Below, piece after piece: positions 1 through 64,000 of a DNA stretch of 64,000 bases. Source of the DNA: Sanguibacter gelidistatuariae (GTDB lineage Bacteria; Actinomycetota; Actinomycetes; Actinomycetales; Cellulomonadaceae); the NCBI RefSeq assembly GCF_900096585.1, contig NZ_FMYH01000002.1, positions 62,001-126,000 on the forward strand, written 5' to 3'. Position numbers and translations under genes: made by a program. The notes below the pieces were generated by a model, which was not told the origin of the DNA, did not search any database, and saw nothing but the letters and a program-made list of their open reading frames with translations. Position 1 is the first letter of the stretch. Each line of letters opens with the position of its first letter.

Positions 1-216
1 CTGCTGGAACGGGACGGTGAGGAGGAAGCCGGTGAGGATCTGTGTCCCGGTCTGGGTGACCCGCAGCTCCTGAAGCAGCTCGGACCAGTTGCGGTCCATC
101 CGCTCGGTGACCGTCTCGTGACGATCGTCGGGCAGCTTGGGAGCCCCGGGGGGCTGGGGCGCCGGTGGCCCCGGGGGCACCGGGGGCACCGGCGCCTCAG
201 ACGGCTCGGGTTCCAC
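1..216 (-). CDS. DUF6328 family membrane protein (N-terminal fragment)
   Basis: The gene runs off the left edge. The readable part has a Pro-rich leader of about 37 residues and then NWSELLQELRVTQTGTQIL followed by a hydrophobic stretch (GFLLTVPF). I recognise this as the start of DUF6328 proteins, small multi-pass membrane proteins of unknown function common in actinobacteria. No clear ATG precedes the conserved part: GTG at 216 is the likeliest start, with an in-frame ATG at 99 as the alternative, and no strong ribosome site is visible for either. It lies 22 bp downstream of dps on the same strand, so the two may be cotranscribed. The family call is good; the start is uncertain. Confidence 0.7.
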   Translation of the reverse strand, partial: MEPEPSEAPVPPVPPGPPAPQPPGAPKLPDDRHETVTERMDRNWSELLQELRVTQTGTQILTGFLLTVPFQQ

Positions 217-238
217 CGAGCACCGTGGCCAGACCGCG

Positions 239-808
239 TCAGCTGTCGGCCTTGCCGGCCTGATCCGCCGCGCTCTGCTCCGAGGTCGCTCCCGCGGTGC
301 TCAGGTCGCCCCCGGAGGACTCCAGGTGGGCTCGGATGAACCAGTGGAACAGCTCGAGCTCATGGAGGTGGCCGATGAGAAGGTCGTTGCTCACCAGGTC
401 CAGCTCCTCGGTGTCGGCGGCCGCCTTGCGGTGGCTCAGGATGACGCCCTGGTAGACCTCGTCGAGCGCTCCGAGGTGGGCGATCGTCGAGGCCCGCCCG
501 AGCGCGTAGTCGTCCCACGTCCGTTCGGCGACGATCACTCCGGGTGTCCCGCGCGGGGCCAGCCCGAGGGTCGCGATGCGTTCAGCGAGCGCGTCGACCA
601 TCAGTCGCACGGCGTCGACCTGCGGGTCGATCATCTCGTGGACGGCGATAAAGTGCGGCCCGACGACGTTCCAGTGGACGTGCTTGAGGGTGAGGGCGAG
701 GTCGTTGAGAGAGTTGAGGCGCTGCTGCAGGATCCCCGCGACCTCGGCCCCCTGGGCGGGGGTGAGTGACGGGACGGTGTAGTTGGGCAGCTGCTTGCGA
801 GTCGGCAT
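239..808 (-). CDS. dps: Dps family DNA-binding ferritin-like protein
   Basis: This is a 189-residue Dps-type mini-ferritin. Such proteins assemble as dodecamers, oxidise and store iron, and often coat DNA during starvation or oxidative stress. The intersubunit ferroxidase signature is visible in the first third (HVHWNVVGPHF, then HEMIDPQVD), followed by the usual helices and the late LHELELFHWFIRAHLE segment. The acidic, Ser/Ala-rich C-terminal tail is not conserved in the family. ATG at 808 is chosen because GGAGG sits just upstream; the longer reading frame is unlike Dps. The gene is downstream of the MoxR operon on the same strand, separated by about 77 bp. No OxyR or iron box was recognised. 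Confidence 0.93.
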   Translation of the reverse strand: MPTRKQLPNYTVPSLTPAQGAEVAGILQQRLNSLNDLALTLKHVHWNVVGPHFIAVHEMIDPQVDAVRLMVDALAERIATLGLAPRGTPGVIVAERTWDDYALGRASTIAHLGALDEVYQGVILSHRKAAADTEELDLVSNDLLIGHLHELELFHWFIRAHLESSGGDLSTAGATSEQSAADQAGKADS

Positions 809-885
809 GAGCTCATTCCTCCACATGTGCGAGCGGGGCGGGTCCCCTCTCTCATCGTGCCCGCGGGCCGACGAGCGCGCAGAAG

Positions 886-1560
886 TTACCGCGCCGAGCT
901 GGCCCCACGTCGCGGCCAGCTGCGCGCACCGGTGCGCAGCGCGATCGCCAGCACGATGAGCGCCAGCGCCCCGGCCACGCCGATCCACACCGTGCCCGAC
1001 GCCGGCCCACCGTCCCCGGACTCGCTCACCGTCGTCAGGACGCCCGCGAGCAGGGCCAGGGCTTGGCCCACGAAGTTGATGACCGCGAACCGTCGCCCTT
1101 CGGCGGCCACGACCGTGACCTCGACCCGGGTGGTCGCCGAGACCTGCGAGGTGAACCAGCTGAGCCGCACGCTCGCGTGGATGGCGATCATGAGCAGCGG
1201 TATGCGCCAGGAGTACCCCTCAGAGCCGACCGCGAGCAGGACGATCGTGGTCGGGGCGAGCGATACCCCGAAGGCGAGATATCCGGGACGGCGCACGGTC
1301 ACGGCGACCGCGGCGGCGATCACGACGCAGACGACGGCGACCAGTCCCGCGGGCAGCGCGGCGGCGGCCGCCGTGAGGAAGGCGCCGACGGCGCACACGG
1401 CGAGCCCTGCATGCAGGTACCAGCCCGGGATCGTGTTCCCGGCCTCGATCGTGGCACCTCGGCTGGTCTCGGCCCGTCTCCAGAACCGGGGAACCGTCAC
1501 GGCCGCGCGCACGCGCCGCAGGAGCACGCGGGTGGCCCGCTCAGCGGGTGCAGCGGTCAT
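886..1560 (-). CDS. Membrane protein of the MoxR/DUF58 operon
   Basis: This 224-residue protein is not matched to a named family. It has a short basic N-terminus and then several strongly hydrophobic segments (around YLHAGLAVCAVGAFLTAAAA, a following Ala/Val-rich stretch, and segments near LAPTTIVLLAV and IGVAGALALIVLAIAL), so it is a predicted multi-pass inner-membrane protein. The ATG overlaps the DUF58 stop by 4 bp (ATGA), which fixes the start and implies translational coupling. As the last gene of a MoxR/DUF58/DUF4129 operon it could be a membrane partner of that machinery, but that is inference from position only. Confidence 0.75.
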   Translation of the reverse strand: MTAAPAERATRVLLRRVRAAVTVPRFWRRAETSRGATIEAGNTIPGWYLHAGLAVCAVGAFLTAAAAALPAGLVAVVCVVIAAAVAVTVRRPGYLAFGVSLAPTTIVLLAVGSEGYSWRIPLLMIAIHASVRLSWFTSQVSATTRVEVTVVAAEGRRFAVINFVGQALALLAGVLTTVSESGDGGPASGTVWIGVAGALALIVLAIALRTGARSWPRRGASSAR

Positions 1561-2843
1561 CGTGGGCGCCCGTGCGTCTGGGCCCGGGCGGCCCCGCGCA
1601 GGTCTCGCGCGGCGTCGCCGCCGGCCCATCGAAGCACGTCGATCCCTGACCGGGCGAGGGTGATCAACCGGTCCCGGCGCTCGATGTCGGTCAGCCGCCA
1701 GGCGTAGATCTCACGCACGGTCAGCCCGCGCAGGTCCGCCACGGGCAGGGTGTCCACGGCGATGACCCGGTGCCCGTGGGTCTGCCACTGCCCGGCGATG
1801 TCGGCGGCATTGTCGTCAAGGAAGGTGGAGAAGAGGTAGACGAGCGCCCCGCTGGGGATCTGGGGCGCTCGCCTGCGGGTGGGAGGGGCTCCGACGGGGC
1901 GGCTCAGCGCGAGCGCGTAGGTGAGGCGCTGCAGGTGGCGCTTGCCGCCCGCGAGGGGCAGCGGTGAGGCGACCCGGCCGAGGTCTTCCAGGCCCACCCG
2001 GTCGCCCGCGTCGACCACGGCCTTGGCAATCGCGGCCGCGGCCTCCCGCGCGAGGTCGAGGGACGTCTGTTCGTAGGGCGCGCTCTCCTGGTACCCGACC
2101 CAGGTGGACACCCGGGGGCCGACGTCGTCGCGGGAGTCGACGACGAGCACGACGGAAGCCTCGGAGGCGGCGAAGGTCCGCCGGACGTAGAGCTGGCTGA
2201 GGTCGGGGGAGCGCCGCGCGGTCGCGCGCCAGTCCACCCGGCGCAGCGAGTCGCCCGAGCGCAACGGCGCGACGTCGCGCATCTCGGGTCCGTCACCCAG
2301 GCGCCGGGAGCTGTGCGGGCCGGTCAGCCCGCGCAGCTGCTGAGAGACCGGGACGAGGTCGAGGCGACGTTGGCGCGGCAGCACCAGAACCCGCGCGGCG
2401 GGCAGGTGCACGGGACCGTGGTTCCAGCCACCCGCAGCGACCAGGCCGAGCACGTCGACCGTGAACAGCTCACGGGTCCCGGTGCGGACCGAGGGGGTGT
2501 GCAGCCGGAGCGACCGGGTACCGCCGGGCACCGCGACCATCGCCGCGATCGACGGGTTCCCCGGGCTCAGCGCTCGGATCACGGCCGTGTCCGCGCCGGG
2601 CGGCGCCGTGATGGTGAGCTCGATGTCGAGCTGGGAGGAGCGCACGGCGGTGGTCCCGGCGACGGCCGTGAGCGTGAGTGCGCCGCGGGGGCGGTGAGCG
2701 ATCGACCACACCGCGCACAGGACGAGCGGGGTCGCCAGGGCGACGACCTGGGGCCGGCCTACCAGCAGGCCCGCCGCGGCGAGCAGGAGCCCCGCGACGG
2801 CGCTGACCATGATGGACGCATCGGCGTGCCAGATGCGTGTCAC
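1557..2843 (-). CDS. DUF58 domain-containing protein
   Basis: This is a 428-residue DUF58 protein. A pair of hydrophobic segments lies in the first 45 residues, then a beta-rich region, and then the DUF58 core with GDSLRRVDWRATARR and the strand LVVDSRDDV, resembling a von Willebrand A-like fold. DUF58 proteins almost always accompany MoxR AAA+ ATPases and are thought to act with them in folding, metal insertion or assembly of envelope proteins; the client is unknown. Its ATG overlaps the moxR stop by 4 bp and its stop overlaps the next gene by 4 bp, so it is an internal gene of one transcript. Confidence 0.9.
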   Translation of the reverse strand: MTRIWHADASIMVSAVAGLLLAAAGLLVGRPQVVALATPLVLCAVWSIAHRPRGALTLTAVAGTTAVRSSQLDIELTITAPPGADTAVIRALSPGNPSIAAMVAVPGGTRSLRLHTPSVRTGTRELFTVDVLGLVAAGGWNHGPVHLPAARVLVLPRQRRLDLVPVSQQLRGLTGPHSSRRLGDGPEMRDVAPLRSGDSLRRVDWRATARRSPDLSQLYVRRTFAASEASVVLVVDSRDDVGPRVSTWVGYQESAPYEQTSLDLAREAAAAIAKAVVDAGDRVGLEDLGRVASPLPLAGGKRHLQRLTYALALSRPVGAPPTRRRAPQIPSGALVYLFSTFLDDNAADIAGQWQTHGHRVIAVDTLPVADLRGLTVREIYAWRLTDIERRDRLITLARSGIDVLRWAGGDAARDLRGAARAQTHGRPR

Positions 2844-3874
2844 GTGCCGGCGACGGTCGTGGGTCCCGCGACCCGGTCCAGGATCCGGGAGACCAGGGTC
2901 GCCGCGGCCACCCCGGAGGCCCAGGCGCCGGGGCTCAGGGTGAGGCGGTGCGCGAGGACGGGCACGGCGACGGCCTTGACGTCCTCGGGCAGCACGTAGT
3001 CACGGCCGTCGATGACAGCGAGGGCACGCGCCACGAGCATGAGGGTCTGGGAGCCGCGCGGGGAGGCACCCACCTCGAGCTCGTCCAGCTCACGGGTCGC
3101 GGCGGCCAGGTCGACGCAGTACCGCACGACGTCGTCGTCGATCAGCACGTCCTCGATTCCGGCCTGCATGGCCAGGACGGTCGCCGGGGTGACGACCGCC
3201 CGCACCGGGGAGAACTCCTGACGGCGGTCCAGACGGCGGCGCAGCACGTCGAACTCGGCGTCGCGACCCGGGTAGCCGACTGCCAGACGAACCATGAACC
3301 GGTCCAGCTGGGCCTCGGGCAGCGGGTAGGTCCCTTCGTACTCGACGGGGTTGGACGTGGCCATGACGTGGAAGGGCAGCGCGAGCGGGTAAGTCGTGCC
3401 GTCGATCGTCACCTGGCGCTCGGCCATCGCCTCGAGCAGGGCCGACTGCGTCTTGGGTGCGGTGCGGTTGATCTCGTCGGCCAGGAACAAGCCGGTGAAG
3501 ACCGGGCCGGGGCGGAAGACGAACTCACGCTGGGCCGGGTCGTAGACCGAGGACCCGGTGATGTCGGCCGGGAGCAGGTCCGGGGTGCACTGCAGCCTGG
3601 TGAAGTCGAGCCCGAGGGCGCCCGCGAGGCTGCGTGCGGCCAGCGTCTTGCCCAGGCCCGGTACGTCCTCGAAGAGCACGTGCCCCCCGGCCAGGATGGC
3701 TGCGAGCGCGACCCGCAGGGGCTCGACCATACCGACCACGACGGTCGCGACCTCGGCCAGCACCTGGTGGGCGAGGTCGGCGATCTCGGCGACCGGGAGC
3801 GGCACGGTGAGCTGGCCGGTGAGCGGGTCGAAGGTGTTCTGAGCCGGCGTGGTCTGCTGGGGCGGGGTGGTCAT
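2840..3874 (-). CDS. MoxR family AAA+ ATPase
   Basis: This is a 344-residue MoxR-type AAA+ ATPase. Visible motifs are Walker A (EDVPGLGKTLAARSLA), Walker B (LFLADEINRT), the sensor-1 region MATSNPVEYEGTYPLPEAQ with LDRFM, and the C-terminal lid with SPRGSQTLMLVARA. MoxR ATPases act as chaperone-like motors with DUF58 partners. The start is ATG at 3874, giving a Gln/Pro-rich N-terminus before the conserved PLPVAEIADLA region; the longer reading frame upstream is the shadow of the preceding gene. The start overlaps the upstream stop by one base (TGATG). It is the central gene of the operon at 886-5162. Confidence 0.93.
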   Translation of the reverse strand: MTTPPQQTTPAQNTFDPLTGQLTVPLPVAEIADLAHQVLAEVATVVVGMVEPLRVALAAILAGGHVLFEDVPGLGKTLAARSLAGALGLDFTRLQCTPDLLPADITGSSVYDPAQREFVFRPGPVFTGLFLADEINRTAPKTQSALLEAMAERQVTIDGTTYPLALPFHVMATSNPVEYEGTYPLPEAQLDRFMVRLAVGYPGRDAEFDVLRRRLDRRQEFSPVRAVVTPATVLAMQAGIEDVLIDDDVVRYCVDLAAATRELDELEVGASPRGSQTLMLVARALAVIDGRDYVLPEDVKAVAVPVLAHRLTLSPGAWASGVAAATLVSRILDRVAGPTTVAGT

Positions 3875-4398
3875 CAGGGGATCCTCGGTGACGGTTGGCG
3901 GGGTGTGGCGGGGGAGACGTGCGGGGCGGCCGCCATGAGGGCGGCTGGCTCGATCGCGGTGAGCCGGTCGATGCACCGCCCGAGCTGCGCCATCGAGGGC
4001 GGCGGGCCGTACGTCGTGAGCAGCGCGTAGGCACCCTGGCCCAGCAGCTCGCGGGCGGCCCGGGCGTGGGCGGGGTCGGCGAGGTCGACGCCGTGCAGCG
4101 CGAGACGCGCGGTCGCGGCCTTGCGGACGGCGTGCAGCCCGCGGGTGCTCACCGACTCGTCTCGGGTCATGAACGCCCAGGAGAGCGCGGTGACCTGGTC
4201 GCGGGCGCCGTCCCGACGGTCGGAGGACTCCCGGGGCCACCGCGGCTCCTGGATGTCGGGCAGCGCGACCAGCATGACCGTCACGGCCGCGGCCGCGGTG
4301 ATCGCGAGCAGAGCGTGGGCGGGGGCGAACCCCATCGCCTGCTGGGCGAGCAGGATCACGAGCGCCTCGAGGGGGAGATACCACCAGAGCGCCTTCAT
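3874..4398 (-). CDS. Hypothetical membrane-anchored protein of the MoxR operon
   Basis: This 174-residue protein has no recognised family. Two hydrophobic segments lie within the first 50 residues (WWYLPLEALVILLAQQA and ALLAITAAAAVTVMLVAL), followed by a soluble, Ala/Arg-rich region that looks helical and a Pro-rich tail. The predicted topology is a small membrane hairpin with a cytoplasmic domain. It overlaps the DUF4129 gene by 4 bp at its start and moxR by 1 bp at its end, which strongly supports it as a real gene. The position between DUF4129 and MoxR is where other actinobacterial operons often carry a DUF4350-type gene, but no convincing DUF4350 signature was seen. Confidence 0.75.
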   Translation of the reverse strand: MKALWWYLPLEALVILLAQQAMGFAPAHALLAITAAAAVTVMLVALPDIQEPRWPRESSDRRDGARDQVTALSWAFMTRDESVSTRGLHAVRKAATARLALHGVDLADPAHARAARELLGQGAYALLTTYGPPPSMAQLGRCIDRLTAIEPAALMAAAPHVSPATPRQPSPRIP

Positions 4399-5162
4399 GC
4401 GGGCGCCCCCTCATCGGCAGGTGCGTTGCTGAAGTCCTCCGTCAGGCGGCGCAGCGCGGCGCCGGCCGCGGCGACCTGGGCCGCGGTCATGTCCGTGTGG
4501 GCGAACCTGGCCAGGTGGTAGAGCCCGAGCAGCTCGGTGACGGCCTGCGGGGAGGCGGGGGTGGTCCCGAGCACCGCGACGGTGAACTCGGTCGGTGTCT
4601 GCGCAGCGCCGCGCGTGGCGCCGCTGCGCACGGCCGCGTCCTCGAGCGCCAACCAGGCCGCGATGATCGCGTCGGTCGAGTGCTCTCCCTCACGCAGCAG
4701 CGTCTCGGCGTGGGTGGCGGCCTCCCGCAGTGCGCTCAGGGGGACGACCTCAAGGTCGATGGTCGGCTGCGGTGCGGCGTCGGTCGGCCGGTCGCGCCGG
4801 GTCGCGAGCCAGGGCAGAAGCGTCCGGCGCACCCACAGGGCGGCGCGGTAGAGCAGGAAGGCGGCGAGCAGCGCGGCGGCCACAGTGAGGACGATGCTCA
4901 CGACTCGACTGCCCCACTCGTTCGTGGCGCCGTCGCCAGGGTCGAACATGGGCGGGGCCGCGGTCGGTTCCGTGGTCGGCGGGACGGTCTCCAGGGTCAT
5001 GGTCGGCGCGGGACCGGGATCGAGCGACCAGTCACCGCTCAGGGCAGCGCCGGCGACCACGACGAGCAGCAAGATCGTCGCGGCGGCGACCGCGAGCGCC
5101 GTGCGCCGAGGACCGCGCGCCGCGCGGATCAGCTCGTCGGGGGTGCGTGGCTGGTGGCTCAT
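4395..5162 (-). CDS. DUF4129 domain-containing membrane protein
   Basis: This 255-residue protein begins the MoxR operon. It has a cytoplasmic N-terminus, a first membrane segment (ALAVAAATILLLVVVAGAAL), a Pro/Thr-rich extracytoplasmic loop, a second membrane segment (VVSIVLTVAAALLAAFLLY), and a C-terminal soluble DUF4129 domain with the typical AIIAAWLALEDAAVRSG and TPTEF motifs and a LYHLARF helix. DUF4129 occurs alone or at the C-terminus of transglutaminase-like membrane proteins next to MoxR/DUF58. No transglutaminase domain is present here. ATG at 5162 is chosen over an upstream in-frame start because the extra residues are not family-like. It follows DUF3866 after about 90 bp. Confidence 0.88.
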   Translation of the reverse strand: MSHQPRTPDELIRAARGPRRTALAVAAATILLLVVVAGAALSGDWSLDPGPAPTMTLETVPPTTEPTAAPPMFDPGDGATNEWGSRVVSIVLTVAAALLAAFLLYRAALWVRRTLLPWLATRRDRPTDAAPQPTIDLEVVPLSALREAATHAETLLREGEHSTDAIIAAWLALEDAAVRSGATRGAAQTPTEFTVAVLGTTPASPQAVTELLGLYHLARFAHTDMTAAQVAAAGAALRRLTEDFSNAPADEGAPA

Positions 5163-5251
5163 CGTGACGCCCACCCTAACGGCTCCAGGCCACTCACCCG
5201 TGGGACGTTTCACGCACCCCCAGCCCGGATCCCCCATCCGTAGGGGGAGGA

Positions 5252-6409
5252 CTACCGGCGGACGGTCCGCGCAGCGTGCAGGCCGGCGACCGCGGCGCCG
5301 AGGAAGGCCGCTGGGTCCTGCTCGAGCCCGCGTCCCATGGTCGACAGGCCCACCGGTGATTCTTCGAGGGCGGCGAGCAGCTCGGGCGAGGTGTCCACCG
5401 TGACCAGGTGGTGGCCGGCGCCAGACAGTGCCGCGACCTGCTCCCCGATCCGCGCGTCGAGGGCGGCCGGGTCCTGCCCGCTGGCCGCGAAGGCACTGGG
5501 GGCTCCCGTGAGGACGGGCACGACGACGTCGGCTGGGCGCAGGGCGACCCGGCCGTAGGCGGTCAGCGAGTGGTGGGACACGCCGAGGTGGCGGTCGCGC
5601 GGGTCCGCGCCCGAGATCCGCAACGAGGCGACCGGGTTACCGGCCAGGGTGGACACGGCGTTGACCGTCTCGCCGGCGCTCACCCCCGAGAAGCCCCACC
5701 GGGTTCCGGTGCCGAGGTTGCCCGGTCCCTGCGCGACGACGACGAGGTCGGCATCGAGCACCACGTGGGCGGCGAGCAGGCCGGTATGGACGGTGACAGC
5801 CTCGTGGTCGCCGCCGAAGGACTGTCCGACGGTGATGCACGAGGCCAGCCAGCCAGCATCCCGCAACCCGGCGATGGTGCGGGAGAATCCCGCCGGCAGC
5901 GCGCCTCCGTCGGTCATGACGTAGACGATGCGCGGCTGCGGGTCGCCGCGCTGGGCGGCGCCGAGGCGGGCACCGGCGACGATCGCCGGGACGGCGGAGT
6001 GCAGGTCGGCGACGACGACGGGCATGCCCGCCAGGTCGTCGGCGCGGCGCAGGAGGTCGTGGTGGGGTGACTCCTGCTCGTCGATCCCCAGGACCATGGT
6101 CTGCAGCGGGGTGTAGCGCGCCTTGACGAGGTGCCCGGGGCCGGGGGAGCCGGCGGTCCGCGGACGGGACGGGTCGTTGCCGAGCGCCGGCAGGACCGTG
6201 ATGACCATGGCATAGCCGCCCGTGCCGAGCCCGCGGTCCAGAGCCGTGGTGTTGAGGACCACGTGGTCGCCGGGGCGGACATCTCCGACGAGGTCGGGGT
6301 AGGCCAACGACCGGACCGGGCCGACGCCCTCGACGTCGACGCTCAGCTCCTGGGCACCTGACCAGGCACGACCGAGCGACACCACCACACCAACTCGCGA
6401 CGTAATCAC
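5252..6409 (-). CDS. DUF3866 family protein
   Basis: This 385-residue protein matches the actinobacterial DUF3866 family: an N-terminal beta-barrel-like part (LVGDVRPGDHVVLNTTAL, GLGTGGYAMVI), then an alternating alpha/beta region with MPVVVADLHSAVPAIVAGAR and VVVAQGPGNLGTGT. The function is unknown. The start is set at GTG 6409, where the family N-terminus begins; the longer upstream frame would run through pafB. A TAGCGT hexamer lies 7 nt before this GTG, suggesting a leaderless transcript. In many actinobacteria DUF3866 sits in the Pup-proteasome neighbourhood; here it directly abuts pafBC, divergently transcribed. Confidence 0.87.
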   Translation of the reverse strand: MITSRVGVVVSLGRAWSGAQELSVDVEGVGPVRSLAYPDLVGDVRPGDHVVLNTTALDRGLGTGGYAMVITVLPALGNDPSRPRTAGSPGPGHLVKARYTPLQTMVLGIDEQESPHHDLLRRADDLAGMPVVVADLHSAVPAIVAGARLGAAQRGDPQPRIVYVMTDGGALPAGFSRTIAGLRDAGWLASCITVGQSFGGDHEAVTVHTGLLAAHVVLDADLVVVAQGPGNLGTGTRWGFSGVSAGETVNAVSTLAGNPVASLRISGADPRDRHLGVSHHSLTAYGRVALRPADVVVPVLTGAPSAFAASGQDPAALDARIGEQVAALSGAGHHLVTVDTSPELLAALEESPVGLSTMGRGLEQDPAAFLGAAVAGLHAARTVRR

Positions 6410-6410
6410 G

Positions 6411-6436
6411 GCGTTAACGCTACTCGACGCTAGCGT
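6411..6436. promoter_or_regulatory. Divergent DUF3866/pafB promoter region
   Basis: The 34 bp between the two divergent starts hold a perfect 10-bp palindrome GCGTTAACGC (6411-6420) and two inverted copies of the -10-like hexamer TAGCGT. The plus copy is at 6431-6436, exactly 7 nt before the pafB ATG; the minus copy is at 6422-6417, exactly 7 nt before the DUF3866 GTG. This symmetry suggests two divergent leaderless promoters, although AGGAG before pafB could also act as a ribosome site. No convincing -35 boxes were seen. This is sequence observation plus inference. Confidence 0.5.
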
Positions 6437-6443
6437 AGGAGCG

Positions 6444-7487
6444 ATGTCTGCCAACACTCCTCCCGCGGCCCGCCTGCTCAACCTCGTCATCGCGCTCATG
6501 AACACCCCGGTGCGCATGACCAAGGACGAGATCCGCACGTCCGTCGCCGGGTACGACGAGCCCGCCTCGACCAAAGCCTTCGAACGAATGTTCGAGCGGG
6601 ACAAGGACTCCCTGCGCGGCCTCGGCGTGCCGATCGTCACGGTCGAGCCCGACGGACACACCGAGGACATCGGCTATCGCATCGACAAGGACTCCTACGC
6701 CCTCGACGAGGTGGACCTCACCCCGGCCGAGCTTGGCGTGCTCTCCCTTGCCGCACAGTTCTGGCAGGACGCCGCCGTCGCGGTCGACACCACGCGGGCG
6801 CTGACCAAGCTGCGCTCGGCCGGGGAGATGGACTCCGGCCCCGCGGGGGAGGGCACCGACGCCGTCGCCGGCCTGGCGCCCCGGGTCCGGACGGTCGCGG
6901 CCGCCTACGAGCCTCTGCTGGACGCGATCCTCGCCCGCCGGGTGGTGGTCTTCACCTACCGCGCGGCCAACACCGGTGAGGTCCGCCGGCGCACCGTGGA
7001 GCCCTGGAAGGTCGCCGTGCGCGACGGCGGGTGGTACCTGCTGGGCCACGACCGCGACCGCCGGGCGGCCCGCTCCTTCCGGCTCACCCGGATCGAGGGC
7101 TCCGTCCGGGCGATCGGCGAGCGCGGCGCCTTCACCATCCCGGCCGAGATCGACGTCGACCAGCTCGTGGGGGGCGCCGCCCCCGCTCCGGTGCGCCACG
7201 CCCTCCTCGCCCTGCGGCCCGAGCGTGCCAGCGCGTTGCGGGCCCGGGGGAGTGCAGCCACGCCCCTGGGGCCAGATCGCGCGGCGCTCGCCCGAGCGGT
7301 GGCCGACCGAGAGCTCGTCATGGTCGGCTACACCTCCACCCACGCCATGGCCGACGAGGTCGCCGGCTACGGCGAGGCCGTCCTCGTCCTGGAGCCCCTC
7401 GAGCTGCGCACGGAGGTCCTGGATCGGCTCCGCGCCGCGGCAGCCCTGCCGCTGACCCCAACAACCTCCGGAGACGATCGTGGCTGA
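6444..7487 (+). CDS. pafB: WYL-domain transcriptional regulator PafB
   Basis: This is a 347-residue WYL-family regulator. It has an N-terminal winged-helix region (KDEIRTSVAGYDE to FERDKDSLRGLGVPI), a central WYL domain around residues 160-230 (VVFTYRA, then GGWYLLGHDRDRRAARSFRL), and a C-terminal WCX extension. PafB acts with PafC as a heteromeric activator of the RecA/LexA-independent mycobacterial DNA-damage response, probably sensing ssDNA or nucleotide through the WYL domain. The next gene is pafC, overlapping by 8 bp. The usual Pup-ligation genes are not adjacent in this window. Confidence 0.92.
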   Translation: MSANTPPAARLLNLVIALMNTPVRMTKDEIRTSVAGYDEPASTKAFERMFERDKDSLRGLGVPIVTVEPDGHTEDIGYRIDKDSYALDEVDLTPAELGVLSLAAQFWQDAAVAVDTTRALTKLRSAGEMDSGPAGEGTDAVAGLAPRVRTVAAAYEPLLDAILARRVVVFTYRAANTGEVRRRTVEPWKVAVRDGGWYLLGHDRDRRAARSFRLTRIEGSVRAIGERGAFTIPAEIDVDQLVGGAAPAPVRHALLALRPERASALRARGSAATPLGPDRAALARAVADRELVMVGYTSTHAMADEVAGYGEAVLVLEPLELRTEVLDRLRAAAALPLTPTTSGDDRG

Positions 7488-8442
7488 GCGCGCAACCGAA
7501 CGATTTGTGCGCCTCGTCGCGCTCGTCTCCTTCCTCGAGGCCAGCGGCCCGGTGCCGGTCGCCGAGCTCGCCCGGCACTTCTCGGTGACCCCCAAGCAGA
7601 TCCTCGCCGACGTGGACACGCTGTGGATCTCGGGGACCCCGGGATACTGGCCCGAGGACCTCATCGACTTCGACGCGGACTCCTTCGACCGAGGCGTCGT
7701 GCGCCTGACCGAGGCCCGCGGCATGACCCGGCCGCTGCGCCTGGGCACCCGGGAGGGTATCGCCCTGATCGCCGCTCTGCGCGCCCTGGCCGAGGTCGTG
7801 GCCGAGTCCGGGGACGACGAGCAGGCCGCGGTCATCGGATCCGCGCTGACCAAGCTCACCCTCGCCTCGGGCGAGGCCTCCGCGGCCCTGGACGTCCGGC
7901 TGCGGGTCGACGCCACGCCCCACGTGCTCGAGGCCATCCGCTCCGCACTGAGCGAGGGGCGAGCGCTCCGGATCGAGTACGTCAACGCCTCCGACGTGAC
8001 CTCCAGCCGCGTCGTCGAACCGTTCCGGCTGCTGCCCTCGGACACGTTCACCTACCTGCACGCCTGGTGCCACAGCGCCCAGGAGCAGCGCACCTTCCGC
8101 ACCGACCGGATCTTGGCGGCCGAGGTCCTCGACCGCCACGTGGAGCACCGCGGACCGCTCGGCGTCCCCGCCGACTATCGGCCGGCCGGTGACACGGTGG
8201 CCGAGCTGGTGCTCTCCAGCCGGGCCCGATGGATCGCCGAGCAGATCCCGGTCGAATCCGTGGTCAACCTGGACGAGGCGCGCTTCGCCGTGACGGTCCG
8301 GGTGGCGAACCCGCTGTGGCTGCGCCACCTGCTCCTGCGCCACGCCCGCGACGTCCGGTCCGTGCGCCCTGCCGCCCCGCGCGACGACGCCGCCCGGGCT
8401 GCCGGGGCCGCGCTGGCCGCCTACGCGGCCCTGGATGCGTAG
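7480..8442 (+). CDS. pafC: WYL-domain transcriptional regulator PafC
   Basis: This is a 320-residue WYL protein paired with pafB. It has a helix-turn-helix at the N-terminus (PVAELARHFSVTPKQILADV), the PafC-typical GTPGYWPEDLIDFD stretch, a WYL domain (ALRIEYVNASD, then TFTYLHAWCHSAQEQRTFRTDRI) and a WCX-like C-terminus. The start is GTG at 7480, inside the end of pafB, preceded by GGAG. In known systems PafB and PafC form a heterodimer, or are fused, to activate damage-inducible promoters. The overlap supports balanced coexpression. Confidence 0.92.
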   Translation: MAERATERFVRLVALVSFLEASGPVPVAELARHFSVTPKQILADVDTLWISGTPGYWPEDLIDFDADSFDRGVVRLTEARGMTRPLRLGTREGIALIAALRALAEVVAESGDDEQAAVIGSALTKLTLASGEASAALDVRLRVDATPHVLEAIRSALSEGRALRIEYVNASDVTSSRVVEPFRLLPSDTFTYLHAWCHSAQEQRTFRTDRILAAEVLDRHVEHRGPLGVPADYRPAGDTVAELVLSSRARWIAEQIPVESVVNLDEARFAVTVRVANPLWLRHLLLRHARDVRSVRPAAPRDDAARAAGAALAAYAALDA

Positions 8443-8451
8443 GCTGAGCAG

Positions 8452-8775
8452 ATGTGGTTCTGGATCTGGTGCATTCTTGTCCTCGGCGCGGGTGCGGGCG
8501 GCTTCTTTCTCGCCCGTGACCTCTGGCGTCGGATCAAGGTGATGCTGCGCGCAGGCGCGGGGCTGAGCGACGCGCTCGAGGCCATGTCGGAGAAGGTCGC
8601 CGCGGGCGAGGCCGCCGGGCCGGCCACGAACCCGCGTCCGGTCGACGTCTTCGCCGACCCGCTCGACCTCGCCGACCTCGTCGCCGAGCGACGCCGGCTC
8701 AGGCGCTCCCGCACCGCCGCACGACGTCGGGGCCATGCGGAGCGCTACGAACGATGGCGCACGATCGACCTCTAG
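8452..8775 (+). CDS. Small single-pass membrane protein
   Basis: This 107-residue protein has an N-terminal membrane segment (MWFWIWCILVLGAGAGGFFL) with the basic side following it (ARDLWRRIK), then a charged cytoplasmic region, DPLDLADLVAERRRLRRSR and an Arg-rich tail. No family was recognised. It starts 9 bp after pafC and precedes tatA by about 150 bp. A similar small membrane protein often sits between pafC and tatA in related actinobacteria, which supports it as a gene. The predicted topology is N-out/C-in; the function is unknown. Confidence 0.7.
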   Translation: MWFWIWCILVLGAGAGGFFLARDLWRRIKVMLRAGAGLSDALEAMSEKVAAGEAAGPATNPRPVDVFADPLDLADLVAERRRLRRSRTAARRRGHAERYERWRTIDL

Positions 8776-8927
8776 ACCACACCTCGACGGACCACAACCT
8801 CGATCAGGACGCATCGACGACTGCCAATCTGTGACGGCGCACCGACCGTTCACCGCGGGCGGGTACCCTGCCCAGGGTTCAACCGAACTACCATTGAGTC
8901 AACACGTTCACATACTGGAGGTCTCCT

Positions 8928-9218
8928 ATGGGTGCCATGAAGCCGATCCACTGGGTCGTACTGCTCGTCATCGTCCTGCTGTTGTTCGGGGCGAAGCGTC
9001 TCCCTGACCTCGCCAAGAGCGTCGGCCAGTCGATGAAGATCTTCAAGAAGGAGATCAAGGAGCTCCAGGAGGACGACGCTCCCGTGAGCGCCGCCCCGGT
9101 CGCACCGGTCGCCCCCGTCGTCGTCCCCGTCGTCGTCCCCGAGGCCGTGGCCCATCCGGTCGACACGTCCAAGCCCGCGACCGCCGCGTCCGAGAGCACC
9201 AATCCACCGAAGGCGTAG
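8928..9218 (+). CDS. tatA: Sec-independent translocase subunit TatA
   Basis: This 96-residue TatA has an N-terminal membrane helix (HWVVLLVIVLLLFGAKRLPD) containing the invariant FG hinge and K-LPD motif, the amphipathic helix LAKSVGQSMKIFKKEIKE, and a Val/Pro-rich low-complexity tail. TatA oligomerises to form the twin-arginine translocation pore for folded proteins. The ATG at 8928 is preceded by GGAGG. tatC follows after 4 bp. About 150 bp upstream is non-coding and carries a -10-like TACCCT near 8866, without a clear -35. Confidence 0.95.
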   Translation: MGAMKPIHWVVLLVIVLLLFGAKRLPDLAKSVGQSMKIFKKEIKELQEDDAPVSAAPVAPVAPVVVPVVVPEAVAHPVDTSKPATAASESTNPPKA

Positions 9219-9222
9219 GGGC

Positions 9223-10047
9223 GTGGCGCGAGGCTCACAGTCGAAGGCAGACCAGCGCGCGGAGCGGCTGGCTGCCAAGGGGAAGATGTCCCTGCGGGGT
9301 CACCTCCTCGAGCTGCGCAAGCGGCTCTTCCTCGGCGCGCTCGGAATCGCGATCGGTGCGATCGTCGGGTGGTTCCTCTACGACCACGTGTTCCACCTGC
9401 TCCAGCAGCCGATCCTGGAGGCGGCCGCGCGGCGCAACCAGCTCGCCTCGATCAACTTCGGGGCACCGGGTGCGGCGCTCGACATGAAGTTCAAGATGTC
9501 GTTCTTCGTCGGCTTCATCATCACCAGCCCGTGGTGGCTCTACCAGCTCTGGGCGTTCATCACCCCGGGACTGACGGGCAAGGAGAAGCGGTACACGGTC
9601 GGCTTCATCGGCGCGGCTGTCCCGCTCTTCGCGGCCGGCGCCGGGATGGCTTGGCTCGTGCTGCCGCACGCGGTGCGCATCCTGACCGACTTCCTCCCCA
9701 CGGACTCCACGAACTTCCAGGACGCCCAGACGTACCTGAACTTCGTCATGCGCCTCCTGGTGGCCTTCGGCCTCGCCTTTGTCATGCCCGTCGTCATGGT
9801 CGCGATCAACTTCCTCGGCATCGTGCGGGCCAGCACGTGGGCCAAGGGCTGGCGGTGGGCGATCATCATCGCCTTCACCTTCGCCGCGATCATGACCCCT
9901 ACCCCGGACGCCCTGACGATGATCCTCGTCGCCCTGCCCATCTGCGTGCTCTACTTCGCGGCCCTGGGCGTGTGCATCCTGCACGACCGCCGCGTCGACA
10001 AGCGACAGGCGGCCTTCGACGCCGAGGTCGAGGGATACGACGTCTGA
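9223..10047 (+). CDS. tatC: Sec-independent translocase subunit TatC
   Basis: This is a 274-residue TatC, the twin-arginine signal-peptide receptor. The cytoplasmic N-terminus carries the conserved MSLRGHLLELRKRLF motif, followed by six predicted membrane helices, a conserved periplasmic FITPGLTGKEKR region and FGLAFVMPVVMV in the fourth or fifth helix. A charged extension of about 20 residues precedes the family core. The start is GTG at 9223, with AGGGG just before it, 4 bp after the tatA stop. Together tatA and tatC form a minimal Tat system; tatB is not in the window. Confidence 0.95.
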   Translation: MARGSQSKADQRAERLAAKGKMSLRGHLLELRKRLFLGALGIAIGAIVGWFLYDHVFHLLQQPILEAAARRNQLASINFGAPGAALDMKFKMSFFVGFIITSPWWLYQLWAFITPGLTGKEKRYTVGFIGAAVPLFAAGAGMAWLVLPHAVRILTDFLPTDSTNFQDAQTYLNFVMRLLVAFGLAFVMPVVMVAINFLGIVRASTWAKGWRWAIIIAFTFAAIMTPTPDALTMILVALPICVLYFAALGVCILHDRRVDKRQAAFDAEVEGYDV

Positions 10048-10050
10048 CCC

Positions 10051-11025
10051 ATGGCCGTCTCTGCTCACCACCCTGACCCCGTCACGCCTGCGCGCGTCGG
10101 TCTCGTCGTCAACCCCACGGCCGGGCACGGCCGGGGCCGCAAGGCCGGACTCCGCACGGACCAGCTCCTCCGGGAGGGCGGCCACGTGGTGGTCGAGCTC
10201 TCGGGGGAGACCGTCGCCGACGCGCTCGCCCGGGCCAGGGGCGCCTCGATCGACGGGCTCGACGCCCTCGTCGTCGTCGGCGGGGACGGCATGGTCCACC
10301 TGGGAGTGAACGCCGTCGTCGGCACAACCACCCCGCTCGGGATCGTGGCCGCCGGATCCGGGAACGACTTCGCCAAAGTGCTTGGCCTGCCCGTGCACAA
10401 GGTCGACGACGCCGTCGCCCGCATCGTCGTCGCGCTGGGCCACCCGCCGCGCGCGGTCGACGCCGTCCACGTCGCCCCCTACATCGCCGGGGCGCACTCG
10501 CCAGACGGCGAGACGTGGGGCGGTTCCTGGTTCGCGGGGGCCCTCTCGGTCGGCCTCGACGCCGCCGTCAACGCCCGCGCCAACACCTACACCTGGCCGC
10601 CCGGTGCAGGAAAGTACATTCGCGCGGTCGTCACCTGCGTGCGCGACTTCAAGCCCTATGGCTACCGGATCACGACCGACACGGCCGCCTTCGACCTCAC
10701 CGGGACGGTCGTCGCGGCCGCCAACGCCCCCCAGATCGGGGGAGGGGTGCGGATCGCACCGGACGCACTGATCGACGACGGGCAGCTAGATGTCATCTAC
10801 GCGAGCGCGCTGCCCCGGCGCGGCATCCTCAAGCTCTTCCCGGGCATGTACCGCGGTCGCCACATGACCCACCCTGCGGTCACGGCCCTGCGCACAACCT
10901 CGATCATCATCGAACCGACCAGCGCCGGGGCGTTCCCACCGGTCGCCTTCGCCGACGGCGAGGTCATCGGCCCCGTCCCGCTGCGCGCCCAGGTCCACCC
11001 TGGCGCGTTGCACCTGCTCGTCTGA
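10051..11025 (+). CDS. Diacylglycerol/lipid kinase family protein
   Basis: This is a 324-residue YegS/BmrU-type lipid kinase. The catalytic domain has the phosphate-binding motif NPTAGHGRG near residue 22, the nucleotide loop VVGGDGMVH near residue 75 and AAGSGNDFAKVLGLP near residue 97; the C-terminal beta-sandwich follows with GGGVRIAPDALIDDGQLDV. Such enzymes phosphorylate diacylglycerol or related lipids with ATP at the membrane face. The gene starts 3 bp after tatC and ends 21 bp before helY, so it is probably cotranscribed. The exact lipid substrate cannot be read from the sequence. Confidence 0.9.
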   Translation: MAVSAHHPDPVTPARVGLVVNPTAGHGRGRKAGLRTDQLLREGGHVVVELSGETVADALARARGASIDGLDALVVVGGDGMVHLGVNAVVGTTTPLGIVAAGSGNDFAKVLGLPVHKVDDAVARIVVALGHPPRAVDAVHVAPYIAGAHSPDGETWGGSWFAGALSVGLDAAVNARANTYTWPPGAGKYIRAVVTCVRDFKPYGYRITTDTAAFDLTGTVVAAANAPQIGGGVRIAPDALIDDGQLDVIYASALPRRGILKLFPGMYRGRHMTHPAVTALRTTSIIIEPTSAGAFPPVAFADGEVIGPVPLRAQVHPGALHLLV

Positions 11026-11046
11026 GTCGAGACCTAGGCTGGAGCC

Positions 11047-13971
11047 ATGGCTCCCCGCTCAGATCGCCGCACGTCAGACGCCAACAGGTCAGATCCCAGC
11101 AACGCCGAGCCCGGTCCGGCCGAGCGCTACCGCCGCTTCCGCGAGCGCACCGCCCAGACCGGACCCCAGCTGGCTGCGTTCCGTGAGTCGCTCGAGATCG
11201 AGCTCGACGACTTCCAGGTCGACTCCTGCGCGGCCCTCGAGCGCGGGCAGAGCGTTCTCGTGGCCGCCCCTACCGGCGCCGGCAAGACGATCGTGGGGGA
11301 GTTCGCCGTCCACCTGGCCATCGCGAGCGGCCGCAAGGCGTTCTACACGACCCCCATCAAGGCGCTCAGCAACCAGAAGTACGCGGACCTGGTCCGCCGG
11401 TACGGGACCGACTCGGTCGGCCTGCTCACCGGTGACACGACGATCAACGGTGAGGCGCCCGTCGTCGTGATGACCACCGAGGTGCTGCGCAACATGCTGT
11501 ATGCGGACTCCCCGACACTGGCCGGGCTGGGCTTCGTCGTCATGGACGAGGTGCACTACCTGGCCGACCGGTTCCGAGGTGCGGTCTGGGAAGAGGTCAT
11601 CATCCACCTCGCGAGCGACGTCCAGCTCGTCTCCCTCTCGGCGACCGTGTCCAACGCCGAGGAGTTCGGGGACTGGCTCGAGATGGTACGTGGTGACACG
11701 GCCGTCGTGGTCAGCGAGCACCGTCCGGTGCCACTCTCCCAGCACGTGGTGGTCGCCGGACGCGGGACCAACCCTGGCGGCATCCTCGACCTCTACGCCC
11801 ATATGGTCGACCCGACGTCCCCGGGGACGAACCCGCCGATCAACCCGGACCTGCTCGCCGTCATGCGCCAGAGCGAGGGGTTCCGTGGCTCCGGGTCGAG
11901 TGGCGGCGGCTGGGGTGGCGGCCGCGGGCGAGGAAGACGCGGGGGACGCGGCGGGCCTTCACATCCCTCTGCTCCTTCACAGCACTCTGGCCGCCGCGGA
12001 CCGCCCCGGTTCGCCGTCGTGGACGGCCTCGACCGCGCCGGGCTGCTCCCGGCGATCTTCTTCATCTTCTCCCGGGCCGGCTGCGAGGGAGCCGTCGCGC
12101 AGTGCCTAGGCGCGGGGCTTCGGCTGACCAGCCCCGCCCAGGAGGCGCAGATCCGCGAGATCGTCGAGGCCCGCTGCGCGGCCATCCCCTCCGAAGACCT
12201 CGCCATCCTCGGATACTGGGGCTGGCTCGACGCCCTCAGCCGCGGGGTCGCGGCCCACCACGCCGGCATGCTCCCGCTGTTCAAGGAAACCGTCGAGGAG
12301 CTGTTCAGCGCGGGCCTGGTCAAGGTGGTCTTCGCAACCGAGACGCTCGCCCTCGGGATCAACATGCCCGCGCGCTCGGTCGTGCTGGAGAAGCTCGTCA
12401 AGTGGGACGGCTCGAGCCACGTCGACCTCACCCCGGGGGAGTACACCCAGCTCACCGGGCGGGCCGGGCGGCGCGGGATCGACGTCGAGGGCCACGCCGT
12501 CGTCGTCGACCACCCCGGGCTGGACCCGGTCGCCCTCGCCGGGCTGGCGTCCAAGCGCCTGTACCCGCTCCGGTCGAGCTTCTCGCCGACGTACAACATG
12601 GCGGTCAACCTCGTCTCCCAGGTGGGCCGCGAGCGCGCCCGGGAGATCCTGGAGACGTCCTTCGCGCAGTTCCAGGCGGACCGCGGGGTCGTAGGCCTGG
12701 CCAAGCAGGCAGCTGCGAACTCCGAGGCGCTCGACGGCTACGCCCGCGCGCAACAGTGCGACAAGGGCGACTTTACGGAGTACATGCGCCTGCGCCGGGC
12801 GATCACCGCCCGTGAGGGTGCGCTGGCCAAGCGCGCGTCGGGGGAGCGCCGCTCGGCGATCGTCGCCTCCCTGACCGGGCTGCAGCGCGGGGACATCATC
12901 GAGATTCCGTCCGGGCGACGCGCCGGCTACGCGATCATCATCGATCCCGGTCAGGACGCCGGCTTCGACGGGCCGCGACCCACGGTGCTCAGCAGCGAGC
13001 GGCAGGTTCAGAAGCTCACCCTGGCCGACGTGCCGCACGGCGTGGAGACGGTCGGTGCCATCCGCATCCCCAAGGCCTTCAACGCCCGCAACCCCGCCGC
13101 CCGCCGGGAGCTCTCCGTCCAGCTGCGCGCCGCGCTGAACGCACCGGGGGGACCTGGGAGAACGGGCGGGGGTGCGTCGTCGGGCACAGCGCCCGGGCGC
13201 GGCGTGCGCCGCGGCGCAGGGGAGGACGCGGAGCTGGGGCGGCTGCAGAGCGCGCTGCGGGCGCATGCCTGCCACTCCTGCCCCGACCGGGAGGACCATG
13301 TGCGGTGGGCGACCCGGTGGACCAAGCTCGACGCCGAGCACCGGGCGCTGCTGCGCCGGATCGAGGGGCGCACCGGGTCGATCGCGAAGGTCTTCGACCG
13401 GATCTGCGAGGTGCTGAGCACGCTGGGCTACCTGGAGCGCCAGGACGGCGAGCTGGTCGTGACCGCCCCGGGCGCGGCGCTGCGCCGCCTGTACGCCGAG
13501 AGCGACCTGCTGCTCGCGGAGTGCCTGCGCCTGAAGGTGTGGGAGGGCCTGGACGCGGCCGGGCTGGCCGCGGCTGTCTCCACGCTCGTGTACTCCGCAC
13601 GCCGCGACGACTCCGACGGCGACCCGCACATCCCCGGGGGACCGGGCGGCGTGCTGGCCCGGGCCCTGGACGAGACCATCCGGGTGTGGTCCAAGCTCGA
13701 CGACCTGGAGGCCGCGCACCGCCTGGAGGCCACCGGGGCCCTCGACCTCGGCCTCGTCGAGGCGGTCCACCGGTGGGCGTCGGGGCGGGGCCTCGACGTG
13801 GTGCTCAAGGGCACGGACTTCGCCGCGGGGGACTTCGTGCGGTGGTGCAAGCAGATCATCGACGTGCTCGGCCAGCTCACCAAGGCAGCCCCGGACCAGC
13901 ACATGCGCGCCACGGCCGACCAAGCCATCGAGGCGCTGCGACGGGGCGTCGTGGCCTATTCGAGCGTCTAG
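11047..13971 (+). CDS. helY: Ski2/Mtr4-like DExH-box RNA helicase HelY
   Basis: This is a 974-residue superfamily 2 helicase of the actinobacterial HelY type, related to eukaryotic Ski2/Mtr4. Motifs include Walker A APTGAGKTIVGEFAV (near residue 76), motif Ia TTPIKALSNQK, DExH as VVMDEVHYLADR, SATVSN, the helicase C motifs AHHAGMLP and YTQLTGRAGRRGID, and a C-terminal DSHCT-like domain. Around residues 280-320 a Gly/Arg-rich insert (GGGWGGGRGRGRRGGRGG) interrupts the core, probably an RNA-binding linker. The start ATG has GGAG upstream. The family is thought to act in RNA turnover or remodelling. Confidence 0.93.
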   Translation: MAPRSDRRTSDANRSDPSNAEPGPAERYRRFRERTAQTGPQLAAFRESLEIELDDFQVDSCAALERGQSVLVAAPTGAGKTIVGEFAVHLAIASGRKAFYTTPIKALSNQKYADLVRRYGTDSVGLLTGDTTINGEAPVVVMTTEVLRNMLYADSPTLAGLGFVVMDEVHYLADRFRGAVWEEVIIHLASDVQLVSLSATVSNAEEFGDWLEMVRGDTAVVVSEHRPVPLSQHVVVAGRGTNPGGILDLYAHMVDPTSPGTNPPINPDLLAVMRQSEGFRGSGSSGGGWGGGRGRGRRGGRGGPSHPSAPSQHSGRRGPPRFAVVDGLDRAGLLPAIFFIFSRAGCEGAVAQCLGAGLRLTSPAQEAQIREIVEARCAAIPSEDLAILGYWGWLDALSRGVAAHHAGMLPLFKETVEELFSAGLVKVVFATETLALGINMPARSVVLEKLVKWDGSSHVDLTPGEYTQLTGRAGRRGIDVEGHAVVVDHPGLDPVALAGLASKRLYPLRSSFSPTYNMAVNLVSQVGRERAREILETSFAQFQADRGVVGLAKQAAANSEALDGYARAQQCDKGDFTEYMRLRRAITAREGALAKRASGERRSAIVASLTGLQRGDIIEIPSGRRAGYAIIIDPGQDAGFDGPRPTVLSSERQVQKLTLADVPHGVETVGAIRIPKAFNARNPAARRELSVQLRAALNAPGGPGRTGGGASSGTAPGRGVRRGAGEDAELGRLQSALRAHACHSCPDREDHVRWATRWTKLDAEHRALLRRIEGRTGSIAKVFDRICEVLSTLGYLERQDGELVVTAPGAALRRLYAESDLLLAECLRLKVWEGLDAAGLAAAVSTLVYSARRDDSDGDPHIPGGPGGVLARALDETIRVWSKLDDLEAAHRLEATGALDLGLVEAVHRWASGRGLDVVLKGTDFAAGDFVRWCKQIIDVLGQLTKAAPDQHMRATADQAIEALRRGVVAYSSV

Positions 13972-14000
13972 CAGCGCGCCCGGTGGCATAAAGTCGTGCG

Positions 14001-15623
14001 GTGACCTCGATCCTGTACCGCAACGGCATCATCCACTCCCCGGCAGACCCCTTCGCCGAGGCCCTGCTGGTCGACGACGGGGTCGTCACCTGGATCGGGG
14101 CGAACGACACCGCCGACGGGCTGGCCTCCCGTGCCGCCCGGGTGATCGACCTGGACGGCGCGCTCGTCGCCCCCGGCTTCGTCGACGCTCACGTCCACCT
14201 CCTCGAGGAGGCCTTCACCCGCGAGGGCGTCGACCTGTCCAGCGCACCCTCGCGGGCCGCGGCCCTGGACGCCCTTGCCGCGCGGGCCCGTGCCCACCGG
14301 GCCGACGACGGCCCGCTGCTCGCGCATGGCTGGGACGAGACCACGTGGGCCGACTCCCGCCGCTTCACCGCCGCGGAGCTCGACGCCGCGTGCGCCGGAG
14401 CGCCCGTCTATGCCGCCCGGGTCGACCTGCACTGCGCCGTCGTCTCGACCCGTCTCGCCGAGCTCGCGGGCCTGGCCGGGCGTCCCGGGTGGCACGACGA
14501 CGGCTTCGTCGCAGGCGAGGCGCACGTCGCGGCGCGCCAGCTCGCCCGCCAGGTGGATGCCACCCGCCACGCCCGGATGACCGACGCCGTGCTCCGCGCC
14601 GCCGCGGCGCGCGGCGTGGTCGCCGTGCACGAGAACAGCGCCCCCGGCGTCGACACCCGCGAAGGCCTCACCTCGCTCCTCGCCGCGACCGCCGACGCCG
14701 CCAGCGGCTTGCCGCTCGTCGTGGGATACCGCGGCGAGCTGTGCCGGACGGTCGAGGAGGCACGCTCCCTCGCCGAAGCGATCCCGGGCCTGACCGGGAT
14801 CGGTGGTGACCTCTCGGTCGACGGGTCCATCGGCGCGCGCTCGGCCGCGCTGCGCGAGCCCTACGCAGACGCGCCCGGCACAGCCGGTGACCTCCACCTG
14901 TCAGCCGCCGACGTCGAGGCGCATGTCCTCGCGGTCACCGCCGCCGGCCTGCAGGCCGGATTCCACGTGATCGGCGACCGCGCCTGCGACACGGTCGTGG
15001 CGGGCCTGCTCGCAGCCGGCGAGCGTGAGCGCAGCGCCATGCGCCGGTTGCGGCACCGCCTCGAGCACGTCCTGATGATCGACGACGCCGCGCTGGCTGC
15101 CCTGGCGACCCTCGGGGTCGGGCTCAGCATGCAGCCAGCCTTCGACGCGGCCTGGGGCGGTTCCGGTGGCCTCTACGACGTGCGGTTGGGGACGGCGCGG
15201 GCCGGGCAGATGAATCGTTTCGCCGCGATCGCCGCGGCCGGGGTACCCACGGCCTTCGGGTCGGACGCACCTGTGACGGCGCTGAGCCCGTGGGCTGGTG
15301 TGCGGGCAGCCGTCTACCACCACACGCCCGAGCACCGGATCTCCGCCCGGGCCGCCTTCCGTGCCGCAACCCGCGGCGGCTGGCGGCTGGCCGGCCTGGA
15401 TCACACCGGGGCGGGCGAGATCCGGCTGGGCAGCCCCGCACACCTCGCCGTGTGGACATCCGAGCACGTGGGCGTGCAGTCCGAGGCGGCCGGACTGTCC
15501 TCGTGGAGCACCGACGCCCGCTCGGGCACGCCGTTGCTGCCCGACCTGAGCCCCGATGCGGCCCTGCCGCAGTGCCGGCAGACCGTGCGCGCGGGGCAGG
15601 TCATCTTCGACACCTTCGACTGA
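14001..15623 (+). CDS. Amidohydrolase family protein (YtcJ-like)
   Basis: This is a 540-residue metal-dependent amidohydrolase of the YtcJ/ExoB type. It has the N-terminal beta-sandwich, the metal motif FVDAHVHLLEEAF near residue 55, DLHCAVVSTRLAELAGLAG, a second metal site in GFHVIGDRACDTVV, RHRLEHVLMI, and FGSDAPVTALSPW with the metal-binding Asp near residue 415. Substrate specificity is not predictable for this family. GTG at 14001 gives the family-like N-terminus (YRNGIIHSPA). It follows helY by 29 bp and precedes lnt, an order seen in related actinobacteria. Confidence 0.9.
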   Translation: MTSILYRNGIIHSPADPFAEALLVDDGVVTWIGANDTADGLASRAARVIDLDGALVAPGFVDAHVHLLEEAFTREGVDLSSAPSRAAALDALAARARAHRADDGPLLAHGWDETTWADSRRFTAAELDAACAGAPVYAARVDLHCAVVSTRLAELAGLAGRPGWHDDGFVAGEAHVAARQLARQVDATRHARMTDAVLRAAAARGVVAVHENSAPGVDTREGLTSLLAATADAASGLPLVVGYRGELCRTVEEARSLAEAIPGLTGIGGDLSVDGSIGARSAALREPYADAPGTAGDLHLSAADVEAHVLAVTAAGLQAGFHVIGDRACDTVVAGLLAAGERERSAMRRLRHRLEHVLMIDDAALAALATLGVGLSMQPAFDAAWGGSGGLYDVRLGTARAGQMNRFAAIAAAGVPTAFGSDAPVTALSPWAGVRAAVYHHTPEHRISARAAFRAATRGGWRLAGLDHTGAGEIRLGSPAHLAVWTSEHVGVQSEAAGLSSWSTDARSGTPLLPDLSPDAALPQCRQTVRAGQVIFDTFD

Positions 15624-15716
15624 CGCGCGCTCAGGTCGCATTTTTCACCCGGTCCCTTTTGTCCCACATTGCCGCCCTGACCTGCAAATATATCGCTGAC
15701 CAGCGAGAACGCACTG

Positions 15717-15836
15717 TTGACAGCAGGCAGGGACGGACGAGTAGGTTCTTCTTGTACCTCCCCGGGGCGGTTCGTGCGTTCAGTAGAAAACGCAGGTCTC
15801 AGCGATGCGACCGGCGGCACGAAGGACGCACGAACC
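15717..15836 (+). promoter_or_regulatory. Candidate promoter and structured leader of lnt
   Basis: The 266 bp between the amidohydrolase and lnt are less GC-rich than the surroundings. TTGACA (15717-15722) and TAGGTT (15742-15747), with a 19-bp spacer, form a plausible promoter. About 20 bp further on, a perfect 11-bp inverted repeat occurs: GGTTCGTGCGT (15769-15779) pairs with ACGCACGAACC (15826-15836). It would make a stem with a 46-nt apical region in the leader RNA, which ends about 50 nt before the lnt start. The function is unknown; it could be a regulatory leader or a protein-binding site. Confidence 0.45.
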
Positions 15837-15889
15837 ACCCCACCTCACTCCACCGGCCCGGACACGACCTCCAGGGAACGCCCAGTGCC

Positions 15890-17524
15890 GTGAAGTACCC
15901 TGCTCAGGTGCTTGCCCGTCACATGCCCCGGTGGTTCACCCTCGTCCTTGCCGTCGTCGGCGGGTACCTCACCGACCTCGGTTTCCCCGACGTCGGTATC
16001 TGGTTGCTGGCCATCGCTGGCGTGGGCATGCTCTTCCTCGCCACCATGCGCGACGCCCCGGCCTGGAACTTCCTCATCGGCCTCGTCTGGGGCCTGACGT
16101 TCTTCCTTGTGCACATCCGGTGGGCCCAGTACGCGGTCGGGGACGTGCCGTGGGTCGCACTGAGCGTCATGGAGGCCCTGTTCGTCGCCCTGTCCATGCT
16201 GGCCTGGACATACGTCCGCCGGGTACCCGTGATCACCCGCAGGGCCGGCCTGCAGGCCATCGCCTTCGCGCTGGTCTTCGTGGCTGGCGAGCTCGCCCGA
16301 TCGGCCGTTCCCTTCGGTGGGTTCCCGTGGGGCCGGCTGGCCTTCTCACAGTCGGAGTCACCCATCGGTCGACTCGCCTGGCTGGGGGGCATGCCCCTCG
16401 TCTCCCTGGTCGCGGCGGTGTGCGCGGCCCTGCTCGCCCTCGCTGTGGGCGCCCTGGGACGGTTCAACCTGCTCCGCGCGGGCTCCTGCGCCCTCGTGGC
16501 GGTGGCCGCCATCGGCGTGGGCCTGGCAGTACCGCTCGCCACCCAGGCCGAGAGCGGCACCCTCCAGGTGGGCGCCGTCCAGGGCAACGTAGCCACGCCG
16601 GGTCTGGACGCCTTCAACCACCGCCGTGAGGTGCTCAACAACCATGTGGCCGGGACGTATGCGCTGCTCGACCTCGTCGCCCCCGGCGACCTCGACCTCG
16701 TTGTGTGGCCGGAGAACGGCACCGACATCGACCCCCAGGTGGACGCGGACGCCGCCACGGCCATCGACGACGCCGCCCAGGCTGTCGGGGCGCCCCTGCT
16801 CATCGGCTCGCAGGAGTTCCCCGAGACCGGCGGCCGGTACAACGTGTCGCTGCTGTGGGAGCCCGGCGTCGGCGTGGTGGGTCGCTATGCCAAGCAGCAC
16901 CCAGCGCCGTTCGCGGAGTACATCCCCATCCGCAGCCTGGTCCGCCCGTTCTCCTCGGCCGTCGACCTGGTCACCAACGACATGATCGCCGGCACCGAGG
17001 TGGGCATCGTCAACCTCGACTCACCCCGGCTGGGGAGGGTGGTGAAGATCGGCGACGCCATCTGCTTCGAGGTGGCCTACGACGCCCTCGTCCAGGATGC
17101 GGTCGCGGCCGGCGCCGAGATGCTCGTGATCCCGACCAACAACGCCTCCTTCGGCCCGACGAACGAGTCCACCCAGCAGCTCGCCATGTCCCGGCTGCGG
17201 GCCATCGAGACCGGGCGCACCACGATCCAGATCTCGACCGTGGGGGTGAGCGCCGTCATCGCCCCCAACGGGGTGCTGCTCGAGCAGACGGGGCTGTTCA
17301 CCGCCGAGCAGATGGTCAGCCCGGTGGCACTGCGCACGTCCCTCACCCCGGCGGTCAGGGCGGGGGAGTGGCCGGCTCGCACGGTGCTCGCCGCGGCCAC
17401 GCTGCTTACCGCGGCGGGGGTCGTCGTGAGCATCCGGTCCCGGCGCCGCACCGGCCAGGACGCGGCGTCGTCGGCTGGCGCTGCAAAGAAGGCTGCAGCG
17501 AAGAAGGCCGCGGCCCGGGCCTAG
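15890..17524 (+). CDS. lnt: Apolipoprotein N-acyltransferase
   Basis: This 544-residue Lnt transfers the third acyl chain to the N-terminal cysteine of lipoproteins. Several N-terminal membrane helices are followed by a nitrilase-like periplasmic domain with the full catalytic triad: Glu in DLVVWPENGTD, Lys in VGRYAKQHPAPF and Cys in IGDAICFEVAY. A final membrane segment and an unusual Ala/Lys-rich tail end the protein. The start is placed at GTG 15890 (an AGGGA lies upstream), because earlier in-frame codons fall in the non-conserved leader. The polyprenol-phosphate mannosyltransferase gene that often follows lnt is absent here. Confidence 0.93.
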   Translation: MKYPAQVLARHMPRWFTLVLAVVGGYLTDLGFPDVGIWLLAIAGVGMLFLATMRDAPAWNFLIGLVWGLTFFLVHIRWAQYAVGDVPWVALSVMEALFVALSMLAWTYVRRVPVITRRAGLQAIAFALVFVAGELARSAVPFGGFPWGRLAFSQSESPIGRLAWLGGMPLVSLVAAVCAALLALAVGALGRFNLLRAGSCALVAVAAIGVGLAVPLATQAESGTLQVGAVQGNVATPGLDAFNHRREVLNNHVAGTYALLDLVAPGDLDLVVWPENGTDIDPQVDADAATAIDDAAQAVGAPLLIGSQEFPETGGRYNVSLLWEPGVGVVGRYAKQHPAPFAEYIPIRSLVRPFSSAVDLVTNDMIAGTEVGIVNLDSPRLGRVVKIGDAICFEVAYDALVQDAVAAGAEMLVIPTNNASFGPTNESTQQLAMSRLRAIETGRTTIQISTVGVSAVIAPNGVLLEQTGLFTAEQMVSPVALRTSLTPAVRAGEWPARTVLAAATLLTAAGVVVSIRSRRRTGQDAASSAGAAKKAAAKKAAARA

Positions 17525-17560
17525 CCGGCCGGCTCCGGACTGGTCTGAGTGGCAGGTTGG

Positions 17561-17739
17561 TCAGTAGATGTCGGATCGGTGATCGACGTCGAGGGCGATG
17601 ATGATCCGGTAGTCACCGGCCCGGAGCCGCCATAGGCCGGCCATAGGGCCGCATCAGTGATGCGTCGGGCAGTGACCGGCTCGAGCTTCTTCAAGCTGCG
17701 TTGTGCTCGTGGGGTGAACTGGATATCCCAGCCGCTCAT
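17561..17739 (-). pseudogene. relE: Decayed RelE-type toxin (internal deletion with frameshift)
   Basis: The ATG overlaps the antitoxin stop by 4 bp and opens a typical RelE N-terminus (WDIQFTPRAQRSLKKLEP, ARRIT). After about 30 residues the frame is lost. The conserved C-terminal half, GLWRLRAGDYRIIIALDVD, is intact but in another frame, ending at TGA 17563-17561. The part normally between them, roughly 25-30 residues, is missing. The junction contains an 8-bp direct repeat, CCTATGGC, twice. The unshifted frame would read on to 17521 as a 72-residue nonsense-tailed product. The toxin is therefore almost certainly inactive. Confidence 0.85.
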
Positions 17740-18005
17740 GCGTCGCCTAGCGCGGTGTCGTCCAACTCGTCACGGGTCATTCCGAGATCGGCAAGGACCT
17801 CGTCCAGACCGACCGTTTCGAGTTTGCCGCTCCGGACCGCTTCCGCCTCGGCGCGCAGTGTGTAGACGTGCTCCAACTCACCCAGGTGCTCGGTCAGGGC
17901 CTCGCGCACGTAGAACGCGGCTGGGCGGCCGGTGGATGCGCTCAGCGCGTCCAGACGGTGCTTCAACTCGTGGGGCAACCGGATACTCAGGACGCCTGTA
18001 GACAT
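17736..18005 (-). CDS. relB: RHH/RelB-like antitoxin
   Basis: This 89-residue protein has a ribbon-helix-helix N-terminus (LSIRLPHELKHRLDALSAST, then GRPAAFYVREALTEHL) for DNA binding and an acidic C-terminal region (LETVGLDEVLADLGMTRDEL) of the kind that wraps a RelE toxin. ATG at 18005 is chosen because the upstream extension is not conserved and the operator-like palindrome overlaps this start. The partner toxin is broken, so this is an orphaned antitoxin that may still autoregulate or neutralise other toxins. It sits between lnt and rbpA, outside any housekeeping operon. Confidence 0.85.
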   Translation of the reverse strand: MSTGVLSIRLPHELKHRLDALSASTGRPAAFYVREALTEHLGELEHVYTLRAEAEAVRSGKLETVGLDEVLADLGMTRDELDDTALGDA

Positions 18006-18017
18006 GTAAACATGTCT
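18000..18017 (-). promoter_or_regulatory. Antitoxin operator palindrome
   Basis: AGACATGTAAACATGTCT is an inverted repeat with perfect 8-bp arms around a 2-bp centre. It overlaps the antitoxin start codon and lies between a GGGAG ribosome site and the ATG. Palindromes in this position are typical operators bound by ribbon-helix-helix antitoxins for autorepression. The site is seen directly; its role is inferred. Confidence 0.65.
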
Positions 18018-18080
18018 CCCACGTTCCCCGGTCGAGGACCAGATGTCTTGGCTGGGCTGGAGTTCTACCCCGCACATGAC

Positions 18081-18114
18081 GATGCTCCCGAACCCAGACG
18101 GGTTCGGGAGCATC
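18081..18114 (-). terminator. rbpA terminator hairpin
   Basis: GATGCTCCCGAACCC and GGGTTCGGGAGCATC form a perfect 15-bp stem with a 4-nt loop (AGAC). It lies about 40 bp after the rbpA stop and 75 bp before the antitoxin start, separating the two minus-strand genes. There is no strong U-tract, which is common for actinobacterial terminators. Confidence 0.8.
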
Positions 18115-18155
18115 GGTGTTCGTGGCGGCGGCGCGCAGGCGCTGCTGCGGTCAGC

Positions 18156-18500
18156 TCACGCGCTGCGGCGGAGCTTTCCGGCCCTCAGCAGCGTCAGACG
18201 CTCGTCGAGAAGCTCCTCGAGCTCCTTGACCGTGCGACGCTCGAGCAGCATGTCCCAGTGGGTGCGGGGCGCCTTGCCGGCCTTCGCCTCGGGCTGGTCG
18301 GCGTCGCGGAGCAGCGCCTCCTCACCGCAGCGGCACTCCCAGACCAGGGGCACGTCGGCCTCGGTCGAGAACGGAAGGATGATCGTGTGCCCGTTCGGGC
18401 AGTCGTAGTGGGCCTGGAAGCGCGGAGCGAAGTCGACGCCCTCATCGGACTCCATGCTCTTGGCGCCAATGCTCATACCGCGCAAGGATCGGTCTGCCAT
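18156..18500 (-). CDS. rbpA: RNA polymerase-binding protein RbpA
   Basis: This 114-residue RbpA binds the RNA polymerase beta subunit and the group I/II sigma factor, stabilising open complexes in actinobacteria. The N-terminal tail (RSLRGMSIGAKSMESDEGV) is followed by the RbpA core domain with zinc-binding residues (YDCPNGHTI and WECRCGEEALL), a basic linker (KAGKAPRTHWDMLLERR) and the sigma-interacting C-terminal helix. ATG at 18500 follows a GGAGGA ribosome site; the 4-residue longer reading frame is unlikely. It is single-gene, with a terminator behind it. Confidence 0.96.
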   Translation of the reverse strand: MADRSLRGMSIGAKSMESDEGVDFAPRFQAHYDCPNGHTIILPFSTEADVPLVWECRCGEEALLRDADQPEAKAGKAPRTHWDMLLERRTVKELEELLDERLTLLRAGKLRRSA

Positions 18501-18852
18501 GTTGTCCTCCAAGTGAATTGCGGTGACATCAAAAAGGCGTGATGCGCATACCGGCTGATACGTCTATGTCTGGAAAGAAGCTCTGGTGGTTCAACGAGTC
18601 GATCAGGCGATCTGTTCCACACACACCGTGAAGGTATCGTGAAATCGCCGCTCGGACTCGTCGAGATGGCGGTGATCCGCGCATCTCGGGTGTCTCGGTG
18701 GTGCTCCCAGGACCGTCCGCGGTCTGTGCCGGTCCGTCACCGGACGCACGACAGAGACGCGAGATTGATCTGGGAATCCCTGTCAGTGTAGCGCGGGCGG
18801 GCTGCCGACCGCATACTGCCGAGCGGTTACCGTCGTCACCTCTGGCTGGCGC
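18501..18852. other. Intergenic region upstream of rbpA
   Basis: These 352 bp contain no credible gene. The part next to rbpA must carry its promoter. On the minus strand TTGAAC (18594-18589) is a possible -35, but no good -10 lies at the right distance. No SigR-type GGAAT/GTT pair was found in the right orientation. The remainder shows no repeats or RNA structure that I recognise. Confidence 0.4.
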
Positions 18853-19365
18853 TCACCTCAGGTCGGCGTGCGGTACGCACCGCGCCCGGTCAAGCACGCG
18901 GGACCGATCTGCTCCCACCGCGGCGATCATCCGGATCGACCAGCCGGTGGCATCGGCGGCGCGCCACAGCGCGTCGGCCCAGGAGCGTTCGTGGTCCCCG
19001 TAGTCCCCTCCCGTCGGTCGGACGATCGCGACGAGCGCCTGAGCGCCCGGGTACACCTTCCCGACGACGTCGCGCATCGCCGCGGCGAGCGCGGCGGTCG
19101 TCGCGTTGTCGGGCATGGACGGCAGATCGTCGATGGGCAGGACCAGCGCGAGCGCGCGGTCGTCGGCGGACAGGAAGGTCACCCACAGCACCGCGTCGTC
19201 GCTGCAGTCACCGACCAGGCCCGCCAGGTGCTTGAGCGCCTCGTGGTCGCTCGCGATGAGCGAGCCGGGAGGCATGGGGGAGCGGCGCCTGGTGGGACGG
19301 ACGGGCGTGGGGTGGACGTAGTCAGGGCGGATGTTGTCGTCGGCTGGGGCGGGAGATGGAGTCAT
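18853..19365 (-). CDS. Conserved hypothetical protein
   Basis: This 170-residue protein is not assigned to a family. After a Pro/Arg-rich N-terminus, the region from LIASDHEALKHLAGLVGD on looks like a compact alpha/beta domain, with hydrophobic strands AVLWVTFLSADDRALALVLP and ALVAIVRPTGGDYGDHERSW and a helix WADALWRAADATGW. No signal peptide or membrane segment is visible. ATG at 19365 is chosen, since the longer frame enters the divergent arsR promoter region. It is divergent from the ArsR-type regulator, about 200 bp apart. Confidence 0.65.
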   Translation of the reverse strand: MTPSPAPADDNIRPDYVHPTPVRPTRRRSPMPPGSLIASDHEALKHLAGLVGDCSDDAVLWVTFLSADDRALALVLPIDDLPSMPDNATTAALAAAMRDVVGKVYPGAQALVAIVRPTGGDYGDHERSWADALWRAADATGWSIRMIAAVGADRSRVLDRARCVPHADLR

Positions 19366-19568
19366 CGTCAGATCTTCGGCGCGGCGTGCCCCGCGCCGCA
19401 GCCCGGGACCTGCGGGTTGTGGACGGTCCTCGATGTCCACAACCCGGCCGCCAGCTCGATCGGGTCGAATCCTCACCCGCTGGGACTGCGTAGGATTGCT
19501 CTGCTGCGCCTGTGACCCGCAGCGACCACCTCGAATGCTCATCGAGCAGGCACTGGAGAGAACACCTC

Positions 19569-19868
19569 ATGACCGGACGCAGCGGCGAGTCCGCGCTGGC
19601 TCAGTCGTTCAAAGCGCTCAGCGACCCGACTCGGCTGCGCCTGCTCTCGCTCGTGGCAGCTCACGAGAACGGCGAAGCCTCCGTCGTCGACCTCACCGAG
19701 CCGCTGAACCTCACCCAGCCGACGGTCTCCCACCACCTGAAGATCCTCGTCGATGCGGGCCTGCTGACCCGAGACAAGCGCGGCGTGTGGTCGATCTACG
19801 CCCTCGTCCCCGGCGCGCTGGGGACCCTGGGTTCCTACCTGCGCGACGCCGAAGCCGCCTGGGGCTGA
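19569..19868 (+). CDS. ArsR family winged-helix repressor
   Basis: This 99-residue regulator has the ArsR fold: FKALSDPTRLRLLSLV, then the recognition helix LTQPTVSHHLKILVDAGLL and the wing KRGVWSIYALVPGAL. The classic CxC arsenic/metal motif in the recognition helix is absent, so if it responds to metal it does so by another site, or it senses a different signal. The ATG at 19569 is preceded by GGAGAG. It is followed 34 bp later by the UvrA-like ATPase, which it may control. Confidence 0.88.
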   Translation: MTGRSGESALAQSFKALSDPTRLRLLSLVAAHENGEASVVDLTEPLNLTQPTVSHHLKILVDAGLLTRDKRGVWSIYALVPGALGTLGSYLRDAEAAWG

Positions 19869-19902
19869 GTGGGCTGAGTGGCTGGCCACTAGGCTGACGG
19901 GC

Positions 19903-22284
<2,382 letters not shown>

Positions 22285-22285
22285 G

Positions 22286-22810
22286 GTGACGCCCGCCGTG
22301 CCGCCTGCTGACGGACCTGTCGCACGGCCCGCGCGCCACGGCGACCTCGACGGCATCCGGGAAGTCATGGTCCGGACGAGACCTCTCGACGCCGATTCCG
22401 GCGTCGACCAGGTTGCCCGGGCGATCAGCGACGACCACCGTGCTGTCGTGGTCGCCGTCGTCGGTCCCCGGATCGTCGGCTGGGGCAAGACACACCTGTT
22501 CGCCGACGCCGATGGTGTCGCACCCGCCGGTCACTACCTTGCTGGGATCACCGTCGACCCCGAGTTCCGTCGCCTCGGCGCGGGCGCCGCACTCACCCAG
22601 GCACGCATCAGCTGGGTGGGCGAACGCTCCGCTTCGGTCTACTACTTCACCAACCGCCGCAACACCGCGTCGATCGCCCTCCACCAGCGCTGGGGTTTTC
22701 GGGAGATCGCTCGCGGACCGTCGTTCCACGCGGTGCCCTTCGACGGCGGAGCCGGCCTCTTGATGCAGGCGGACCTCGGGCCCAGCGCGACTAGGCATAT
22801 CAGCCCATAA
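22286..22810 (+). CDS. GNAT family N-acetyltransferase
   Basis: This is a 174-residue acetyltransferase. The acetyl-CoA core is clear: HYLAGITVDPEFRRLGAGAAL is motif A with the R-x-x-G-x-G/A pyrophosphate loop, and VYYFTNRRNTASIALHQRWGF is motif B. GTG at 22286 starts one base after the UvrA-like stop, so the two are translationally coupled. The substrate is unknown; coupling to a resistance-type UvrA homologue makes acetylation of a small toxic compound conceivable, but housekeeping roles are equally possible. Confidence 0.87.
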   Translation: MTPAVPPADGPVARPARHGDLDGIREVMVRTRPLDADSGVDQVARAISDDHRAVVVAVVGPRIVGWGKTHLFADADGVAPAGHYLAGITVDPEFRRLGAGAALTQARISWVGERSASVYYFTNRRNTASIALHQRWGFREIARGPSFHAVPFDGGAGLLMQADLGPSATRHISP

Positions 22811-22818
22811 CGGGCTAC

Positions 22819-23295
22819 TTAGATCACCTCGTCCAGTTCGCTCTGGTGGGTGATGGCCGCCCGGAGCAGGTTCCGCATCGTGGCCATGAGCAGCACGAAC
22901 GCCGCTCCGCCGGCGACACTCGCGGCGAGGAGGAAGAGGACTCCGGGCCCACCGACACCCACGATCACGAGCAGGTGGAAGGTGACGGCAGCCGGGAGAA
23001 GGGCTGCGGCCACGCCGCAGGCGATGATGGTGTCGACACACCGCAGGGCGCGAACCGTGAAGATCGTGTTGTTGGCGACGAGAGACAGCAGCCGCCAGAT
23101 CACGACCAGCGCAACCTGGGCGCACACGATGACCAGGATGCCCACCACCGAATAGGGCGCGACTAGGCGTGCGGTCTCCTCGTACGGCCCACCGAGGTCT
23201 TGGGCGAGCAGCGGCAACAGGGCCTGGGACAGCACGGAGCCGGCCATGAGAACGATCAGCACCGCGCGGAGTGACGGAACATATGGGGTGAGCAC
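22819..23295 (-). CDS. DUF2975 family membrane protein
   Basis: This 158-residue protein has four predicted membrane helices (RAVLIVLMAGSVLSQALL, VVGILVIVCAQVALVVIW, IIACGVAAALLPAAVTFHLL, GVLFLLAASVAGGAAFVLL) and the late motif MRNLLRAAITHQSELDEVI typical of DUF2975. These proteins usually precede a small Cro/CI-type helix-turn-helix gene, but here the gene ends 8 bp from the convergent GNAT stop and no such partner exists. GTG at 23295 is the start; the promoter places transcription at that GTG. Confidence 0.85.
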   Translation of the reverse strand: MLTPYVPSLRAVLIVLMAGSVLSQALLPLLAQDLGGPYEETARLVAPYSVVGILVIVCAQVALVVIWRLLSLVANNTIFTVRALRCVDTIIACGVAAALLPAAVTFHLLVIVGVGGPGVLFLLAASVAGGAAFVLLMATMRNLLRAAITHQSELDEVI

Positions 23296-23330
23296 CTATC
23301 GAGTATCGATAGGTGCCGAACGACTGTCAA
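23292..23330 (-). promoter_or_regulatory. Leaderless DUF2975 promoter with embedded operator
   Basis: On the minus strand a perfect -35 TTGACA (23330-23325), a 17-bp spacer and a -10 GATACT (23307-23302) place the transcription start at or next to the GTG start codon 6 nt later, giving a leaderless mRNA. A perfect 11-bp inverted repeat, GCACCTATCGA/TCGATAGGTGC (23292-23302 and 23306-23316, 3-bp centre), covers the -10 and the start codon. That is a classic repressor position. No regulator gene is adjacent. Confidence 0.75.
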
Positions 23331-23384
23331 TCGACGACCACCGCACCGCACTCATCGAGCCGTTGTCAGCTCGCCCGAGGACCG

Positions 23385-24452
23385 CTAGAAGCTCTTCAGC
23401 ATCGTGACAGGGTGGAGCCTGACCGCTGCGACCATGTGATCGGCTTGGGAGTCTAGGTAGACGCTGGTGGTGGCCACGGACGCGTGGCCGAGAATGTCGC
23501 GCACGGTCATGACGTCCGCGGCGCCCGAAGCGAGGAGAAGGGTGGCCGCAGTGTGGCGCAGGCCGTGTGGGGTGACCTCCCGCATGAGGGCGGCGGGCAT
23601 CAGGGCGGCTTGCCGGTGGACCATCAGCTCGACGTCACGCGGTTGCATGCGCAGACCCCTCCACGTGAGGATGAGCGCACGCTTGGCGTCGTCGACTCCA
23701 ACCGTCTCGACCAGGACACCGTTGACCTTGCGTGTGCGCGGGGCCGGGGCCGGGCGCGCGCGGTCGTAGTTGGTGAACGCTTCCATGGTCCTGGGGGAGA
23801 GAGGCACCCTGCGGCGACCGCCTCCCTTGCCGTGACGGATGTCGAACCACGCGGCGCCTTCGTCGTCAACGCTGATGTCGGCGCGGTCCGCCTTGCAGAG
23901 CTCGGAGACTCGAGGCCCAACTTCCACGAGGAGGTGAAGGATGAACCGGTCTCGAAGCACCATGTCCTGGTCAGCGCGCGAGACCTTCTGGTCGGCGGGG
24001 TCGGTCGTGGACAGGAGAGCCACAGCGCCTGACTGGGGGAGCGCGGTGCGCGACTTCGCCCTGGTACGACTGCCCTTGAACGTGACGAGCATGTCGGGGA
24101 CCGGGTTGAGCTGTACCCAACCGACGCGGGTCGCATGGGAGAACATCCGGGAGACCGACTGCATGAATCGGGCGGCTGCTCCGATGGAGCGGGTCCGATC
24201 ACCAGGGTCGTTGAACCGTCCGTCCGGCTTGGATCCATACGTCACAACTGCAACATCAAGGTCTTCGCCGTTGAGGTCGTCGAGGATCCTGTCACCACCG
24301 ACGATCTCGACGAACTCGGCGAGGTCGCGAACATAGTTGTCGACGGTGACCTGGGAGAGCGACCCCATGACGACGGACCGCGGGAACGTGCCGATGTAGG
24401 TGTCCGCGGCCACCGCCACGCTGAGGAGTTCAAGGGACGGCGGTGCAACCAC
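23385..24452 (-). CDS. Tyrosine recombinase/integrase
   Basis: This is a 355-residue phage-integrase family recombinase. The N-terminal SAM-like core-binding domain (TVDNYVRDLAEFVEIVGGD) is followed by the catalytic domain with Arg in VEVGPRVSELCKADRAD, a lysine in DIRHGKGGGRRRVPL, HGLRHTAATLLLASG (His-x-x-Arg), DILGHASVATT and the nucleophile Tyr in TSVYLDS. All catalytic residues are present, so it should be active. GTG at 24452 follows AAGGAG. XerC/D is unlikely because of length and context; an element-borne or orphan chromosomal recombinase fits better. Confidence 0.9.
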   Translation of the reverse strand: MVAPPSLELLSVAVAADTYIGTFPRSVVMGSLSQVTVDNYVRDLAEFVEIVGGDRILDDLNGEDLDVAVVTYGSKPDGRFNDPGDRTRSIGAAARFMQSVSRMFSHATRVGWVQLNPVPDMLVTFKGSRTRAKSRTALPQSGAVALLSTTDPADQKVSRADQDMVLRDRFILHLLVEVGPRVSELCKADRADISVDDEGAAWFDIRHGKGGGRRRVPLSPRTMEAFTNYDRARPAPAPRTRKVNGVLVETVGVDDAKRALILTWRGLRMQPRDVELMVHRQAALMPAALMREVTPHGLRHTAATLLLASGAADVMTVRDILGHASVATTSVYLDSQADHMVAAVRLHPVTMLKSF

Positions 24453-24532
24453 GGGACGTGCTCCTTCGACTGAAAGTCCATCGGAAGAGGACTGGTGCGA
24501 GCCTAGTGTTGCCCTCTGACACTCAGAAAACT

Positions 24533-24589
24533 CAGTGCGACTCGAGCACAGTGCGACGCAAGTTCAGCGCAGTGAAGTGCCAGTGCGAC
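24533..24589. repeat. Phased direct repeats CAGTGCGAC
   Basis: Exact copies of CAGTGCGAC start at 24533, 24549 and 24581, that is at intervals of 16 and 32 bp. At the vacant 16-bp register (24565) a degenerate CAGCGCAGT occurs. Regular spacing less than 140 bp upstream of the recombinase start resembles integrase arm-type sites or regulator sites. The repeat is observed; the role is inferred. Confidence 0.65.
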
Positions 24590-24613
24590 GGGGGCGCGTT
24601 CACCCCATTTTTG

Positions 24614-24645
24614 TTACTACGTTCTTGCAGCGTACAGCGTAGTAA
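24614..24645. repeat. Inverted repeat TTACTACG/CGTAGTAA
   Basis: Perfect 8-bp arms (24614-24621 and 24638-24645) flank 16 bp. The site is 25 bp beyond the phased repeats and inside the AT-richer stretch. It could be a recombination core site or a hairpin; no duplicate att copy was found within the window. Confidence 0.5.
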
Positions 24646-24998
24646 GCGTGATAACTTAGACATAACGTCGCCAACGCCCTCTGGTCCCACTTGATCGACA
24701 CTCCAGGCCCGCGAGCTTGTACGGGACGTTCTGCTGCGTCGTCCGCGCCACAGCCTCCAGCCCGCCGACCGAACCCCCGTGGCGATGGCGATGGCGATGG
24801 CGCAGATTCTCGACCAGGGCCGGCTGCTGCATGGCCAACAGCAGATGCTGTCCACGGAGATCGGGTCGAACTCCATCGCAGCACGATGGACCTCATTGAT
24901 CACACACAGGCAGATCCTTGCCCCCATGCGCGAGAAGGTCCGCAGCCCCTCAGTCAGTTGATTTCGGGCCACTTCTGCCCCACCGTTCATCCAGCCGA

Positions 24999-25018
24999 TA
25001 ATGTATCTTATGACATTA
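24999..25018 (+). promoter_or_regulatory. Palindromic operator-like site upstream of the cls-like gene
   Basis: TAATGTATCTTATGACATTA has 6-bp inverted arms (TAATGT/ACATTA) and is markedly AT-rich for this genome. It lies 70 bp before the cardiolipin-synthase-like start. The size and sequence resemble MarR- or TetR-type operators. No matching regulator gene is adjacent. Confidence 0.4.
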
Positions 25019-25088
25019 CGGCGATGCGAACCCGGTCCCTCTCTGCGGACGGGACGCCGCTCACCTGCTCGTCGGCTATGTTCGTCGA

Positions 25089-26342
25089 GTGGATGATGTC
25101 GAACAGAGCGCCATGCGGTTCGCCCAGAAGACGCTCAAGCGTGCCCTGATAACCTCAGCGGTCGCGCCGTTCGTGGTGGCTGGCGCGATTGTCGCCCTCG
25201 ACCACTGGAAGAAACGGACGGAATCGCGCAAAGCGGTGTTTCCGCACGCGCGACCGCTGACGACGACCATCGGCGACTCGACCACCACGGTGTTTTCCTT
25301 CGGCGAAGACCTCTACGCCGAGATGATCGCGGCGATCCACGCGGCGAAGACCCGCATCTTCATCGAGACCTACATCTGGAAGGGCGACGAGGTCGGTCAG
25401 ACCTTCAAGGACGCACTCATCGAGGCGTCCGCGCGCGGCGTCGAGGTGTTTGTCGTCTACGACGGCTTCGCCAACCTCGTGGTCCCCCGGCGCTTCTTCC
25501 GGTTCCCCGAACCGATCCACGTCCTCGAGTACCCGATCTTCCGCCCGCAGGTCCTCCTCATGGACATCAAGCACACCGGGCGCGACCACCGCAAGATCCT
25601 CGTCGTCGACGACGAGATCGGTTTTGTCGGCGGGTACAACATCGGCACCCTGTACGCGACCCAGTGGCGCGACACCCACCTCAAGCTCACCGGCCCGGCC
25701 GTGTGGGAGCTCTCCAGCGCGTTCATCGACTTCTGGAACCTCAACCTGCGCGGCGCCAACCCCACGATCCCCTCCCCCGGGACCGAGGTCTGGGCGCCCC
25801 GACTCCAGGCCGCGCGCAATGCACCGGTACGCCGGGTATACCCGATTCGCAACCTCTACCTCGAGGCGATCCGCCGGTCCACCCATCACGTCTACCTGAC
25901 CCAGGCGTACTTCATCCCCGACCGCGAGCTGCTGGCGGTCATCGTCGCCGCGGCGCGTCGCGGCGTCGACGTCCGGATCGTGGTGCCCGAGGCGTCCAAC
26001 CACGTGCTCACCGACTGGCTCTCCCGCGGGCTCTACTCCCAGCTGCTGCGGGCCGGGGTGAGCATCTGGCTGTACCGAAACGCGATGGTCCACGCCAAGA
26101 CGGCCACCGTAGACGGGCAGTGGACCACGATCGGCACGGCGAACATCGACCGGCTGAGCCTGACCGGCAACTACGAGATCAACATGGCCATCTACGACGA
26201 GACGCTCGCCGCCCAGATGGAGGACATCTTCGCGGTCGACCTGAGCAACTGCCGCCAGCTCCTGCTCGACGACTGGGAGCGACGCTCCCCCGTCGCCAAG
26301 ATCGGCGAGCTCATCCTCACCCCGCTGAGCCCGCTGCTCTGA
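25089..26342 (+). CDS. Phospholipase D-like cardiolipin synthase family protein
   Basis: This 417-residue protein has an N-terminal membrane segment (LITSAVAPFVVAGAIVAL) and two PLD catalytic repeats with HKD motifs: DHRKILVVDDEIGFVGGYN near residue 170 and VHAKTATVDGQWTTIGTANID near residue 335. Such enzymes make cardiolipin from phosphatidylglycerol or carry out other phosphatidyl transfers at the membrane. The start is uncertain: GTG 25089 or ATG 25113, with no strong ribosome site. No neighbouring gene has a related function. Other PLD-superfamily activities cannot be excluded. Confidence 0.87.
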   Translation: MDDVEQSAMRFAQKTLKRALITSAVAPFVVAGAIVALDHWKKRTESRKAVFPHARPLTTTIGDSTTTVFSFGEDLYAEMIAAIHAAKTRIFIETYIWKGDEVGQTFKDALIEASARGVEVFVVYDGFANLVVPRRFFRFPEPIHVLEYPIFRPQVLLMDIKHTGRDHRKILVVDDEIGFVGGYNIGTLYATQWRDTHLKLTGPAVWELSSAFIDFWNLNLRGANPTIPSPGTEVWAPRLQAARNAPVRRVYPIRNLYLEAIRRSTHHVYLTQAYFIPDRELLAVIVAAARRGVDVRIVVPEASNHVLTDWLSRGLYSQLLRAGVSIWLYRNAMVHAKTATVDGQWTTIGTANIDRLSLTGNYEINMAIYDETLAAQMEDIFAVDLSNCRQLLLDDWERRSPVAKIGELILTPLSPLL

Positions 26343-26374
26343 GCCCGGTTAGGCCTGGGTCGCCTGCACGCTGC

Positions 26375-26575
26375 TCACTCGCGGGAGGCGTCCGCCACGA
26401 GCTCCTCAGGGCGAGGCGGGATGGTCTCGTCGTCCTCGAGCAGGCGGACCTCGTCAAACTCAGGATGGGCGGAGTGCAGCCGGCGTGCCACCTCCTCGGC
26501 CTGCCCGTCGAGCCCGTCGCGATCGGGGCCAGCTAGATGGTCGGAAGCATCAAGTCCCTCGTGGTGAGCATTCAT
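26375..26575 (-). CDS. Small acidic hypothetical protein
   Basis: This 66-residue protein is rich in Asp/Glu and His (NAHHEGLDASDHLAGPD, then EFDEVRLLEDDETIPPRPEE). No family was recognised. ATG at 26575 is preceded by a strong AGGAGG at ideal spacing, which is the main support for a real gene. It is convergent with the cls-like gene and lies 70 bp from the pyc stop on the same strand. No membrane or signal segment is visible; the function is unknown. Confidence 0.6.
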   Translation of the reverse strand: MNAHHEGLDASDHLAGPDRDGLDGQAEEVARRLHSAHPEFDEVRLLEDDETIPPRPEELVADASRE

Positions 26576-26645
26576 GTGCGTGTCCTCCTCAGATCCGGTG
26601 ACGACCACGCTAGGCACCATCTCCCCCACCCGCCACCTGGATCCG

Positions 26646-29600
26646 CTAGGAGATGACCATGACCAGGTCGCCGCCCTCGAGCTGCTGGACAGCGCCGATC
26701 ACCAGGCGCTGGACCGTTCCGGCCACCGGGGTGGTGATCGAGGCCTCCATCTTCATCGCCTCGACCGTGGCCACCGTCTGACCCGCCTCGACCCGCTGGC
26801 CCTCCTGGACCACGGGCGTCACAGCCCCTGCGAACGGCGCCGCGATCTGACCCGGGGTGTCCAGATCGGCCTTCTGTGCCAGAGAGCTGTCCACCGCGAT
26901 GCGCATGTCACGGACCTGGATCGGACGGAGCTGGCCGTTCAAGGTGAACATCACGGAGCGCATGCCGCGCACGTCCGGCTCGCCGACGGCCTCGAGGCCG
27001 ACGTGCAGCCGCACGCCGCGCGCGAGGGCGATCTCGACCTCGTCGCCGCGCTCGAGCCCGTACAGGTAGTTGGACGTGTCCAGCACGCTGACGTCACCGA
27101 ACTTGGCCTGGGTGGTGAGGAAGTCCTTCGTCGGCCCGGCGAAGAGCAGGTGATTGAGCCGGTCCCGGCGCACCTGCGACGACCCGGCGAGGTCGGCGAG
27201 GTCCTGCTCGGTGAGCGGGTTGATCGCGTCGCGCACGGTCCGCCCGGCCAGCGCCTTCGTGCGGAAGGGCTCGGGCCAGCCACCGGGGGGATCACCGAGC
27301 TCGCCACCGAGGAAGGCGATCACGGAGTCCGGGATGTCATAGTCCTGCGGATTCGCGGCGAAGTCCGCCGGGTCCGCGCCGCGGGCCACGAGCTGGAGAG
27401 CCAGGTCCCCCACGACCTTCGACGACGGCGTCACCTTGACCAGGCGGCCGAGGATCCGGTCCGCAGCGGCATAGGTCGCCTCGATCTGCTCGAACTGGTC
27501 ACCCAGGCCCAGCGCGATCGCCTGCTGGCGCAGGTTGGACAGCTGCCCACCGGGGATCTCGTGGGTGTAGACGCGACCGGTCGGGCCGACCAGGCCGGAC
27601 TCGAAGGGTGCGTACAGCCGGCGCACGGCCTCCCAGTACGGCTCGAGGTCGCACACGGCGGCGAGCGAGAGCCCGGTGTCCCGCGGGGTGTGCTCGAGGC
27701 TCGCCACCAGGGCGGACATCGGTGGCTGGCTCGTGGTCCCCGCCATCGCGGCCGACGCCACGTCGACCGCGTCCACCCCGGCCTCGACCGCGGCCATGAT
27801 GGTGCCCATCTGGCCGCCGGTCGTGTCGTGGGTGTGCAGGTGGACGGGGAGGTCGAAGCGCTCACGCAGCGCGGTGACCAGCTTGACCGCGGCCGCCGGA
27901 CGCAGCAGACCGGCCATGTCCTTGATCGCCAGGATGTGCGCGCCGGCGTCCACGATCCGCTCAGCCAGCTCGAGGTAGTAGTCGAGGGTGTACAGGGTCT
28001 CAGCTGGGTCGAGCAGGTTCCCGGTGTAGCACAGGGCGACCTCGGCCACGGCCGTGCCGGTCGCCCGCACGGCCTCGATCGCGGGTCGCATCTGCTCGAC
28101 GTCGTTGAGCGCGTCGAAGATCCGGAAGATGTCGATGCCCGACGCCGCCGCCTCGCGGACGAAGGCTTCCGTCACCTCGGTCGGGTACGGGGTGTAGCCG
28201 ACCGTGTTGCGCCCGCGCAGCAGCATCTGCAGGGCCACGTTGGGCAGCGCGGCGCGGAGCTTGGTCAGGCGGTCCCACGGGTCCTCCCCGAGGAAGCGCA
28301 GCGCGACGTCGTACGTCGCCCCGCCCCACGCCTCGACCGAGAACAGCCCGGGAATCATCCGCGCCACGTACGGCGCCACGACCTCGAGGTCGTGGGTGCG
28401 CACCCGGGTGGCGAGCAACGACTGGTGGGCGTCGCGGAACGTCGTGTCGGTCACCGCGACCGCCGTCTGGGCGCGCAGCGCCCGGGCGAAGCCCTCGGGT
28501 CCGAGCTCGAGCAGGCTCTGCCGGGTCCCGGCGGGCGCCGGCGCGCTCACGTCGCACATGGGCAGCTTGGCCCGCGGGTCGATCGCCCCCCGCCCCGATC
28601 CGTGCGGACGGTTCACGGTGACGTCACCGAGGAAGGCCAGCAGCTTCGTGCCGCGGTCGGCGCTCTCCCGGGCCACGAGCAGCTCGGGGCGCTCGTCGAT
28701 GAACGACGTCGACAGGTTTCCCGCGACGAACTCGTCGTCGGACAGCACGGCCTGGAGGAAGGGGATGTTCGTGCGGATGCCACGGATGCGGAACTCTGCC
28801 AGCGCGCGGCGCGCGCGGCGCACCGCCGTCGGGTAGTCGCGGCCTCGGCAGGTGAGCTTGACGAGCATGGAGTCGAAGTGACCGGTGATCTCCGAGCCCG
28901 CGGTCGCCGTCGCGCCGTCCAGGCGGACGCCCGCGCCGCCCGGTGAGCGGTAGGCCACGATCCGGCCGGTGTCGGGGCGGAAGCCGTTGGAGGGGTCCTC
29001 GGTCGTGATGCGGGTCTGCAGGGCGGCCCCGTTGACCCGGATGTCCTCCTGACGGATGCCGAGGTCTTCGAGGGTCTCTCCGGCCGCGATCCGCATCTGG
29101 GAGGAGACCAGGTCGATGTCGGTGACCTCCTCGGTGACCGTGTGCTCGACCTGGATGCGCGGGTTCATCTCGATGAACACGTGCTGACCGGCCCGCTCCC
29201 CCACCGTGTCGAGCAGGAACTCGACCGTCCCGGCGTTCTGGTAGCCGATGGACCGGGCGAATGTCACCGCGTCCGCGCACAGCGCATCCCGGATCGCAGG
29301 GTCGAGGTTCGGAGCCGGGGCGATCTCGATGACCTTCTGGTGGCGACGCTGGACCGAGCAGTCCCGCTCGAAGAGGTGCACGATGTTGCCCTCGCCGTCC
29401 GCGAGGATCTGGACCTCGATGTGCCGGGGTCGCAGGACCGCCTGCTCGAGGAACATCGTCGGGTCGCCGAAGGCGCCCTCTGCCTCCCGCATGGCAGCCG
29501 CGAGGGCCTCGGGGAGGTCCTCGCGATTGGCGACGCGGCGCATGCCGCGACCACCTCCGCCGGCGACCGCCTTGGCGAAGAGCGGGAAACCGATCACGTC

Positions 29601-30044
29601 GGCCGCGGCGATCAGCTCGTCGACGTCGGCCGAGGGCTCCGAGGAGGCGAGGACAGGGATGCCAGCGGCACGGGCGGCCTTGAGCGCACGGACCTTGTTG
29701 CCGGCCAGCTCGAGCACCTCGGCCGGCGGGCCGATGAACGTCAGGCCTGCGTCGACGCAGGCCCGGGCGAGGTCCGGGTTCTCCGAGAGGAAGCCGTAGC
29801 CGGGGTAGACCGCGTCCGCCCCGGAGTCCTTGGCGACCCGCACGATCTCTTCGATGTTCAGGTATGCCCGGACCGGGTGGCCAGCTTCGCCGATGAGGTA
29901 TGCCTCGTCGGCCTTGAGGCGGTGCTCAGAGTTTCGATCCTCCTGCGGGAAGACCGCGACGGTGCGGGCCCCCATCTCGTAGGCGGCCCGGAACGCACGC
30001 ACGGCGATCTCGGCTCGGTTGGCAACCAGCACCTTGGAGAACAC
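26646..30044 (-). CDS. pyc: Pyruvate carboxylase
   Basis: This 1132-residue, full-length single-chain pyruvate carboxylase makes oxaloacetate from pyruvate, bicarbonate and ATP. Domains in order: biotin carboxylase (about 1-450; GYGFLSENPDLARA, GGGGRGMRRV, EMNPRIQVEHTVTEE), carboxyltransferase (about 520-800; TFRDAHQSLLATRVRT, EAWGGATYDVALRF, LHTHDTTGGQ), the PYC/OADA conserved region, and a C-terminal biotinyl domain with the target lysine in VEAMKMEAS. GTG at 30044 is the start. It is monocistronic and divergent from the ParA gene. It is the main anaplerotic enzyme seen in the window. Confidence 0.97.
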   Translation of the reverse strand: MFSKVLVANRAEIAVRAFRAAYEMGARTVAVFPQEDRNSEHRLKADEAYLIGEAGHPVRAYLNIEEIVRVAKDSGADAVYPGYGFLSENPDLARACVDAGLTFIGPPAEVLELAGNKVRALKAARAAGIPVLASSEPSADVDELIAAADVIGFPLFAKAVAGGGGRGMRRVANREDLPEALAAAMREAEGAFGDPTMFLEQAVLRPRHIEVQILADGEGNIVHLFERDCSVQRRHQKVIEIAPAPNLDPAIRDALCADAVTFARSIGYQNAGTVEFLLDTVGERAGQHVFIEMNPRIQVEHTVTEEVTDIDLVSSQMRIAAGETLEDLGIRQEDIRVNGAALQTRITTEDPSNGFRPDTGRIVAYRSPGGAGVRLDGATATAGSEITGHFDSMLVKLTCRGRDYPTAVRRARRALAEFRIRGIRTNIPFLQAVLSDDEFVAGNLSTSFIDERPELLVARESADRGTKLLAFLGDVTVNRPHGSGRGAIDPRAKLPMCDVSAPAPAGTRQSLLELGPEGFARALRAQTAVAVTDTTFRDAHQSLLATRVRTHDLEVVAPYVARMIPGLFSVEAWGGATYDVALRFLGEDPWDRLTKLRAALPNVALQMLLRGRNTVGYTPYPTEVTEAFVREAAASGIDIFRIFDALNDVEQMRPAIEAVRATGTAVAEVALCYTGNLLDPAETLYTLDYYLELAERIVDAGAHILAIKDMAGLLRPAAAVKLVTALRERFDLPVHLHTHDTTGGQMGTIMAAVEAGVDAVDVASAAMAGTTSQPPMSALVASLEHTPRDTGLSLAAVCDLEPYWEAVRRLYAPFESGLVGPTGRVYTHEIPGGQLSNLRQQAIALGLGDQFEQIEATYAAADRILGRLVKVTPSSKVVGDLALQLVARGADPADFAANPQDYDIPDSVIAFLGGELGDPPGGWPEPFRTKALAGRTVRDAINPLTEQDLADLAGSSQVRRDRLNHLLFAGPTKDFLTTQAKFGDVSVLDTSNYLYGLERGDEVEIALARGVRLHVGLEAVGEPDVRGMRSVMFTLNGQLRPIQVRDMRIAVDSSLAQKADLDTPGQIAAPFAGAVTPVVQEGQRVEAGQTVATVEAMKMEASITTPVAGTVQRLVIGAVQQLEGGDLVMVIS

Positions 30045-30270
30045 GCGTTATCCCATCATTCGACAAGATCCCACGCAGTCCGCAGGCGTGAGATTCCGTC
30101 GATCTTCCCATGATTCTCGCCGGCCACGGCCACGAACGCGGAGAAATCTCGGCGTTCGGTACGCTGATCCCGCATGAAAGGCCTCAGCTCGCCCCTGTCA
30201 CCAGTCGACAGCGCGACGAGCGACGGCATCGAACTAGGTGGAGTTCCCGCCGGAAGGACCGTGTCCCCTC

Positions 30271-31044
30271 GTGCCCGTGCTCGGAGTGTGCAGCTTGAAA
30301 GGCGGCGTCGGCAAGACGTCCATCACCCTCGGTCTCGCGTCGGCGGCGGTCGCCGCCGGCCTGCGGACGCTTGTGGTCGACCTCGACCCGCAGGCGGACA
30401 CCACGCTCGCCCTCGGTGCCACCGGGGCGGCCGCGCAGGACGTCGCCGCAGTCCTGGACAACCCGGCCGACTACGTCGTGAAGTCGGCGCTCGCCGTCTC
30501 GAGCTGGGACCCGGACATGCTTGACGTCCTCATGGGATCGGCCGACTCCGCGCGTCACGACGGGCCCACCTACGAGCACCGGCTCGGCCGGCTCGCGACC
30601 GCCCTGGACACCCTGGACGAGTACGACCTGGTGATCATCGACTGCCCGCCGTCTCTCGGCGGCCTTACCCGACAGGGCCTGACCGCCTGCGACCGTGCGC
30701 TCGTGGTCACCGAGCCCGGGCTCTTCTCGGTGACCGCGGCGGCCCGTGCCTTCAAAGCCATCGACGACCTCCGCCGCAGCTCGGCACCCCATCTGCAGCC
30801 GCTCGGCGTGGTCATCAACCGGGTCCGCGCACGTTCGAGCGAGCAGGCATACCGCCAGGCCGAGCTCGAGGGCATGTTCGGACCGCTGATCCTGTCCCCG
30901 ATGATCCCGGAACGGGCTGCCATGCAGCAGGCACAAGGCGCTGGGCGGTCGATCCACGACTGGCCGGGAGCCTCTGCCGCGGAGCTGGCACAGGCCTTCG
31001 ACTCGATCCTGGCCCGTGGGATGCGGGCGATGTCCGAGGCGTGA
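30271..31044 (+). CDS. Orphan ParA/MinD-type ATPase
   Basis: This 257-residue deviant Walker A ATPase has KGGVGKTSITLGLA near residue 10, switch I VDLDPQADTTLAL, Walker B DLVIIDCPPSLGG and VINRVRARSSEQ. The start is ambiguous: GTG 30271 has GGAAGGA 11 bp upstream, while GTG 30238 would add 11 residues. There is no parB, parS-like repeat or other partition gene next to it, so a role in chromosome or plasmid segregation is not supported; subcellular positioning of another complex is an alternative. It is convergent with the MerR gene. Confidence 0.88.
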   Translation: MPVLGVCSLKGGVGKTSITLGLASAAVAAGLRTLVVDLDPQADTTLALGATGAAAQDVAAVLDNPADYVVKSALAVSSWDPDMLDVLMGSADSARHDGPTYEHRLGRLATALDTLDEYDLVIIDCPPSLGGLTRQGLTACDRALVVTEPGLFSVTAAARAFKAIDDLRRSSAPHLQPLGVVINRVRARSSEQAYRQAELEGMFGPLILSPMIPERAAMQQAQGAGRSIHDWPGASAAELAQAFDSILARGMRAMSEA

Positions 31045-31056
31045 GGGAGGGAGCCG

Positions 31057-31638
31057 CTAGCCCGCCGAGCGGGCCTGCCGGCGCACCGACAGCTCGTCGT
31101 GACCGGCGTCGACCACGGGGTCGTCGAGACGCTCGGTCGGCAGGGTCGCGAGCGTGCCCTCGACCTCGCGCCAGACGCGTCCGACGGCGATCCCGAAGAC
31201 TCCCTGTCCGCCCTGGACGAGGTCGATGACCTCGTCGGCCGACGTGCACTCGTAGACGGAGGCCCCGTCGCTCATGAGGGTGAGCTCGGCGAGGTCCTCG
31301 ACCCCGCGCTCGCGCAGGTGGACCACCGCGGTGCGGATCTGCTGCAGGGAGACACCCGTGTCGAGGAGCCGCTTGACGACCTTGAGGACAAGCACGTCAC
31401 GGAAGCTGTACAGCCGGTGCGTCCCCGATCCAGTCGCAGAGCGCACGGTCGGCTCGACCAGCCCGGTCCGCGCCCAGTAGTCGAGCTGGCGGTAGGTGAT
31501 CCCAGCCGCGCGGCACGCAGTGGGGCCGCGGTAGCCGATCGACTCGTTGCGGCTGGGGAGGTCCTCGTCGAAGAGGAGACCCTGGGTGCGCGTGACGGGT
31601 GCCCCACCCGGGCCGCCGTCGTGTCCGCTACCACTCAC
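31057..31638 (-). CDS. MerR family regulator (second MerR of the garA/ftsR region)
   Basis: This 193-residue MerR protein has an N-terminal DNA-binding domain (GPTACRAAGITYRQLDYWARTGLVEP, then GTHRLYSFRDVLVLKVVKRLLDTG) and SLQQIRTAVVHLRERG leading into a C-terminal region without metal-binding cysteines. It matches the second MerR gene that follows ftsR in actinobacteria, where a DUF151 bifunctional nuclease gene usually lies between; that gene is absent here. GTG at 31638 follows GGAGG. It has its own promoter and a leader of about 140 nt. Confidence 0.88.
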   Translation of the reverse strand: MSGSGHDGGPGGAPVTRTQGLLFDEDLPSRNESIGYRGPTACRAAGITYRQLDYWARTGLVEPTVRSATGSGTHRLYSFRDVLVLKVVKRLLDTGVSLQQIRTAVVHLRERGVEDLAELTLMSDGASVYECTSADEVIDLVQGGQGVFGIAVGRVWREVEGTLATLPTERLDDPVVDAGHDELSVRRQARSAG

Positions 31639-31785
31639 TTGTCTGCCTCCGTCTCAAGCCGCCCTGCCAACCGGACTCGGCGCAGTGCTGCTTCCATGGT
31701 GACACGATTCCGTGGACTGCAGATGCTCAGCGAGAGGGGATCTCGTGTCGCTGGCGCAGATCCTGCGCCATCCGATGACAGGCCC

Positions 31786-31814
31786 ACGCTATGGCCCGGG
31801 TGGGGCGGGGTCAA
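31786..31814 (-). promoter_or_regulatory. Promoter of the second merR gene
   Basis: TTGACC (31814-31809) and TAGCGT (31791-31786), separated by exactly 17 bp, form a good housekeeping promoter on the minus strand. Transcription would start near 31779, giving a leader of about 140 nt before the GTG start. Confidence 0.65.
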
Positions 31815-31891
31815 CGACCATCGCGGCAGGAGTTCTGGCGTGTCGCGCCGTGGCGGTCAGAGAAGCGGTCGCAACGACGGTCGTGACGGGC

Positions 31892-32728
31892 TCAGCCGGG
31901 GAGGTCTCCCACGCCCTGGCGCACCCACGCGGTGTGCAGGCGGGCAAACATCTCACCGAGCTCGGCGGCGGTCGCCCCGGCCTGGCCGCGGGCCGAGGGC
32001 GCGTGCTGCCCGCGCAGCGGTGAGACGACCTGGTCGATGAGGTCGATATGGCGTTCTGCCGCAGTGCGCAGGGAGCGAAGATGGCGTGGTTCGATGCCGA
32101 ACTCGCCGAGCCCAGCGGCCAGCTGGACGATCTCCTGGGCCGCAGCGTCGAAGTGACCGAGCCCGTCCGGGCGCACGATCCCGGCGCCCACCAATGCCTC
32201 CACGAGTGTGGCAGCCACGCCGCACGAGGCGGCCAGCGCCTCCGTGCTGCTCTGGGTCCGGACGGCGGCGGACTCGCCGTCGCGGGCGATCAGGCGCGGG
32301 ATGAGCGGCTGGTCGCTGCTCGCCACGCCCGCATCGAGGGCGGCGAGCTTGCCCTTGATCACCTTGAGCGGCAGATAGCGGTCACGCTGTTCGATGAGCA
32401 CGAAGCGCAGACGCGCGACGTCGGCCGGGCTGTACTTGCGGTACCCGGAGGCGGTGCGCACCGGTTCGACCAGGCCCTGTTCCTCGAGGAAGCGCAGCTT
32501 GGAGTGGCTGATCGCCGGGAACTCCATGCGCAGGCTGGAGAGCACGTCGGAGATCCGCATGGAGGCCTCACGGGAGATCCCGTGCGGCCACGTGCGCTCG
32601 ACGACGACGTCCGCCGGGGCACCGTCCTGAGGCGCGCCGTCGTGCTGACCGGCGTCGCCCTGCCTGCTGTTGGCGTGCCCGCTGTTGTCGTGCCCGCTGT
32701 TGTCATGCGGAGAGCGCGCAGCGCTCAC
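31892..32728 (-). CDS. ftsR: MerR family cell-division regulator FtsR
   Basis: This 278-residue protein contains a MerR DNA-binding domain (MRISDVLSSLRMEFPAISHS, KLRFLEEQGLVEPVRTASGY, YSPADVARLRFVLIEQRDRYLPL) and a long C-terminal helical region. It follows garA with a 4-bp overlap, matching the conserved actinobacterial garA-ftsR pair; FtsR activates ftsZ in corynebacteria. The first 30 residues are low complexity (NSGHDNSGHANS), encoded by a 15-bp tandem repeat at 32666-32710. The true conserved start may be further in, but the ATGA overlap favours ATG 32728. Confidence 0.88.
   Translation of the reverse strand: MSAARSPHDNSGHDNSGHANSRQGDAGQHDGAPQDGAPADVVVERTWPHGISREASMRISDVLSSLRMEFPAISHSKLRFLEEQGLVEPVRTASGYRKYSPADVARLRFVLIEQRDRYLPLKVIKGKLAALDAGVASSDQPLIPRLIARDGESAAVRTQSSTEALAASCGVAATLVEALVGAGIVRPDGLGHFDAAAQEIVQLAAGLGEFGIEPRHLRSLRTAAERHIDLIDQVVSPLRGQHAPSARGQAGATAAELGEMFARLHTAWVRQGVGDLPG
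32666..32710. repeat. 15-bp tandem repeat in the ftsR 5' end
   Basis: Three consecutive 15-bp units close to GCTGTTGTCGTGCCC encode the repeated residues HDNSG/HANSR in the FtsR N-terminus. Such a unit keeps the frame and could vary in number between strains. Confidence 0.7.
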
Positions 32729-33225
32729 TCGGCAACCGGTTCGTCGGTCGACGCGTCGCGAGTCAGCGGGCTCGGGTAGAAGAGCATGCGGTACTTCCCG
32801 ATCTGCACCTCGTCACCAGCCTTGAGCAGCGCAGAGTCGATCCGCACGCGATTGACGTAGGTGCCGTTGAGGGAGCCGATGTCCCGGACGACGAAGTCGT
32901 CGAGCTCGCGGACGAACTCCACGTGCTTGCGGGAGACGGTCACGTCGTCGAGGAAGATGTCCGCCTGCTCGCTGCGACCGGCGACCGTGCGCTCGGCGTC
33001 GAGCAGGAAGCGAGAGCCTCCGCTCTGGCCGCGCTGCATGATGAGCAGCGCCGAGGTCCGCGGCAGGGCCGCCACGGCGGCCTGCTGCTCGGCCGTGAGT
33101 CCGCCGGCGCCGAGGACCTCGTCTGCGACGGGTGTCCCGAAGCTGATCGTGGTGTCCCCGAGACCTGACAGTGCGGAGCTGTCGGGCAGACCCGGTCCCC
33201 CTGGGTGTCCGGTGCTGCTGGTCAT
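32725..33225 (-). CDS. garA: FHA-domain regulator GarA/OdhI
   Basis: This 166-residue protein ends in an FHA phosphothreonine-binding domain with GRSEQADIFLDDVTVSRKHVEF and DIGSLNGTYVNRVRID. GarA/OdhI is phosphorylated near its N-terminus by PknB/PknG-type kinases and controls 2-oxoglutarate dehydrogenase and glutamate metabolism. Here the N-terminal GDTTISFG supplies the expected adjacent threonines but is not the canonical ETTS. It overlaps ftsR by 4 bp. The gcvH gene often found upstream is missing. A palindrome and about 240 bp of non-coding DNA precede it. Confidence 0.92.
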   Translation of the reverse strand: MTSSTGHPGGPGLPDSSALSGLGDTTISFGTPVADEVLGAGGLTAEQQAAVAALPRTSALLIMQRGQSGGSRFLLDAERTVAGRSEQADIFLDDVTVSRKHVEFVRELDDFVVRDIGSLNGTYVNRVRIDSALLKAGDEVQIGKYRMLFYPSPLTRDASTDEPVAE

Positions 33226-33376
33226 GTCGCCTCCTGGTCACTGCGAATACATCACTGCCTACGTCACTGCTGTGCCGCTCATGCCGCTCATGCCGCTCAC
33301 GTCACTGCGCGGACGTCCGACTGTGTCCGCACCGACTACATCATCGGCAGGCGACCCGCATCTGTGAGTGGTCGGA

Positions 33377-33401
33377 ACCTCTTAAGGACAACCTTAGAGG
33401 T
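33377..33401 (-). promoter_or_regulatory. Operator-like palindrome upstream of garA
   Basis: CCTCTTAAGG (33378-33387), a 4-bp centre and CCTTAGAGG (33392-33400) make a nearly perfect inverted repeat with a one-base offset; it stands out as AT-rich. It is about 150 bp upstream of the garA start. Its length and shape would suit a MerR-type dimer such as the two encoded just downstream. The site is observed; the binding protein is inferred. Confidence 0.5.
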
Positions 33402-33469
33402 GAACCGCCCAAGACAGAAGTCCCCCGATACTCTTGCACGCTACACGCCGGTCGTCTTGACCGGCCGGA

Positions 33470-34267
33470 TCAGTCGCCGACGTCTGGCGTGGCGTACTTG
33501 GGCTCGGCCGGCTCGCGGACCGAGCGGATCTCCACCAGCGTCTTCTGCTGGATCGTGGTGCGGCCGCCGTTCGTGGTGATCGTCGCCATGGCGCCGCCGG
33601 GGATCGCGATGGCCGGCTCGAGCGTCTGCGGGTCGCCGATCACCGACCACCGGTAGGGCGCGGAGACCGGGATCCCGTCGATCACGACCCCCTGGTCGGC
33701 GTCGGTGAAGTAGCTGCTGGTGACCATCCGGATGCCATTGACATCGATCGCCTCGGCGCCGGCGTTGCGCAGTTCCTCCAGGACGTTGAACAGTCGGGCC
33801 GCCGTGATCCGCTTGGTGCCCTCCACGATCGTGATCTCCAGGCCGGGCCCCTCGGCTGGCAACCGGCCCGACAGGATTCCCTGCACGGCGACGTTCTGCT
33901 CGGCAAGCTCGATCGCCGCTCGCTGGGAGTCGCTTCCCGACTGCAGCTCGAACTCCGTCTCGCGCAGGGCCGCCGCCTCGCGCTCGAGGGCGTCTGACCG
34001 CCGGTTCACGTCGTCGAGGATGCGCACCAGGTCCGACTGGCGCAGACCCGCGAACTCGTCCTGCTGGGTCTGGCGGAGCTGCACGACGAGCGCGAAGCCG
34101 AGCACCGCACACAGGATCGCGGCCAGGATCTGCGCACGGGTCGCCCGCGGCCTCCAGGCGCCACGGACCCGGCGCCACGCGGTCATCGGGGGCCGGGGCG
34201 CGGTCTCTGTCGACGGGGCGTCTGCGGGACTGGCGGCCGCGTCGTCGGGCTCCTCGTGCTTGCTCAT
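33470..34267 (-). CDS. DUF881 family protein (second copy)
   Basis: This 265-residue protein has an acidic N-terminal tail, one membrane helix (ILAAILCAVLGFALVVQL), a coiled-coil-like stretch (RILDDVNRRSDALEREAAAL) and the DUF881 domain with NVLEELRNAGAEAIDVNGIRM and APYRWSVIGDPQTLEPA. DUF881 proteins flank the DUF1290 small basic protein in many Gram-positives near division genes; their function is undefined. The start overlaps the DUF1290 stop by 4 bp. It is the last gene of the pgsA operon. Confidence 0.9.
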   Translation of the reverse strand: MSKHEEPDDAAASPADAPSTETAPRPPMTAWRRVRGAWRPRATRAQILAAILCAVLGFALVVQLRQTQQDEFAGLRQSDLVRILDDVNRRSDALEREAAALRETEFELQSGSDSQRAAIELAEQNVAVQGILSGRLPAEGPGLEITIVEGTKRITAARLFNVLEELRNAGAEAIDVNGIRMVTSSYFTDADQGVVIDGIPVSAPYRWSVIGDPQTLEPAIAIPGGAMATITTNGGRTTIQQKTLVEIRSVREPAEPKYATPDVGD

Positions 34268-34611
34268 GCCTTGAACAGGTGCCGACGGATCGCCGCAGCG
34301 TTGGAGAAGATGCGGATGCCGAGCACGACGACGACGCCGGTCGAGAGCTGGGTGCCGACCCCGAGCTGGTCGCCGAGGAAGACGATGAGGGCGGCGACGA
34401 CCACGTTGGACAAGAACGAGACGAGAAAGACCTTGTCGTCGAACATGCCGTCCAGCAGGGCGCGCAGCCCGCCGAAGAGGGCGTCGAGGGCAGCGACGAC
34501 CGCGATCGGAAGATAGGGCTGGAGGTAGACCGGAACCGTCGGTTCCAGGAACAATCCAGCAGCTATCCCGATCAAGAGCCCGAAGACCGGAATCACGTTG
34601 TACTCCCCCAT
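34264..34611 (-). CDS. sbp: Small basic protein (DUF1290 family)
   Basis: This 115-residue membrane protein is of the Sbp/DUF1290 family: IPVFGLLIGIAAGLFLEPTV, LPIAVVAALDALFGGLRALL, VFLVSFLSNVVVAALIVFLG and a last helix with LGIRIFSNAAAIRRHLF. It lies between the two DUF881 genes, the standard arrangement. ATG 34611 gives the family N-terminus; ATG 34632, inside the preceding gene, would add seven residues. The Bacillus homologue lies next to ftsA/ftsZ, which suggests a link to the divisome, but the role is unknown. Confidence 0.9.
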   Translation of the reverse strand: MGEYNVIPVFGLLIGIAAGLFLEPTVPVYLQPYLPIAVVAALDALFGGLRALLDGMFDDKVFLVSFLSNVVVAALIVFLGDQLGVGTQLSTGVVVVLGIRIFSNAAAIRRHLFKA

Positions 34612-34618
34612 GCTGTAG

Positions 34619-35479
34619 TCACTTGTCACCATTGTCCGTGCCGAGGGGCTGTGCCGAGAACAGCACCCGAGTCGGCCCCGCGGGTACGAGGAGGTCCTCG
34701 TGCGTGGCCACGCTGGTCTTGATCCCGTACTGGGATCCCAGGGCACTGAGCTGCTGCGCCGCCGAAGATCGGGCCAGGCCGGTCTCGAGATCGTTCCGGT
34801 TGCCGATCGCGACGACCTCATACGGCCCGGCGACCCCGACGAGGTCAACAAGGATGGCGCTGCCGGCGCTGCGGATCGAGGTGGTCGCAGTGAGCCGCTG
34901 GCCGTTGATTGCGATCGCCTCCGCGCCCGCCGACCACAGCGCGTTGACGACCGACTGCAGGTCGGAGTCCTGCACGAAGGCGGCCGGGTCCGTGGCTGCA
35001 TCGGCGCCGTCCGCGACGGTCACGGTGATCCCTGGCCCTTTGGCCGCGACCGTCCCGTTGGTGAAGCCGTCCAGGGCTACGGTGCGCACCAGCTCGGGGT
35101 CCACGAACTCCAGCGCGGAGTCCCGCAGGGTGTCGATCGACGTCCCCAGTGCGGCATTCTGGGCGGTCAGGGTGGCGACCTCCGCGCGGGTGCTGGTGAT
35201 CTCGTCCTGCAGGAGCGTCCGGGCCGCCACCACGCCGGGCTGCGGCTTGCGCAGCTCGATCGCCGCCCGGGCGGTCCCGAAGCCCAGCACGATCGCCACG
35301 ACGAGGAGCACCACGATCGTGACGGCGGCGCGCGGCGCTTCCTCCCCCCGTGCCCGACGCCCCGCCGCCGCGGCGTAGCCGGGGTCGAGCGGGCGGTGCA
35401 TGACCTCGTTGAGGAGGGTCATCGACGCGTCGACGGCGCGGGCGGGACGCGGCTGGGCCGGGTCGGCGTCGGGCATCAT
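34619..35479 (-). CDS. DUF881 family protein (first copy)
   Basis: This 286-residue protein has a cytoplasmic N-terminus, one membrane helix (AVTIVVLLVVAIVLGFGTA), a helical stalk (LQDEITSTRAEVATLTAQNA) and a DUF881 domain with LQSVVNALWSAGAEAIAINGQRL and GPYEVVAIGNRNDLETGL. It is paralogous to the copy at 33470-34267. The start is ATG 35479, overlapping the pgsA stop by 4 bp; the longer frame upstream is a shadow of pgsA. It probably acts at the cell surface together with its neighbours. Confidence 0.9.
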   Translation of the reverse strand: MMPDADPAQPRPARAVDASMTLLNEVMHRPLDPGYAAAAGRRARGEEAPRAAVTIVVLLVVAIVLGFGTARAAIELRKPQPGVVAARTLLQDEITSTRAEVATLTAQNAALGTSIDTLRDSALEFVDPELVRTVALDGFTNGTVAAKGPGITVTVADGADAATDPAAFVQDSDLQSVVNALWSAGAEAIAINGQRLTATTSIRSAGSAILVDLVGVAGPYEVVAIGNRNDLETGLARSSAAQQLSALGSQYGIKTSVATHEDLLVPAGPTRVLFSAQPLGTDNGDK

Positions 35480-36099
35480 GACGGTGCCCCGGCGGCCCGG
35501 ATCAGCTCGCGCGCCTGGACCACGTAGCCGGCACCGGAGTACCAGTACAGGCCCACACCCCACCAGGCGAAGGCCCACCCGAGAGCCGCCGCCCACGCCC
35601 CCAGCGCGCCGGGCATCTCGGCCAGCAGCAGCAGCGGGAAGGCATAGAGCAGGGCGAAGGTCGCCGCCTTGCCGACGAAGTTCACCGGGAGCGGCCCGTA
35701 GCCGAGCCGGGTCAACCCGGGCAGCAGGCACATCATGACCACGTCGCGCCCGAGGATGAGCACGAGCAGCCAGAGCGGGACGATCTCGCGCCAGGCCAGC
35801 GCCACGAGAGTGACGAGGATGAACAGCCGGTCCGCGGCCGGGTCGAGCACCTGGCCGAGCTTGGACACCTGATTGAGCATCCGGGCCGCGACGCCGTCCA
35901 GCCAGTCGGTGAGCGCCGAGAACGCGAGCACCACGACCGCAGCGACGTCGTGCGACCCGACGATGAGCACCGCGAAGACCGGCACGAGCGCAAGCCGGAG
36001 CATGCTGATCATGTTGGGGACCGTGAGCACCCGGGTGCTCACGTGCTGCTCCTGCGCCTCACTCACCGCCGACCGACCATCCTTCGCGTGCTTACGCAC
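35476..36099 (-). CDS. pgsA: CDP-alcohol phosphatidyltransferase (PgsA-like)
   Basis: This 207-residue membrane enzyme carries the complete CDP-alcohol motif, D-x2-D-G-x2-A-R-x8-G-x3-D-x3-D, seen as DWLDGVAAR, KLGQVLDPAADR. It has about six membrane helices. It should transfer a phosphatidyl group from CDP-diacylglycerol, most likely to glycerol 3-phosphate. GTG 36099 is used as start; GTG 36066 is an alternative that removes 11 residues. It heads the operon running through the DUF881/DUF1290 genes. Phosphatidylinositol-phosphate synthase activity cannot be ruled out. Confidence 0.88.
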   Translation of the reverse strand: MRKHAKDGRSAVSEAQEQHVSTRVLTVPNMISMLRLALVPVFAVLIVGSHDVAAVVVLAFSALTDWLDGVAARMLNQVSKLGQVLDPAADRLFILVTLVALAWREIVPLWLLVLILGRDVVMMCLLPGLTRLGYGPLPVNFVGKAATFALLYAFPLLLLAEMPGALGAWAAALGWAFAWWGVGLYWYSGAGYVVQARELIRAAGAPS

Positions 36100-36416
36100 T
36101 TCCGCTGTGTGCCGCTGCCTGCACTGCTGGCTATCTTATGAGCGTCGCACCTGCGACCCGTGCCCCGAGCCGGAATATATGACAACGATATGGACACGAG
36201 TTGACCTGTGGTCGAGGTCACCGGCGAGAGGCTCGACCCGGATGGGGCCGACCACGTACAGTAGGAGCATTCCTCGGAGTTTGTCGCGAGTCCCGCGTGT
36301 GTGCGTGTCAGTGGCCTGACTTGGCCCAGTGTGTGTTTTCGGGATTGCGACGCCGGTTCGGCTCACTCGAGCTGTCCTATCGCTCCCCACACCACTGAAT
36401 GGTTGGTTGCTCTTTT
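36100..36416 (+). promoter_or_regulatory. Long upstream region of the DEAD-box helicase gene
   Basis: This region separates divergent pgsA and the helicase gene. A possible -10, TACAGT (36257-36262), with a weak -35 TCGACC 18 bp before it, would give a leader of about 150 nt. Long leaders are common for cold-induced DEAD-box helicases. Two candidate ATG codons (36399 and 36417) both lack a Shine-Dalgarno sequence. No other gene is seen here. Confidence 0.4.
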
Positions 36417-38318
36417 ATGACTTCTGTCGACACTGCTGCGCCCGCAAACAGCGCGCCCGACGCCCCCACCGTGTCTTTCGCAGACCTCGGCCTTCCAGCT
36501 GAGCTGCTCTCTGCGGTCCTCGACCTCGGGTTCACGATCCCCTCCTCGATCCAGGCCGAGGCGATCCCCGCTCTGCTTGCCGGCCACGACATCACCGGCG
36601 TGGCCCAGACGGGAACCGGCAAGACGGCGGCCTTCGGCCTGCCGCTGCTCGCCGCGATCGACCCCGACCTGCACCAGACGCAGGCACTTGTGCTTGCACC
36701 GACCCGTGAGCTGGCCATGCAGGTCGCCGAGGCGATCGAGACCTTCGCCAAGCACCTCCCCGGCATCGAGGTCGTCGCGGTCTACGGCGGATCCCCGTAC
36801 CCCCCGCAGGCCCGCGCACTCTCCCGCGGCGCGCAGGTTGTCGTCGGAACCCCCGGTCGCGTGATCGACCACCTCGAGCGCGGCACCCTCAAGCTGGGCG
36901 CCATCCGCTTCCTCGTCCTGGACGAGGCCGACGAGATGCTCCGTATGGGCTTCGCCGAGGACGTCGAGAAGGTCTTCGGAGCCGCTCCGGTCGAGCGCCA
37001 GGTCGCCTTGTTCTCCGCGACCATGCCTCCCCAGATCCGCCGCGTCGCCGCGCACCACCTGCGTCAGCCGATCGAGATCGCCGTCTCGCGTCAGTCCTCA
37101 ACCGTCACGGGCGTCACCCAGCAGTTCGCCGTCGTGCCCTTCCGTCACAAGATCGGCTCGCTCACCCGCGTCCTGGCCACGTCCGACGCCGAGGCCGCAA
37201 TCGTCTTCTGCCGCACCCGCGGCGCAGCCGAAGAGGTCGGCTCCGCGCTGATCGAGCGCGGCATCTCGGCCGCCACCATCTCCGGTGACGTCGCACAGAA
37301 GGACCGCGAGAAGATCGTCGAGCGCCTGCGCGCAGGCGCCCTCGACGTCCTCGTCGCGACGGACGTCGCGGCCCGCGGCCTCGACGTCGACCGCATCGGT
37401 CTTGTCGTAAACTTCGACATCCCGGGCGAGCCCGAGGCCTACGTGCACCGCATCGGCCGTACCGGCCGCGCCGGACGCACGGGCACCGCGCTCTCCTTCG
37501 TCACCCCGAACGAGCGTGGCCGCCTCAAGCAGATCGAGCGGACGATCCGTCAGCAGCTCGTCGAGATCGAGATCCCCTCCCCCGCCGACGTCTCCGCGCA
37601 CAAGGTCCGTCAGACCCTGGCCCGCATCGACGAGCGTCGCGAGGCCGGCCGCCTGTCGATGTACGTCGACCTGGTCCGTGAGTACCTCGAGACGCACGAA
37701 GGCACCGACCCCGCCGAGCTCGCCGCCATCCTCGCCGCCCTCGCGGTGGGCGACGACGGCCCCAAGGCTCGCGAGGAAGAGGCCGCGTTCGAGGCCCAGC
37801 GCGCCGAGGCCCGCAACGAGCGCAAGACCCGCGACGCGCGGGACGCCAACGACCGCGACCGCGGTCCTCGCGAGCGTCGTGACGACGGACCCCGGTCCCC
37901 GCGTGCCGGCGGAGCCCGCCGCGACGTCGTCGGAACCCGTTACCGTCTCTCGGTCGGCCACACCCACGGCGCCCAGCCGAGCGGGATCGTCGGCGCACTG
38001 ACCAACGAGGGTGGCCTCTCGGGCAAGGACCTCGGCAAGATCGACATCTTCCCGAGCTTCTCCCTCGTCGACATCGCGACCCCGCTCGACAACGAGACGA
38101 TCGACCGCATCTCCCGGGCCCGCGTGGCCGGCAAGGCGCTGCGCATCAAGCTCGACGACGGCCCCGCGGTCTCCCGCGGACCGCGCAGCGGATCTGCTCC
38201 CAGCAGCACCCACAGCGGACCGCGCAACAGCGCGCCGTCCGGTCGTCGCGAGGAGCGCTTCGAGCGCCCGACCGAGCGCACCGGGTACGACCGTTCAGAG
38301 CGCACGCCGCGCTACTGA
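36417..38318 (+). CDS. deaD: DEAD-box ATP-dependent RNA helicase with DbpA-like domain
   Basis: This is a 633-residue helicase. The Q motif (FADLGLPAELLSAVLDLGFTIPSSIQ) precedes Walker A AQTGTGKTAAFGLP, PTRELAMQV, DEAD as VLDEADEMLRMGF, SATMPP, and the C-domain RGLDVDRIGLV and HRIGRTGRAG. Then come an Arg/Asp-rich linker (RNERKTRDARDANDRDRG), a DbpA-type RNA-binding domain (YRLSVGHTHGAQPSGIVGAL, FSLVDIATPL) and a basic tail. It resembles CsdA/DeaD, acting in ribosome assembly and mRNA unwinding in the cold. ATG 36417 gives the better N-terminus; ATG 36399 adds six residues. A terminator follows. Confidence 0.94.
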   Translation: MTSVDTAAPANSAPDAPTVSFADLGLPAELLSAVLDLGFTIPSSIQAEAIPALLAGHDITGVAQTGTGKTAAFGLPLLAAIDPDLHQTQALVLAPTRELAMQVAEAIETFAKHLPGIEVVAVYGGSPYPPQARALSRGAQVVVGTPGRVIDHLERGTLKLGAIRFLVLDEADEMLRMGFAEDVEKVFGAAPVERQVALFSATMPPQIRRVAAHHLRQPIEIAVSRQSSTVTGVTQQFAVVPFRHKIGSLTRVLATSDAEAAIVFCRTRGAAEEVGSALIERGISAATISGDVAQKDREKIVERLRAGALDVLVATDVAARGLDVDRIGLVVNFDIPGEPEAYVHRIGRTGRAGRTGTALSFVTPNERGRLKQIERTIRQQLVEIEIPSPADVSAHKVRQTLARIDERREAGRLSMYVDLVREYLETHEGTDPAELAAILAALAVGDDGPKAREEEAAFEAQRAEARNERKTRDARDANDRDRGPRERRDDGPRSPRAGGARRDVVGTRYRLSVGHTHGAQPSGIVGALTNEGGLSGKDLGKIDIFPSFSLVDIATPLDNETIDRISRARVAGKALRIKLDDGPAVSRGPRSGSAPSSTHSGPRNSAPSGRREERFERPTERTGYDRSERTPRY

Positions 38319-38365
38319 CCTGATGCGCGCGTGAGTGCGCGCGACTGAGTCAGGCTGAGCTACGC

Positions 38366-38394
38366 AAGGCCGGGTCCCGATGGGGCCCGGCCTT
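38366..38394 (+). terminator. Terminator after the DEAD-box helicase gene
   Basis: AAGGCCGGGTCCC and GGGGCCCGGCCTT pair as a 13-bp stem (one G-U) with a 3-nt loop, extendable by ACGCA/TGCGT outside. It lies between the helicase gene and the convergent PH-domain gene and could serve both strands. Confidence 0.85.
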
Positions 38395-38427
38395 CTGCGT
38401 GCGTGGGCGCCGCGTGCTGGAGCTCGC

Positions 38428-38886
38428 TCAATGAGTGCTGTGCGATTCCCCGTGCAGGGTGACCAGCGAGTCCAGCCGTTCGACCTCGCGTGCGGCATAC
38501 CGTCCGTCGGAGCGCTGGATCGCCATCATCGCCGTGCGATGCCCGTCGGAGAGCTCGAGCATGACCCACGGGTCCCCCGAGCCGTACGTGACCGCGACGA
38601 TGTGGGGCCAGTCGTAGGTGCGTACCCAGAAGAGGTTGCGGACCTTGATCCCGGTCGTGTCGACCGTGGCGCGGACCGTGGCCTGCCGCCACAGAAAGAC
38701 GCACCCGGCGAGCACGACGAGCGTCAGGCCGACCACGTTGCCGGCGCTGTAACCCGCCCCACCGGTGCCGGGCGCGAGGTACAGCACGATCGAGAGTCCG
38801 CCGACCAGGACGACGACCGCGGCCCACGCCATATACCGGACAAACCGCGGTGCAAAGGGTTCGTAGAGGCCCTTGGGCGACGCCAT
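38428..38886 (-). CDS. PH domain-containing membrane protein
   Basis: This 152-residue protein has two membrane helices (YMAWAAVVVLVGGLSIVLYL and GNVVGLTLVVLAGCVFLWR) followed by a bacterial PH-like domain (RATVDTTGIKVRNLFWVRTYDW, then AVTYGSGDPWVMLELSDG). The family is frequent next to hisG/hisE in actinobacteria; no biochemical role is established. It follows hisG on the same strand after about 50 bp and ends near the bidirectional terminator, so it is probably the last gene of the rib-his cluster. Confidence 0.87.
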   Translation of the reverse strand: MASPKGLYEPFAPRFVRYMAWAAVVVLVGGLSIVLYLAPGTGGAGYSAGNVVGLTLVVLAGCVFLWRQATVRATVDTTGIKVRNLFWVRTYDWPHIVAVTYGSGDPWVMLELSDGHRTAMMAIQRSDGRYAAREVERLDSLVTLHGESHSTH

Positions 38887-38935
38887 GACACACTCCCCTC
38901 GAGCCTGCGGGCGGAGCCTGTGTCTCAGCCGATCG

Positions 38936-39784
38936 TCAGAGCCTGCAGGCGTGGATCGATGTCACCAGGATCGCACGTGCCCCAACTTCGTACAGGGTGT
39001 CCATAACCTCATTCGTCTGGTCACGGCGGACCATCGCCCGGACCGCGGCCCAGTCGCGGTCGTGCAGCGGTGAGACCGTCGGCGACTCCAGCCCCGGGGT
39101 GATCGCGACTGCGGCGTCGACCAGGTGGACGGGGACGTCGTAGTCCATGAGGACGTACTCGTGGGCGGTCAGCACGCCCTGCAGGCGGCGGGTGAGCTGG
39201 TCGAGCTTCGCCGGGACATCTGACCCGCGGCGGCGGATGAGCACGGCCTCGGACTTGAGAATCGGGTCCCCGAAGATCTCCAGGCCGGCCGCGCGCAGCG
39301 TCGTGCCGGTCTCCACGACGTCGGCGATGACCTCGGCGACGCCCAGCTTGACCGAGCTCTCCACGGCCCCGTCGAGGCGGACGATCGACTTGGGCGTGAT
39401 GCCCTGGGCCAGGAGGTAGTCGTGTACCAGGACCGAGTAGGACGTGGCGATGCTGCGGCCCTCGATCTGGGCGATGTCGGTGATCTCGCCCACGGGTGCG
39501 GCGAAGCGGAAGGTCGAGCGGGCGAAGCCGAGCGGCAGGTGCTCCTCGGCGTCGGCCCCGGAGTCGAGCATGAGGTCACGGCCGGTGATCCCGGCGTCGA
39601 CGGTCCCGGCGCCGACGTACACAGCGACGTCGCGGGGGCGCAGGAAGAAGAACTCGACGTCGTTGGCCGGGTCGGCGAGGACCAGCTCGCGGGAGTCGCG
39701 GCGCTGACGGTAGCCAGCCTCACGGAGCATGTCGGAGGCAGGTTCGGACAGGGACCCCTTGTTGGGGACGGCAATACGGAGCAC
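38936..39784 (-). CDS. hisG: ATP phosphoribosyltransferase
   Basis: This 282-residue HisG of the long form catalyses the first committed step of histidine synthesis (ATP plus PRPP). The catalytic part shows [33 protein letters not shown] and, as the PRPP loop, [16 protein letters not shown]; the last 75 residues are the PII-like histidine-binding regulatory domain, so feedback inhibition by histidine is expected. GTG at 39784 is the start. hisE is 37 bp upstream, so the first two pathway enzymes are cotranscribed. Confidence 0.96.
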
Positions 39785-39821
39785 GGGATTCTCGCGTTCG
39801 AGTCGGAGGAGTGGGTCAGGC

Positions 39822-40085
39822 TCAGAGGTACTTGTAGACGTCCTCGAGGCTCAGTCCCTTGGCGACCATGAGGACCTGCAGGTGGTAGAGCAGCTGGGAG
39901 ATCTCCTCGGCTGCCTCGGCGTCGGACTGGAACTCCGCGGCCATCCACACCTCGGCGGCCTCTTCGACGATCTTCTTGCCGATGGCATGGACCCCGGCGT
40001 CGAGCTCGGCAACTGTGCCTGAACCGGCGGGGCGTTCCACGGACTTGAGGGTGAGCTCCGCATACAGCTCTTCGAACGTCTTCAC
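39822..40085 (-). CDS. hisE: Phosphoribosyl-ATP pyrophosphatase
   Basis: This 87-residue all-alpha MazG-fold HisE hydrolyses phosphoribosyl-ATP to the AMP form, the second histidine step. The metal-binding helix motif [16 protein letters not shown] and [24 protein letters not shown] are intact. It is a standalone HisE, not the HisIE fusion. The start is GTG 40085. About 110 bp separate it from the terminator that follows ribH, so it probably has its own promoter, which I could not locate confidently. Confidence 0.95.
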
Positions 40086-40196
40086 GGTCCAAGACTAGAC
40101 GCCGAACGCCCCCGCCCCCCAACCCGTCCGCCAAATGACCACTCCCCCGAGATCCCACCCAGGCCCACCCCTCCCGCCCCATCCGCTGAGAGCATG

Positions 40197-40214
40197 AAAA
40201 AGTGCGTGTCGCAC
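40197..40214 (-). terminator. Probable terminator downstream of ribH
   Basis: On the minus strand GTGCG-ACA-CGCAC forms a short 5-bp hairpin directly followed by TTTTT, a rare U-run in this genome. It lies about 60 bp after the ribH stop and before hisE. Confidence 0.55.
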
Positions 40215-40271
40215 CCGCAGGTCGCGTACATTTTCGTGCACTCAGGGAGGCCGTCGAGGGGTGGGGGTGGG

Positions 40272-40739
40272 TTAGAGGGAGCGGAGGGCTATCACCGTGG
40301 CGATGGCCGCCTCGACGGCTTCGGCGCCCTTGTCCTCACGGGAGCCGGGGAGACCAGCCCGGTCGAGGGCCTGCTGCTCGTCGTCGACGGTGAGCACCCC
40401 GAAGCCGACGGGCACGCCGGTCCGGATCGCGACGTCGGACAGGCCCAGGGTCGCGGCCTGGCACACGTACTCGAAGTGCGGCGTCCCGCCACGGATGACG
40501 ACGCCGAGCGCCACGACCGCGTCCGCCCCGGCCTCGGCCGCCCGCACGGCTGCCACAGGCAGCTCGAAGGATCCGGGGACCCGGATCTCCTTGACGTGCG
40601 TGACGTTGGCCGCGATCAGCGCCCGGTGGGCGCCGGCGAGCAGCCCGTCCATGATCTCGGTGTGCCACTGCGCCGCGATCACGGTGATCCGCAGACCGGT
40701 CCCGTCGGGACTGATGGTTGGTGCTCCTGCTCCGCTCAT
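40272..40739 (-). CDS. ribH: 6,7-dimethyl-8-ribityllumazine synthase
   Basis: This 155-residue lumazine synthase condenses the ribityl-pyrimidine with dihydroxybutanone phosphate, the penultimate riboflavin step. Conserved segments are [49 protein letters not shown] and [23 protein letters not shown] 40739 has AAGGAGG at ideal spacing; the longer frame is a shadow. It is the last gene of the rib operon, about 45 bp after ribBA. Confidence 0.96.
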
Positions 40740-40783
40740 GGCGGTTCCTCCTTGGTCGGTCGTGCTGGTCGGTCGTGCTGAGG

Positions 40784-42076
40784 CTAGGGAACGAGCGGGG
40801 TCGGTGGATCCGCCGTGATGGTGTGCAGCAGGTGGCCCATCGACATCTTCTTGGTCCTGAGGTAGTGCTCGTTCTCCGGCGTGTGCCCAACCTCGATACC
40901 GACGGTCTCGGTCACCGTGATCCCGTGGGCGGTGAGCCCGACGGCCTTCGCCGGGTTGTTCGTCAGCAGCCGGATGCGTTCCAGCCCGAGCTCGGCCAGG
41001 ATCGCCGCGGCCGCGCCGTATTCGCGGCGGTCGGCCGGCCAGCCGAGCTCGAGGTTTGCCTCGACCGTGTCCCGCCCGGCGTCCTGCAGCTGGTAGGCGG
41101 CGATCTTGGCGAGCAGGCCGATCCCCCGGCCCTCGTGCCCGCGCAGGTAGACGACGGCCCCGCCCTCGACTGCGACGACCTTGAGCGATGTCGATAGCTG
41201 CGGCCCGCAGTCGCAGCGCAGGGACCCGAAGGCGTCCCCGGTCAGGCACTCCGAGTGCACCCGGACGATCGGGACGGCCGACGGCGCGGTGGGCGCGGCA
41301 GGCACGAGCGCCACGTGCTCGGCCCCGGTGCGCACGTCCCGGAAGCCGTGGATCCTGAACAGGCCGTGCTCGGTCGGCAGGTCCGCGACGGCGGCCGCCT
41401 TCACCCGCACGGCCTCAGGCACGACGTCGTGGCTCACCACTGCGGGGTCGTTGACCAGGCGCCACGCGATGAGGTCCGCGATCGTGATGAGGACTAGCCC
41501 CTCCCGTTCGGCCAGGCGCGCAGAGTCGTCCATCCGCATCATCGTGCCGTCGTCGTTGACCAGCTCGGCGATCCCGGCAACCTCGCCCAGGCCGGCCAGC
41601 CGCACGAGATCCACCGCGGCCTCGGTGTGCCCGGCCCGGTGCAGCACTCCCCCGGCGACCGCCCGCAGCGGCAGCACGTGACCGGGCCGGATGAGGTCGA
41701 CCGGGCCCGATGCCGGGTCGGCGAGCACGCCTAGCGTGCGGGTCCGGTCCAGGGCGGAGATGCCCGTCGTGACGCCTGTCGCGGCGTCGACGGTCACGGT
41801 GTAAGCCGTGCGCCGGGGGTCCTGGCTGTGCGGGACCATGAGCGGCAGGGCGAGCGCGTCGGCCCGCGCCGCGGGCATCGGCGCGCACAGGTACCCCGAG
41901 GAATGGCGGATCGTCCACGCCACCCACTCGCTCGAGACGTTCGACGCCGCGAAGATCACGTCAGCCTCGTTCTCCCTGTCCGGGGAGTCCGCGACCAGGA
42001 CCGGGCGTCCCGCGCGCAGCTCGTCGAGGGCGACCTCGATCGAGGCAAGCCTGCTGGGCCCGCCGGCGGCGGTCAT
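40784..42076 (-). CDS. ribBA: Bifunctional DHBP synthase / GTP cyclohydrolase II
   Basis: This is a 430-residue fusion. The N-terminal RibB half makes 3,4-dihydroxy-2-butanone 4-phosphate ([44 protein letters not shown]). The C-terminal RibA half opens GTP ([20 protein letters not shown] with the zinc cysteines, [22 protein letters not shown]). Both active sites look complete. ATG 42076 overlaps the ribE stop by 4 bp. The two committed inputs of riboflavin synthesis therefore come from one polypeptide. Confidence 0.96.
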
Positions 42077-42675
42077 GACCGCGCTCCCAGCAGGCGCTCG
42101 ACGTATTTGGCGATCACGTCGACCTCGATGTTGACGCGGTCCCCGGGAAGCAGGTCCCCCAGGACGGTCGCCTCGAGCGTCGTCGGGATGAGGGAGACGC
42201 CGAAGGACGTGTCGGTGACCGAGGTGACCGTCAGGGACACCCCGCTCACTGCGATCGAGCCCTTCTCCGCGACGTACCGGGTGATCTCGGGCGGTGCGTC
42301 GAAGACGAGGTCGTCCCAGCGCGGGCCGGGGGCCCGTGACCGGAGCACCGCCGCGCCGTCGACATGACCCTGGACGATGTGCCCACCCAGGCGAGTGTCC
42401 GCACGGACGGCACGCTCCAGGTTGACCCGAGACCCGGGCGCCAGCGCCCCGAGGGTGGTCCGGGCGAGCGACTCGGGCATGACGTCGGCGGTGAATGCGC
42501 CGCCGGGCAGGGACGTGACGGTCAGGCACACGCCACTGACCGAGATCGAGTCACCCAGCGTGGCGTCGGAGGTCACGAGCGGACCACTGACGGTCAGGAC
42601 AACATCACCGTTCTCCCCTCCTGGACGCGCGATCGTGGTGACCGTGCCGATCTCTTCGACGATTCCGGTGAACAT
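42073..42675 (-). CDS. ribE: Riboflavin synthase, alpha subunit
   Basis: This 200-residue riboflavin synthase dismutates two lumazine molecules to riboflavin. The tandem lumazine-binding repeats are visible, each with a conserved Thr/Ser-Gly-hydrophobic pattern: MFTGIVEEIGTV with SVSGVCLTVTSL, and RLGGHIVQGHVDG with AVSGVSLTVTSV. ATG 42675 follows GAGGAG; the longer frame toward ribD is not conserved. It is coupled to ribBA by an ATGA overlap and follows ribD by 47 bp. It may also be named ribC in some schemes. Confidence 0.95.
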   Translation of the reverse strand: MFTGIVEEIGTVTTIARPGGENGDVVLTVSGPLVTSDATLGDSISVSGVCLTVTSLPGGAFTADVMPESLARTTLGALAPGSRVNLERAVRADTRLGGHIVQGHVDGAAVLRSRAPGPRWDDLVFDAPPEITRYVAEKGSIAVSGVSLTVTSVTDTSFGVSLIPTTLEATVLGDLLPGDRVNIEVDVIAKYVERLLGARS

Positions 42676-42722
42676 CTGATTCTCCTCAGGACGCGGACGG
42701 GTTACGGGGATGGGGGACGTGG

Positions 42723-43802
42723 TCATGTCAGGACGCTCGGATCTGGCGTCCCTGCCGTGACGGGTCGGGTCCGCGCGACGAGCAGCATGTCGTCGCCGAG
42801 CCGCTCGACCGAGACTGTGTCCAGACGCGGGGCGTCGGACAGGGTCGTCGCGCCGAGGCTGCCGACCACGCGGCGGCCCTCGCCCAGGATCATCGGGGCG
42901 AGGTAGGCGTGGACCTCGTCGACGGCGTGTGCCGCGAGGAACGCTGTCGCGAGCCCCGGTCCGCCCTCGAGCAGGACGTGGCGGATGTCGCGGGCGGCCA
43001 GCTCAGAGAGCACCTCTGCGACGTCGTGGGTGCGCAGGTGCAGATACTCAGCGCCGCTCCGCACCTTGGCACCGGGCGGCACCGCCCGTCTTCCGACGAC
43101 GACGCGCAGCGGCTGGTGGGCATGCGGCTCGCCTGAGGCGTCGCGGGCGGTGAGGGTGGGGTCGTCGGTCAGGACCGTCCCGGTGCCGACCATGATCGCG
43201 TCGACCCGGCGCCGGACGGTGTGGGCGTGCTCGCGCGCCGGCGCCCCGGTGATCCACCGGCTCGACCCGTCTACGGCGGCCACGTAGCCGTCCAGGGTGG
43301 TTGCCGTCTTGAGCGTGACGTAGGGGGTGCCGCGTCGCACGGCCGTCAGCCAGACCCGCAGCAGCGCCTCGCCCCGGTCCTGGCGCAGACCGCTCGTCAC
43401 AGACACTCCCCGCGACCGCAGGTAGTCAGCACCGCCACCGGCAATCGCGGTGGGATCGCTCACACTGACCACCACGTCCGTCACGCCCCCGTCAGCGAGG
43501 GCGCGGGCGCACGGACCGGTCCGGCCGGTGTGGTTGCACGGTTCGAGGGTGACCACGGCCGTCGCCCCGGTGACGTCGATCCCTGCCGTGGCGGCGTAGG
43601 CGAGCGCGTCGGCCTCCGCGTGGGGCGTACCCGCGCCGCGGTGCCAGCCTTGCGCGAGGATCAGTCGGGGCGCTGTGGGGTCCGGCGAGGTAGCGGGGGC
43701 CAGGATGACGCAGCCGACCTGGGGGTTGGGCCCATAGGCAGGGCCACGCGCGGCCAGCTCGAGCGCTCGCAGCATCGCCGCGTCGAGGGTGAGGTACTCC
43801 AT
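42723..43802 (-). CDS. ribD: Bifunctional riboflavin deaminase/reductase RibD
   Basis: This 359-residue protein has an N-terminal deaminase domain with zinc ligands in GTPHAEADAL and TLEPCNHTGRTGPCARAL, and a C-terminal reductase domain (YVTLKTATTLDGYVA, ITGAPAREHAH, MVGTGTVLTDDPTLTAR, VLLEGGPGLATAFL). It performs the second and third steps of the pyrimidine branch. ATG 43802 is preceded by GGAAGG; the longer frame runs into the FMN riboswitch leader. It is the first gene of the rib operon. Confidence 0.95.
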   Translation of the reverse strand: MEYLTLDAAMLRALELAARGPAYGPNPQVGCVILAPATSPDPTAPRLILAQGWHRGAGTPHAEADALAYAATAGIDVTGATAVVTLEPCNHTGRTGPCARALADGGVTDVVVSVSDPTAIAGGGADYLRSRGVSVTSGLRQDRGEALLRVWLTAVRRGTPYVTLKTATTLDGYVAAVDGSSRWITGAPAREHAHTVRRRVDAIMVGTGTVLTDDPTLTARDASGEPHAHQPLRVVVGRRAVPPGAKVRSGAEYLHLRTHDVAEVLSELAARDIRHVLLEGGPGLATAFLAAHAVDEVHAYLAPMILGEGRRVVGSLGATTLSDAPRLDTVSVERLGDDMLLVARTRPVTAGTPDPSVLT

Positions 43803-43898
43803 CGCCAACCTTCCGGATACGCCGAGCGCTCCGGGGTTGGTCAAGGGTCGCCAGAAGGCGCACCACGACCACGACGGTCGAGGAGACCGTCGCCACGA

Positions 43899-44013
43899 GA
43901 CTCTTCCCATCCGGACTTTAACCGTCGGTCCTGGAGTTCCACCAGGTCAACCGCACCGAGGTGCGGGTCGCGGACTATAACCGCCGGCTCGGATTTTCAC
44001 CGACCCCAGAGCA
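43899..44013 (-). promoter_or_regulatory. FMN riboswitch (RFN element)
   Basis: On the minus strand the RFN consensus is clear: GGGGTCGGTGAAAATCCGAG, CCGGCGGTTATAGTCCGCGACC, GTTGACCTGGTGGAACTCCAG, GACCGACGGTTAAAGTCCGG and ATGGGAAGAG. It lies between the promoter and ribD, so FMN binding should switch off the rib operon, by termination or by hiding the ribosome site. About 95 nt separate its 3' end from the ribD ATG. Confidence 0.95.
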
Positions 44014-44030
44014 CGTGAACTTACGTCTCC

Positions 44031-44060
44031 ACTATGGCACGGTGGCGGGAACGGTGTCAT
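44031..44060 (-). promoter_or_regulatory. Promoter of the riboflavin operon
   Basis: On the minus strand ATGACA (44060-44055), an 18-bp spacer and CATAGT (44036-44031) lie just upstream of the riboswitch, with transcription expected near 44024. Confidence 0.6.
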
Positions 44061-44161
44061 CGTCACTGGCTGTGAGCCAGGGCACAGGCGCGTCGCCATT
44101 CGCCGAGAGCAGGGCGCCAGCCCGCAACCAGTCGATCCCCAGGACTTCGCGCCGAGGCACG

Positions 44162-45067
44162 TCAGCTGATCGGGTCTTCGACCAGGTGGGAGCGGAGCTC
44201 CTTGACCGTGAGCGGTGGTGCAGTGCTCACGGTGCTAGCCGTGCCGGTGATGGGTGTGTAGGTCACGCCGCCGTCGAGGGAGTACTCCCCGGTCCAGGTG
44301 GTCGTCATGGTGACGGTGTAGTCGCCGGTCCTGGCGTAGGCGTACGCGACAGTGTGATCCGGCCACGGCGCCCCAGCGTCGGTCGTCGCTGTCGGTGTGG
44401 ACCCGTCGGCCCAGTCCCAGACGAAGTCTCGGGGTGTGGCACGAACCGTGACCGGCTGGCCGAGCAGTGTCGTGGTGATGACCTGGGGCTGGGCGTCGGT
44501 GTAGACGATGGTGATCATGTTGACCGGGACCCACCCCTGAGCGGGGCCGACGACGATGGGTGAGGGCGTCAGCTGCAATGCCCGGAAGTCCGCCTGCGTG
44601 ACGACGACGGGAGCGGCACCTGGGGCGCGGTTGCAGACCAGGACCGTGTTGAGATCGGCGGCGGAGTAGGTGCCATCGGGCTGAAGGGTCTGGATGGTGG
44701 TGGGGCTGACCTCGAAGCCGAGGTTCGGGTCGCAGTTCTCCAGGTCGAGGGCCGCCTGGCCAAGGCAGGCGACCGCGATGTTGACGACGCCGACGGCCCC
44801 GGTCGCCTCACATGCCTCGGTGCTCGTGATGAGGGTGGACGGGGGCGAGGACGGGATCGTGCCTTTGGTTGGACGGCCGCAGCCCTTGCTAGACAGAGCT
44901 GAGGACGCCTGGAGGTTCAAGAAGTCTCCCTGTGCCTGGGCTGCGTCGGAGCGCACTTGGGCATCGTCACACGATGGTGTCGGTGCTGCGATCGAGAGAT
45001 CTCCCACCCCCACGCCGACGAGCATGAACATGACAGTCGCGGAAATGACAAGGACTCGACGCTTCAT
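44162..45067 (-). CDS. Secreted PKD-like domain protein
   Basis: This 301-residue protein has a Sec-type signal peptide (basic MKRR, then VLVISATVMFMLVGVGVG). The mature part holds several cysteines (PSCDDAQV, SKGCGRPTKG, EACEATG, ENCDPN) and a C-terminal PKD-like region with FVWDWADGSTPTATTDAG and VAYAYARTGDYTVTMTT. It is probably extracellular or surface bound. Its ATG overlaps the DUF6318 lipoprotein stop by 4 bp. Such pairs recur in Cellulomonas-type genomes; the function is unknown. It is the last gene before the rib promoter region. Confidence 0.82.
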   Translation of the reverse strand: MKRRVLVISATVMFMLVGVGVGDLSIAAPTPSCDDAQVRSDAAQAQGDFLNLQASSALSSKGCGRPTKGTIPSSPPSTLITSTEACEATGAVGVVNIAVACLGQAALDLENCDPNLGFEVSPTTIQTLQPDGTYSAADLNTVLVCNRAPGAAPVVVTQADFRALQLTPSPIVVGPAQGWVPVNMITIVYTDAQPQVITTTLLGQPVTVRATPRDFVWDWADGSTPTATTDAGAPWPDHTVAYAYARTGDYTVTMTTTWTGEYSLDGGVTYTPITGTASTVSTAPPLTVKELRSHLVEDPIS

Positions 45068-45699
45068 GAGGGCTGCACCACCCCGGCTTCAGCCCCTCTG
45101 ACGACCCACTGGCCATCAGACTGACGCTGGACTGCGACTGCGAAGTCCAAGGCGTCGTCACCATCCAACTTGTCGACGATCGAGCCTGATGCGTCAAATA
45201 CGGTGAAAGGAGTCCTTGCCAGAGTTCCCCACACAATATAAAAGGGATGCTCATCTGGGGGATCCACTGCAATCGTCGTAAAAATCTTCGCCCCACCGAC
45301 CGTGACGTTTCCCGCCGCGATGTCGGCCTGGACTTCCTCAATCACGGCCGAACAGTAGATGCTCTCGGGATCACAGAGCTTCGTGAACTCCGCGAGGTCT
45401 TGACTCCTCACGGCATACCCGGAGACCTCCATGAAGTACTCCGCCGCGGCCTGCGCGCCCGCCTCGTCGTCGTTGTCCATCGCCGCGGGCCGCTCCGGCG
45501 GTACGAGGGGCTCCCCCGCCTTATCCGTCACAACTGGCGTCGGGTCGGCACTCGGCGCGGGAGCCGGCGTAGTCGACGTAGCCACGGCCCCCGGCGTCGT
45601 CGGCTGGGCAGACGACCCTTCCCCACAGGCGCCCAGCGTCAAGACACCGCAGAGCGTCCCGATCACCCAGCCGGCGAGCCCTGCCCTCACAAAAGTCAT
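45064..45699 (-). CDS. DUF6318 family lipoprotein
   Basis: This 211-residue lipoprotein has a signal peptide ending in the lipobox LTLGAC (Cys near residue 25), then a Thr/Pro-rich linker and a globular domain beginning PERPAAMDNDDEAGAQAAAEYFMEV with CDPESIYCSAVIEEV (two cysteines likely disulphide bonded). This matches DUF6318 proteins, related in fold to NTF2-like domains. ATG 45699 is chosen since the longer frame upstream does not fit a signal peptide. It is cotranscribed with the PKD-like protein and would be a substrate for Lnt. Confidence 0.82.
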   Translation of the reverse strand: MTFVRAGLAGWVIGTLCGVLTLGACGEGSSAQPTTPGAVATSTTPAPAPSADPTPVVTDKAGEPLVPPERPAAMDNDDEAGAQAAAEYFMEVSGYAVRSQDLAEFTKLCDPESIYCSAVIEEVQADIAAGNVTVGGAKIFTTIAVDPPDEHPFYIVWGTLARTPFTVFDASGSIVDKLDGDDALDFAVAVQRQSDGQWVVRGAEAGVVQPS

Positions 45700-45946
45700 G
45701 CACCAGACACTACGTCCGGCCCGGGCGCTTCGGCATGTTTTAGCCGGGCCTGTGGACAACCGCTCCGATGTCGGAACGCGCGGCACGCCGCACCCGGGCC
45801 ATCGGACACACCGTGGCCAGCGCCAGCGCCGGTGCTTGGAAGCCCACGCCCGCTTCGGCGAAGCACCGGGCCCATACGGGCCGCGGCGGCCCGGTCCCCG
45901 CGAAAAACCCCTGGCCGGACAGGCGACCGCGGGACACAATGTCTCG

Positions 45947-46501
45947 ATGACCCAGTCGCTGCACACCTCGCCCACCTGGACCAGCGACCATCCCCTAGCC
46001 CGCTCCGTCCGCCTCGTCCGCCTGCCGACCGCCTCCGTCGAGGCCCTAGCCCGGGGATATCTGCGCGCGGCGCGCGCGGCCACCGACCTCGCCCTGACGG
46101 GATTCCTGACCAGCGACGGGTGCCGGTCGGTCTGGGCACGGCGGAGCAGGCAGATCGCTGACGACTCCGCCGAGGCGGACTGGGTGACCCGGGTCGTCGT
46201 GACAGCCTCGGGGGCTGTGGTCGGCCGCGCCGGGTTCCACGGCGCACCGGACCCGACCGGGATGGTCGAGGTCGGGTACGAGATCGACCCGATGTTCCGG
46301 CGCCAGGGCTACGCCCGCGCGGCGCTGCTGATCCTGCTCGACGTCGCTCGTGCGGAGCCCGGGGTCCAGGTTCTGCGGGCCACCGTCAGCCCCGACAACC
46401 ACGCCTCGCGGAACCTCGTCGAGCAGCACAGCCTCGTCGAGACCGGGGAACAATGGGACGACGAGGACGGGCTCGAGACGATCTTCGAGATCAGCGTCTA
46501 G
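45947..46501 (+). CDS. GNAT family N-acetyltransferase (RimJ/RimL-like)
   Basis: This 184-residue acetyltransferase has a RimJ-type layout: VRLVRLPTASVEALARGYLRA at the N-terminus, then VGRAGFHGAPDPTGMVEVGYE, the acetyl-CoA loop FRRQGYARAALLILLDVA and VLRATVSPDNHASRNLVEQHSLVETG. ATG 45947 gives the family start; a long upstream open frame has no similarity. The substrate is unknown. It is a single gene, divergent from the lipoprotein and convergent with rpe. Confidence 0.85.
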   Translation: MTQSLHTSPTWTSDHPLARSVRLVRLPTASVEALARGYLRAARAATDLALTGFLTSDGCRSVWARRSRQIADDSAEADWVTRVVVTASGAVVGRAGFHGAPDPTGMVEVGYEIDPMFRRQGYARAALLILLDVARAEPGVQVLRATVSPDNHASRNLVEQHSLVETGEQWDDEDGLETIFEISV

Positions 46502-46574
46502 CCCTGCCCGGTCAGCGATCGGCTGCGGCCCGCCGACTTTGCGGCACCCCAGCGACCCGGCCCTCCGCGCTCGC

Positions 46575-47237
46575 TCAGTGCCGGTGACCTGAGGCCAACG
46601 CGCGCAGCACGTCGATCTCCGCCGGGATGTCGTCGGCCCCGTACACGGCCGAGCCTGCCACGAAGACGTTCGCACCGGCGTCGGCCGCGCGCTCGATCGT
46701 GGCGCGCGAGACGCCGCCGTCGACCTGGATCCACACGTCCAGGTCGCCCGCGCTGATCGCCGCGCGGGCGCGGCGGATCTTGGGCAGGGTGCCCTCGATG
46801 AAGGACTGCCCGCCGAAGCCGGGCTCGACCGTCATGATGAGCAGCATGTCGATCTCGGAGAGCAGGTCGACGAAGGACTCGACCGGGGTCGCCGGCTTGA
46901 GCGCGAGCCCAGCGCGGGCCCCGAGCCGGCGCAGCTCTCGGGCCAGGCGCACCGGCGCGGCGGCGGCCTCGGCGTGGAAGGTCACCGACTGCGCGCCCGC
47001 CTCGGCGAAGCCGGGGGCCCACCGGTCCGGGTCGGCGATCATGAGATGCACATCGATCGGGATCGGGGACACCTGGACGATCCGCTCGACGACCGGCAGG
47101 CCGATCGTCAGGTTCGGCACGAAGTGGTTGTCCATGACGTCGACGTGCGCGTAGTCCGCACCGGCGATCGCGTGCAGGTCACGCTCGAGGTTGGTGAAGT
47201 CGGCAGACAGGATGCTCGGTGCGATGAGGGCGCTCAT
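46575..47237 (-). CDS. rpe: Ribulose-phosphate 3-epimerase
   Basis: This 220-residue TIM-barrel epimerase interconverts ribulose 5-phosphate and xylulose 5-phosphate. Conserved elements are [35 protein letters not shown] with metal His/Asp, [26 protein letters not shown], and [27 protein letters not shown] with the phosphate loop. The ATG overlaps the rsmB stop by 4 bp. It is the last gene of the long pyr-to-rpe minus-strand block. Confidence 0.96.
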
Positions 47238-48757
47238 GCCACCACCGTAGATCCCACACGGCGCAGCAGCGTCAGGTGCATCGCGTCGGTCCCGTGCAGG
47301 TGCGGCCAGAGCTGGACGTCCAGGCGCTCGGCGAGCGGCACGTCCGTGCCCGCGATCTCAGTGACGAGGGACCGCGCGTCAAGCATCTCGACGGACCCCT
47401 CCGGCAGCGTGCCCAGCACGTCAGAGACGACCGTACGGGTCTCAGCCAGGTGTGGGGAGCACGTCACGTACGCCACGACGCCGCCCTCGCGCACAGCTAG
47501 CAGCGCCGAGGTGAGCAGCTCGCGTTGCAGGGTCGCCAGGACCTTCACGTCCGACGGCGTGCGTCGCCACCTCGACTCTGGCCGGCGGCGCAGCGCGCCC
47601 AGCCCGGTGCACGGAGCGTCGACCAGGACGCGGTCGTAGGACCCGGGCTCCTGGGTGCCGATGTCCCGCCCGTCCCACACCTGAACCTTCTCGACCGAGT
47701 GGGCCGGGACCGCCGCGAGGGAACGCTCGACGAGGTCGGCGCGGTGCGGCTGGATCTCGTTGGCGACGATCCGCGCACCCCGGGTCCCGGCGATCGAGGC
47801 GAGCAGTGCCGCCTTGCCCCCGGGGCCTGCGCACATGTCGAGCCAGCGCGCGTCGGTCCCCTCAAGAGGCGCCTGGGCGAAGGCCAGCGTGACAAGCTGG
47901 CTGCCCTCGTCCTGGACACCGGCCTGGCCGTCGCGGACGGCCGCGATCGCGCCCGGGTCCGAGCCCTCCAGGATCAGCGCGGTCGGCGCGAGCCGGCCGG
48001 GGTGGGACTCGACCTGCGCGCCAAGCTCGGCAACAGAGATCAGGCCGGGCCGGGCCACGAGCGTCACCCGCGGGGAGGCATTGTCCGCCTCGAGCAACGA
48101 CACCAGCTCGTCGACCGGACGCCCCGAGGCCACGAGGGCGTCACGCATGGCCCGGGTGATCCACTGCGGATGGCTGTCCACGACGGACATCTTCGCGATC
48201 TCGTCGCTCTCCTGGGCCTCGATGAGCTCGAGCCACTCCTCAAGCTCCGTCCGGGAGATCTTGCGCAGCACCGCGTTGACAAACTGGGCGCTACCGGCCC
48301 CCACCCGGGACCGGGCCAGGCCCACAGTCTCGGAAACGGCGGCGTGCGAGGGGACCCGCATCCCCAGGAGCTGGTGGGCTCCCAGGCGCAGCACGTCCAG
48401 GACGGGCGCGTCGATCTTGTCGAGCGGGCGGTCCACACACAGGGCGATCACGGCGTCGTATCGCCCGCGCATGCGCAACGTCCCGTAGGTGAGCTCGGTC
48501 GCGAAGGCCGCATCACGGCCCGAGAGCCCGCGTGAGCGGAGCATCGGGGGGAGCACGAGGTTCGCGTAGGCATCGGAGTCCGCGACCTGACGCAGCACGT
48601 CGAAGGCGATCGTGCGGGAGTCGTCGGTGCCCTTGCGCCGTTCCCCCGGTGCGAGCGAGCCACGGTTGCCGTCGCCCCGGGTGCGCGCGGCGCTGCGCTC
48701 GCGACCCTGGGCATTGCGGCGTTCGGGCTGGGTGCTGCGTGCTGCGTCGTCGTTCAC
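47234..48757 (-). CDS. rsmB: 16S rRNA m5C967 methyltransferase RsmB (Sun)
   Basis: This 507-residue protein has an N-terminal NusB-like RNA-binding domain ([43 protein letters not shown]) and a C-terminal methyltransferase domain with [14 protein letters not shown] (SAM site), [18 protein letters not shown] and [15 protein letters not shown], giving both catalytic cysteines. It methylates C967 of 16S rRNA. The start is GTG 48757 after CGGAGC, which leaves a charged extension of about 45 residues before NusB. fmt ends 130 bp upstream. Fmt-rsmB-rpe is a common order. Confidence 0.93.
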
Positions 48758-48887
48758 TGGTGCTCCGTTCGTGGCGTCCGCGGGCGGGGCACCTCGCGTT
48801 GATGGGATGCCGCGCAGCTCGTGGCACCGTTCATGGTGATCGTCGTGATGGCTCTCGCCGGCGCTGCGGGGCGGCGTGCACGCCCGC

Positions 48888-49841
48888 TCACGCGCGGCCC
48901 TGCTCGCCCAGGTACGTCCCGGCGTCCAGCCGCGCACCGCGGGCCCAGTCGCTCGCTGCCATCGGCTTCTTGCCGGCGGGAACGACCTCGCCAAGCTCGA
49001 CCGCGGCTGACGCCGTGCCGACGCGGACCGACTTCTTGGTCACCTCGACCTGGCCCGGGGCGAGCGACCCGGCCGGGGTCTGCTCGTCGTCGACGACGGT
49101 CACGGGTCCGATGCCGAGCCTCGACCCATCGGGGAGCACGGTCCACGCACCGGGCGCGGGTGTGCAGCCGCGGATCAGCCGGTCGACGGTGTGCGCGGGG
49201 CGCGTCCACTCGATCCGGGCGTCCTCGGGCGCGAGCTTCGCGGCGAGGCTGACGCCGTCTGCGGGCTGGATGACCGGGTTGAGCGCGCCGTCCTCGAGGG
49301 CGTCGAGCGTGGCCACGAGGAGCCCCGCGCCCGACGACGCGAGCCGGCCGAGCAGGTCGCCCGCGGTGTCACGGCGGCGGATGGTCTCGGTCGCGGTGCC
49401 CAAGATCGGTCCGGTGTCCAGGCCCTCCTCGATCAGGAACGTCGTTGCGCCGGTCACCTCGTCGCCCGCGATGATCGCGCGCTGAACCGGCGCGGCACCG
49501 CGCCAGGCGGGCAGGACCGAGAAGTGCAGGTTGACCCAGCCGAGGGCGGGTACGGCCAGCACGTCGGCCGGGAGGATCTCGCCGTAGGCGACGACGGGCG
49601 CGCAGTCGATGTCGAGTGCCGTGAGTCGCTCCACGAAGCCCTCGCTGCGCGGACGGTCGGTGATGACCTCGATCCCGGCTGCCTCCGCCCGTTCGCGCAC
49701 CGGGCTCGGTGCGAGGTGGCGCCCGCGACCCGCCCGTGCGTCCGCGCGGGTCAAGACCGCCACGACCTCGTGGCGGGAGGCCAGCAGGGCCTCCAGGGCA
49801 GGAACAGCTACGGCCGGGGTCCCGGCAAAGAGCAGACGCAT
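48888..49841 (-). CDS. fmt: Methionyl-tRNA formyltransferase
   Basis: This 317-residue enzyme formylates initiator Met-tRNA. Motifs are [55 protein letters not shown] with the catalytic Asn/His region, and the C-terminal tRNA-binding fold ([19 protein letters not shown]). ATG 49841 gives the family start; the longer frame is a shadow of the HAD gene. It starts 10 bp after the HAD gene, so it is in the priA-HAD-fmt-rsmB-rpe string. Confidence 0.96.
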
Positions 49842-49851
49842 GGACCCCAGT

Positions 49852-50490
49852 CTAAGAGCGCGCGGGGGGCGACCCACACACCTGGACTCCCAGCTCGCGG
49901 AGCTGGACCCGGAAGTCCTCGGTCGTGGTGAAGTGCACAGCCACGTAGCCGCGCTCGGCTGCGGCCTCGACGTTGGGCAAGGAGTCGTCGACGAAGACCG
50001 TGCGACCCGGCTCGAGGCCGAACCTCGTCGTGGTGAGGTCGAAGATCGCCGGGTCAGGCTTGGCCAGACCAACCTCCCCCGAGACGACGATCCCGCGCAG
50101 CCGCCCGATGGCGGGCGCGGACGGCTCGGCATGGTGGAACAGCTCGGCCGACCAGTTGGTCAGCCCATAGAGCGCGAGCCCGGCGCGGTCGAGCTCGTCG
50201 ACGAGGGCTGCCGAACCCGGGACCGGGCCGGTGAGCGTGCGGGAGAAGTTCTCCACGTACAGGTCCACGAGCTCGCCGTGGCGCGGGTCCGCGCTCGCGA
50301 GGAGATCACGCAGCTCCGCCCACGACCGGCCGGCGTCCTGAGCGTGGTTGTGGGCGAGGAAGCTGCTCTCGGCGAAGAACGCGTCGACCTCGTCGCGGCT
50401 CAGACCGTCGAAGGCCGCGTAAGGGTCCCAGCCGATGAGCACGTTGCCCAGGTCGTAGAGGATCGCTTCGATGGTGGTCTGAGCGGTCAC
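49852..50490 (-). CDS. HAD-IA family phosphatase (YihX-like)
   Basis: This 212-residue haloacid dehalogenase-type hydrolase shows motif I as [14 protein letters not shown], where Gly replaces the usual second Asp, as in YihX-type sugar-phosphate phosphatases. Motif II is [12 protein letters not shown], motif III lysine is in [11 protein letters not shown] and motif [15 protein letters not shown]. The substrate is probably a small phosphorylated metabolite. GTG 50490 overlaps the priA stop (GTGA) and follows AAGGAG. The linkage to priA and fmt is positional, not obviously functional. Confidence 0.9.
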
Positions 50491-52862
50491 AGCATCTCCT
50501 TCGGGTCGAGCACGACCGAGATCAGGCCGGCTTCGCGTTTGGCGCTCGCGCTGGCGAGCGCGCTGGCTAGTGAGCGGGCGAGCTCGCGCCCCCGGGCCAC
50601 CGGCACCCGGATGATCGCGCGCACCGGGACCTCGAGGGCACCGCCCGTGCGTCCGGCGGGTCCGACGGCGGCCGAGGTCCCGTTCCGCGCCGGGCTGCCG
50701 GCAAGCAGCGCCTCGCTCCGGCGGGAGGCTCGACCGCGTCCGGGCTCCGGCGCGCCCGCCCCCGTCGAAGGTTCTGGCACGTCGACCGGCCCGAGCACGG
50801 ACCCGCCCTCGGGCAGCTCGACACGGTCGAGGAACATCGCCACGGCGAGGCGGTCCCCCGTGACCGACGCGATGCGCACGGCCGGGGGCATGCTCAGCTC
50901 GACGCGTTCGTCGAGCTCACGCCCGGCAAGGCCCGCAGGGTCCCAGCGCACGAGCGCGTTCGTCGGGGTCGGAGCAGCGTCGCCGACGAGTAGCAACCGT
51001 CCGTCGTCGGCCGCGGACCGCACGAGCGCACCGGCGGTGATCCAGCGGTGCAGGGCCTCCTGATCGGTGTAGAGACCGATGTGGCTCGTCGACGACGCCG
51101 CGTCGAGCAGCACACCCACGGAGTATCCGCTCGGGGCGACCGGTTCGGCCCCTGGCGTGGCGACGACGAGCGCCGGGCGGTCCGGGATCTCGGTGAGGAC
51201 TCCCGCGGCCGACCGGGCCCCCGAGATCCGCACAGTGGTCCCGGGGAACGCCTTGCCCAGCTCCTCGGCCGTTCGGTCGCTGCCCACCCGCACCGAGCGC
51301 AGGCCCGTGGCGAAGCACTCCGAGCAGGACCAGCCACCGGCCAGCGCGCCGCACCACGAGCACTGCGGGACGGCGTGCGCGCTGGTCAGCGCGAGCGGTC
51401 CGTGGCAGGTTGCGCAGTGCGCCGCCGTCCGGCACCGCACGCACGCCACGACCGGGATGTACCCGGCGCGGGGAACTTGGACGAGCACCGGACCGGTCTT
51501 GAGCCCCTTCATGATGGCCTGCCAGACAGCCCCGGGCAGCCGGGCGGCCGCGGCCGGACCCTCCCGGGCCAGGTCGACCGAGGTCAGTGCCGCGACGCGC
51601 GGTGTGCGGCTGCGGACCGTCTCACGGTCGGCCACGAGCTCCCTGGCCCACCCGCTGGTCACCAGGGCCTGGGCGTGGATCGAGCGGCTCAGAGAGCCGA
51701 TGAGCATGGCGCAGGATGTCTGCTCCGAGCGCAGCGCAAGCACCTCGCGGACGTGCGGGTACGGCGCCCGGCGCTCCTGGTGCATGCCGTCGATGTCGTC
51801 CCAGCAGACGACCAGGCCGAGGTTGTGGACCGGTGCGAAGGCCGCCGCGCGGGTGCCGATCACCACGGTCGCCGCGCCGCGCCGGGCGGCGAGGAAGCTG
51901 CGGTAGCGGGGTGTGGGCCCGAGGTCCGCGGTGAGCCGGACGAAGGTGGCCTGCGGCAATGCAGTCTCGGCCGGCGTCTCAGCCGGTGCCCACTCGGCGA
52001 CGCCGACCTGGAGCAGGGCGAGCGCGAGCCGGTCGACGTCGCGGGTGTCGGGCAGGACCACGACGGCCCCGCGGCCGCTCAGGGTCACCGCGCGGACCGC
52101 CTCGGCCAAGGCGAGCGGCCAGCCGGCGATCGCGCCGACACCGGGCAGAGCCGTCCACACGGCGCGCGGGGAGTCCCCGGCCGCGAGCCGGGACAGGAAG
52201 GCCTCTCCGGCACGGAATGGCACCCACTCGCTCGGGCCGGCCGTCGGGCTGGGCGCCGGGTAGGGCGCCGGGTAGGGCGTTGGGTAAGGCGCTGACGCCG
52301 CATCCGGCGCCACTCCCCAGGCCTCCCCCTCGACCTTGGCCAGCCGCGGTGGCACGGCCAGCCGCAGCACGTCCGTCAGGGACCCCGCGTAATAGTCGGC
52401 AACGAGCCGGGCGAGGTCTGTGACCTCTGCGGAGAGGACCGGCTCAGGCGAGACGACCCGGCGCAGCGCGACGAGACGACCGGTGTGCTCGCTGCGGCCG
52501 GCGCGCTCGATGAGGTACCCGTCCACGTCCTGCGCTCCGAACCGGACCTTGACCCGCACACCCGGCTGGGCGGCGTCGGACATGGACTCCGGCACGGTGT
52601 AGTCGAAGAGGCGGTCGAGGTGCGCGGGCGAGACGTCCACGCACACCCGGGCGATCGGCTGGACGGCCGCCAGCGGCAGGCCCGTCTCAGTCACGGCTGC
52701 GCGACCGGCTCCGCGCCCCGCGACCCGACCGGTGGTCCCGGCACGGCCGGACACCGGCAGCGGACCGAAGAGCGCGTCTTCAGTCTCCTGCCCCGCGGTC
52801 TCCTGCCCCGCGGCTTGCTGCCCCACGCGGGCGAGCGGCTCGCCCGTCAGCTGCGCGTTCAC
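50487..52862 (-). CDS. priA: PriA-like primosomal protein (helicase motifs degenerate)
   Basis: This 791-residue PriA homologue keeps the N-terminal 3'-DNA-binding region (ARVCVDVSPAHLDRLFDYTVP) and the eight zinc-cluster cysteines (CVRCRTAAHCATCHGPL, CSWCGALAGGWSCSECF). The ATPase is degenerate: where GxTGSGKT is expected the sequence reads ALPGVGAIAGWPLALA, and the DEAH position reads CWDDIDGMHQE. Actinobacterial PriA proteins commonly lack helicase residues, so this is probably a loader or structural factor rather than a motor. A Tyr-Pro repeat (APYPTPYPAPYPAP) is encoded by a 12-bp tandem repeat. The start is GTG 52862. Confidence 0.9.
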   Translation of the reverse strand: MNAQLTGEPLARVGQQAAGQETAGQETEDALFGPLPVSGRAGTTGRVAGRGAGRAAVTETGLPLAAVQPIARVCVDVSPAHLDRLFDYTVPESMSDAAQPGVRVKVRFGAQDVDGYLIERAGRSEHTGRLVALRRVVSPEPVLSAEVTDLARLVADYYAGSLTDVLRLAVPPRLAKVEGEAWGVAPDAASAPYPTPYPAPYPAPSPTAGPSEWVPFRAGEAFLSRLAAGDSPRAVWTALPGVGAIAGWPLALAEAVRAVTLSGRGAVVVLPDTRDVDRLALALLQVGVAEWAPAETPAETALPQATFVRLTADLGPTPRYRSFLAARRGAATVVIGTRAAAFAPVHNLGLVVCWDDIDGMHQERRAPYPHVREVLALRSEQTSCAMLIGSLSRSIHAQALVTSGWARELVADRETVRSRTPRVAALTSVDLAREGPAAAARLPGAVWQAIMKGLKTGPVLVQVPRAGYIPVVACVRCRTAAHCATCHGPLALTSAHAVPQCSWCGALAGGWSCSECFATGLRSVRVGSDRTAEELGKAFPGTTVRISGARSAAGVLTEIPDRPALVVATPGAEPVAPSGYSVGVLLDAASSTSHIGLYTDQEALHRWITAGALVRSAADDGRLLLVGDAAPTPTNALVRWDPAGLAGRELDERVELSMPPAVRIASVTGDRLAVAMFLDRVELPEGGSVLGPVDVPEPSTGAGAPEPGRGRASRRSEALLAGSPARNGTSAAVGPAGRTGGALEVPVRAIIRVPVARGRELARSLASALASASAKREAGLISVVLDPKEML
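52251..52286. repeat. 12-bp tandem repeat inside priA
   Basis: Three units of GGGCGCCGGGTA (the last with two changes) encode a Tyr-Pro-Ala-Pro repeat in the PriA linker. The unit length keeps the frame, so copy number could vary without harm. Confidence 0.75.
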
Positions 52863-52948
52863 CGCTCACCCCCGATCGTGGCTGTTACCGGAGGCCTCGC
52901 TATCGTGCCTCCACCGTCCCTAGAGCATCCCAGGCGCCACTGACATCC

Positions 52949-54142
52949 TCAGACGGCGGCCTGCAGCTCGGCGATCCGGTCCGTGCGCTCCCAGGTGAAG
53001 TCCGCCAGCTCGCGGCCGAAGTGGCCGTATGCGGCCGTCTGGGCGTAGATAGGGCGCAGCAGGTCGAGGTCCGCCACGATCGCGCCGGGACGCAGGTCGA
53101 AGACCGACTTGATGGCCGCGGTGATGCGGGCGGCCGGAACCGTCTCGGTCCCGAAGGTCTCGACGTACAGGCCGACCGGTTGCGCCTTGCCGATCGCATA
53201 GGCGACCTGCACCTCGCAGCGGCGCGCGAGGCCCGCCGCGACGACGTTCTTGGCCACCCACCGCATGGCATAGGCGGCCGAGCGGTCCACCTTGGACGGG
53301 TCCTTGCCGGAGAAGGCCCCGCCACCGTGACGCGCCATGCCGCCGTAGGTGTCGACGATGATCTTGCGTCCGGTCAGACCGGCGTCGCCCTTGGGGCCGC
53401 CGACGACGAAGGTCCCGGTCGGGTTGACGATGAGGCGGTAGTCGTCGGAGGGCAGGTCGAGCCCGGCCAGGACCGGGGCGACGACAAGCTCGCTCACCAG
53501 TGCTGCCAGCTCGTCCTGACGGACGTCGGGGTCATGCTGGGTGGAGACGACGATCGTGTCGACCTTGACCGCGAGATCGCCGTCGTAGGCGATCGTGACC
53601 TGCGTCTTGCCGTCCGGGCGCAGCCCGGGCAGCGAGTGGTCCTTGCGGACCTGGGCGAGGCGCTCGGCCAGGCGGTGCGCCGCGAAGATGGGCAACGGCA
53701 TGAGGGTCGCGGTCTCGTCGCTCGCGTAGCCGAACATCAGGCCCTGGTCGCCGGCGCCCTGAGCATCGAGCGGGTCGAGGTCCCCGGTGTCGTCACGCTG
53801 CTCGAGCGCCTTGTCGACGCCCTGGGCGATGTCGGGCGACTGCTGGCCGATCGAGACGGACACGCCGCACGAGTCACCGTCGAATCCGATGGCCGACGAC
53901 GTGTAGCCGATCTCCTTGACCACCTGGCGCACGATCTGCGGGATCTCGACGTAGGCGGAGGTCGAGACCTCACCGGCGACGTGCACGAGCCCGGTCGTGA
54001 CGAGGGTCTCGACGGCGACCCGGGAGGCCGGGTCCTGCTCGAGGAGAGCGTCGAGGATCGCGTCAGAGATCTGGTCGCACACCTTGTCCGGGTGACCTTC
54101 AGTCACGGACTCGGACGTGAACAGGCGGAGGGCTTCAGTCAT
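52949..54142 (-). CDS. metK: S-adenosylmethionine synthetase
   Basis: This 397-residue MetK makes SAM from methionine and ATP. Signatures are [40 protein letters not shown] and [19 protein letters not shown] (P-loop-like), with the full length of bacterial enzymes. ATG 54142 is the family start; the longer frame is not conserved. coaBC ends 87 bp upstream, and no SAM riboswitch was recognised in that short gap. Confidence 0.97.
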
Positions 54143-54229
54143 GCGCCAAGGATACGGTCTTGGGCCCATCGCCTCGGCAGCCCGTCGAACCCTTGAGACA
54201 GCGGCGACGCGGCCACCGGTCCGCGGACG

Positions 54230-55480
54230 TCAGGAGCGGGTCGTCAGAATCTGAGCGGCCTCGTCGAGGATCGCCCGGGCGACCGCGTCCTTGCTGCCGG
54301 TGAACGCCGTGACGACGTCGCCTGCGGCGGTGAGGATCGTCACGTCGTTGTCGACGTCGCCGAAGCCCCGGCCTCCGCCCACCGGGTTGACGACCAGCAG
54401 GTCCGCGCCCTTGCGGGCGGCCTTGGCGCGGCCGTGCTGCAGCACGTCGCCGGTCGCATCGCCGGTCTCCGCGGCGAAACCGACGATGACCTGAGACCCG
54501 CCGCGTCGAGCGAGCAGATCGGGGCGTGCCTCGACGAGGCCGGCGAGGATGTCCGGGTTCACCACGAGCTCGATCGGCGCGACCACGCCGTCGCCGGTCT
54601 TCTTGACCTTGTGGGTGGTCACCGTGGCTGGACGGAAGTCTGCGATCGCCGCGGCCATGATGATGAGGTCGGCAGACTCTGCCCCCTCGCGGACGGCCTC
54701 GGCCAGCTCCTGGGTCGTCTCCACGTGCACGACCGCGACCCCGGCCGGATCGGGCAGGTCGACGTTGGCGGCGACGAGGGTCACCAGCGCACCGCGACGG
54801 TGAGCCTCGGCGGCCAGAGCGTAGCCCTGACGCCCCGAGCTGCGGTTGCCGATGAACCGCACCGGGTCGATCGGTTCGCGGGTGCCACCGGCCGAGATGA
54901 GCACGTGGGTGCCGGTAAGGCTGTTGGTGAGGTCGCCGGCGCCGCCGTCAGCGGCATCCACGGTCAGCGCCATGGCGGCCGCGAAGATGTCTTCCGGCTC
55001 GGGCAGCCGGCCAGGACCGGTGTCCGCGCCGGTCAGCCGCCCGGAGGCGGGATCGAGCACAGTCACGCCGCGGCTCCGCAGGGTCGCGACGTTGGCCTCG
55101 ACCGCGGGGTGCAACCACATCTCGGTATGCATCGCGGGGGCGACCAGGACCGGGCACCGTGCGGTGAGCAGGGTCGCGGTGAGCAGGTCGTCCGAGCGTC
55201 CGGTGGCCATCCGGGAGAGCAGGTCGGCCGTGGCCGGGGCGACGACCACGAGGTCGGCCTCCTGGCCGAGGGCCACGTGCGGCACGTGCGGCACGTCGTC
55301 GAAGACGGTGGTTGTCACGGGCTTGCCCGAGAGCGCCTCCCAGGTGGGTGCGCCGACAAAGCGCAGGGCGGACTCGGTCGGGATCACCCGCACCGAGTGC
55401 CCTGCCTCGGCCAGCAGCCGCAGGAGCAGAACAGCCTTGTACGCGGCGATGCCTCCGCTCACGCCGAGGATCACACGCAT
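54230..55480 (-). CDS. coaBC: Phosphopantothenoylcysteine synthase/decarboxylase
   Basis: This 416-residue bifunctional CoA enzyme has an N-terminal flavin decarboxylase CoaC (ILGVSGGIAAYKAVLLLRLL, APATADLLSRMATG, VAPAMHTEMWLHPAV) and a C-terminal CTP-dependent ligase CoaB (LISAGGTREPIDPVRFIGN, SSGRQGYALA, AAAIADFRP). Together they convert phosphopantothenate and cysteine to phosphopantetheine. The start is ATG 55480, 31 bp after rpoZ. The gmk-rpoZ-coaBC-metK-priA order is the classic actinobacterial arrangement. Confidence 0.96.
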   Translation of the reverse strand: MRVILGVSGGIAAYKAVLLLRLLAEAGHSVRVIPTESALRFVGAPTWEALSGKPVTTTVFDDVPHVPHVALGQEADLVVVAPATADLLSRMATGRSDDLLTATLLTARCPVLVAPAMHTEMWLHPAVEANVATLRSRGVTVLDPASGRLTGADTGPGRLPEPEDIFAAAMALTVDAADGGAGDLTNSLTGTHVLISAGGTREPIDPVRFIGNRSSGRQGYALAAEAHRRGALVTLVAANVDLPDPAGVAVVHVETTQELAEAVREGAESADLIIMAAAIADFRPATVTTHKVKKTGDGVVAPIELVVNPDILAGLVEARPDLLARRGGSQVIVGFAAETGDATGDVLQHGRAKAARKGADLLVVNPVGGGRGFGDVDNDVTILTAAGDVVTAFTGSKDAVARAILDEAAQILTTRS

Positions 55481-55511
55481 GCCGGCCGCTCTCTCCTGGT
55501 GCGTCAGCGCG

Positions 55512-55799
55512 TCAGGACGCGTCGGCGTCGGTGACGGGTTCCACGATCGGGGTGCTGGTCAGCAGGCCCGCGTTGATCTCGCGCATCGCGATCGACAGCG
55601 GCTTCTCCTGGTTGCGCGTCTCGACGAGCGGGCCGACGAACTCGAGCAGGCCCTCGTGGAGCTGGGAGTAGTACGCGTTGATCTGACGGGCACGCTTCGC
55701 GGAGAAGACGACCAAGGCGTACTTGGAGTCCACGCGGTTGAGCAGGTCGTCGATGGGCGGGTCAGTGATGCCCACGGGGGCGGCGACGGTTCCAGACAC
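55512..55799 (-). CDS. rpoZ: RNA polymerase omega subunit
   Basis: This 95-residue omega subunit helps assemble and stabilise the beta' subunit. The conserved region reads [35 protein letters not shown] and [15 protein letters not shown]. The start is GTG 55799, preceded by GGAG. It lies 55 bp downstream of gmk and 31 bp upstream of coaBC, in the usual order. Confidence 0.95.
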
Positions 55800-55854
55800 A
55801 GGTCAACTCCGAAGGTGTTGAGGGATTGCGGATCAATAGACCAGTCTACTGCGT

Positions 55855-56460
55855 CTACCGAGCGCGGGTCGCCGTTGCGGGGACGCCCATCACGGACATG
55901 AGTTCGTCCGCGGCGCGTCGGACGTCGTCGTTGATGATCACGTGATCGAACTCCGGTGCTGCGGCCAGTTCGACGCGGGCGGTCGCCAGGCGTCGTTCGC
56001 GCTCCTCGGGCCCTTCGGTCCCGCGTCCGACGAGGCGCCGTTCGAGCTCGGTCCAGCTGGGCGGGGCGAGGAAGACGAACCGTGCGTCCGGCATGGACTC
56101 GCGGACCTGACGGGCTCCCTGCAGGTCGATCTCGAGCAGCGTCGCGACGCCGGCGGCGAGCTTCTCCTCGACCGGACCGCGAGGGGTGCCGTAGCTGTTC
56201 TGACCGTGCACCACGGCCCACTCCAGGAGCTCTCCGCGCTCGACCATCTCGGCGAACCGGGTGGGCCCGACGAAGAGGTAGTGGACGCCGTCCACCTCGC
56301 CGGGGCGAGGATCACGGGTGGTAGCCGAGACAGACAACCACACGTCGGGGTAGCGGGCACGGATGTCAGCGGAGACGGTTCCCTTCCCCACCGCCGTCGG
56401 GCCAGCAAGGACGGTCAGGCGGGGGGACGGTGAGCCAGCGGATGAAGCGGAGATGATCAG
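55855..56460 (-). CDS. gmk: Guanylate kinase (probable CTG start)
   Basis: This guanylate kinase phosphorylates GMP to GDP. The P-loop [16 protein letters not shown], the GMP-binding [18 protein letters not shown] and [14 protein letters not shown], and the lid [13 protein letters not shown] are all present. No ATG, GTG or TTG in frame precedes the P-loop: the first GTG (56391) is inside it and would destroy it. The best start is CTG 56460, which overlaps the mihF stop as CTGA, just like the ATGA/GTGA overlaps elsewhere here, with AAGG close upstream. This gives 201 residues, normal for the family. ATC 56457 is another non-standard option. Confidence 0.93.
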
Positions 56461-56777
56461 CCGAACCTTTCGATGAGGGCCGCTGCCTGGTGCGGACCCA
56501 GACCCCGCACACGACGACTCTCGGCAATGCCGACCTCCGTCATGATCGCGCGGGCCTTGACCTTGCCGACTCCCGGCAACGACTCAAGCAGCGAGACAAC
56601 TTTCAGTTTTCCGATGACGTCATCGGTACGGCCCTGCTCGATCACTTCAGAGAGGACCCCTGAAGAATACTTCAGGCGGTTCTTGACCTCTGCACGCGCC
56701 CGTCGGGCACTAGCGGCCTTCTCGAGCGCGGCAGCACGTTGTTCAGGAGTTAGCTCAGGTAGTGGCACTCCGGTCAC
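56457..56777 (-). CDS. mihF: Integration host factor, actinobacterial type (mIHF)
   Basis: This 106-residue nucleoid protein is of the mycobacterial IHF family, unrelated to HU/IHF of E. coli. An N-terminal helix rich in charged residues ([20 protein letters not shown]) is followed by the helix-two-turn-helix DNA-binding part ([32 protein letters not shown]). It bends DNA and affects transcription and phage integration. The start is GTG 56777 with AAGGAA upstream. mihF-gmk is a conserved pair. Confidence 0.95.
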
Positions 56778-56806
56778 CTTCCTTGGACGAGCGGGAACAT
56801 ACTGCG

Positions 56807-56835
56807 AAACTATCCATGTTCTGGGTTATCGGCAA
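56807..56835 (-). promoter_or_regulatory. Promoter of the mihF-gmk-rpoZ operon
   Basis: On the minus strand TTGCCG (56835-56830), 17 bp, and TAGTTT (56812-56807) form a plausible promoter, with transcription from about 56800, roughly 23 nt before the GTG start. It lies just past the pyrF terminator, consistent with a separate transcription unit. Confidence 0.55.
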
Positions 56836-56893
56836 CGTGAACGACAGACCTTCACACGCCGCGACCTGCATAATCACCCGGAACCGAAGCAGC

Positions 56894-56927
56894 GCGACCA
56901 CCCGCGGACGGATCCACGGGTGGTCGC
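56894..56927 (-). terminator. Terminator after pyrF
   Basis: GCGACCACCCG and CGGGTGGTCGC form a perfect 11-bp stem around a 12-nt loop, 14 bp after the pyrF stop. No U-tract follows. It separates the pyr operon from mihF. Confidence 0.75.
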
Positions 56928-56940
56928 TGGGTCGCGCAAG

Positions 56941-57861
56941 TCAGCCCTGGAGGGCCTGCGCGGCGTCATCTGCGGCTCGGCGGGCGGCCGCCAGCAGCGC
57001 GCGCCCGTCCGGCCCGGCGGCGAGCACCCCGCGCGACGACGAGGCGAGCACCTGCCCCCGGGCAGACCCGAACACCTGCGCGAGCTCGGCCGAGCCTGCG
57101 CCCTGTGCGCCCACGCCGGGTGCGAGCAGCGGGCCCCTCACCGCGGAGAGGTCGACGCCGGTGGTCCGGGCCGCATCACCGATGGTCGCGCCCACGACGA
57201 GGCCGACCGAACCCATCGACGGCACAGACGCGCCGGCAGCAGACCCACCGCGGTCGGCGAGCTCGGCCGCGTTGACCGCGCCCGCCTGCCGGGCGATCTG
57301 CGCGGCCACGGTCTCCCCCGAGGCCGTGCGGGCGTGCTGGACCTGCGCGCCCTCCGGGTTGGACGTCAGGCACAGCACGAACAGACCCCGGCCGTTCGCA
57401 GCCGCGATGTCGATCGCGGGCTGCAGGGAGCCGAAGCCCAGGTACGGCGAGACGGTGAGCGCGTCACCGGCGAGCGGGGACCCCTCCCGCAGGAACGCCT
57501 CCGCGTAGCCGGTCATCGTCGAGCCGATGTCCCCGCGCTTGGCATCGACAATCGTCAATGTGTGTGCGGACCGGGCCGCGGCGATGACCTCTTCGAGAAC
57601 CGCCATGCCGGCCGAACCGTGCCGCTCGAACAGCGCGGACTGCGGCTTGAGCGCGGCCACCTGTCCACCGAGGGCATCGACAACGGTCAATGCGAAGGAC
57701 CGCAGCCCGGACGCGTCGTCGGGCAAACCCCAGGCGGCGAGCAGGCCGGGGTGCGGGTCGATGCCCGCGCACAGCGGCCCGAAGGCCACCATGGCGGCCG
57801 CCAGCCGCTCCCCGAAGGGAGCGGGGCGGGCAGCGCCAGGATCGAGGGGACCCGCCGTCAC
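56941..57861 (-). CDS. pyrF: Orotidine 5'-phosphate decarboxylase (type 2)
   Basis: This 306-residue PyrF of the longer actinobacterial type makes UMP from OMP. Motifs are [30 protein letters not shown], the catalytic [24 protein letters not shown] and [10 protein letters not shown] for the phosphate site. GTG 57861 overlaps the carB stop (GTGA). It is the last gene of the pyrC-carA-carB-pyrF operon and is followed by a strong hairpin. Confidence 0.96.
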
Positions 57862-60800
57862 GGGCGCACCTCGACCTTGACGTACTCCTGCAGGCTGCGC
57901 ACCGTGAACGGGCGGTCCCGGATGACCTCGATGCCCTGGACCGCGGCGGCGAGCTGGGCGACCGTGGTCACGATTGGCTTGTCCGCGGCCGTCGTGGCCG
58001 CCCGGATCTCGTAGCCGTCGGCGCGGGCGCCCTGGCCGGAGGGGGTGTTGACGACCATGTCGACCTTGCCGTCCGTGATGAGGTCGACGATCGTCGGCTC
58101 CCCGCCCGGGCCCCGGCCCTCAGAGTTCTTGCGCACGACCGTGGACGGGATGCCGTTGCGGCGCAGCACGTTCGCCGTGCCGGCCGTGGCGAGGATCTCG
58201 AAGCCGAGCTCGGTCAGGCGCTTGACCGGGAAGACGATCGCGCGCTTGTCACGGTCGGCGACGGAGATGAAGACCGAGCCGGACGTGGGCAGCCCACCGA
58301 ACGCAGCGGCCTGGGACTTGGCGAAGGCCGTCGGGAAGTCCTCGTCGAAGCCCATGACCTCACCGGTCGAGCGCATCTCCGGGCCGAGGACCGTGTCTAC
58401 GGCCACGCCCTCGGTCGTACGGAAGCGCTTGAACGGCAGGACCGCTTCCTTGACCGCGATGGGCGCGTCGAGGTCGAGCGTGCCGCCGTCGCCGGTCAGC
58501 GGGAGGACCCCGCTGGCCCGTAGGTCGGCGATCGTGTGACCGACCATGACCAGGGCCGCGGCCTTGGCCAGGGACACCCCGGTCGCCTTGGAGACGAAGG
58601 GCACCGTGCGCGAGGCGCGCGGGTTGGCTTCCAGGACGTAGAGCACGTCGGAGACGAGCGCGTACTGGACGTTGAGCAGCCCGCGGACGCCCACGCCCTT
58701 GGCGATCGCCTCGGTCGAGCGGCGGATCCGGGCGATCTCGGCCTCGGAGAGGGAGACCGGCGGCAGGACGCAGGCGGAGTCGCCGGAGTGGATCCCGGCC
58801 TCTTCGATGTGCTCCATGACACCACCGAGGAACATCTCCTCGCCGTCGTAGAGCGCGTCGACGTCGATCTCCATGGCGTCGTCGAGGAAGCGGTCGATGA
58901 GGATCGGGGCGAGGTGCCCGCCCGAGCGTGCGACCTCGCCGAGGGCGCGCTCGACGTAGCCGGTGAGCTGCTCCTCGGAGTAGACGATCTCCATGCCGCG
59001 CCCACCGAGCACGTAGGACGGGCGCACCAGGACCGGGTAGCCGATCCCGGCAGCGATCTCGACGGCCGCGACGAGGGTCGTCGCGGTGCCGAAGGCCGGG
59101 GCCGGCAGGCCCGCCTCGGCGAGCACCCGGCCGAAGGCGGCACGGTCTTCGGCGGCGTCGATCGCCTCGGGCGAGGTGCCCAGGATCGGCAGGCCGGCGT
59201 CGGCCAGGCGCTGCGCGAGGCTGAGCGGGGTCTGCCCGCCGAGCTGGACGATGATGCCCTTGACGGGACCGGCGGCAAGCTCGGCCTCGTAGACCTCGAG
59301 GACGTCCTCGAAGGTCAGCGGCTCGAAGTAGAGACGGTCCGCGGTGTCGTAGTCGGTCGAGACCGTCTCGGGGTTGCAGTTGATCATGACGGTCTCGTAA
59401 TCGCCCTTGAGCGCGAGTGCCGCGTGCACGCAGGAGTAGTCGAACTCGATGCCCTGACCGATGCGGTTGGGCCCGGAGCCCAGGATGAGGACTGCCTCGC
59501 GCTCGCGCGGACGGACCTCGGTCTCCAGGTCGTAGGTGGAGTAGTAGTACGGCGTCTCGGCCTTGAACTCCGCGGCGCACGTGTCGACCGTCTTGAAGAC
59601 GGGGCGGACGCCGAGCGCGCGGCGAACCTCGCGCACAGTGGACTCCCCCGCTGCCCGGGTGCCGCCGATGCCCCGCAGCGAGGCGATCTGGGCGTCGGAG
59701 AGGCCGTGCCGCTTGGCGCGGGTGAGCACGTCCTTGGTGAGCGCGTCGGCCGCAGCGACCTCGGCTGCGACCTCGTTGATGAGCTGGATCTGGTCGAGGT
59801 ACCACGGGTCGATCTTCGTGGCGTCGAAGACCTGCTCGATGCTCGCCCCGCCGCGCAGCGCCTGCTGCGTCTGGACGAGCCGGCTCTCGGTCGGTCGGGC
59901 GATCGTCACGAGCAGCGCCTCGAGCGCGGCTCCCGAGGGGGCCTCACCGTCCCAGTGGAAGGTCGCTCCGGACTTGTCGAGCGAGCGCAGCGCCTTGCCG
60001 AGGGCCTCGGTGAAGTTGCGACCCATCGACATGGCCTCACCGACCGACTTCATGGTCGTGGTCAGGGTGTCGTCCGCGGCCGGGAACTTCTCGAAGGCGA
60101 AGCGGGGCACCTTGACCACGACGTAGTCGAGGGAGGGCTCGAAGGACGCCGGCGTAGACCCGGTGATGTCGTTGGGGATCTCGTCGAGGGTGTACCCGAC
60201 GGCGAGCTTCGCGGCGATCTTCGCGATCGGGAAGCCGGTCGCCTTGGAGGCCAGCGCGGAGGAGCGGGAGACGCGCGGGTTCATCTCGATGACGACGACG
60301 CGCCCGGTCTCGGGGTGCACGGCGTACTGGATGTTGCAGCCACCGGTGTCCACGCCGACCTCGCGGATGATCGCGATGCCGATGTCGCGCAGGTTCTGGT
60401 ACTCGCGGTCGGTCAGGGTGAGCGCGGGCGCCACGGTGACGGAGTCGCCGGTGTGCACGCCGACCGGGTCGACGTTCTCGATCGAGCAGATGACTACGAC
60501 GTTGTCGGCCTTGTCGCGCATGAGCTCGAGCTCGTACTCCTTCCAGCCGAGGATGGACTCTTCCAGGAGCACCTCGGTCGTGGGCGAGTAGTGCAGGCCC
60601 TGCCCGACGATGCGGCGCAGCTGGACCTCGTCATAGGCGATCCCGGAGCCGAGGCCGCCCATCGTGAAGGAGGGGCGCACGACCATCGGGTAGCCGAGGT
60701 CCTCGGCGGCCGCGACGGCCTCGTCGATCGCGTGGATGATGACCGAGCGCGCGGACTCCCCGCCGCACTTGGTGACGACGTCCTTGAACTTCAGGCGGTC

Positions 60801-61181
60801 CTCACCCTTCTGGATCGCCGCGATGTTCGCGCCGATGAGCTCGACGTTGTACTTGGCCAGCACGCCGGCCTCGTCGAGGGCGATCGCCGCGTTGAGCGCG
60901 GTCTGCCCGCCCAGGGTCGCCAGGACCGCGTCGGGGCGCTCCTTGGCGATGATCGAGGTGAGCACGTCCGTCGTGATCGGCTCGATGTACGTGGCGTCGG
61001 CGAACTCCGGGTCGGTCATGATCGTGGCCGGGTTGGAGTTGAGGAGGATGACACGGATGCCCTCCTCCTTGAGCACGCGGCAGGCCTGCGTACCGGAGTA
61101 GTCGAACTCGCACGCCTGGCCGATGACGATCGGCCCGGAGCCGATGACCAGGACGGAGTTGATGTCTGTTCTGCGAGGCAC
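57858..61181 (-). CDS. carB: Carbamoyl-phosphate synthase large subunit
   Basis: This 1107-residue synthetase has two homologous ATP-grasp halves. The first has [41 protein letters not shown] and [18 protein letters not shown]. The second has [44 protein letters not shown] and [20 protein letters not shown]-terminal MGS-like allosteric domain ends the protein ([19 protein letters not shown]). It makes carbamoyl phosphate for pyrimidines and arginine. The length is normal, and the gene lies 3 bp after carA. Confidence 0.98.
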
Positions 61182-61184
61182 TGG

Positions 61185-62462
61185 TCAGTTCTCCTTGGCG
61201 GGCGTGGTGGTGGCGGTCGCGGCCGAGAGGCCCGCGGCGGACGGCGCACCGGACGTCATGAGGTCGAGGAAGCGGTCGAAGAGGTAGGCGGCGTCGTGCG
61301 GGCCGGCTGCTGCCTCGGGGTGGTACTGGACGGAGAACGCCGGGATGTCGAGGCACTCGAGCCCCTCCACGACGTTGTCGTTGAGCCCGACGTGGGACAC
61401 GATCACGCGGCCGTAGCGGCCCTCGCCATAGGGCGCCGGCGCCTCTTCCCCGATCGGGGCGTCGACGGCGAAACCGTGGTTCTGGGAGGTGATCTCCACC
61501 TTGCGGGTGGCCAGGTCCATGACGGGCTGGTTGATCCCGCGGTGGCCGTAGGCGAGCTTGTACGTGCCGAAGCCCAGGGCACGCCCGAGGATCTGGTTGC
61601 CGAAGCAGATGCCGAAGTACGGCAACCCGCGGTCGAGGACCTCGCGGAGCAGGGCGACCTCGTGGGTGGCAGCGCTGGGGTCGCCGGGGCCGTTGGAGAA
61701 GAAGACACCGTCCGGGGACAGGGCGAGGATGTCCTCGATCGTCGAGGCGGAGGGGATGACGTGGACCCGCATGCCGCGCTCGGCGAGGCGCTGCGGGGTC
61801 ATCGACTTGATGCCCAGGTCGACCGCGACGACCGTCTTGAGCGGGGCCTTCCCGGCGAATGCGCCGAGGGGTTCGACGACGTAGGCGGTCTTGGTGCTGA
61901 CCTCGGCGACGAGGTTCAACCCGGCCATCGACGGGGTCGCCCGGACCTCGGCCACGAAGGAGTCGATGGGTCGCGGGTATCCCCCGGCCAGGAGCGCCTC
62001 GCCGGAGAAGATCCCGGCGCGCATGACGCCGGCCTCGCGCAGGTGGCGGGTCAGGGCCCGGGTGTCGATCTCGGAGATCCCGACGATGCCCTGGCCGACG
62101 AGCTCGTCGTCGAGGGAGCCCTCGGAGCGCCAGTTGGAGGCGCGGCGGGCGGGGTCGCGCACGACGAAGCCGGCGACCCAGATCTTGACCGACTCGGGGT
62201 CGTCGTGGTTGACCCCGGTGTTGCCGATGTGCGGGGCCGTCATGACGACGATCTGGCGGTGGTAGGAGGGGTCGGTCAGGGTCTCCTGGTATCCGCTCAT
62301 CCCCGTGTTGAACACGATCTCAGCGGTTGTGGTCCCGGTCGCGCCGTAGGCGCGCCCAGAGAATGTGCGGCCGTCCTCGAGGACGAGCAGCGCGGCGTCA
62401 GAGACCACCTCGCCGGGGGTCTTAGTCGCGTGCAGTTGCGGCGCGTGCAGTTGCGTAGTCAC
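61185..62462 (-). CDS. carA: Carbamoyl-phosphate synthase small subunit
   Basis: This 425-residue glutamine amidotransferase subunit has the N-terminal CarA domain ([38 protein letters not shown]) and a class I glutaminase with the nucleophile Cys in [18 protein letters not shown] and a catalytic His/Glu in [13 protein letters not shown]. The N-terminal [11 protein letters not shown] comes from a small DNA duplication. The start is GTG 62462, overlapping the upstream PH-like gene by 4 bp. Confidence 0.97.
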
Positions 62463-63025
62463 TCGGACTCCTTCGGGTTGTTCGAGTCAGGGGGAAGGGG
62501 GTTCGCGGTGGCCACGAGGGCGCTGACCGCATCAAGAAGCGTGGATCGGTCGGCCGCGTGGGCAGTGCGGATTCCGGTGTCCAGGGTCGTGAGCGTGCCG
62601 TCCGCGGCGGGCGTCGTCCATCGAAGGACGACGATGCCCTTGCCGCCGACGTACTTGCCGGCCATCCCGGAGGTCAGGCGGACCCCGACGAGCGCGGCGA
62701 CCGGCACGAACAGGTCGGTTGCGCCCGCCCGGGCGATGCGGACGCCGGCGTCGTAGACCTGCACGACGGCGCGGGCGCGGAAGCCGAGATCGCCGGCTCC
62801 CACCCGGTCGAGCCAGTCTCCGGCGCCCGTGCTGGACACGTACGTGCCCTCGATCGGCGCGGTGCGCGCCGCGCCGAGCGCGCCGGCGTCGGGCAGGGTG
62901 GCCAGGGTGCCCACCCGGGGCGCGCCGCGGCGCCGCAAGCCTCGCCAGCCGCGCCACATGGCCAGCAGGATCAGCGCGCCGACGGCGAGCATGAGCGCGA
63001 CGGCGAGCGGCATGGGCAGGTTCAT
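62459..63025 (-). CDS. PH-like domain membrane protein of the pyr operon
   Basis: This 188-residue protein has one N-terminal membrane helix ([17 protein letters not shown]) followed by a basic stretch and a PH-like beta domain ([54 protein letters not shown]). An equivalent gene sits between pyrC and carA in many actinobacteria. No function is established. Overlaps of 4 bp at both ends show tight translational coupling with pyrC and carA. Confidence 0.87.
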
Positions 63026-64000
63026 CGGGCATCTCCGTGGCGCGCAGCGGGGTCCACGGGGACGCCGTCGAGCACGGTGGCCCGTCCGCGCAGGAAGGTC
63101 GCCACGACCTGTCCGGGCAGCTCGCGGCCGCCGAAGGGCGAGTTGCCGCTCGCCGTGGCCTGCTCGGCCGGCACGACGACGCGCACCGCGGCCGGGTCGA
63201 CCAGCACGATGTTCGCGGGTTCACCGACCTCGAGCGGCCGGCCCTGCGGGCGTGGGCCGTCGGTGATCCGTCCGATCTGAGCCGGGGCGGTCGAGAGCAC
63301 CCGGGCCACGTCGGCCCAGGTCATCCGGCCGGAGTCGACCATGGTCTGCTGGACGACGCTCAGCGCGGTCTCCAGACCGGTCATCCCGAAGGCGGCCGCG
63401 GACCATTCGCAGTCCTTGTCCTCGCGGGTGTGCGGGGCATGGTCGGTCGCGACGATGTCGATCGTGCCGTCGGCGAGGCCCTCGCGGACCGCCTCGACGT
63501 CGGCCGCGGTGCGCAGCGGGGGGTTGACCTTGAACAGCGGGTCGTAGCCGCGGGCCAGCTCGTCGGTGAGGATGAGGTGGTGCGGGGTGACCTCGGCGGT
63601 GACGGAGATGCCGCGGGCCTTGGCCCAGCGGATGAGGTCGACCGAGCCGGCCGTGGACAGGTGGCACACGTGCAGGCGGGAACCGACGTGCTCGGCGAGC
63701 AGCACGTCGCGGGCGATGATCGCCTCTTCCGCGACGGCCGGCCAGCCGGCGAGGCCGATCTCGGCGGAGACGACCCCCTCGTTCATCTGCGCGCCCTCGG
63801 TCAGGCGAGGCTCCTGGGCGTGCTGGGCGATGACGCCGTCGAAGGCCTTGACGTATTCGAGGGCGCGACGCATGAGGATCGGGTCCCAGACGCACTTGCC
63901 GTCGTCGGAGAACACACGGACCTGGGCGGCGGAGTCGGCCATCGCGCCGAGCTCGGCGAGGTGCGTGCCCTCCAGGCCGACGCTCACGGCGCCGACCGGG
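63022..64000 (-). CDS. pyrC: Dihydroorotase (N-terminus outside window)
   Basis: The gene is cut by the right edge, so the first metal site (HxH) is not visible. The remaining 325 or so residues show GVIAQHAQEPRLTEGAQMNEG, HVCHLSTAGSVDLIRWAKARG, TAEVTPHHLILTDE (metal His), FKVNPPLRTAADVEA and IDIVATDHAPHTREDKDCEW with the catalytic Asp, typical of class I dihydroorotases. It forms dihydroorotate from carbamoyl aspartate and is upstream in the pyr operon, overlapping the PH-like gene by 4 bp. Confidence 0.95.
   Translation of the reverse strand, partial: PVGAVSVGLEGTHLAELGAMADSAAQVRVFSDDGKCVWDPILMRRALEYVKAFDGVIAQHAQEPRLTEGAQMNEGVVSAEIGLAGWPAVAEEAIIARDVLLAEHVGSRLHVCHLSTAGSVDLIRWAKARGISVTAEVTPHHLILTDELARGYDPLFKVNPPLRTAADVEAVREGLADGTIDIVATDHAPHTREDKDCEWSAAAFGMTGLETALSVVQQTMVDSGRMTWADVARVLSTAPAQIGRITDGPRPQGRPLEVGEPANIVLVDPAAVRVVVPAEQATASGNSPFGGRELPGQVVATFLRGRATVLDGVPVDPAARHGDAR

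Follow-up and report, generated by a model that had tools for sequence, protein, structure and literature searches.

The window, that is, the whole stretch of 64,000 nucleotides of Sanguibacter gelidistatuariae DNA that was analysed, carries on its reverse strand the gene for guanylate kinase (gmk), identified by the TIGR03263 profile with 213.5 bits against a cut-off of 160.45 and representing the only gmk match in this genome. The gene is presumed to be essential, and its product is needed for making GTP. Upstream of gmk lies mihF, and on its 3' side follows a short open reading frame which, judging from its translation, we take to be rpoZ-like. Deletion of mihF in M. tuberculosis required that gmk and rpoZ be provided (PMC6155035). 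For the mihF gene of the window itself, two in-frame GTG codons at 56777 and 56768 (within positions 56766-56777) are candidate starts. The features at the junction of the two genes, all of them on the reverse strand, are as follows.

56457..56777, reverse strand: mihF (actinobacterial integration host factor), the gene upstream of gmk; NF041260, 145.2 bits, cut-off 60
56459-56457, reverse strand: stop codon TGA of mihF, the 3' end of which reads GAA AGG TTC GGC TGA
56466..56471, reverse strand: Shine-Dalgarno sequence GAAAGG within the last mihF codons (GAA AGG); six pairs with the 16S 3' end, dG -7.6
56458..56460, reverse strand: CTG, candidate start of an earlier note on this DNA (CTGA overlap); in the gmk frame in five of six genus members
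56455..56457, reverse strand: first ATC, alternative candidate start of gmk
56452..56454, reverse strand: second ATC, preferred candidate start of gmk, followed by TCC GCT (compare ATT TCC GC of many relatives)
55855..56454, reverse strand: gmk (guanylate kinase; TIGR03263), 199 amino acids if the start is at 56454, stop codon included
56380..56403, reverse strand: P-loop GPTAVGKG, containing GTG 56391, the first canonical codon of the frame
55512..55799, reverse strand: rpoZ-like open reading frame 3' of gmk, named from its translation

The gmk frame is bounded upstream by an in-frame TGA (56586-56584) and is open from 56583. A codon scan from there down to GTG 56391, the valine codon of AGPTAVGKG in the P-loop, found no ATG, GTG or TTG. 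The earlier note had pointed out both the missing canonical start and the location of the first in-frame GTG inside the P-loop; both observations hold, and its statement that no such codon occurs "until far upstream" even understates the case, since the whole open frame has none. Beside the mihF stop, within a junction that reads GAA AGG TTC GGC TGA TC ATC TCC GCT, three near-cognate codons lie in the gmk frame, namely CTG 56460, ATC 56457 and ATC 56454. The earlier note had chosen the first of these, and its description of the site is accurate: CTG 56460-56458 overlaps the mihF stop as CTGA, and AAGG (56469-56466) sits 5 nt upstream. Six folds of 80 nt of junction RNA, judged by eye and without shuffles, gave no common structure.

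The same picture is found throughout the genus. Upstream of the P-loop, the open frame lacks a canonical start in all six genomes of the genus, the first canonical codon lying 5 to 53 codons past the P-loop start, and in all six gmk is free of internal stops and 80-100 % identical (a second gmk match, 27 % identical, occurs in one genome only, G001). Within this genus, two different relations of the gmk frame to that of mihF occur. In Sanguibacter suaedae (locus L032, with an identical junction at L005), the mihF stop is followed by ATC ATC in mihF's own frame, which leaves the overlap's CTG outside the gmk frame. The first ATC, corresponding to 56457, is in the gmk frame in all six members, and five of them have an additional CTG four codons ahead of the P-loop.

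The junction in the family and the order

Among 150 genomes sampled from the family, gmk was matched in 148 (all except G064 and G142), and all 148 junctions were examined. The mihF stop could be placed in 147 of these loci; the remaining genome, G145, has no readable mihF stop and was dropped, its locus (L125) showing mihF matches in two frames, probably as a result of an assembly error. ATT or ATC was found in the gmk frame at -1 to +3 nt from the mihF stop in 94 of the 147 genomes. Two of them (G013 and G107) have a canonical start nearby and were reset to "other", leaving 92 genomes from 18 of 25 genera in which the near-cognate codon is kept at a fixed place; the figures given below over 94 genomes still include these two. 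Relative to mihF, the gmk frame is +1 in 76 of the 92 genomes, +2 in 14 and 0 in 2 (in G055, retained in these counts, the script misplaced the mihF stop; its true junction is that of G015, and the corrected frames are 76, 13 and 3). In the 76 genomes with offset +1, the CTG of GGCTGA is out of the gmk frame and ATT/ATC is in it. Likewise, the named loci examined from Oerskovia, Cellulosimicrobium and Paraoerskovia (junction GAGAGGTTTGGCTGA(C/G)ATTTCCGC) and those of Promicromonospora (junction GARAGGTTTGGCTGAGATCAGTACG) have ATT or ATC in the gmk frame, but not the CTG.

When the relatives' mihF-gmk junctions were compared for an ATG, as the earlier note had suggested, not one of the 147 family genomes was found to carry an ATG in the gmk frame between -4 and +6 nt of the mihF stop. 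ATT accounts for 67 of the 94 codons at the site, as compared to 42 of 1327 (3.2 %) of the ATT and ATC codons within the gmk and mihF gene bodies; taking one genome per genus, the corresponding counts are 14 of 19 and 15 of 180 (Fisher p 5.5e-10, with the remaining relatedness ignored and G013 among the 19). The gmk tree, which is weakly resolved, with 61 of 139 inner branches open, requires a minimum of 12 switches between ATT and ATC. Because the site alternates between AUU and AUC, yet none of the 147 genomes has AUG there, these comparisons suggest that the weakness of the start is itself selected. In 89 of the 94 genomes, ATT/ATC is followed by a codon for S, T, P or A.

Canonical codons are lacking from the last ten mihF codons to the P-loop in 18 of the 94 ATT/ATC genomes, and in 14 of these 18 the whole open frame is without one. 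In another 26 genomes, the only in-frame canonical codon is a TTG located 8 nt upstream of the end of the mihF stop (TTG at -8), and 50 have some other canonical codon in frame, by eye mostly well downstream. Some single cases are informative with regard to the position. In all four genomes of genus g15, the gmk frame is limited by a stop codon lying 18 codons ahead of the P-loop; the four share the same junction, and ATT is the one near-cognate near the Shine-Dalgarno sequence in the two that were printed codon by codon. The junction of G110 is 2 nt shorter than that of the 12 other g7 genomes, with the TTG out of frame and the ATC still in frame, and in G110 as well as in three g5 genomes the near-stop ATT/ATC is present at the -1 place only. 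In G075, which belongs to an ATT genus, the codon is GTG, and in G119 it is ATA, accompanied by TTG at -8.

A suitable Shine-Dalgarno sequence is present in the 12 genomes in which pairing was calculated. The best pairing with the 16S tail comprises 6 bp (GAAAGG or GAGAGG, dG -7.6 or -7.7), and the overall gap to ATT/ATC is 8-12 nt; the 16S tail motif was found in all three relatives searched but not in the window genome's own draft assembly. Counted from the last pair, the CTG is 5 nt away, the first ATC 8 nt (8-9 nt among the 12 genomes), the second ATC 11 nt (11-12 nt), the relatives' ATT/ATC at +1 10 nt and the TTG at -8 only 1 nt. The arginine codon of mihF that forms part of the Shine-Dalgarno sequence is AGG in 90 of the 94 ATT/ATC genomes versus 5 of 53 other family genomes (background: 133 of 3915 arginine codons in gene bodies), a link that is tied to ancestry, with only two independent pairs on supported branches. 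In the Cellulomonas-like genera with a downstream ATG, this arginine codon is mostly CGC or CGG.

The phenylalanine codon TTT, which creates the TTG at -8, is over-used (72 of 94 as compared to 30 of 819 phenylalanine codons), and TTG may therefore be the start, or a second start, in the genera represented by the 26 genomes mentioned above. By eye, TTT also occurs in 7 of 14 genomes that have the same mihF ending and a gmk frame which excludes the TTG. Ten frame-1 genomes, which have TTC, lack the TTG, and in genomes with the other two frame relations it does not fall in the gmk frame. As a general start it was rejected, since the window's genus, g3, g15 and four of six g25 genomes do not offer it and since it lies so close to the Shine-Dalgarno pairing. 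Outside the family, four of five f13 genomes have TTG at -8 as their sole nearby canonical codon, where it looks like the start, with CGG or CAG replacing AGG.

Elsewhere in the order, 60 of 109 non-family gmk matches were fetched, comprising 52 loci in which the mihF stop was placed, five fusions and three in which no mihF was found. The family-type arrangement of ATT/ATC after an AGG Shine-Dalgarno sequence was found in none of these 60 genomes. Five of them (G154, G229, G158, G160, and G193) have ATT/ATC in frame within -6 to +12 nt, and all of these except G160 also have a canonical candidate. In G160 (f12, L276), the stretch scanned is free of canonical codons and an in-frame ATT lies at +10 nt from the mihF stop; this genome may represent a further case of an ATT start. 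An order-wide pattern search matched 22 of 396 genomes, five of them outside the family (G273, G328, G163, G305, and G201). No gmk was found in the loci fetched for the matches in G273 and G328 (L259, L260), and the matches in G163 and G201 sit on contigs other than those of their gmk genes.

Overlaps of the GTGA type are common across the order. The CTG of a CTGA overlap is in frame in both genomes of the family genus g2, one of which (G030) has a single canonical codon, a GTG located two codons ahead of the P-loop. At five loci (L269, L274, and L280 in f8, L286 in f14, and L190 in g2), the open frame contains no canonical gmk start and the CTG of CTGA is the best candidate; from these junctions, CUG initiation of gmk appears plausible in f8, f14, and g2. 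In f19, mihF and gmk form one reading frame with no stop between them in all five fetched genomes (L318, L320, L321, L324, and L327).

Candidate starts and rival explanations

Our best reading for the window genome places AUC 56454 ahead of both CUG 56460 and AUC 56457, which are less likely. As a whole, we consider it fairly probable that gmk is initiated at AUC 56454 through coupling to mihF, with IF3 keeping initiation weak; we infer all four elements of this proposal, i. e., the use of AUC as a start, the coupling, the control by IF3 and its purpose in dosage, from the sequence. With the CTG of the earlier note, which overlaps the mihF stop as CTGA, gmk would start by tight coupling. This appears unlikely to us, as the CTG does not lie in the gmk frame of S. 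suaedae or of 76 of the 92 family genomes with ATT/ATC, where the ATT/ATC stays in frame; moreover, its distance of 5 nt from the Shine-Dalgarno pairing is short, and isoleucines would occupy residues 2 and 3. Since CTGA looks like the gmk start in other lineages, however, the CTG stays a live rival also here: it is in frame in five of the six genus members, open frames that have CTGA and lack a canonical start occur in G006 (g2), in three of four fetched f8 genomes and in one of four from f14, and GTGA takes the same place in f5 and f11 (four of four each), in f18 (two of two) and in f17 (two of the four with mihF found). What stands of the earlier proposal is a non-canonical start beside the mihF stop with a Shine-Dalgarno sequence inside mihF, for which the sequence speaks and to which coupling would be a probable addition; the choice of CTG as the codon is not supported. 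Somewhat less likely again is a start at the first ATC (56457), which would overlap the mihF stop by one base. Its distance from the Shine-Dalgarno pairing (8 nt) and its conservation in frame in all six genus members speak for it, as does the fact that its -1 place is the sole near-stop ATT/ATC position in three g5 genomes and G110. It is the second ATC, however, and not the first, that has the base context of the relatives (ATC TCC GCT, matching ATT TCC GC), and isoleucine would become residue 2 if the first were used.

Two further explanations would dispense with a near-cognate start at the junction altogether. Synthesis of Gmk as part of a MihF-Gmk fusion product, by frameshifting or stop read-through, has natural counterparts in the in-frame fusions of f19 (all five fetched genomes) but is very improbable and was rejected, because the ATT/ATC genomes have gmk in each of the three possible frames with respect to mihF, of which two occur within the window's genus; what is kept instead is the Shine-Dalgarno sequence and the ATT/ATC. 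Finally, a sequencing error at the junction, which the earlier note had named as a finding that would speak against its proposal, or a decayed gmk is hardly credible. All six genus genomes likewise lack a canonical start, and an error is therefore excluded. The relatives also refute decay, given that gmk is uninterrupted and 80-100 % identical in these genomes and that a second match (27 %) exists only in G001; nothing was found in favour of either possibility.

Proposed mechanism and comparison with known systems

According to the reading that we prefer, with AUC 56454 as the start, a ribosome that finishes mihF at the TGA would re-initiate with fMet at AUC 56454-56452, 2 nt past the stop, and the GAAAGG site would hold the ribosome for this purpose. 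An alternative entry would be provided by ribosomes that bind the GAAAGG Shine-Dalgarno sequence inside the last mihF codons. The fMet-tRNA would mispair with the third base of AUC, and IF3 proofreading would be expected to discard most such complexes, probably imposing a limit on gmk as it does for infC. In E. coli, extra IF3 was reported to lower re-initiation, and less so with a Shine-Dalgarno sequence (PMC2268962). The AUC start would be weak on purpose, as selection seems to hold the output of gmk below that of mihF, with a steady and low Gmk:MihF ratio as the likely outcome. For annotation, the prediction is that gene calling limited to ATG/GTG/TTG will truncate gmk into or past the P-loop in such genomes.

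A wider scenario is possible but, on balance, doubtful. In this scenario, gmk and infC of the family would form a small IF3-sensed set, in which free IF3 would set the translation of guanylate kinase via the AUU/AUC start and thus tie the supply of GTP to initiation capacity. Across the order, gmk would repeatedly have acquired weak starts by coupling, with AUU/AUC in this family, CUG in others and GUG in many, which hold it below the nucleoid protein encoded by the same message. A role of IF3 in sensing or setting the supply of GTP is speculative.

The closest known counterpart is infC. In the window genome, this gene (L253, contig C11, approximately 476898-477401) starts with ATC AGC GAG CCT after AAGGAGCATCAC, with AAGGAG as Shine-Dalgarno sequence, and in all 25 genomes in which the site was found (29 loci scanned, four of them without a motif match) the codon at the start place is ATC or ATT. 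The reported infC start is ATC for Streptomyces, ATT for E. coli (PMC5472188) and AUA for S. aureus (PMC13009471). The ATC of infC found here and that described for Streptomyces (PMC5472188) establish that actinobacteria initiate at AUC, for infC at least. The likeness to gmk consists in a conserved non-canonical start together with a Shine-Dalgarno sequence, the codon in the window genome's own infC being AUC as well. In contrast, infC is autoregulated by its product, whereas gmk encodes a metabolic enzyme and has its Shine-Dalgarno sequence and putative start at the end of an upstream gene; in addition, the codon in the family is mostly AUC for infC but mostly AUU for gmk.

As far as the reports cited here list them, the bacterial genes known to start at AUU, AUC, or AUA are few, namely infC, pcnB, cvfC1, and ccpN, with lepA by inference. 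Starts of the AUH type are of a known kind; a search of the open-licence literature returned no report of a non-canonical gmk start, nor of gmk as a family-wide case. Among actinobacterial genes with a non-canonical start, Streptomyces sigR, which starts at GTC, was shown to be repressed by IF3, its start setting a protein ratio within the operon (PMC5472188). It differs from gmk in its codon, in encoding a regulator and in being coupled to the following gene, and its start was shown experimentally, whereas that of gmk is a candidate read from sequence. The start of E. coli pcnB, AUU, is described as limiting the output of the chromosomal gene (cited in PMC9410913 and PMC1780047), although pcnB is nonessential and its context is another one. 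Conserved AUH starts with a strong Shine-Dalgarno sequence were furthermore reported for ccpN (AUA in S. aureus and B. subtilis) and staphylococcal cvfC1 (AUU), with approximately 10 % of the expression of an AUG reporter in poor medium (PMC13009471). These are other genes from another phylum and, unlike gmk, were demonstrated by ribosome profiling and reporters. To these AUH-start genes, gmk would add a presumably essential central enzyme, with a codon that is kept in 18 of the 25 genera examined.
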